From a virus: DNA of 24,987 bases. The notes beneath the pieces are model-generated. The model worked only from the letters and a program-made list of their open reading frames with translations. It did not search any database and was not told where the DNA came from. Of the stretch, positions 1 through 24,987 are shown one piece after another. Position numbers and translations under genes: made by a program. Each line of letters opens with the position of its first letter. Positions within the stretch are counted from its first letter, which is position 1. The stretch covers positions 1 to 24,987 of IMG/VR virus record IMGVR_UViG_3300037481_000216. One strand, written 5' to 3'.

Positions 1-1269
1 GGCTTTGACGGCCGTCACGGGAATTACGATCGGTGCTTCAGCGAATGCTAGCACGATGCGTCCAGTACCGTCTGGGCCGTACTGAAGGTCAGTCATAACG
101 CATCGGTCACCACCGATGCCTGAGTACGCCGCGTCGATCCCGATGATTCGCGTGATTTTATCAGCGCCCTGCCACACAATTTCATCGAACGCCTGGTTCT
201 GCTCGCACAGCGACATGGTGACCACGCGCCGCGTACCGCCGTCTCGGGGCAGCAACCCGAGGTTCATCATCGAGAACTGCAACGAGTCTCGGCCGTAGTA
301 ATCGAGGTCCGCCTGAATCTGCTCCGGCGTGATGATACCTCGGTACGGATTGGTTCCTTTCGGGAACTTCGCGTTCGGCGTGTCGTACCCGCACAGCTGA
401 ACAGCAACCCCTCCTGGCGCCCGAGTTTTCCAGGTGCGTGTCTGCTCTAAGTATTCGATGCCTTCCCAGCCGCCCATCGTGGAATGCGGCTCACAGACAA
501 CCCCGAGTGCGTCATTGCGATCCTTGGGATTCCCCATTGCGATCAGCTTGAACTCCGGATTCTTGCGAAGGTTCGCGACTGAATCCAGAAACCCTCGGCT
601 CATCAGAGATGCCTCGTCTGCGATCAGCATCACTCGGTCGTTCTTGAGCCCGACGTAGTTCGAGAGACCAACGAACGTACCGCCGACCTTACAAGCCACA
701 CCGATAATCCCGTCGCGGAAGTCCTGTGCCTCTGCTTCTTGGTCAGAACTGGTCAGGATGAACCGGCTCTCAATAACGCGCCCAGGAAGCCATTCCCGGC
801 GGGCCTTGGCCTTGTTGTGCAACTCTTTGATCGAGCCCCAGATTCGCAGCTGGAGACCCTCACGCGTCGTTGACGACATGATGATCGAGGTGCCGGTCGG
901 GTAGATGTAGAACGTGCAGAGCCCGAAAGCTGCGGAGGTGTAGGTCTTGCCAGATGATCCTGGGCCCATGATTCCAACCTCTTGATTTTCTGCGAAAGTC
1001 TTAATCAGCAGGTCAGACCAGATGTGCCAATCGAAGTGGGGCCAAAGCGCCGTCATTGCCGCTTTGAAGTGATGATATTTCCCGCATCCGTACTTGACGC
1101 CGCCGGACATTATGTAACCGCCTCGACGAACCATTTCAGCTTCGATGAGAAAGCGGTCTTTTGTACGCCACGGTATAGACAGGTAATCTGGGCTTTCATT
1201 CATCTTGCGGGAATGCTGCTGCGGCCTTTCAATACCTTCAAGCGTCATGGTCGCAGAAAAAAATCGCAT
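1..1269 (-). CDS. terL: Phage terminase large subunit (N-terminal part, cut by window edge)
   Basis: ATPase/nuclease motor subunit that drives phage DNA into the prohead and cuts it. Reading the minus strand from the ATG at 1269 gives 423 codons with no stop up to the window edge, so the C-terminus is missing. Visible motifs are Walker A GPGSSGKT (residues 102-109), Walker B VMLIADE (213-219), the coupling motif AMGNP (244-248), and the first nuclease aspartate in RIIGIDAAYSGIGGD (Asp379). The order and spacing fit large terminases. I chose ATG 1269 because GAGGAGG lies 9 nt upstream; in-frame ATGs at 1248 and 1203 are alternatives without a comparable site. The gene runs opposite to the tail operon and its first codons overlap the start of the nozzle-like gene. 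No small terminase gene is visible. The identification is firm; the exact start is less so. Confidence 0.95.
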   Translation of the reverse strand, partial: MRFFSATMTLEGIERPQQHSRKMNESPDYLSIPWRTKDRFLIEAEMVRRGGYIMSGGVKYGCGKYHHFKAAMTALWPHFDWHIWSDLLIKTFAENQEVGIMGPGSSGKTYTSAAFGLCTFYIYPTGTSIIMSSTTREGLQLRIWGSIKELHNKAKARREWLPGRVIESRFILTSSDQEAEAQDFRDGIIGVACKVGGTFVGLSNYVGLKNDRVMLIADEASLMSRGFLDSVANLRKNPEFKLIAMGNPKDRNDALGVVCEPHSTMGGWEGIEYLEQTRTWKTRAPGGVAVQLCGYDTPNAKFPKGTNPYRGIITPEQIQADLDYYGRDSLQFSMMNLGLLPRDGGTRRVVTMSLCEQNQAFDEIVWQGADKITRIIGIDAAYSGIGGDRCVMTDLQYGPDGTGRIVLAFAEAPIVIPVTAVKA

Positions 1270-3286
1270 AGTAGATGGCCTCCTCACCGCTGAAGGTGGG
1301 GTGGATAGCGGTTTTTCGCCCTCACTCATTCAACCTAACCAGCTAGCATGGGCGGTAAACACGACGGTGCGCGGAGGATTTCCGAAAGCGCGACCTGGGA
1401 TTTGGACCAAACTGCTGAAGTTTGCCGATCCAACCGTTCTCTACGAAGGCGGTTACTACAATGCTGCGGTGGAATTAGCGTTCAAGGAAGGGTTGTTTCA
1501 GGGGTGCGGAACCTACATTTCCGATAATCAAGAGCCCTTCATTTTTGCGTCGATCGGAGGGAAGGTTTTCCAAATCGACATCAACGCCGGATTTACGGTC
1601 ACGGACCTGACTCCGATTGCATTTAATTTCGTCGTTTTTACACGCAGCCGGAGCGCCAATGTCGCGACCTACAATACCGGAGGATCGCATGGTCTTTCTG
1701 CCGGAATGGTCGTTAGGTTGCCAGAGGTCCCTGGAGCTACGGCTCCAGCTGGATTCTTTGGAGATTTTGTTGTTCAGACCGTTCCGACTTTAACGAGTTT
1801 CACCACATTTTCCCCGGGAACTGATGCTGGACCGCTTTTAGGACCAGCGTTTTTCGGATATCAACTTTCTACCAACAACCCAAGCGCGGAGCACGTTTAC
1901 TTTCAACAGGCTGAGAACTGGCTGATAATTCAAGACACTCAGAATCAGGCTTACTTATTCAACGGCTCTACCTTACGCCGAGCAACGGGCGATGAAGTTC
2001 CGGTTGGTGGTCCGATGGCTTACGGAAAAGGGCGCCTTTGGGTCGCAAATGGATCTCAATACTACGGAGGAGACCTTGTCTACGGCGATCCCGCTTACGG
2101 CCGAGACAGCGTGATTCGATTCACCGAGAACACATTCATCAATGAAGGCGGAGCGTTTGCAGTCGCGGATGGGCCAATCACGGGGCTGGCATTCGCGGCC
2201 AACCTGGACACGTCCCTTGGAGACGGCGACCTGCTGGTATTTACCCCGACCGCCACTTACGCGTTTAACGCGCCTGTGGACCGGGATGTTTGGAAGGATC
2301 TCTCTTATCCAATCCAGCGATTCGCGCTCCTGAACTTTGGTTCGTTCAACCACGAGTCTATCGTGCCGGTGAACGGAGACTTATTCTTTCGTGCTCAGGA
2401 CGGTATTCGATCGTTGATCTACGCCAGACGCGACTTTTCTGAGTTTGGAAACACACCGATCAGCCGGCAGGTTACTCGTGCGATAGCTTACGACACGGAG
2501 TTTTACCTTAAAGCTGCTAGCTCCGTGAACTTCGACAACCGGATGCTGATGACCATTCAGCCTCAGAAGGTCAACAATCGAGGTATCGTACACCGAGGAG
2601 TCGTGGTGCTGGACTTCGATCTTGTCTCTGGAATGGGTCGAAAACTTCCGCCGGCATGGGAGGGTGTATGGACTGGAGTGGATGTACTTCAGATGCTCAC
2701 CATCCGAATCCAGAAGCAGGATCGCTGCTTCATGTTTGGGTTGAATCAAGACAACATCGGGCTCTTTGAGGTCACGAAGAATGGCCAGTTTGACTTCGAT
2801 GGATACGATGATGTTCCGATCGAATGGACCATTGAAACTAGGTCGATCACATTTGGTGAACCTACAAACAAGAAGCGCCTTGTCAGCGCCGAGCAGTGGT
2901 ACGACCAGGTGATGGGAAACATCGAATCCAAGGTTTACTTCAAGGCCAACGAGGGCGAGTGCTGGCATCCTTGGGCCGAGATCAAGGACTGCGCCAAGTA
3001 TCGCAACTGCGAACCGGGTGAGATTTCATGCCCTCCTGCGGTGATCAAATGCCAGGAGGTCAAATACTATCAACCTCCCGCAAGATCGCGCATTGCCCTC
3101 CCCCAACCTCCGGACAAGTGTGACGTGCAGACCGGAGGGTTCACGCGTGACGGTTACGAGTTCCAGCTGCGCTACGTGAACACCGGACGTTTTCGTCTCA
3201 AGCGCGTGGCTATGGTTGCTCAACGACTTCAAGAGGATATCTACGGCGACCTCAGCCGCGTCGCCTGTCCGCTACTCTCCGAATAG
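1247..3286 (+). CDS. Putative tail nozzle protein (T7 gp12 / tail tubular protein B-like)
   Basis: Likely structural protein of 679 residues at the distal end of a short tail. The N-terminus has the pattern GGVDSGFSPSLIQPNQLAWA followed by TVRGGFPKARPG, a start I associate with podoviral nozzle-like proteins. Residues about 255-430 hold propeller-like strands (GKGRLWVANG, DGDLLVFTPTATYAF, GDLFFRAQDGIRSL). The C-terminus has a Cys-rich stretch (about residues 575-630) and ends in strands around YEFQLRYVNTGRFRLKR. Residues 132-193 are an inserted 'HGL' module also found in the neighbouring tailspike. The ATG at 1247 is chosen because the conserved-looking sequence starts soon after it; no Shine-Dalgarno is seen and TTG 1205 is less likely. 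It is the first gene of a gapless plus-strand virion operon. The assignment rests on position, size and texture; another tail-stabilisation protein is possible. Confidence 0.6.
   Translation: MVAEKNRIVDGLLTAEGGVDSGFSPSLIQPNQLAWAVNTTVRGGFPKARPGIWTKLLKFADPTVLYEGGYYNAAVELAFKEGLFQGCGTYISDNQEPFIFASIGGKVFQIDINAGFTVTDLTPIAFNFVVFTRSRSANVATYNTGGSHGLSAGMVVRLPEVPGATAPAGFFGDFVVQTVPTLTSFTTFSPGTDAGPLLGPAFFGYQLSTNNPSAEHVYFQQAENWLIIQDTQNQAYLFNGSTLRRATGDEVPVGGPMAYGKGRLWVANGSQYYGGDLVYGDPAYGRDSVIRFTENTFINEGGAFAVADGPITGLAFAANLDTSLGDGDLLVFTPTATYAFNAPVDRDVWKDLSYPIQRFALLNFGSFNHESIVPVNGDLFFRAQDGIRSLIYARRDFSEFGNTPISRQVTRAIAYDTEFYLKAASSVNFDNRMLMTIQPQKVNNRGIVHRGVVVLDFDLVSGMGRKLPPAWEGVWTGVDVLQMLTIRIQKQDRCFMFGLNQDNIGLFEVTKNGQFDFDGYDDVPIEWTIETRSITFGEPTNKKRLVSAEQWYDQVMGNIESKVYFKANEGECWHPWAEIKDCAKYRNCEPGEISCPPAVIKCQEVKYYQPPARSRIALPQPPDKCDVQTGGFTRDGYEFQLRYVNTGRFRLKRVAMVAQRLQEDIYGDLSRVACPLLSE
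1279..1285 (-). promoter_or_regulatory. Shine-Dalgarno site of the terminase gene
   Basis: On the minus strand this reads GAGGAGG, 9 nt before the ATG at 1269. It decides the start between 1269, 1248 and 1203. It lies inside the first codons of the oppositely oriented nozzle-like gene, where it also encodes part of Gly-Leu-Leu-Thr, so chance occurrence is possible. Confidence 0.55.
1640..1825 (+). repeat. 'HGL' beta-module copy in the nozzle-like protein
   Basis: This stretch encodes SANVATYNTGGSHGLSAGM, then a strand-rich half with a Gly-Asp-Phe-Val-Val core, ending in FSPGTD. It matches the modules of the adjacent tailspike in order and spacing: VATYNT, then HGL and a glycine, then FxGxFxV, then a Thr-Phe strand. 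It appears to be a domain shared between two different tail proteins. Confidence 0.75.
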
Positions 3287-3287
3287 T

Positions 3288-6200
3288 ATGCCATCATACA
3301 ACCCAGTCGATTACGGCGCCGATCCTTGCGGACTGAGAAACAGCGCGTGGGCGATCAGTGAATGCTTGAATCTCACTGGAAAGTGCCATTTCCCAGTTGG
3401 CACGTTTTTGCTGGGATCAAGTCCAGGAGCGAAGATTATCAACCGCGTCCGCACCGGAGGTGTTGCGACGTTCAACACGGCCACCGCGCACGGACTCGTA
3501 GTCGGAGAGAAGATTACGTTGTACGGGTTTACAGATGCCACGTTCAACGGCACAGGTCCATCACAGTATGGATTTTCGGTTCTCAGCACGCCTACCTCGA
3601 CGCAATTTACAGCGTCGATGCCTTTGCCGGCCTATCCAAATGCGCCGCTGGTCACTGAAGACGGTTGGATCAACCTTGTTGGCGGAGGATTCACATCTTC
3701 AATAATTCTTGGATACGATGCCGCGATCAACAACATCGAGATCACAGGTCAAGGTGCTGGAAAAACCATCCTTAAGTTTGCGGACCACACATCAACGAAG
3801 AGATTTGATTTGTTTAGTTTAAGCGCCCAGATGATTAAGACCATTGGAACAGCTGTTGGATCTGGAGTTGTAGGCGCTTCTGGAAGTCAGATTGGAAATC
3901 CGGTGTTTGCAACGAATTGCAAAAATACGCTGATACAAGGGATTACTGTAGATGGAAACTATAGAAACAATTCCGTTTCTGATATTAAAATAGCATCGGT
4001 TCAGAGAACTAACGGAATTAATACTTATAACTTTGCAATACCGCTAGTTGATCCAAATACTTCTGGTACACAGTTTTATGCAACTGCCCCGCCTGCATAC
4101 ACTCCTCCGATTCCACCGTTATACACAAACGTAAGTTTCTACAAACAATACATTAGTAATGTTGTAATTGCTGGATCAGGATCTGATATTACTTTTTCAG
4201 GTTATGGACAAGTTCAGAACCTAACTCAATTTTCGTTTCAACGCGACCTTCGCGCTGTGTTGATTTACGCAAGAAGGAACCCAGTTAACAAAGCGATCTA
4301 TACTCGCCATCCGAATTGGTACTTTCCGTTTACGATTGGAGACACATTCACGGTTACTGGATTTGCAGACGCAAGCCTGAATGGAGTGTTCGTTGTAGAA
4401 GGCTTCATATCTATTGATGAAATTTATTGTGCAAATATTGGGGCAACTACTGGAAACCAGATTACCTCATTTAAGCGCAGTTTTAACATTGCTACATACG
4501 ATACAGCTGCGGCTCACGGTTTCTTAGTAGGTCAACAAGTTCTGATACAAGACCTTTCCAACCCAGCTTTTAACGGCACGTTTACGGTGAGTGGAATCCC
4601 TTCGCCGGTAATATTTGAATGCGCGAATGTAGGTGTCTTTGTTGGTCCCACCGCAAGCGTTGGTTACGCCTATCTTCAAGTCGTTCAGAGTGCTAGAGCA
4701 TGGTCTGCTATAGACATCGCCCTTACTCCACAAACTAACGCTGGCGTAAACTCTGTATACACTATTGCTGGCATTAACCACACCGGAGAGAACGCGCTGA
4801 TTCAGGATTGCGAGTTCTACGATTTCGGTGATGGTACGTTGAATGCAGAATCGTTTGTGATCTTAACATTCCTACCAATGACGGTAGACGATGGAACTCC
4901 AGGCGCTAAAGTTCTAAGAAGCAAGTTTGGATACGAAGGAAGCAACTCGATCCAAGGTTCACTTTACCCTGGAACCGCAGAGGCGGTCACGGAAATTGTG
5001 GTTGGCGGGTATTCATCGCTGCTGAATCCGATCAACATCATATCAAGATCAGCCGGAATTGCGACATACACCTGCGTAATGAAGCACACGTTGAGGGTGG
5101 GTGACGTGGTGGTGGTAAGCGATTTTAATGTGCTTGACGCCGTGGCTGTTACATTCAACGGCACGTATACCGTTCTTACTATACCGGATCAGTATAAATT
5201 CACAGCTGCAAACGCTAACCCAAACGTCCTCCCTGGCCTCTACCGAGACGGCTCCGTGATGATGCTTCGCAGCCGGCGCATCTTTGCATCGGATTGTGTC
5301 GTAGAAGAAAACCAATTCATATCTGGACCCAATAGATCAGATGCTCAAAGCCCGTTGCACGCAGTGACGGTAAGGGAAACTGTTGATGCGGAAATCAGGT
5401 ACAACAATTTCAACGGATACATTGGAACTTGTTTCTACGTTGATTCGTTTTTCCATAAAGGAACTCACATACATGATAATGAAGCGTTGAATGTTGGCGC
5501 GTTTATTTCTCTGCAAACTTCAGATTACTACACGACTTATTTGTCTTTAGGAATAGCTAATCCAGATTCGTATTCCACATTCACTGCGGCGCATAAGGAC
5601 ATGGTCGTTGAAAACAACGATGTTTTATTGTCTGGTCCTGATTCATGGTATTACCAATACGCCTTTCCTCCGATCGACGCTGTATTTCTTATTAACAACC
5701 ATGATGTCGATAAATCAAAGTGGTACTATCCCACGGATTATCAGATACCAATTACATCAGCCACACGACTCACAGGCGTAACCACGTTTACAACAGCCTC
5801 AGCGCACGAGCTTCAACCCGGTTTTAAGGTGACGGTGTTGAAAACCGTCAAAGCTAGCTTTATCGGGAAATTCACGGTTATAGCAACTCCGACTACCACA
5901 ACTTTCACGGTCTTGAATGTGGGCGTAGATGAAAGCACCACGTTGGGTTTTCTGGGAATTGACAGCCCGATTAACTTCCCTTGGGAAATCCAGCCAATCG
6001 GATTTCAGCGTACCGCAGGCGTAGCCACGTACACCACGAACAAGGCGCATCAGCTGGTTGCTGGTTACCACGCCACCGTTGAAGGACTCAGCAACGCTTC
6101 GTTCAACGACGAGGTGATTGTGACTGGGATTCCTACGACCACGACTTTTACCTGTGCGAGCCCTGGAACAGACGTCGCGTTTACATCAGAAACCGGGAAC

Positions 6201-6437
6201 TTCCTGAGGTACGTCGAGAACATCCAGATTGGATGCAACACGGTGAGCCGGTTGAGTGGAAACCCGTTGGTGATCAACAACGGTGGCAGGTTCGCGACCT
6301 TTTTCATCAGCGGAAGATCATCGGGATGCGTTGCGCCTCTTGAGCAGTTCTTCTATTTCGATTGTCCCGAAGCCTGTTTGGCGCTTGAATGCGACCCGGG
6401 CCCATGTAAGCCAAACGACTACCTTTACCGCATCTAA
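3288..6437 (+). CDS. Tailspike / tail fibre, right-handed beta-helix type, with repeated HGL modules
   Basis: Probable receptor-binding or polysaccharide-degrading tailspike of 1049 residues. The N-terminus NPVDYGADPCGLRNSAWAIS followed by CHFPVGTFLLG is the usual opening of pectate-lyase-superfamily beta-helix phage spikes. Short strand-turn repeats with Asn ladders follow (NTLIQGITVDGNY, DCVVEENQFISG, AEIRYNNFNGYIG, DMVVENNDVLLSG). At least five full and one partial copies of a roughly 57-residue 'HGL' module are inserted between the helix coils. The last 45 residues hold six cysteines. The ATG at 3288 follows the upstream TAG after one base; no Shine-Dalgarno is seen, so translation probably reinitiates. 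The middle (about 3750-4780 and 5400-5750) is clearly more AT-rich than its neighbours, as in exchanged host-range regions. I cannot name catalytic residues. Confidence 0.82.
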   Translation: MPSYNPVDYGADPCGLRNSAWAISECLNLTGKCHFPVGTFLLGSSPGAKIINRVRTGGVATFNTATAHGLVVGEKITLYGFTDATFNGTGPSQYGFSVLSTPTSTQFTASMPLPAYPNAPLVTEDGWINLVGGGFTSSIILGYDAAINNIEITGQGAGKTILKFADHTSTKRFDLFSLSAQMIKTIGTAVGSGVVGASGSQIGNPVFATNCKNTLIQGITVDGNYRNNSVSDIKIASVQRTNGINTYNFAIPLVDPNTSGTQFYATAPPAYTPPIPPLYTNVSFYKQYISNVVIAGSGSDITFSGYGQVQNLTQFSFQRDLRAVLIYARRNPVNKAIYTRHPNWYFPFTIGDTFTVTGFADASLNGVFVVEGFISIDEIYCANIGATTGNQITSFKRSFNIATYDTAAAHGFLVGQQVLIQDLSNPAFNGTFTVSGIPSPVIFECANVGVFVGPTASVGYAYLQVVQSARAWSAIDIALTPQTNAGVNSVYTIAGINHTGENALIQDCEFYDFGDGTLNAESFVILTFLPMTVDDGTPGAKVLRSKFGYEGSNSIQGSLYPGTAEAVTEIVVGGYSSLLNPINIISRSAGIATYTCVMKHTLRVGDVVVVSDFNVLDAVAVTFNGTYTVLTIPDQYKFTAANANPNVLPGLYRDGSVMMLRSRRIFASDCVVEENQFISGPNRSDAQSPLHAVTVRETVDAEIRYNNFNGYIGTCFYVDSFFHKGTHIHDNEALNVGAFISLQTSDYYTTYLSLGIANPDSYSTFTAAHKDMVVENNDVLLSGPDSWYYQYAFPPIDAVFLINNHDVDKSKWYYPTDYQIPITSATRLTGVTTFTTASAHELQPGFKVTVLKTVKASFIGKFTVIATPTTTTFTVLNVGVDESTTLGFLGIDSPINFPWEIQPIGFQRTAGVATYTTNKAHQLVAGYHATVEGLSNASFNDEVIVTGIPTTTTFTCASPGTDVAFTSETGNFLRYVENIQIGCNTVSRLSGNPLVINNGGRFATFFISGRSSGCVAPLEQFFYFDCPEACLALECDPGPCKPNDYLYRI
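3444..6173 (+). repeat. Repeated HGL beta-modules within the tailspike
   Basis: Full copies lie at 3444-3620, 4467-4634, 5043-5213, 5757-5924 and 6000-6173. A copy lacking the first half lies at 4329-4442. The shared pattern is Arg-x-x-Gly-Val-Ala-Thr-Tyr/Phe, about five residues, then AHGL or a variant (MKHTL, AHEL, AHQL), then a V-x-G-(D/E/Q) turn, then F-N-G-x-F-x-V and Thr-x-F-T. Copies differ strongly at DNA level, so they are old or were acquired separately. Similar HGL modules are common in phage and bacterial surface proteins and are sometimes labelled FCCH-like in databases. Confidence 0.8.
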
Positions 6438-6439
6438 CC

Positions 6440-7408
6440 ATGCCTGAAATCAACCTAACTGCCGGCACACTTCCTCCGCCCGCCTGCTACGCATCCGAGC
6501 AGGATCGTTTGGACGCCTACGCGGAGGCGATAATCGCCCAGTATTCAGCGCCACCAGAGTGGTCGGCAGGTGCAGTTGCTCCAGCTGATCTCTCGCTCTA
6601 TTGGCTGCGACTGGACTCGAACCAAAATCCGGTCGAAATCCTAAAGTACAACACGACGCCGACGGCTGGATGGTCGCGGGTTCAGACGCAGTTTACGTAT
6701 GGCGTCGGAGCTGGCGTTGCTAACGCCTACACGCTTACGTTGAGTCCGGCCTCGCCGGGCGTAAACCAGGCGTATCGGACGGGGGTGTCATACGTTTTTG
6801 TGGCGTCAGTCTTAAATACTGGAGCTAGCACGCTGTCGGTTGACGGCCTTGCGGTGAAAGCAATCACGAAGTTTGGCACCGCTCCCTTGGTCGCAGGTGA
6901 CATGGTGATTGGTCAGATGTGCGTTGTGGTCTACGACGGCACGCGTTTCCAGCTGCTGAATCCTGGGTTTAACGTCGGCCCGGTGAATTTTTCCCCGGGA
7001 ACTGACCGCCAGTTTCTGCGGACCAACGCCACGCCGGCAACGGTTTGGGAGTCGGGGTATATCACGCCGGTTGCGAGCTATCTGGCGGTTCCAGCTGCGG
7101 GTGCAACGGCGTCATTTTCACACGGAATGAGCGTTCTTCCGTTGTCTTGGTCAATCGGTATTATTTGTATAACAAACGATACTACTGCCCCGGGTGACAG
7201 CCAATACGAGGTTGGTGATTTTATACCTGGAAATGAATTGTTGTTTAGCACATCAGAAAGTATGTTTACAACATACGCTAATTCAAATGTAATTGCAATG
7301 GTTAGATTTAATACGCTATTTGCAATATACGTTCGCAGCAAAACTACCGGCGCTTTAAGTTTAATCAACGAAGCTAAATGGCAAGTCATGGCCCGCGCCA
7401 TCCGATAA
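6440..7408 (+). CDS. Tail fibre-like / receptor-binding protein
   Basis: This 322-residue protein has no catalytic motif. It starts two bases after the tailspike stop. Residues about 90-175 (AYTLTLSPASPGVNQAYRTG, then STLSVDGLAVKAITKFG and VVYDGTRFQLLNPG) match the short beta-rich repeats of phage tail fibres. A linker FSPGTDRQFLRTNATPATVW is typical of the junction before a C-terminal tip domain. The tip (from about residue 235) is encoded by DNA much richer in A+T (7140-7380) than the first part, suggesting replacement of the receptor-binding end. The ATG at 6440 is the first in frame and no Shine-Dalgarno is visible. An adhesin or a fibre accessory protein would look the same. Confidence 0.65.
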   Translation: MPEINLTAGTLPPPACYASEQDRLDAYAEAIIAQYSAPPEWSAGAVAPADLSLYWLRLDSNQNPVEILKYNTTPTAGWSRVQTQFTYGVGAGVANAYTLTLSPASPGVNQAYRTGVSYVFVASVLNTGASTLSVDGLAVKAITKFGTAPLVAGDMVIGQMCVVVYDGTRFQLLNPGFNVGPVNFSPGTDRQFLRTNATPATVWESGYITPVASYLAVPAAGATASFSHGMSVLPLSWSIGIICITNDTTAPGDSQYEVGDFIPGNELLFSTSESMFTTYANSNVIAMVRFNTLFAIYVRSKTTGALSLINEAKWQVMARAIR

Positions 7409-7409
7409 C

Positions 7410-8498
7410 ATGAGAAAAACCCTCTCCCAAGCCAAGAACTCAACGATCCCGCAGGCAGTTGGTCTCGCCACCTGCGACGAGCGTTTCGTCCAGCTGCTTA
7501 ACGAGGCTCAGGCCCGCTTGGCGGACATGGGCAAGTGGTGGGGTACTTACAAGAAGCTGCGCGTCTGCGTCACCGCCGGCTGCATTACCTGGCCTCGGGA
7601 GGTCAAGACGATCGAGGCGATGAACCTCTGCGGCTACAACATCCCGATCCAGAACCAGTGGTACGAGTTCCAAACGGATACACGCGCACCGCGCACTGGA
7701 TGCGGCCGTGAAGGGTGCGAGCAAGACCAGCTGCTGGATCGTGGCATGGTGACGCAGTTTCGCGACTCGGTTGGCAACTGCTACATGAGGGTCACCCCGC
7801 AGCTGTCAGCCGATGTCGGTAAGCGCGTGCTTCTCCAGGGGCTTGATCCTAATGGAATCCCAATCCGCACGTTGGACTCGGTCAGTGGAGAATACGTTTG
7901 GGGCGAGTACGTCACGCTTCCAAACCCCTCTATTACGGCCTACGTCCAGACAACCAACCTCTTCAAGCAGCCGGGTCTGACTGGCGCCCAGAAGCCGCTG
8001 ACTCAAGGGAACCTGACGATTCTGGCGTACAACCCGACAACCCTTCTGCTAACCCAGGTCGCAGTCTGGGGACCAAGCGAGCAGAACCCTGAGTACCGAC
8101 GCACCTACCTTGTCGGGATGCCCGAGGTATGCGGCGGGGCTAATTCGTGCAGCACCACCCAGGACAACTGCTGCATCGACAACGGAGACGGCTGCGTGCC
8201 AGCAGACGAGACTTGCACCAACACTGTCGTAGAAGCGATCGTGCGCCTGGACTTCATTCCGGCCGTCGTTGATTCAGACTGGCTGTTTATCGGGAACCTC
8301 CAGGCGATCAAGCACATGATGAAGGCGATCCAAAAGGAGGATCGAAACCAGTACACCGAGGCTGAACGCGAGATCCAGCTAGCACTGCGGTCGCTTCGGA
8401 ATGAGCTTGAGGCGTACAGCCCCAACGAGCGCAGCGTAATCAACGTGCAGCCTTTCGGGTCTGCCAAGATTCAATTTCGGTTTGGTGGATTCATCTGA
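7410..8498 (+). CDS. Putative tail tubular protein A-like adaptor
   Basis: A 362-residue protein, probably the adaptor between portal and nozzle, analogous to T7 gp11. The N-terminus FVQLLNEAQARLADMGKWWG followed by a strand with CVTAGCITWPREVKTIEAMN resembles tail-tubular/neck proteins of environmental podoviruses: a helix describing an array of assembly positions, then a beta-sandwich. The C-terminus has a long helix (AIKHMMKAIQKEDRNQYTEA) typical of this fold. A dense cysteine cluster lies near residues 235-265 (SCSTTQDNCCIDNGDGC). It starts one base after the upstream stop and its own TGA overlaps the next ATG (TGATG). It has no visible Shine-Dalgarno. The assignment is from position and texture; it could be another neck component. 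Confidence 0.6.
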   Translation: MRKTLSQAKNSTIPQAVGLATCDERFVQLLNEAQARLADMGKWWGTYKKLRVCVTAGCITWPREVKTIEAMNLCGYNIPIQNQWYEFQTDTRAPRTGCGREGCEQDQLLDRGMVTQFRDSVGNCYMRVTPQLSADVGKRVLLQGLDPNGIPIRTLDSVSGEYVWGEYVTLPNPSITAYVQTTNLFKQPGLTGAQKPLTQGNLTILAYNPTTLLLTQVAVWGPSEQNPEYRRTYLVGMPEVCGGANSCSTTQDNCCIDNGDGCVPADETCTNTVVEAIVRLDFIPAVVDSDWLFIGNLQAIKHMMKAIQKEDRNQYTEAEREIQLALRSLRNELEAYSPNERSVINVQPFGSAKIQFRFGGFI

Positions 8499-8971
8499 TG
8501 ACCCTGATGACTGAGGAGCTTCCAGTAGCCGTGCAGCCTGTGACGTGGCTCGACATCCTGACGGACGAGACCGTCACGTTTGACGATCGCCTGGACAGGT
8601 GGGAAGCGTTCGTGGCGAATATTCCGCAGCAGGAGTGCCCGCTGAAGCACACGTTCCCAGAGGGGATGTACGTGCGTGAAATCTTCATGCCGGCTGGATG
8701 TGTCGTCACCAGTCGAATCCATAAGTTCGACAACCCGTTCTTCATCACCAAAGGCAGGGTCACGGTAGTGAGCGAGAACGAGGGCATGGTGACCTACACG
8801 GCGCCGTATTCGGGCATAACCAAGCCAGGAACTCGCCGTGTGCTGTTGATCCATGAGGACACCATTTGGACCACGGTTCACCTGAATTTGGATAACAAGA
8901 CGGATCACGAAGAGCTTTTGAACGACCTTACTTACGTGGGTCAAAACCAATACTTACCATGTCATTCGTAG
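8498..8971 (+). CDS. Cupin-fold phage protein
   Basis: A 157-residue protein with a single cupin-like barrel. The core reads GMYVREIFMPAGCVVTSRIH, then FFITKGRVTVVSE, then YSGITKPGTRRVLLIHED and IWTTVHLN. Candidate metal ligands are His75, His119 and His128; the usual acidic ligand of cupin motif 1 is not obvious. Proteins with this ITKPGTRRVL..HEDTIWTT core recur in virion gene blocks of diverse phages, with no established function as far as I know. Its start overlaps the upstream stop by one base (TGATG) and its end overlaps the next gene by 13 bases. The ATG at 8507 is an alternative start. A role in virion assembly or in modifying a host sugar is possible but not shown. Confidence 0.75.
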   Translation: MTLMTEELPVAVQPVTWLDILTDETVTFDDRLDRWEAFVANIPQQECPLKHTFPEGMYVREIFMPAGCVVTSRIHKFDNPFFITKGRVTVVSENEGMVTYTAPYSGITKPGTRRVLLIHEDTIWTTVHLNLDNKTDHEELLNDLTYVGQNQYLPCHS

Positions 8972-9711
8972 CCACAGCAGTTATAGGAATCGGAGCCGGA
9001 GCTGCCGTCGGAGGGATCGGCGCAGCAGTCGGAGCTAATCAAGCTAGCAAGGATCGCGCTGGCGCTCGCGGCGTCGCGAATATGCCCGGCCTTGACGTTG
9101 GGTCAGCCGTGGGAGAGGCAGGTCAACTGGCGCCTCAAACCAGAGAGCTTGAAGCGCAACGAAACGCCTTCAACCGGGCGCAGCTTCTTGAATCTCTCGG
9201 CATCCAGATTCCCGGCTATCAGGAAGGTCAGCTTCAGCGCACCCAGAACGCAATGTCGTTGCTTCGTGGAGAATTGCCGCCTGATCTTGCTTCCCAAATC
9301 CAACGTAACACGGCATCCAAAGCTCTAACTGGTGGTTACGCTGGAAGCCAGGCGGCTCGCAACCTGACGGCGCGAGACATTGGTAGGACATCACTCGATC
9401 TTCAACAGGCGGGCAATCAACAGTTCGCCAACATTCTAGGAACCACACCCCTGTCTCCTTTGGCAAACTACGAGTTCACACCTCAAATGATTGCAAACTT
9501 GAGGGCCGAAGAGCGTGCCAAAAAACAAGCCGCTTTGCTTGGGTCGTATAACATGGCAAGCGCAGGCGGAGTTGGTAGCCAGTACCTCGGATCACTAGGG
9601 TCTGGTTTGACCAGTGTTGGATTTGGTGCGTTAGGACAAATGGGAGGCGCCGCAAGCGGAACCAGCGGACTCGTTCAAACCCAGCAAAACATCATGCCGA
9701 AAACGATCTAA
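8959..9711 (+). CDS. Putative internal virion (ejection) protein, T7 gp14-like
   Basis: A 250-residue protein with a Gly/Ala-rich hydrophobic N-terminus (residues 3-27, FVATAVIGIGAGAAVGGIGA and on), then a helical, Gln/Ala-rich body (QLQRTQNAMSLLRGELPPDL; NTASKALTGGYAGSQAARNL) and a Gly/Ser-rich C-terminus. Size, membrane-active start and place, first of three genes ending in a giant protein, match the T7 ejection core series gp14-gp15-gp16. The ATG at 8959 overlaps the cupin gene by 13 bases; no Shine-Dalgarno is seen. It would leave the capsid with the DNA and form part of a channel across the cell envelope. This is inferred from context, not from a diagnostic motif. Confidence 0.55.
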   Translation: MSFVATAVIGIGAGAAVGGIGAAVGANQASKDRAGARGVANMPGLDVGSAVGEAGQLAPQTRELEAQRNAFNRAQLLESLGIQIPGYQEGQLQRTQNAMSLLRGELPPDLASQIQRNTASKALTGGYAGSQAARNLTARDIGRTSLDLQQAGNQQFANILGTTPLSPLANYEFTPQMIANLRAEERAKKQAALLGSYNMASAGGVGSQYLGSLGSGLTSVGFGALGQMGGAASGTSGLVQTQQNIMPKTI

Positions 9712-9714
9712 CCT

Positions 9715-11154
9715 ATGGCAAACCCTTTCTCAGGACTCGAAAATATCGGGCAGTCGTACCTCCAAGGCGTGCAGCTGGCGAATCAGCGGCAGTATAGGGA
9801 GGAAGCAGCAGCGCAGCGTGCTGAAGATACGCGGGTGCGGCAGCAGTATTACACCCAGATGGGCGCTGACCGGGAGGCTGCGTTGAAGGAGAGAACCAAA
9901 GCGCGGATGGATCAGTTTGCGTCCGTGTTTGGTAAAAACCTCAAACTGACACAAGATGGGGATGTTGACATCCCAGCTTCCGCTCTCGCTCGCGACAGAG
10001 CAATGCAGGAGGAGCAACTGGCCAGCGCAGAGGGAGAGCTTGGTGCCCTGTATGGAACCCAAGCGCCGCTATCACCAGAGGTCATTGGCAGTCCAGCCTA
10101 TCAGACTGGGCGCCTTCGCGGGACGGCAAAGCGAATGGCCCAAGAGAAGGATCTTACTGCGGCCATGATTCGACGTGGGTTTATGCCTGCTAATGAAGAG
10201 TCGGATCGAGAACTTCCAGAGGATGTAAGGAATCAAATCGAGGGATTTTCTCCTGACATTTTTAGCGGTGGAGGAGCGCCTCTAACAGCGGCTTCTATGG
10301 GTGCTGGTGCTCCGGCTGGCGGGGGTCAACAAATTTCATTTGCTGGAAGACAGTGGAATGCACCGGCTGCAAGGGCAGGAAAAGCCGAGAAGGCGGGGAC
10401 CATGAAGTTCACCGACCCTAATGGCGTTGAATACAGTTTACCTGTTTCGCCCGAAGCTGCTCGTGATTTGCTAACCAAACGCTTGGCGTCGCCAGAAGGT
10501 GAGCAAGACCCGTACGCCGACATCGACGAAGCGTATAAGACTTTAAAGAAGCTACGCCTAGGCAAGAACGAAGATTTCAATCTCGAACGTCTTCCTGACG
10601 GCACGGTCAAAGTTGTTCCGGATAAAATTTCTTCCTGGGGCTATAGCGCAGCTGAAATCAAAAAAGACCTAGAACTTGAGCGCAAAAACCGGGAGCAAAT
10701 TCTAAAGGAATCAAAAGCAGAATCCGAAACGATGCCTGACTCGGCGGCTGGCATCAAACAGGGCACTAATCGCGTTCCTTCAATCGCGCCCAACCGAGTC
10801 ACAGACTATCGATCAATCCCAAATCTTCCCCGCATTGGACGCGGCACCAACGCTCCGGTAGCTACAACCAACGCTCCGCCTCAAGCAAGACTTCCGGTTG
10901 ATTCGCTTGCGCCAGCCAGCTCTATGTCAAGTGAGTCGCTGGGAATCGATCCAGAGGAGCTTCGCCAAGCCATGCTTGAGGCTCAGTCCAACGGTATGGA
11001 CCCCGCAGTTCTCGGGCTTCAAATACGTCAGGCACTCAATGAGGCAGGCGTTCCAACGGCAGCCGGAACGAACTCCATTCCATTCGGGTTGTCTAATGAA
11101 AAATTGGATGCAATCCTGCGATTGCCGCGTGGTCGTGCGCCCGTGGAACTCTAA
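9715..11154 (+). CDS. Putative internal virion protein, T7 gp15-like position
   Basis: A 479-residue, charged, largely helical protein. Residues 1-75 are coiled-coil-like (QLANQRQYREEAAAQRAEDT; DREAALKERTKARMDQFASV). The middle (about 180-220) is Gly/Ala-rich and low complexity. Residues 225-320 contain a compact segment (TMKFTDPNGVEYSLPVSPEA; LPDGTVKVVPDKISSWGYSA), and the C-terminal 130 residues are disordered, Pro/Asn-rich, ending in a short helix. No enzyme motif is visible. It lies three bases after the preceding gene and six before the giant protein, so it is probably its partner in the ejected core. The function is inferred from position only. Confidence 0.5.
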   Translation: MANPFSGLENIGQSYLQGVQLANQRQYREEAAAQRAEDTRVRQQYYTQMGADREAALKERTKARMDQFASVFGKNLKLTQDGDVDIPASALARDRAMQEEQLASAEGELGALYGTQAPLSPEVIGSPAYQTGRLRGTAKRMAQEKDLTAAMIRRGFMPANEESDRELPEDVRNQIEGFSPDIFSGGGAPLTAASMGAGAPAGGGQQISFAGRQWNAPAARAGKAEKAGTMKFTDPNGVEYSLPVSPEAARDLLTKRLASPEGEQDPYADIDEAYKTLKKLRLGKNEDFNLERLPDGTVKVVPDKISSWGYSAAEIKKDLELERKNREQILKESKAESETMPDSAAGIKQGTNRVPSIAPNRVTDYRSIPNLPRIGRGTNAPVATTNAPPQARLPVDSLAPASSMSSESLGIDPEELRQAMLEAQSNGMDPAVLGLQIRQALNEAGVPTAAGTNSIPFGLSNEKLDAILRLPRGRAPVEL

Positions 11155-11160
11155 TTTACT

Positions 11161-14100
11161 ATGGCAATCGAGATCGACTTTGGACGCGAGCTGGGTCGGT
11201 TAGCGTTTCCGGATGACATTACGGATGAGCAGGCTCAGTCCTACGTTCGTGAAAATTATCAAGCGATCCGACAAGGACTTCTTGGTCAGCGGCAGGAAGA
11301 GCTAGCAGCTGAGACAGAATCGCAGGAAGCCGCGAAGTACCGTGCTGGTGATTACGGTACACTTGAAACGATTGGAGGCGTGGTTGCAGAGCTTCCGAAG
11401 GCCGTCACCGAAGGCTTTGGTGGAGCCATGAAAGGTGCAGAACGCCTTAGTGGAATGGTTCCGGCGCGTCAATTTAATCCATTCACAGGTCAGATTGGCG
11501 CTCAGATCCAGCCGTCATTTGAACCTGGACAAGGCGATCTTTCAAAAGCCGGACAAGCTGTTCAAGAGTTTGGGCGCGAGACGTTTCCTTCGCTACCTGG
11601 AGTTCAAGAAAGCATACCCGCTCAAATCGCAGGAGGTGTCGGAAGCACGCTGTCTGTACTTCCAGGTGCGCTTTTAGCTGGTCCCGTTGGTGCAGGCGCT
11701 CTCTACGGATTGTCCGCAGGTGAAGCTGGAGCTGAAGATGCCCGCAAAGTTATTAACCGGCGCATCGCTGAACGGCTTGCAGCTGGTGACTCGCAAGGAG
11801 CTGAGGATCTTCAATCACAGGCGTCGCAGCTGGAATCGCAGGCGTTCCTCCTAAACGCTGCCATCGGTGGTGTGTCGGAGGGTGTGCTTGGCGTCGCAGG
11901 AAAAATCCGTTTTGGAAAATCCAACATCGGTGGCGTTGGAGCCCGCCTCGCCGAACGAATGATTCCGAAGGCTGCTAGCTTGCGGACTCAGAACATGATC
12001 CGTGGCGGCGTAGAGGGCGTCGTTACAGAAGGTCTTCAGGAATCATTGGAGCAGTCCATGGGTAACATGGCCGCCAAGGTTACCTACGAACCCGAGCGCG
12101 GCATCATGGATGGCGTAGCGCAGGCTGGATTTATTGGCGCTGCGACCGGCGGTCTGGTTGGTGGCGCCATTGGATCTAAGCGGAATCCGAATCTTGCAAA
12201 AGCAAACGCAATCGCCGAGGCCACAGGTGCCGATCCTGCCAACCCGTTGCCGCGTTCAACAGCGACAGTTTCTGGTTTGCAAGACGGGCCTCAATCCATG
12301 GGTCCGATTGACATCGAGCCCGAGATAACGCCGGAGGATGTCATGCGGATGTCTCAGGAGGCTGGGATTCCTATGCCGGCCGAAGAGGTAGCTCCTGTGC
12401 CCGCCCCGGTGGTTGCGCCAGTACCTGCACCGCAGGCCGTCGTAACTCCTGCCCCCGCGCCTACACCTGTCACTCCCGCCCCTGCCGCCGCCCCTGTCAC
12501 CCCTGCCGCCGCAACTGTCGATGCCGAAACCGGCTTACGCTCCGACGAGCAGGATGAACTCGATCAGCTAATCACGGCCGAAGATGCCGGCCTGCTGAGC
12601 GAAGATGATGCTCTTACTCTTGCGGCTTACCGTGCCCGGTTGGGTGGGGTTGAGCCTGCTGCAATACAAACTCAACCTACCATATCCAGTGCCGTTCAAG
12701 AACAAGGCCCAAGTGAAGGCGTGCTACGCGCAGAAGAGCAGCAACCCCCAATCAAAGTGGGACTGCGACAAGTGGATCAAGGAGGGCGGCCTGCCGAAAG
12801 CAGCGGGGCCGAAGTCCAAGTCACCCCGCAAGAAGTACGGCAAGTAAAGGCGGCGGTGGTGGTGGCTCCTGCGCCTGTTGCGGCCAAGCCTGCGGCCAAG
12901 CCTGCTGAAGAACTGACCGAGAAACAATACTACGATCAACGCGTCAAGGAAATCGCCGATGCCAACAGCATTGGTCAATCCGAGGTGCGTGATCTCTTCT
13001 CTCAAGAAGACGCAAACCTGGAATACTGGCAGCTAATTCAAAAAGCTGCTGAATCAGGTAAGCAATTCAAATCACAGACGCTAGATCGCCTTCCTCAAGC
13101 ACGCGTCGAATTTCTACGGAGGAACTTTCCTCAATCCATTCCTCAAGGATATTTTTATCCAGGGGTGGTGAAAACCATTGCACCCGCTCCCACCTACACT
13201 CCGGCACGAATCAACAAGCTCCTCCAGTCGCTAAAGGCCAGGGCTACAGCTGTTGGCAAAGGGTTGTATGAGATCAAAAAGCTGGCACCGGGACAGAGGT
13301 TGGTTCTCCGCGATAGCTATGGCAGGCTTCAGGAAACTGATCAGTTTCTGTTGCGAGAGAAATCTGAGGTGACAGGCAATGTTTACGACGAAGGGTTTAT
13401 CCTGCGCGACAAGCAGGAGTATGCCGCTGGTCAGGCTCCGAGGCAGGCGCCTACTCCCGCACCAGTTACACCTGCACCAGTTGCGCCCACTCCTGCGCCT
13501 GCTACATCCTCCGACGTTCTAGATCAAATGACGCTCTGGCGGAGAAAGAAGCCGAGCCCACTTAAACGTGCATACGGCTTAAATCCAACTCCAGAGCAAG
13601 CTGCGTCTCACAAGAAACAGGTTGCGGCTTGGGAAAAGGAATACCGGCGTCTTGGAAAGCTATACAAAACTCTCGAACAAGAAAAAGCTCAGCGTGCAAC
13701 CAAAGTTCGCCCCGCATCCCCTAATGAGCAGGTTCAACCTCCAGCTGCGGCCGGTGCCCCGATGCAAGAAGGCATCGACAACATCAAGTTTGTCAGCGAA
13801 CCCGTTGCTCAAGCTCGCGGCGGTGGCATGGATGCCAAGGATGCCAAGGCTAAGCTTGTTCAGCAGCTGGAGCGTGCGGTTGCCGCTGCGCCTGATGCAA
13901 GTGATCCCAACCCCCGAGTTCCCAAGGTCACGATCGAGATCCCTGGAGATGGCACCTACACGGTTTCTAACACGAAGCAGGCGCTGAATCAGGTTTTAGC
14001 AAAAGCCCAGAAGCTCAATACTTCGACGGCAAAAGGACCCGTGCGTGCTCCAGCCGCTGCTAGAAAGCCTGAGCGTGCAAACGAAATGCTGATGCGGATG

Positions 14101-17100
14101 GCGAAGCAGGCGGTTCAGGTGTACGGCAAGAACGCCGCTGCAAAGCTGCGAGAGCAGGCTGCTAATCCCGACCTCGAACTTACTGATGCACAGCGCAATG
14201 ACTTACGGGTGATTGCGGACATGATAACCCCTGTAGTCGCCGAACCCACCGAAGCCGAACTTCAAGCAGCTGAGGAAGCCCGCCTAGCTCAAGCTGAGCA
14301 AGAGATCGACGCCGGCCCGATTGGCCAAGCCAAGCAGAAGTTGGAGGATGAAGGCTCCGACATGAAAAAGAGCCAGGTTAAAGCCATGGCGCGTAAGCTG
14401 GAGAAGGCCGGCGTCATTGATGACTCTGAGTTGGATGATGAAGGTCGCGACACCGAAGTGGATGAGCTGGTTGGCCAGCTGCTAGAACGAATCGAAGAGG
14501 CCCGCGACAACGCGATTCAAGAGCGGGAACAGGAGTTGGCCGATGAAGCGAAGGTTGAAAAGGTGGCTCCGAAACCTGCCCCAATCAGTAAGGTAGCCCA
14601 AATAATCTCCAAGCTGGAAAACCTCAAGGTTGATACCGGCGGAACATTCGATGCTGTCCTCGGGATTCCTGCACTCATCTGGAACGGTGCGCTGATCACT
14701 GCTCAAAACGCCTTACGCGCTGGCAAGGCGGTCACTGAAGCCATCGATGCCGCAATCGAATACATTCGCACAAGCCTCAACGAGAAGCAGGCTGCCCGGG
14801 TTAATCTGGACGCGGTGCGTGAGCAGTTTGAAACTGACTTGGTTTTAGGCCGATCCGTATCTGAAATAATCAATGACGGAAAACTAAGCGGGTACAAGCA
14901 GAAGGCTCGTCACCTTATGCCAGAGGAACGCCGCAAGCTGCGGTCGGATACCAAAAAAACTTTCGTCAAACTGTTTAATGAACTGCCACCTGTCTCTGAG
15001 TTTGCTGCGGCTGCCCTAGGTGGAGCAGTGAAACGAGGCTGGTATCGCAAATCGGCCGAGGCATTAATTGGGGTTTTTGGAGTCGATGCCCCTCGATTCG
15101 CTGCGTTGCTAGCAGGTCTAAGTCCTCAAACCAGCGTTGAAGACAACCTGATCAACGCGCTTAACGTCTGGAAAAATTGGAACCTTGCCGGTCGCCCAAC
15201 CGATCGCGCTGCCATCATCTCGGTTATGGGCCGGTCTGTGCAGGGAAACAAAGGTGAGAAGAGCATTTTACCTGCCTGGGCTGACAACTCAGTTCGAGCA
15301 CTGAGTTCTGAAGACCCGACCTCCATCACTCTTAGTGGACCTAAGGTCAACTCGTTCATGTTGAACCTGCGTGGCGTAGTCAACGAGGTGACTAACGACG
15401 CGTGGATGGCAAACTTTGCGCTGGTCGATCAAAATATGTTTAGCGGAGGTCTAAACGTTACCGGCACAGATCCTGGCAAAGGCCCGGGCTACCTTGCCAT
15501 GGCGGCAAAGGTAAGGGCCACAGCGGAGTATCTCACCGAGCTAACCGGCGACCAATGGACCCCAGCAGAGGTTCAGGAAACGGTATGGAGCTGGGCTAAG
15601 ACGCTGTACGAACTTCAGGGGCGACGCGGAGAAACCCGTAACGCTGTTGAGATTCTCAAGGCTGGAGACCTTACCGAGGAAGCTATTGCCGGCACTCCAG
15701 ATTTCGCTACGCTTCTTGCCGATGGAGAATATCGACGCATCCTCGCCGAAGCTGGGTACGGAAACCAAATTGAGGAGATTGCTCGACGAAGTGCTGAGCT
15801 TCGAGGAACGCAACGACCAGTCTCTGCAAGCCAAGCAGCTGCGGCTGCTTCGCAAACTCTCCGAAATGCCGAAGAGCGAGCAGCCCGTCGCCTAGTCCAG
15901 CTGCGGAAACAACGGATCGCTAAGGCTGAGGCCGAACGCAATCAGCGCCCCGACCGGGTCGAAGCCATCCTCAAGAAGGTAATCGCCGCTACCGATCCCA
16001 AGGGCAAGGTCTTCGAGGCTGTAGCCGGGTTGTCGAACTTCGTAGTTTTCCAAGCCACGAAGATCGCGCTCCGCATCTATCAGGCTACTAAGTCCTGGGT
16101 CGCCGCCCGCAATGCTGGCATGGACTACATCAAGTCCCACGTCCAGCTGAGCAACGAGGAAGAGACTGCCGCTAACTTCGAGGAGCACATCAAGGCTTTC
16201 CCGAATCAGGAGATCCCTGCTGGAACACCTGAACGTCCGCAGCCGCCGTCTCCGGATGTGCGCGTTCCTTCCCGTGGTTTGTTCCTTGGAGACATTAGCA
16301 CGGATACCGATGAGAACTGGGCATCCGAGGCAAAGAAGTGGGTCGATTTCTTCAAGGGCAACCTTGAGCGCGCATTCCAGCTTGCGTTGACCGCCGACAT
16401 CGACAACGCGTTCAAGGAATACATCCTTGGAGAAATCATCCAACGCAACCAGCTGGACATCGCCCGGGCCAAGAACGACGTCGAAGTACTGCGAGCGTTG
16501 AACCTTGAAACGCGACTGGCGGATTCAAAGAAATCGCTTGGTGCTGTTACCGCTAAGGCGATGGCCGCTCGGAATCTTTCTAATGAACGCTTCTGGTGGG
16601 CGCAGCCTGCGATGATACTTCGCAACCTGATTCGCAAGCGTCAGGATGAGTTGATCCCGTTCTCCAAGATTGAGTCTGAGCAGGTGCGTAAATGGCTCTC
16701 TGAATCAGGTCGCGAGGCGGTAAATCAGATTCGCGAGGCCATGAAGAAAGCGGACGCTGTGTTCGCTCGCGAGTTCCGTAAGATCAAGCAGGTCCCCGGT
16801 GAGGCCGACGGCCCTCCTATCGAGATTAAGTGGCAGGACATCCTGACTCAGGCTCTAGACACTCAAGGTTCTGTGCGTCAGAAGATGCTTCAGGTGATCC
16901 TGGCTGACCCACGTCTGCGTAACCTAAGTCCTGCTGGCATTGCGGAGATCACCAACCTCTTGACCAAAGCCTGGGAAACAAAGCGGAACCAAATCTTCCG
17001 AGCTGAGTTTCAAAAGAAGGTGCCGCTGCCGAACGTCAAACCCGATGTTCGCGAGAAGCTCCTCCGTTCTCTCCCTCGCATTCTAAAGTACGCCAACATT

Positions 17101-19116
17101 GCCAGGGCTACACCGGGCAGTTTCTCGATTCAAGACGGCCCTGATACGTTCCTGCTGTGGAATCAGGCATTTCGAGACGCAGTGGCGCCGGAGTTTGGTG
17201 TCGCTGAGCTTAACGGAATCACCGCCCGAAAGATCACTGACCTAGCACAGAAGGCGCAGGCTCAAAGCGGAGTCAATCGAAACGAGATTATCCAGCAGAT
17301 GTTTCGCCTCATGGCCCGAGAAGGCGGCGTCAAATTCTCGGATGCACTGCGTGATTACTGGTACGCGGCGGTGCTATCAGGCCTCCGCACGCAGGTAGAC
17401 AACTGGGCGAACGTGTATAACGGATTCCTCAACACAGCCATGTTTGCTGCCATGGCAAAGAAGGATGCTGGTTTTATAGCCTACTCTTCACTCAAGGGAC
17501 TCGCCGAAGGTATCCGCGACTTCTGGCCTATGCTCTGGCATGGTGAGCTTTACCGCTCCGTCAACTTTAACCCTGACCAACCCGGCAGCGCACTCGAAGG
17601 TCTCGGGGAATCTCGCAATCTGTTCGCCAAGGGAATCAGTCAGTTCAAGTACGTTGGTCGCCTCATCAACGCGCTCGATCACATGACTGCGCTGATGTCT
17701 GACTCAACCGCTAAGGCATACGCTTTGCGTAAGTTGTACGGCCCTGAGGTTGCCCGCCAGTATCTTACTCCGTCGCCAGAGGTCGTTGCTGCGGCCCGTG
17801 CTCGTGCGGTTGCTGAAGGCACGCGTCCGGAACTAATCAACAAGCGGACTCGCGAAATTATTCAGGAGAATTTGCCCGTCGAAATCTTGCTGACCGCGAA
17901 AGAGATTCGCGAGATGACCACGTTTACCGAAACACCTCAGGGGTTACTTGGAAGCCTGTACCGTGGTCTGGATCAAGCGGCTCAAGGCAAGACGATCTAC
18001 AAGGTCCTTTCGGGAACGAACTTTCTGCGGTTTGCAGCAAACTCTGCGAACGAGATTCTGAACTTCGCTTTCCCGGTTGCGTTTATTCGGTACTACCAAT
18101 CCGCACCTGGAAGGTCAGAAGGCGAATACGGTCTGAAGTTTTCCGAGTCGCGCCGCGACCTTCTCTTAGCCAAGGCGGCGTTTGGAACTGCGCTTGGCAT
18201 CTATGCTGGCGCCTTATTCCTCGGTGACGATGACAAGGAAGAGGATCGCAACATGGACATCACTGGGTCGTTTAAGTCCCTCGATCCGAACAAGCGCAAG
18301 CAGCTGCTAGCAGAAGGCCGTCAGCCGTATTCCATTCGGTTCGGCAACACCTACGTGTCTTACCGCCAGATGGGATTTGGTGGCGTGCTTGCAACTATCG
18401 GTGAACTCCGCGATCGCCAGTTGTTCTCCCCGGATAAGTGGTCTCAGGAAAACATCCTGGAAAAAATGGCGGATGGCGCCGCAGCTGGAATGTTTATCAT
18501 CAAGGATTCGACCGCGATCTCCGGTCTAACCGAGCTTCTGGGCTTTGCCAACGCCTACAAGTACGACACCGATGAGTTCATCGAGAAATCATTCCCGCGC
18601 TACGTTTCACGTCTGGCCGGGTCCTTGGTGCCCAACATTCTTAAGGAGGTCGATGCCTGGTCTGACCCGTCGATCTTTAAGACTGAGGCTGGAAACCTCG
18701 GCTACGAATACTTCCTTCAGCAAGTACCGTTCGGCCGTCGCGAGATCGGGCCAGGTCCGATCCTCAACGTGCTAGGCGAACCAGTTAAAGTTGAGAGGTA
18801 TCCGTGGAGTCGGTGGGCCAAAGAGCGCGAGGTTGATCCTGCGTGGAGCACCCTAGGATCACTCGCCAGCAAAGGCGTGTTTATGCCGACGCCAGCTATC
18901 ACCGTGAAGGTCAACGAAAACGGCACACGCCGAGAGCTGACCCGCGAAGAAAAATACACCTACCAACAGGCCGTTGGTCAGGGTTACCGCAAGTTTATCG
19001 AGCAGAATCGGGAGCGGCTGCTAGCTCTCCCGCCTGCCCAAGCCTCGGATCTAATCGACAAGAATGCAGATCGCATTCGTCGAAATGCCCGAACAAATCT
19101 GAAAAATTCGTTCTGA
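11161..19116 (+). CDS. Giant polyvalent-type internal virion protein (2651 residues)
   Basis: Probably carried in the virion and ejected with the DNA, like T7 gp16 but about twice as long. Residues 1-60 are helical. Residues 150-345 hold Gly/Ala-rich, membrane-like helices (GALLAGPVGAGALYGLSAGE; FIGAATGGLVGGAIG). Pro/Ala linkers lie near 406-457, 566-584 and 759-784. Residues 1141-1210 and 1600-1665 are two related helical modules. Residues about 1261-1490 form a globular domain with GWYRKSAEALIGVFGVDAPR, LAGLSPQTSVEDNLINAL, SGPKVNSFMLNLRG and DAWMANFALVDQ; it recalls a domain I associate with phage polyvalent proteins (DUF7178-like). Residues 2065-2651 resemble the C-terminal module of large phage ejection proteins, with a hydrophobic helix at about 2338-2355 and a late NVLGEPVKVERYPWSRW motif. 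No lysozyme or polymerase motif is seen. The ATG at 11161 has no Shine-Dalgarno. Confidence 0.75.
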   Translation: MAIEIDFGRELGRLAFPDDITDEQAQSYVRENYQAIRQGLLGQRQEELAAETESQEAAKYRAGDYGTLETIGGVVAELPKAVTEGFGGAMKGAERLSGMVPARQFNPFTGQIGAQIQPSFEPGQGDLSKAGQAVQEFGRETFPSLPGVQESIPAQIAGGVGSTLSVLPGALLAGPVGAGALYGLSAGEAGAEDARKVINRRIAERLAAGDSQGAEDLQSQASQLESQAFLLNAAIGGVSEGVLGVAGKIRFGKSNIGGVGARLAERMIPKAASLRTQNMIRGGVEGVVTEGLQESLEQSMGNMAAKVTYEPERGIMDGVAQAGFIGAATGGLVGGAIGSKRNPNLAKANAIAEATGADPANPLPRSTATVSGLQDGPQSMGPIDIEPEITPEDVMRMSQEAGIPMPAEEVAPVPAPVVAPVPAPQAVVTPAPAPTPVTPAPAAAPVTPAAATVDAETGLRSDEQDELDQLITAEDAGLLSEDDALTLAAYRARLGGVEPAAIQTQPTISSAVQEQGPSEGVLRAEEQQPPIKVGLRQVDQGGRPAESSGAEVQVTPQEVRQVKAAVVVAPAPVAAKPAAKPAEELTEKQYYDQRVKEIADANSIGQSEVRDLFSQEDANLEYWQLIQKAAESGKQFKSQTLDRLPQARVEFLRRNFPQSIPQGYFYPGVVKTIAPAPTYTPARINKLLQSLKARATAVGKGLYEIKKLAPGQRLVLRDSYGRLQETDQFLLREKSEVTGNVYDEGFILRDKQEYAAGQAPRQAPTPAPVTPAPVAPTPAPATSSDVLDQMTLWRRKKPSPLKRAYGLNPTPEQAASHKKQVAAWEKEYRRLGKLYKTLEQEKAQRATKVRPASPNEQVQPPAAAGAPMQEGIDNIKFVSEPVAQARGGGMDAKDAKAKLVQQLERAVAAAPDASDPNPRVPKVTIEIPGDGTYTVSNTKQALNQVLAKAQKLNTSTAKGPVRAPAAARKPERANEMLMRMAKQAVQVYGKNAAAKLREQAANPDLELTDAQRNDLRVIADMITPVVAEPTEAELQAAEEARLAQAEQEIDAGPIGQAKQKLEDEGSDMKKSQVKAMARKLEKAGVIDDSELDDEGRDTEVDELVGQLLERIEEARDNAIQEREQELADEAKVEKVAPKPAPISKVAQIISKLENLKVDTGGTFDAVLGIPALIWNGALITAQNALRAGKAVTEAIDAAIEYIRTSLNEKQAARVNLDAVREQFETDLVLGRSVSEIINDGKLSGYKQKARHLMPEERRKLRSDTKKTFVKLFNELPPVSEFAAAALGGAVKRGWYRKSAEALIGVFGVDAPRFAALLAGLSPQTSVEDNLINALNVWKNWNLAGRPTDRAAIISVMGRSVQGNKGEKSILPAWADNSVRALSSEDPTSITLSGPKVNSFMLNLRGVVNEVTNDAWMANFALVDQNMFSGGLNVTGTDPGKGPGYLAMAAKVRATAEYLTELTGDQWTPAEVQETVWSWAKTLYELQGRRGETRNAVEILKAGDLTEEAIAGTPDFATLLADGEYRRILAEAGYGNQIEEIARRSAELRGTQRPVSASQAAAAASQTLRNAEERAARRLVQLRKQRIAKAEAERNQRPDRVEAILKKVIAATDPKGKVFEAVAGLSNFVVFQATKIALRIYQATKSWVAARNAGMDYIKSHVQLSNEEETAANFEEHIKAFPNQEIPAGTPERPQPPSPDVRVPSRGLFLGDISTDTDENWASEAKKWVDFFKGNLERAFQLALTADIDNAFKEYILGEIIQRNQLDIARAKNDVEVLRALNLETRLADSKKSLGAVTAKAMAARNLSNERFWWAQPAMILRNLIRKRQDELIPFSKIESEQVRKWLSESGREAVNQIREAMKKADAVFAREFRKIKQVPGEADGPPIEIKWQDILTQALDTQGSVRQKMLQVILADPRLRNLSPAGIAEITNLLTKAWETKRNQIFRAEFQKKVPLPNVKPDVREKLLRSLPRILKYANIARATPGSFSIQDGPDTFLLWNQAFRDAVAPEFGVAELNGITARKITDLAQKAQAQSGVNRNEIIQQMFRLMAREGGVKFSDALRDYWYAAVLSGLRTQVDNWANVYNGFLNTAMFAAMAKKDAGFIAYSSLKGLAEGIRDFWPMLWHGELYRSVNFNPDQPGSALEGLGESRNLFAKGISQFKYVGRLINALDHMTALMSDSTAKAYALRKLYGPEVARQYLTPSPEVVAAARARAVAEGTRPELINKRTREIIQENLPVEILLTAKEIREMTTFTETPQGLLGSLYRGLDQAAQGKTIYKVLSGTNFLRFAANSANEILNFAFPVAFIRYYQSAPGRSEGEYGLKFSESRRDLLLAKAAFGTALGIYAGALFLGDDDKEEDRNMDITGSFKSLDPNKRKQLLAEGRQPYSIRFGNTYVSYRQMGFGGVLATIGELRDRQLFSPDKWSQENILEKMADGAAAGMFIIKDSTAISGLTELLGFANAYKYDTDEFIEKSFPRYVSRLAGSLVPNILKEVDAWSDPSIFKTEAGNLGYEYFLQQVPFGRREIGPGPILNVLGEPVKVERYPWSRWAKEREVDPAWSTLGSLASKGVFMPTPAITVKVNENGTRRELTREEKYTYQQAVGQGYRKFIEQNRERLLALPPAQASDLIDKNADRIRRNARTNLKNSF
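12376..12530 (+). repeat. Pro/Ala low-complexity linker in the giant protein
   Basis: It encodes repeated Pro-Ala-Pro and Thr-Pro-Ala units (PVPAPVVAPVPAP and on). Similar linkers recur at 12856-12912, where GCGGCCAAGCCT is repeated in tandem (AKPAAKP), and at 13435-13510. They separate folded segments and are probably extended spacers that let the protein thread through the tail. Confidence 0.8.
14581..14790 (+). repeat. Helical module, copy 1, of the giant protein
   Basis: Residues about 1141-1210: IISKLENLKVDTGGTFDAVL, then IPALIWNGALITAQNALRAG, then AVTEAIDAAIEYIRTSLNE. It matches copy 2 at 15958-16155 in the order helix, Gly-x-(T/V)-F-(D/E)-A-V turn, hydrophobic helix and D-Y/E-Y-I-(R/K)-(T/S) ending. 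The two flank the DUF7178-like domain. Confidence 0.65.
15958..16155 (+). repeat. Helical module, copy 2, of the giant protein
   Basis: Residues about 1600-1665: VEAILKKVIAATDPKGKVFE, then AVAGLSNFVVFQATKIALRI, then WVAARNAGMDYIKSHVQLSN. It is the divergent duplicate of the segment at 14581-14790, followed by an acidic stretch (EEETAANFEEHI). Confidence 0.65.
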
Positions 19117-19160
19117 AATTGCTGGACACCTGACACCACTTGCCATACGTTGACTGACGT
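19117..19160 (+). other. Only intergenic gap between virion and recombination operons
   Basis: This 44-base gap is the longest untranslated stretch on the plus strand before 23815. It contains no convincing Shine-Dalgarno, no terminator hairpin and no clear -35/-10 pair. Its right end forms the left arm of the palindrome at 19144-19163. Confidence 0.6.
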
Positions 19161-19163
19161 ATG
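19144..19163. promoter_or_regulatory. 20-bp palindrome overlapping the recT-like start codon (possible operator or mRNA hairpin)
   Basis: CATACGT and ACGTATG are perfect 7-base inverted arms around a 6-base spacer TGACTG. The ATG in the right arm is the start codon at 19161. It could be a repressor site or an mRNA hairpin that hides the start codon. It is the only candidate control element seen at the head of the fourteen-gene operon. Confidence 0.5.
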
Positions 19164-20147
19164 AGCAACCTACCAGTCGCAACACAGCAAGCACAACCTC
19201 TCAGCGCCTTCTCTTCGGAGGGGGCGTTCGTCTCCGTCCAACGCATGGCTAAGGCCCTTGCGTCCAGCACACTCGTTCCCGATGTCTACCGGGGCGAGGC
19301 CAACCTCGGCAACTGCATCATCGCGTTGGAGTTATCCCAGCGCATTGGCGCCTCGGTCATGGCTGTCATGCAGTCCATGGTTCCTATCCACGGCAAGCCC
19401 ACGTGGTCTGCCTCGTTCCTGATTGCCACCGTCAACAGCTGCGGCCGCTTCTCTCCGATGCGGTTCCGCTGGGTTGGAAAAGAGGGGACAGATGAGTGGG
19501 GCTGCCGGGCCTACGCGGTTGAGCGCGACTCAAACCTGGAGTTGGTCGGCGCCCTCGTGAATATCAACATGGCGAAGATTGAAGGTTGGTACGGCAAAAC
19601 TGGCTCCAAATGGAAGACCATGCCGGAGCAGATGCTCCAGTACCGGGCCGGCGCTTTCTGGTGCCGCACCTACGCGCCCGAGATCGCACTTGGTATGCAC
19701 ACCTCGGAAGAGGTTCAAGACACGCCTGTCGCCCAGCAGGTGGTTCAGTCCGTCAGCACGACTGTCAGTTCATCCATCGTAGACGTGACGCCGACGCCGG
19801 CCGAACCGAAGCCCCGCAAGAAGAAGGAGGTCGAGGCTATCGCGATCGTGGAGCCTCCAACTGAGACCACTACCCCTGAACCCGCTCCGGAGATCGTCGA
19901 GGTTGCCCCACTCGCACCCGCCCCCGTTCCTGCACCGGAACCCGAATTGGAAACCGTCGAGTCCACCCTGACCGCGATCGGTATTACTTATCCGCAGCTG
20001 GCGAAGCTTGCCGGTGAATTGAGCTGGTGGCCTGAGGCTGACACCTTCCCGATGGCCGTGGACCTGCCGCCCGAGGTCAAGCAGTGGATTATCCGTAACC
20101 GCCGAGGTATCGGTCGTGCAGTCCAGAAGGCTGGGGGTGCGCTGTGA
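19161..20147 (+). CDS. recT: RecT-family single-strand annealing protein
   Basis: Binds single-stranded DNA and anneals complementary strands; partner of the exonuclease encoded just downstream. The 328-residue protein has the RecT-family core in residues 20-185: FVSVQRMAKALASSTLVPDV, then NCIIALELSQRIGASVMAVM, IHGKPTWSASFLIATVN, and the signature SKWKTMPEQMLQYRAGAFW (149-167) before PEIALGMHTSEEV. A Pro-rich linker (about 190-265) leads to a small C-terminal helical domain (266-328: TAIGITYPQLAKLAGELSWW and on). The start ATG lies in a palindrome; no Shine-Dalgarno is seen. Its TGA overlaps the next start as GTGA, so the pair is translationally coupled. The family is firm; the C-terminal extension is unassigned. 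Confidence 0.9.
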   Translation: MSNLPVATQQAQPLSAFSSEGAFVSVQRMAKALASSTLVPDVYRGEANLGNCIIALELSQRIGASVMAVMQSMVPIHGKPTWSASFLIATVNSCGRFSPMRFRWVGKEGTDEWGCRAYAVERDSNLELVGALVNINMAKIEGWYGKTGSKWKTMPEQMLQYRAGAFWCRTYAPEIALGMHTSEEVQDTPVAQQVVQSVSTTVSSSIVDVTPTPAEPKPRKKKEVEAIAIVEPPTETTTPEPAPEIVEVAPLAPAPVPAPEPELETVESTLTAIGITYPQLAKLAGELSWWPEADTFPMAVDLPPEVKQWIIRNRRGIGRAVQKAGGAL

Positions 20148-20941
20148 AGTTAGTCCACCCCATCGACGTACCGCAGTACCGCAGTCACCCGGCGATCAAC
20201 ATCTCCAGCCTCAAGGCGTTTAGCCGGTCGCCAGCGCACGCTCTGGTCGGCTTTGAGGAAGAGCGCGAGCCGTCCGAGGCTATGGCTATCGGCTCCCTGC
20301 TGGACCATAAGGTTCTCGGAACGCCGTACCTCTGGACCACGTCGCCCTACGACGACTTCCGAACCAAGGATGCACGCGCCTGGAGAGACGAGCAGGAAGC
20401 CCGAGGCGTCACGGTGTTTAAACAGGACGCGATCGAGACTGTCGATCACATGGTCAAGTCGCTGTATGCCCATCCGACTGCCTGCGACCTGCTGTTCAAA
20501 AGGCCAGGCCAAGCACAGGTTGGTATCTTCGGTGAGTTTGAGTCCTGCGAGCGCAAAGGCTTGATCGACTGGCTACCTACGGATCTACCAGTCATCGTGG
20601 ACCTCAAGAAGTGCCGGGATGCTAGCAAGGCTGGGTTCCGCCGGCAGATCGGCCAACTCCGCTACGACGTTCAGGCTTCGTACTACCGTGACCTCTACCG
20701 AGATATCACCGGGGAGACCCGCGAGTGGCAGTGGATTTGCGTCGAGGACTTTGCGCCCTTCGCAGTCGCTGTTTACCAGCTGGACCGGGAGTCCTGCGAG
20801 AGAGGTTCTGCCACCTGGCAGGATTGGATTCGGCAGTGGATGGTCTGCGAAGACACCGACAGCTGGCCCGGGTACAACGGCGGCGCCGCCGAAATGATCT
20901 CAAGCCCCAACTGGATTCTCAAAGATGAAACTCTCCCGTGA
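20144..20941 (+). CDS. RecE/exonuclease VIII-like PD-(D/E)XK nuclease
   Basis: Probable double-strand-DNA exonuclease that resects ends to give single strands for the RecT-like protein. The 265 residues show the expected motifs: ISSLKAFSRSPAHAL, GSLLDH with His55, GEFES with Glu131, GLIDWLP with Asp142, VIVDLKKCRDAS with Asp153 and Lys155 of the D-x-K core, and Gln177-x-x-Tyr-Tyr (YDVQASYY). This pattern fits the Cas4/RecE-like PDDEXK group, often called DUF3799 in phages. The start is GTG in a GTGA overlap with recT. The end overlaps the next gene by 17 bases. Length is that of the compact phage forms, shorter than E. coli RecE. Confidence 0.9.
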   Translation: MKLVHPIDVPQYRSHPAINISSLKAFSRSPAHALVGFEEEREPSEAMAIGSLLDHKVLGTPYLWTTSPYDDFRTKDARAWRDEQEARGVTVFKQDAIETVDHMVKSLYAHPTACDLLFKRPGQAQVGIFGEFESCERKGLIDWLPTDLPVIVDLKKCRDASKAGFRRQIGQLRYDVQASYYRDLYRDITGETREWQWICVEDFAPFAVAVYQLDRESCERGSATWQDWIRQWMVCEDTDSWPGYNGGAAEMISSPNWILKDETLP

Positions 20942-21155
20942 AGCCATTGAACGCCTGATGGGCCCTCAGCCCACGATCACAAAAACCGTTGTAGTCGAGA
21001 AAACCAAAGAAGGTTGGAGCCCGATGACCGACAAAGAGAAGTCGAACATCCTGCGGTTCATCAAAGAAAACCCCACGTTTTCCTACAAAGAACTGTCCAA
21101 GAAGTTCGGCCGCGCTCCGAGTGTGATTTGGGTGCTACGTAAGAAAAACCTATGA
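20925..21155 (+). CDS. Small helix-turn-helix protein
   Basis: A 76-residue basic protein. Residues 34-76 (MTDKEKSNILRFIKENPTFS, then YKELSKKFGRAPSVIWVLRK) look like a short helix-turn-helix, with a recognition helix around GRAPSVIWVLRK. The N-terminal third is a linker with VVVEKTKEGW. The ATG at 20925 overlaps the nuclease gene by 17 bases; there is little Shine-Dalgarno. It is probably a phage regulator or DNA-binding accessory of the recombination operon; the target is unknown. Confidence 0.6.
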   Translation: MKLSREAIERLMGPQPTITKTVVVEKTKEGWSPMTDKEKSNILRFIKENPTFSYKELSKKFGRAPSVIWVLRKKNL

Positions 21156-21379
21156 ACTCACTTATCCAAAACGCAGTGGCCCGTGGCTGGATCAGCTTCC
21201 CTCATCCAGCTGCGGTGACATCGCGGATGAACTCGCCGGCATACAATGCCCAACGCGCCTGGAAATTATGGAACGAAGGCCAGAGCCTGGAATACGTGGC
21301 GAAAGCCATTGGAGTTAAGAAGCGGTGCGTGATGGCAATCATCGAAGAGGGGAAATCTAAAGCGAAGGGAATTGAATGA
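21152..21379 (+). CDS. Small protein with a helix-turn-helix-like C-terminus
   Basis: A 75-residue protein coupled to its neighbours by ATGA overlaps on both sides. Residues 27-67 (SPAYNAQRAWKLWNEGQSLE, then YVAKAIGVKKRCVMAIIEEG) have the pattern of a Myb/sigma-like helix-turn-helix: W-x-x-G-x-S-x-x-x-x-A-x-x-I-G-V with a recognition helix. The N-terminus (ARGWISFPHP) is unassigned. It is a likely DNA-binding protein, second of two tandem HTH genes. Confidence 0.55.
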   Translation: MNSLIQNAVARGWISFPHPAAVTSRMNSPAYNAQRAWKLWNEGQSLEYVAKAIGVKKRCVMAIIEEGKSKAKGIE

Positions 21380-21612
21380 CACCCCGTGAATTAGCTAACG
21401 AGCATTCCAGGAAACACAATGCACGGACAACGGACGGAGACAGTGATGCGCCGAAAAAGATCCGCGAGTTACAGGAGCGCATCAAGCAGCTGGAAGAAGC
21501 CCTGGAAGCTGTCGCCAAAGTGATTGGGCCTCCCGGAAAATCGACGTGGGTTTCGGATGATCAACTAAATCGTGCGTGGGAACTCTACATACTCACCAAG
21601 GAGGCGAAATGA
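21376..21612 (+). CDS. Small coiled-coil protein
   Basis: A 78-residue protein. Residues 26-49 (PKKIRELQERIKQLEEALEA) are a heptad coiled coil followed by VAKVIGPPGKSTWVSDDQLN. The start overlaps the upstream stop as ATGA, with GAAGGGA upstream. The last codons (Thr-Lys-Glu-Ala-Lys) contain the Shine-Dalgarno AAGGAGG of the next gene. Function unknown; the coiled coil suggests an oligomer with the two SDTPRTD proteins downstream. Confidence 0.6.
   Translation: MTPRELANEHSRKHNARTTDGDSDAPKKIRELQERIKQLEEALEAVAKVIGPPGKSTWVSDDQLNRAWELYILTKEAK
21598..21604 (+). promoter_or_regulatory. Shine-Dalgarno AAGGAGG for the gene at 21609
   Basis: It lies 4 nt before the ATG at 21609 and inside the previous gene's last codons. 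It fixes the start at MSDTPRTD rather than an upstream in-frame ATG at 21576. The same string and spacing recur at 21921-21927 before 21932. Confidence 0.75.
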
Positions 21613-21935
21613 GCGACACCCCAAGGACAGATGAGCAGATCAACGGCAAGCCATGCAGTCGATTCGGGATACTAGCTGGTGATTCACTGCGTAATGCCGC
21701 AGTTCCATCGGAATTTGCGCGCATACTTGAGCGTGAGATTAACGCAGCCAATGACGACATAAAGCGGCTGGAGGAGGAGAACAACGAACTCCGAGCAGAA
21801 GAGGCTCGTTTGTTGAACACCAATGGAGAACTGGAAAGACGCATCAAGCGACTTATAGATGCCGGTGATGCGATGCTCCCATGGTCTGAGCGTGTAGGTC
21901 AGGAGTTCTGGACCAAAGCCAAGGAGGCGAAATGA
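21609..21935 (+). CDS. SDTPRTD-type coiled-coil protein, copy 1
   Basis: A 108-residue protein starting MSDTPRTDEQINGKPCSRFG. Residues about 35-80 are a coiled coil (FARILEREINAANDDIKRLE, EENNELRAEEARLLNTNGEL). The start has a strong Shine-Dalgarno and an ATGA overlap. It is a paralogue of the gene at 22120 (SDTPRTD, then F-x-x-x-L-E-R-E-(I/L)-N-A-A and IKRLEEEN). Proteins with this opening are frequent in phages and, as far as I know, lack a function. The C-terminus again encodes KEAK over the next Shine-Dalgarno. Confidence 0.7.
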   Translation: MSDTPRTDEQINGKPCSRFGILAGDSLRNAAVPSEFARILEREINAANDDIKRLEEENNELRAEEARLLNTNGELERRIKRLIDAGDAMLPWSERVGQEFWTKAKEAK

Positions 21936-22123
21936 AAGACACTGCGCCTTTTCTGATAATCCCCTGCATCATCTTGGTTACCGTTGCCAGCGGCGTGTCA
22001 AACCTATGCGGACATACGACCGGAATTGATAAGATGAAAGAAGAAGCCATCCTCGCTGGCCATGCAGAATGGGTGGCCGACGCGAGCGGTAAACCACAGT
22101 TCAAATGGAAGGAGTGTAAATGA
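21932..22123 (+). CDS. Small single-helix membrane protein
   Basis: A 63-residue protein. Residues 5-22 (APFLIIPCIILVTVASGV) form one transmembrane helix. A soluble tail carries KEEAILAGHAEWVADASGKP then FKWK, a pattern (A-x-x-A-G-x-x-E-W-x-x-D-x-x-G-x-P-x-F-x-W-K) I recognise from small phage and prophage proteins of unknown role. The start has AAGGAGG at 21921 and an ATGA overlap. A holin would usually be larger or lack this tail; a membrane-anchored exclusion or takeover protein is as likely. Confidence 0.65.
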   Translation: MKDTAPFLIIPCIILVTVASGVSNLCGHTTGIDKMKEEAILAGHAEWVADASGKPQFKWKECK

Positions 22124-22344
22124 GCAACCATCTTGGTGACACCAACAAAATGGTCAGCGACACCCCAAGAACGGATGCTAGGCGCGGTTTTCATGGTTGG
22201 TACACCGCCGTTGATGCTGAGTTTTCTGAAAAACTCGAACGCGAACTGAACGCAGCTCAGCAGCGCATCAAGCGGCTGGAGGAGGAGAACGACGCTCTCC
22301 GCGCTGATCTACTGTTGTGGCAGGAGCAGGAGGTCAAACCGTGA
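22120..22344 (+). CDS. SDTPRTD-type coiled-coil protein, copy 2
   Basis: A 74-residue protein. After an 11-residue extension it has VSDTPRTDARRG, then FSEKLERELNAAQQRIKRLE and EENDALRADLLLW, matching the gene at 21609 but without its C-terminal 30 residues. The ATG at 22120 is preferred because AAGGAG lies 5 nt upstream and it overlaps the upstream stop as ATGA; ATG 22150 would start just before SDTPRTD. It ends in a GTGA overlap. Function unknown. Confidence 0.65.
   Translation: MSNHLGDTNKMVSDTPRTDARRGFHGWYTAVDAEFSEKLERELNAAQQRIKRLEEENDALRADLLLWQEQEVKP
22328..22334 (+). promoter_or_regulatory. Shine-Dalgarno AGGAGGT deciding the GTG start at 22341
   Basis: Six bases separate it from GTG 22341, an optimal distance. 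It rules out the in-frame GTG at 22317 as the start of the next gene. Confidence 0.75.
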
Positions 22345-22583
22345 AAACACTACCCGACGACTTTAGTATTTGCTTCATCTATAAGCATCAACGAAACGGA
22401 GATGTAGTTGTGCTTAACACAGAAGACGCACGTAGAATGGATGCCTCTCCAGCAATGCGGAGAGGTGAGTACAAACACGTTTCGAGCGTCGACCCAATCA
22501 CCATACTGCAACTCATCGTTAATACATCAGGACGACGCAGGAACCAAATCATCAAAGAACTAAGCGAGAAGGAGTGCAAATGA
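22341..22583 (+). CDS. Small unknown protein, paralogue A
   Basis: An 80-residue protein starting with GTG (MKTLPDDFSICFIYKHQRNG). It ends in KHVSSVDPITILQLIVNTSG followed by RRRNQIIKELSEKE. It is a tandem paralogue of the next gene, which has KHVSTINPFAWLEVML and DRNKIIKHLL at the matching place. No domain is recognised; the alpha/beta texture suggests a small globular protein. The GTGA overlap and strong Shine-Dalgarno support it as a real gene. Confidence 0.65.
   Translation: MKTLPDDFSICFIYKHQRNGDVVVLNTEDARRMDASPAMRRGEYKHVSSVDPITILQLIVNTSGRRRNQIIKELSEKECK
22569..22574 (+). promoter_or_regulatory. Shine-Dalgarno AAGGAG for the gene at 22580
   Basis: Five bases before ATG 22580, within the previous coding sequence; it excludes the in-frame GTG at 22574 as start. 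The same AAGGAGTG..AAATGA context precedes 22120, so small blocks were probably duplicated with their start regions. Confidence 0.65.
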
Positions 22584-22780
22584 AAGACACAGTAGCATTC
22601 ATCTACGTCCACGCATTTAACGGACTAGTGCGCGTGGAGAGCTTGGATACCGCTCGCAACATCGATGGTAATCCAGAATGGAAACACGTTAGCACTATCA
22701 ACCCTTTCGCTTGGTTAGAGGTGATGCTTCGAGCTTCGACAAAAGACAGAAACAAAATCATCAAACACCTACTAACATGA
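22580..22780 (+). CDS. Small unknown protein, paralogue B
   Basis: A 66-residue protein (MKDTVAFIYVHAFNGLVRVE; then EWKHVSTINPFAWLEVMLRA and KDRNKIIKHLLT). It matches the upstream gene from AFIY/CFIY to the end, with a shorter middle. The ATGA overlap and AAGGAG support the start. The MKDT opening is also shared with the membrane protein at 21932. Function unknown. Confidence 0.65.
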   Translation: MKDTVAFIYVHAFNGLVRVESLDTARNIDGNPEWKHVSTINPFAWLEVMLRASTKDRNKIIKHLLT

Positions 22781-23319
22781 CCTACTCACAATCCGGTCAA
22801 CTCCCCTACCACCAATACTGTCTCGTCGATGCCTCGTTTATATCCAGTCGCACCGGGTTTATCCCATGCGTCTGGTTCGGTCTGGTCTCCATCCCAGGCA
22901 GGATGTGGGGCTGTACCATCCTGCTGGAATGCGGAGCCGTCTACCGGGAGGTGCCGCCGCACGCGCTAGCATTCCAAGAAAACCCTGAACTCGACTGGCG
23001 CGTAGACCACGCACAGCGCTGGGACTGCTACGGCCGCGAGTTCTCAACCATCGAATACACGTACCTCCGAGGCGTGGGAGTCATCGCTAAGAACTGCGAC
23101 GGAGAGTCCTTTGGAGAATACCTCTTCACCGCCGCACCCATCGACGACGGGTTCAGCCGTTACCCTGAGCAAGCTAAGGAGTTCTGCTTCATCAAGCTGA
23201 ACAACGGCCGCCTTACCATCCAACCCACCGACAAAGTCCTATTCACTGACGACTCTTTCGCCACTCCTGAGTGGCCGACGGATCTTAAAACCACCACTGA
23301 AATCTACAGCTGCGAATGA
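22777..23319 (+). CDS. Unknown 180-residue protein, conserved-looking
   Basis: It starts at ATG 22777 in an ATGA overlap; an upstream in-frame TTG/GTG would run back through the previous gene and is less likely. The protein is rich in aromatic and cysteine residues: QYCLVDASFISSRTGFIPCV, then WFGLVSIPGRMWGCTILLEC, GAVYREVPPHALAF, and QRWDCYGREFSTIEYTYLRG. The last third is strand-like (KEFCFIKLNNGRLTIQPTDK). Motifs such as PPHALAF and QRWDCYGREF look strongly constrained, as in an enzyme or a specific host-protein binder. I do not recognise the family. It is the largest unknown in the early operon. Confidence 0.65.
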   Translation: MTYSQSGQLPYHQYCLVDASFISSRTGFIPCVWFGLVSIPGRMWGCTILLECGAVYREVPPHALAFQENPELDWRVDHAQRWDCYGREFSTIEYTYLRGVGVIAKNCDGESFGEYLFTAAPIDDGFSRYPEQAKEFCFIKLNNGRLTIQPTDKVLFTDDSFATPEWPTDLKTTTEIYSCE

Positions 23320-23543
23320 AACTCATCGACCGAATCAAAAAATTCCTTGGATTCAAATCCGGAGTCGGACGTCCTAGGATTTCTCAATCCAAGCAGGACG
23401 CCATCAAATCCGCGCCAATCGAAGTGACGGATGCCGATCTAGCACGCCTGTTTAATCTCTCCTACACCACCATTCAGAGATACCGAAACGCCAATGGAAG
23501 ACCGCGCAGAAAAATTCGCTCAGATCGCAAGAGAACTCCATGA
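23316..23543 (+). CDS. Small HTH protein with GRPR segments
   Basis: A 75-residue, very basic protein. Residues 36-60 (IEVTDADLARLFNLSYTTIQ, RYRNAN) form a helix-turn-helix: A-R-L-F-N-L-S-Y-T-T-I-Q-R-Y-R. Two GRPR motifs flank it (GVGRPRISQ and ANGRPRRKI), AT-hook-like minor-groove anchors. It overlaps the upstream gene as ATGA and its 3' end overlaps the next gene by 50 bases in another frame. It is likely a phage transcription regulator. Confidence 0.65.
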   Translation: MKLIDRIKKFLGFKSGVGRPRISQSKQDAIKSAPIEVTDADLARLFNLSYTTIQRYRNANGRPRRKIRSDRKRTP

Positions 23544-23667
23544 GCGTATGGCCTGTGGCTGTCATCAAGATCCATGCTGGACCTGCCAGCAGGTGAAACG
23601 GAAATATGAAGCAATCGCCCGCGAAGACGCTCGCATCAACGCAGCGCCGGATAAACCTCAGCGGTAA
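23494..23667 (+). CDS. 57-residue Cys-rich protein, partly nested
   Basis: It starts at ATG 23494 inside the 3' end of the HTH gene. The protein (MEDRAEKFAQIARELHERMA, then CGCHQDPCWTC) has a CxCHx4CxxC cluster at residues 21-31, a plausible zinc-binding knuckle between two helices. The stop at 23665-23667 is clean. It overlaps the upstream gene by 50 bases and the downstream one by 62. The coding-like content and cysteine pattern argue for a real gene, though no Shine-Dalgarno is obvious. Possible roles are a DNA or protein adaptor. Confidence 0.55.
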   Translation: MEDRAEKFAQIARELHERMACGCHQDPCWTCQQVKRKYEAIAREDARINAAPDKPQR

Positions 23668-23815
23668 CCGCGTGGTGATCGTCGAGACCAAGGACATATC
23701 CGACCGAGGTGAGAAGGATATCATCGGCACCTGCGTGTCGAACTCACAAGATCCAGTCGCGCTCCTAGCGAACCTCAAGAGGATTCCAGGGGTGATATCC
23801 GCCCAGTATCGATAG
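23606..23815 (+). CDS. Small unknown protein, last gene of the operon
   Basis: A 69-residue protein (NRVVIVETKDISDRGEKDII; DPVALLANLKRIPGVISAQY). The second half has an alpha/beta pattern ending in a strand. The ATG at 23606 lies inside the Cys-rich gene in a different frame; a GTG near 23671 is an alternative start giving about 48 residues. It ends four bases before the terminator hairpin. The 3' part is likely real; the start is uncertain. Confidence 0.5.
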   Translation: MKQSPAKTLASTQRRINLSGNRVVIVETKDISDRGEKDIIGTCVSNSQDPVALLANLKRIPGVISAQYR

Positions 23816-23848
23816 AAAAACCCCCAGGACCTCACAATCCCGGGGGTT
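23816..23848 (-). terminator. Rho-independent terminator between convergent operons
   Basis: The stem AACCCCCAGGA (23819-23829) pairs with TCCCGGGGGTT (23838-23848) with one A-C mismatch and an 8-base loop. On the minus strand it is followed by TTTTT, so it should terminate the HU operon. On the plus strand it is followed by only TT before A residues, so it may act weakly on the plus operon ending at 23815. Confidence 0.8.
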
Positions 23849-23882
23849 AAAACAACTATACACCACTACAAGCGGTAGTACT
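23849..23882. other. Short gap after the terminator
   Basis: 34 bases between the terminator and the stop of the HU-like gene. Nothing recognisable is seen. Confidence 0.5.
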
Positions 23883-24185
23883 CTAATTCTTGGGGGCCAC
23901 TACAGCAAGTGTTTTTATCACCCGATCGGACAGATCTTTGGTCGGCTTGAAGAATATCTTCGGCCTCGGCGGGATCTCGATCTCGATCGACGGCTTCAGG
24001 GGGTTCCGGCCAAACCTTGTCTTGGTCCAACGCACCTCGAACTTACCCACGCCGGGCAGTTCCAGTTCCCCCTTCAGGATTTCCTGCACGATGATCTCGG
24101 TCAACGACCCGACGACCTTGTCGGCGTGCATGACCAAGAGCCCGCACTCATCACTCAGCCTCTGTGCTATGTGGATTCGCTTCAT
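23883..24185 (-). CDS. HU/IHF-family DNA-binding protein
   Basis: A 100-residue histone-like protein that bends and compacts DNA. The N-terminus (KRIHIAQRLSDECGLLVMHA) and helix VVGSLTEIIVQEILKGELEL fit the HU dimer core. The arm region GVGKFEV (45-51), then TRFGRNP (56-62) and IEIPPRPKIFFKPTKDLSDR (69-88), has the family pattern: GVGxF, R-x-x-R-N-P, then P-x-x-x-x-F-x-x-x-K. It ends before the terminator at 23816-23848. It is the last gene of the minus operon and starts one base into the stop region of its neighbour. A phage HU could assist packaging, replication or late control. Confidence 0.88.
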   Translation of the reverse strand: MKRIHIAQRLSDECGLLVMHADKVVGSLTEIIVQEILKGELELPGVGKFEVRWTKTRFGRNPLKPSIEIEIPPRPKIFFKPTKDLSDRVIKTLAVVAPKN

Positions 24186-24409
24186 CAGTTAACCGCCTTA
24201 GGAGGAGCCTCAGGAGGAACCTCGGTAGCCTGTCGGCCCACCATTTCCTCAATCGCCCGGCGAGCGACTGATCCAGCCATCAGCGCCGGAGTCGGACGCA
24301 CCTGCGATCCATCGGCTTCGATCGGTGGCACGCAATCCATGGTGATGTGGAACCCACCCTCGGCGTCTTCGATCACGATCGTGACCTTACGGTGTACGAT
24401 ATCGCTCAC
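24185..24409 (-). CDS. Small unknown protein (GTG start)
   Basis: A 74-residue protein. The first half is strand-rich (KVTIVIEDAEGGFHITMDCV), the middle helical (RPTPALMAGSVARRAIEEMV), and the tail Pro-rich (VPPEAPPKAV). The GTG at 24409 overlaps the upstream stop as GTGA, supporting this start and translational coupling. No domain is recognised. It resembles short phage proteins carrying an amphipathic strand pair; function unknown. Confidence 0.6.
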   Translation of the reverse strand: MSDIVHRKVTIVIEDAEGGFHITMDCVPPIEADGSQVRPTPALMAGSVARRAIEEMVGRQATEVPPEAPPKAVN

Positions 24410-24747
24410 GATACGACCCTTCCCTGTACGCGGACGGTGCGCTCACCGGCCCACGGCGCTGGCTTCTTCGACTCCTGTTCGATCTGGTCAATCAACGCAG
24501 GGTTCGTCACCTGCTGAATCTGGGGAGCTTTCACTCGTTGCTGAACCGTGGTGTTACCGCCCGGGCTGTTTACAACAATCCCCTGCACGCGCACGGTCCT
24601 GCGCTTCTCGTTGATCGCCCCCATCTGGTCAACCCGGCGCTGCCGGTCCTCGGGAGTGAGTGTCTTCGGCCGGCCTCGGCCGCGTTTACCCAGCTGCGAG
24701 GCAGCAAGCTGGACCTCGGTGGGTTCGATAGGTGTTTCGTTTTCCAT
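24406..24747 (-). CDS. AT-hook-like small protein with a duplicated TVRVQG motif
   Basis: From ATG 24747 it is 113 residues; a GTG at 24798 would add 17 residues and overlap the upstream gene, and neither start has a clear Shine-Dalgarno. Residues about 20-27 (KRGRGRPK) form an AT-hook-like basic patch, followed by a helix (LTPEDRQRRVDQMGAINEK). The motif RTVRVQGIVV recurs as RTVRVQGRVV at the C-terminus, separated by a Gln-rich helical linker. Possibly a DNA-binding regulator. Its stop overlaps the next gene as GTGA. Confidence 0.6.
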   Translation of the reverse strand: MENETPIEPTEVQLAASQLGKRGRGRPKTLTPEDRQRRVDQMGAINEKRRTVRVQGIVVNSPGGNTTVQQRVKAPQIQQVTNPALIDQIEQESKKPAPWAGERTVRVQGRVVS

Positions 24748-24787
24748 GTTAGTATACCGCGTTACTGGCGCGGATCGGTACCGCCTA

Positions 24788-24976
24788 TTAGGAGGCACCC
24801 ATCCGAGCCTGCACCCGCTTCCAATACGTTATCGACCCTCGTCTCCATCCCGTCGGGCCATGATGCCAGATCATCGCCAGATCTCGGTCAGTCGGTTTTC
24901 TCCCCAGACGACTCGGTGAACCCCAGTGATCGAGGTACGCCCGAGCGACTCGTACAGCGACGACTCGGTTGGTCAT
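24788..24976 (-). CDS. Small basic unknown protein
   Basis: A 62-residue Arg/Trp-rich protein (VVAVRVARAYLDHWGSPSRL; RDLAMIWHHGPTGWRRGSIT). The WxxGPTGWRRGSITYWKRVQ end looks like a helix-turn-helix or nucleic-acid-binding turn. The ATG at 24976 is near the window edge, so upstream context is missing. The minus operon promoter lies outside. Function unknown. Confidence 0.5.
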   Translation of the reverse strand: MTNRVVAVRVARAYLDHWGSPSRLGRKPTDRDLAMIWHHGPTGWRRGSITYWKRVQARMGAS

Positions 24977-24987
24977 CTCGGACCAGC

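Follow-up and report, generated by a model that had tools for sequence, protein, structure and literature searches.

Read-through RNA that conceals a start codon is known from the transposase genes of IS10 and IS200, where such RNA folds and hides the start, whereas transcripts from the element's own promoter do not include the 5' arm of the hairpin. In IS10 the arms of this hairpin come from the end of the element. The lambda cI message made from PRM represents a leaderless phage message, and we know of no read-through hairpin at its start. Passages of two publications on phage T4 (PMC3014915, PMC2988022) describe how longer transcripts of gene e and I-TevI pair the initiation region, with the gene's own promoter located in the 5' strand, so that transcripts without the 5' part escape this pairing; the same passages name soc and 49 alongside e and I-TevI as cases of read-through hairpins.

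The element analyzed here is located at the start of a recT-like gene in a virus record of 24,987 bases, the whole of which is referred to below as the window. As in the T4 passages on e and I-TevI, the recT start region is predicted to be paired in transcripts derived from upstream (median AUG pairing 1.00 among 38 start regions), while the recT promoter is placed, by its sequence, such that its own RNA would lack the 5' arm. Unlike the T4 genes, which have a T4 late promoter (given in those passages as TATAAATA) and a Shine-Dalgarno sequence near the start, recT has sigma70-like boxes and no Shine-Dalgarno sequence. Timing is also different: in T4, late genes are shielded from early RNA, whereas here a recombination gene, presumably an early one, lies behind structural genes. 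Should late RNA indeed be silenced at this locus, it would mirror T4 in time, its recombination genes being shielded from late RNA. The recT element would work like the T4 promoter-in-hairpin cases but is not one of them, since it differs in the timing of its gene, in the kind of promoter and in having no Shine-Dalgarno sequence. The IS10 and IS200 genes share the same hiding logic with recT but are transposases of mobile elements, while lambda cI made from PRM resembles recT in that the RNA starts (by prediction in recT) at or next to the AUG and lacks a Shine-Dalgarno sequence. A literature search on leaderless phage or recT messages and start-hiding hairpins returned no description of the recT element in the titles and abstract openings of the matches listed. 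Based on the analyses presented below, the palindrome at the recT start is probably the central part of a promoter-in-hairpin element by which the recombination operon is shielded from read-through transcription.

Sequence collections and samples

The phage collection contained only two 90-nt DNA matches to the window, and its RecT matches (127 records) were all below 60% identity, so that this collection yielded no close relative. The genome collection yielded 12 loci, two of which, L106 and L107, share this start region; both are derived from metagenome bins, and their host label may be a product of misbinning. L019, with only 10 nt of upstream sequence, was left out of all start analyses. 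The close group comprises 52 start regions including that of the window, 38 of them distinct. The column conservation profile is based on 36 of these 38 (L032 and L043, being one base shorter, were omitted), and the hand-picked covariation alignment, A1, on 28, omitting L048, L049, L107 and near-copies, while the recT tree holds 37 start regions, excluding the short L072. Forty distant loci (L051-L071, L073-L081 and L108-L117) represent RecT relatives with other start regions.

The recT locus and its palindrome

The features of the locus are listed in Table 1. The 20-bp palindrome put forward in the original prediction is present as claimed, with CATACGT (19144-19150) and ACGTATG (19157-19163) on either side of TGACTG (19151-19156), and the recT ATG indeed forms its last three bases (19161-19163). 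The giant ORF upstream is separated from this ATG by a gap of 44 nt, counted from its stop codon, and is located on the same strand; it returned a single Pfam match, to DUF7178 (E 3e-7). Its counterparts in three related records measure 3198-3300 aa, and the giant ORF adjoins the recombination genes on their upstream side. Matches to tail-type proteins were found farther upstream, also on the strand of recT. The recT product itself matches Pfam RecT with an E value of 1.3e-4, slightly below the gathering score, and also matched phage proteins annotated as RecT. The operon had been described as fourteen coupled genes: the first 12 ORFs (19161-23543) do overlap head to tail, while the next two follow only after gaps of 62 and 310 nt. 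Three ORFs of the recT run (starting at 20925, 21152 and 23316) are HTH-like, all by weak Pfam matches under the cut-off.

Table 1. Positions of the features of the recT start region, its flanking genes and the second promoter
Feature	Position	Strand	Basis or remark
Giant-protein ORF, 2651 aa	11161..19116	+	Presumed origin of read-through RNA
Predicted -35 box TGGACA	19123..19128	+	Sequence; T[TGA]GAC[AG] at the same place in 52/52 start regions
Hairpin 5' arm TTGCCATACGTT	19140..19151	+	Predicted fold; ends at last base of -10 box
20-bp palindrome	19144..19163	none	Read from sequence and pattern search
Predicted -10 box TACGTT (TAnnnT)	19146..19151	+	17 nt past -35 box, in left part of palindrome
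Hairpin 3' arm GACGTATG, bulged A (19164), GCAA	19156..19168	+	Predicted fold; contains recT start codon
Predicted transcription start	19158..19161	+	From -10 spacing; 0-3 nt before ATG
recT-like single-strand annealing protein gene, 328 aa	19161..20147	+	Pfam RecT
DUF3799 PDDEXK nuclease-like gene	20144..20941	+	Pfam E 9e-25; overlaps recT stop
Ten more overlapping ORFs of the recT run	20925..23543	+	Mechanical ORFs
Second leaderless-type promoter	G013:37636-37673	-	Precedes 128-aa gene; also L127-L130, L132, L136, L137

A search for terminator-like stems detected none on the + strand in the gap between the giant gene and recT, and the six terminator-like sites in the region scanned compare with 5.7 in shuffles. 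A terminator-like stem of 13 pairs with a 4-nt loop lies on the - strand (23848-23819), past the point where the run of overlapping genes ends. At E values up to 1, nothing in Rfam matched positions 18900-20300.

Taken simply as an inverted repeat, the palindrome is not significant and falls within chance expectation: perfect inverted repeats of 7 bp with a loop of 3-8 number 15 in the window, overlapping ones included, while 30 dinucleotide shuffles gave 10.1 (sd 3.7). The pattern CATACGT-N6-ACGTATG with up to three mismatches has a single match in the whole window, i.e., the recT site, and at least one match in 42 of 100 shuffles. What sets the palindrome apart is its fold and conservation, and the features that it overlaps, rather than its arms alone. 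The exact 20-mer was found in 24 IMG/VR contigs, all 24 of which are among the contigs with a recT start region that were examined, while perfect 7-bp arms are present in 24 of the 38 distinct start regions and mismatched in the others.

A predicted promoter for a leaderless message

The palindrome had been regarded as the only control-like element before the operon, and this overlooked a sigma70-type promoter whose -10 box is located in the left arm. The layout in the window (TGGACA, 17 nt, TACGTT, 9 nt, recT ATG) follows the pattern T[TGA]GAC[AG], 16-17 nt, TAnnnT, 8-9 nt, ATG, which was composed after the sequences had been inspected. In the close group it matches all 52 start regions, the window included, and 38 of 38 distinct ones; of the 40 recT loci that are more distant, none contains it in the 260 nt preceding the match. 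A stricter pattern, TTGACR-N16-18-TANNNT-N5-9-RTG, occurs at 15 places in 14 of 22 related records, with 14 of these places at recT, compared to four matches in the reversed control; in the eight records without a match to it, the -35 box reads TGGACA or TAGACA.

No Shine-Dalgarno-like tetramer was found at -20 to -1 in 37 of the 38 distinct start regions, the exception being L049, in which such a tetramer lies just 2 nt from the ATG. Since the ATG follows 9 nt past the -10 box (8-9 nt in relatives) and lacks a Shine-Dalgarno sequence, the recT mRNA made from its own promoter should, by its sequence, be leaderless or nearly so, starting at the AUG or at most about 3 nt from it. For a start that is leaderless in the strict sense, a gap of 9 nt is long, which counts against it. 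The segment with the -35 and -10 boxes (19117-19160 in the window, and its equivalents in L002-L050) varies among relatives in a way that does not follow the recT tree, suggesting that recombination break points are located at this promoter.

Predicted folding of the recT start

In read-through RNA, the arms of the palindrome are predicted to extend to a 12-bp stem with the AUG inside, i.e., TTGCCATACGTT-GACT-GACGTATG-A-GCAA (19140-19168). This hairpin has a predicted energy of -13.4 kcal/mol and a z of -5.4, with 0 of 200 shuffles being equally stable. Among the 6,237 stretches of 44 nt in the window (60 shuffles each), z is lowest (-6.2) for the one that begins at 19129 and lies over the hairpin, while the start-centred stretch (-26 to +18) ranks 7th by z (-4.7) and 680th by raw energy. 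The spacer TTGC is conserved, belongs to no promoter element and can pair with the GCAA of codons 2-3. Because the last base of the 5' arm is also that of the -10 box, RNA from recT's own promoter should lack this arm, and the hairpin is thus expected in read-through RNA only.

Among the 38 distinct start regions, the median z was -2.5 and 27 were below -2, these counts being drawn from related sequences and therefore not independent; weaker values than -1.5 were obtained for L009, L018, L025, L031, L032 and L040. A control set of 121 other ATG starts from 18 of these loci had a mean z of -0.10 (sd 1.11), compared to -2.78 for 17 recT starts. One of the control starts, that of an ORF at position 1479 of L038, is itself predicted to fold very stably (z -5.3, AUG paired 0.99). 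An initial set of ten short folds (42-45 nt) gave z below -2 in the window, L043, L042, L026 and L011 and not in L006, L032, L048, L049 and L107; the ends of these stretches cut stems in several cases and that of L107 missed the start, and they were superseded by ATG-anchored stretches.

The predicted pairing of the AUG depends on where the RNA begins, its median among the 38 start regions being 1.00 in read-through RNA, 0.49 in RNA starting at -3 and 0.21 in leaderless RNA, and it was higher in read-through than in leaderless RNA in 37 of the 38. The cost of opening positions -15 to +12 exceeds the median of the 121 other starts in 37 of 38 start regions, and their 95th percentile in only seven. 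The median opening energy was 14.8 kcal/mol in the close group against 5.8 in distant RecT loci, many of which are poorer in G+C; 29 of the 40 distant loci were tried for this control and 28 yielded a start.

A second promoter of the leaderless type, TTGACR-N17-NANNNT-N6-GTG, provides a contrast. It lies upstream of a small gene in seven of the 11 loci fetched (L130 and L132 being identical there), and none was noticed on reading L131 and L133-L135; the pattern was composed after the sequences had been seen. The start regions behind it fold no better than shuffles in the seven loci (z -0.85 to +0.27), and the recT fold is therefore no by-product of leaderless-type promoters. Such promoters thus recur in this phage group, and, as far as folding predictions go, the hairpin is located at recT, behind the structural block, and not at the second start.

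Alternative pairings and covariation

Eleven of the 37 start regions in the recT tree exhibit a different pairing, designated pairing B, in which the inner arm has changed and the dyad is broken. In these, a different and longer stem is predicted to be possible (GTCAGTTGCC/GGTGACTGAC type), e.g., at -21.3 kcal/mol in L042, -21.7 in L011 and -17.3 in L026, and the AUG is located at the stem end, where it is often only partly paired (0.27-0.95; L050 0.27, L036 0.32, L039 0.40). In L048 and L107, an upstream CATACGG pairs with CCGTATG, while in L049 the start region is paired with downstream codons. By these other pairings a start-codon hairpin is kept, with z of -4.35 in L048, -4.17 in L107 and -3.68 in L049 and 0 of 200 shuffles equally stable in each case; for a tighter L049 stretch, 8 of 500 shuffles were equally stable. 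When the recT tree is rooted on L049, L048 and L107 branch next, and four switches between pairings A and B are required on this tree. This turnover of pairings is the best argument, albeit one from prediction, that a structure and not one particular sequence is being kept.

Compensatory changes in relatives, a check suggested along with the original prediction, gave a weak signal only. Covariation did not exceed that of shuffles, with changes on both sides in one of 12 pairs for pairing A and one of 14 for pairing B, and the RNAalifold covariation term was about 0. Covariation was consequently rejected as proof of the RNA fold. The hairpin arms have hardly any freedom to vary, since the -10 box and codons 1-3 hold them fixed.

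Alternative explanations

The palindrome had originally been proposed to act either as a start-hiding hairpin, a reading that gained support from the folding statistics across relatives, or as an operator, which received less. In the latter case, a dimeric protein from phage or host, acting as repressor or activator, would bind CATACG-N8-CGTATG in the DNA, which spans the -10 box and start point, and so control the recT promoter. We consider this unlikely, even though a perfect 7-bp dyad is present at this position, as part of the exact 20-mer in 24 contigs and with perfect arms in 24 of 38 distinct start regions, and even though the conservation blocks in the column profile are, in our reading, mirrored about the dyad centre. 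The CATAC copies of L049 and L107, which resemble half-sites and are spaced by 10 bp, also agree with an operator. These tandem 10-bp units lie between the -35 box and the start codon (L049 5950-5990; L107 about 255-293) and may be phased half-sites or a duplication. Against binding of this kind, a search of 22 related records for CATACG-N8-CGTATG with up to two mismatches found no second good copy: sites at recT had 0-2 mismatches and those elsewhere always two, with three records unmatched (L049, as well as L032 and L043, whose spacing is shorter by one base), and the dyad is broken in the 11 pairing-B start regions of the 37 in the tree. Furthermore, the three HTH-like proteins encoded in the window were undetected in the about 7 kb of downstream sequence of L040, which retains a perfect palindrome, by tblastn at E 1e-4, a threshold that very divergent copies could escape, and the first two were undetected in L047, whose about 3.4 kb of downstream sequence is too short for the third. 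The extended arms contain a bulged A and G-U pairs, and RNA therefore fits them better than a DNA dyad does. The operator and hairpin readings are mutually compatible, and the palindrome may still be bound by a protein of the host or by a phage regulator that escaped notice.

Somewhat less probable still is that only a promoter is conserved, the left arm being kept as -10 box and the right one as start region and codon, with the palindrome arising as a by-product of CAT/ATG and the self-complementary ACGT. The abundance of bare 7-bp repeats in the window (15 against 10.1 expected), covariation that does not rise above shuffles and an opening cost mostly within the range of other starts are all consistent with this explanation. 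It is at odds with the recT folding z, which lies far below that of other starts, with the different hairpins of L048, L107 and L049, with the second promoter of the same type that has no such fold, and with the conservation of the TTGC spacer, for which there is no promoter reason. A site of RNA processing, e.g., by RNase III, that splits the late from the recombination message is very improbable: a 12-bp stem between two genes of the same strand in a possible read-through RNA would suit it, but it leaves both the AUG in the stem and the internal promoter unexplained, and a stem of 12 bp is short for RNase III.

Proposed mechanism and its significance

In the favored reading, that of a promoter-in-hairpin element, transcripts entering from the upstream giant gene would carry both arms and fold, burying the recT AUG, such that recT would be poorly translated from read-through RNA. 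RNA from the recT promoter would begin at the AUG or within about 3 nt of it, leaving the whole 5' arm upstream of the start point; this message would be leaderless or nearly so, with its AUG mostly unfolded and hence translatable. The promoter-like boxes and their spacing, the missing Shine-Dalgarno sequence, the conservation, and a predicted fold stronger than that of controls are drawn from the sequences, from which we infer promoter use, the RNA start point, the existence of read-through RNA and the drop in translation caused by the hairpin.

A broader proposal is put forward more tentatively, as a possibility that we hold slightly more doubtful than not: in this uncultured phage lineage, late read-through RNA may be silenced for the recombination operon by a hairpin that holds the operon's own promoter and that has been rebuilt several times from different pairings with its function kept, while the message that escapes is leaderless. 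The natural variants, i.e., pairings A and B and those of L048, L107 and L049, can be used to ask whether structure over sequence is selected. If the proposal is true, downstream genes would obtain their own timing by means of about 45 bp, without a terminator or a regulator protein, and the hairpin principle of T4 would be extended to leaderless messages and to recombination genes located behind structural genes.
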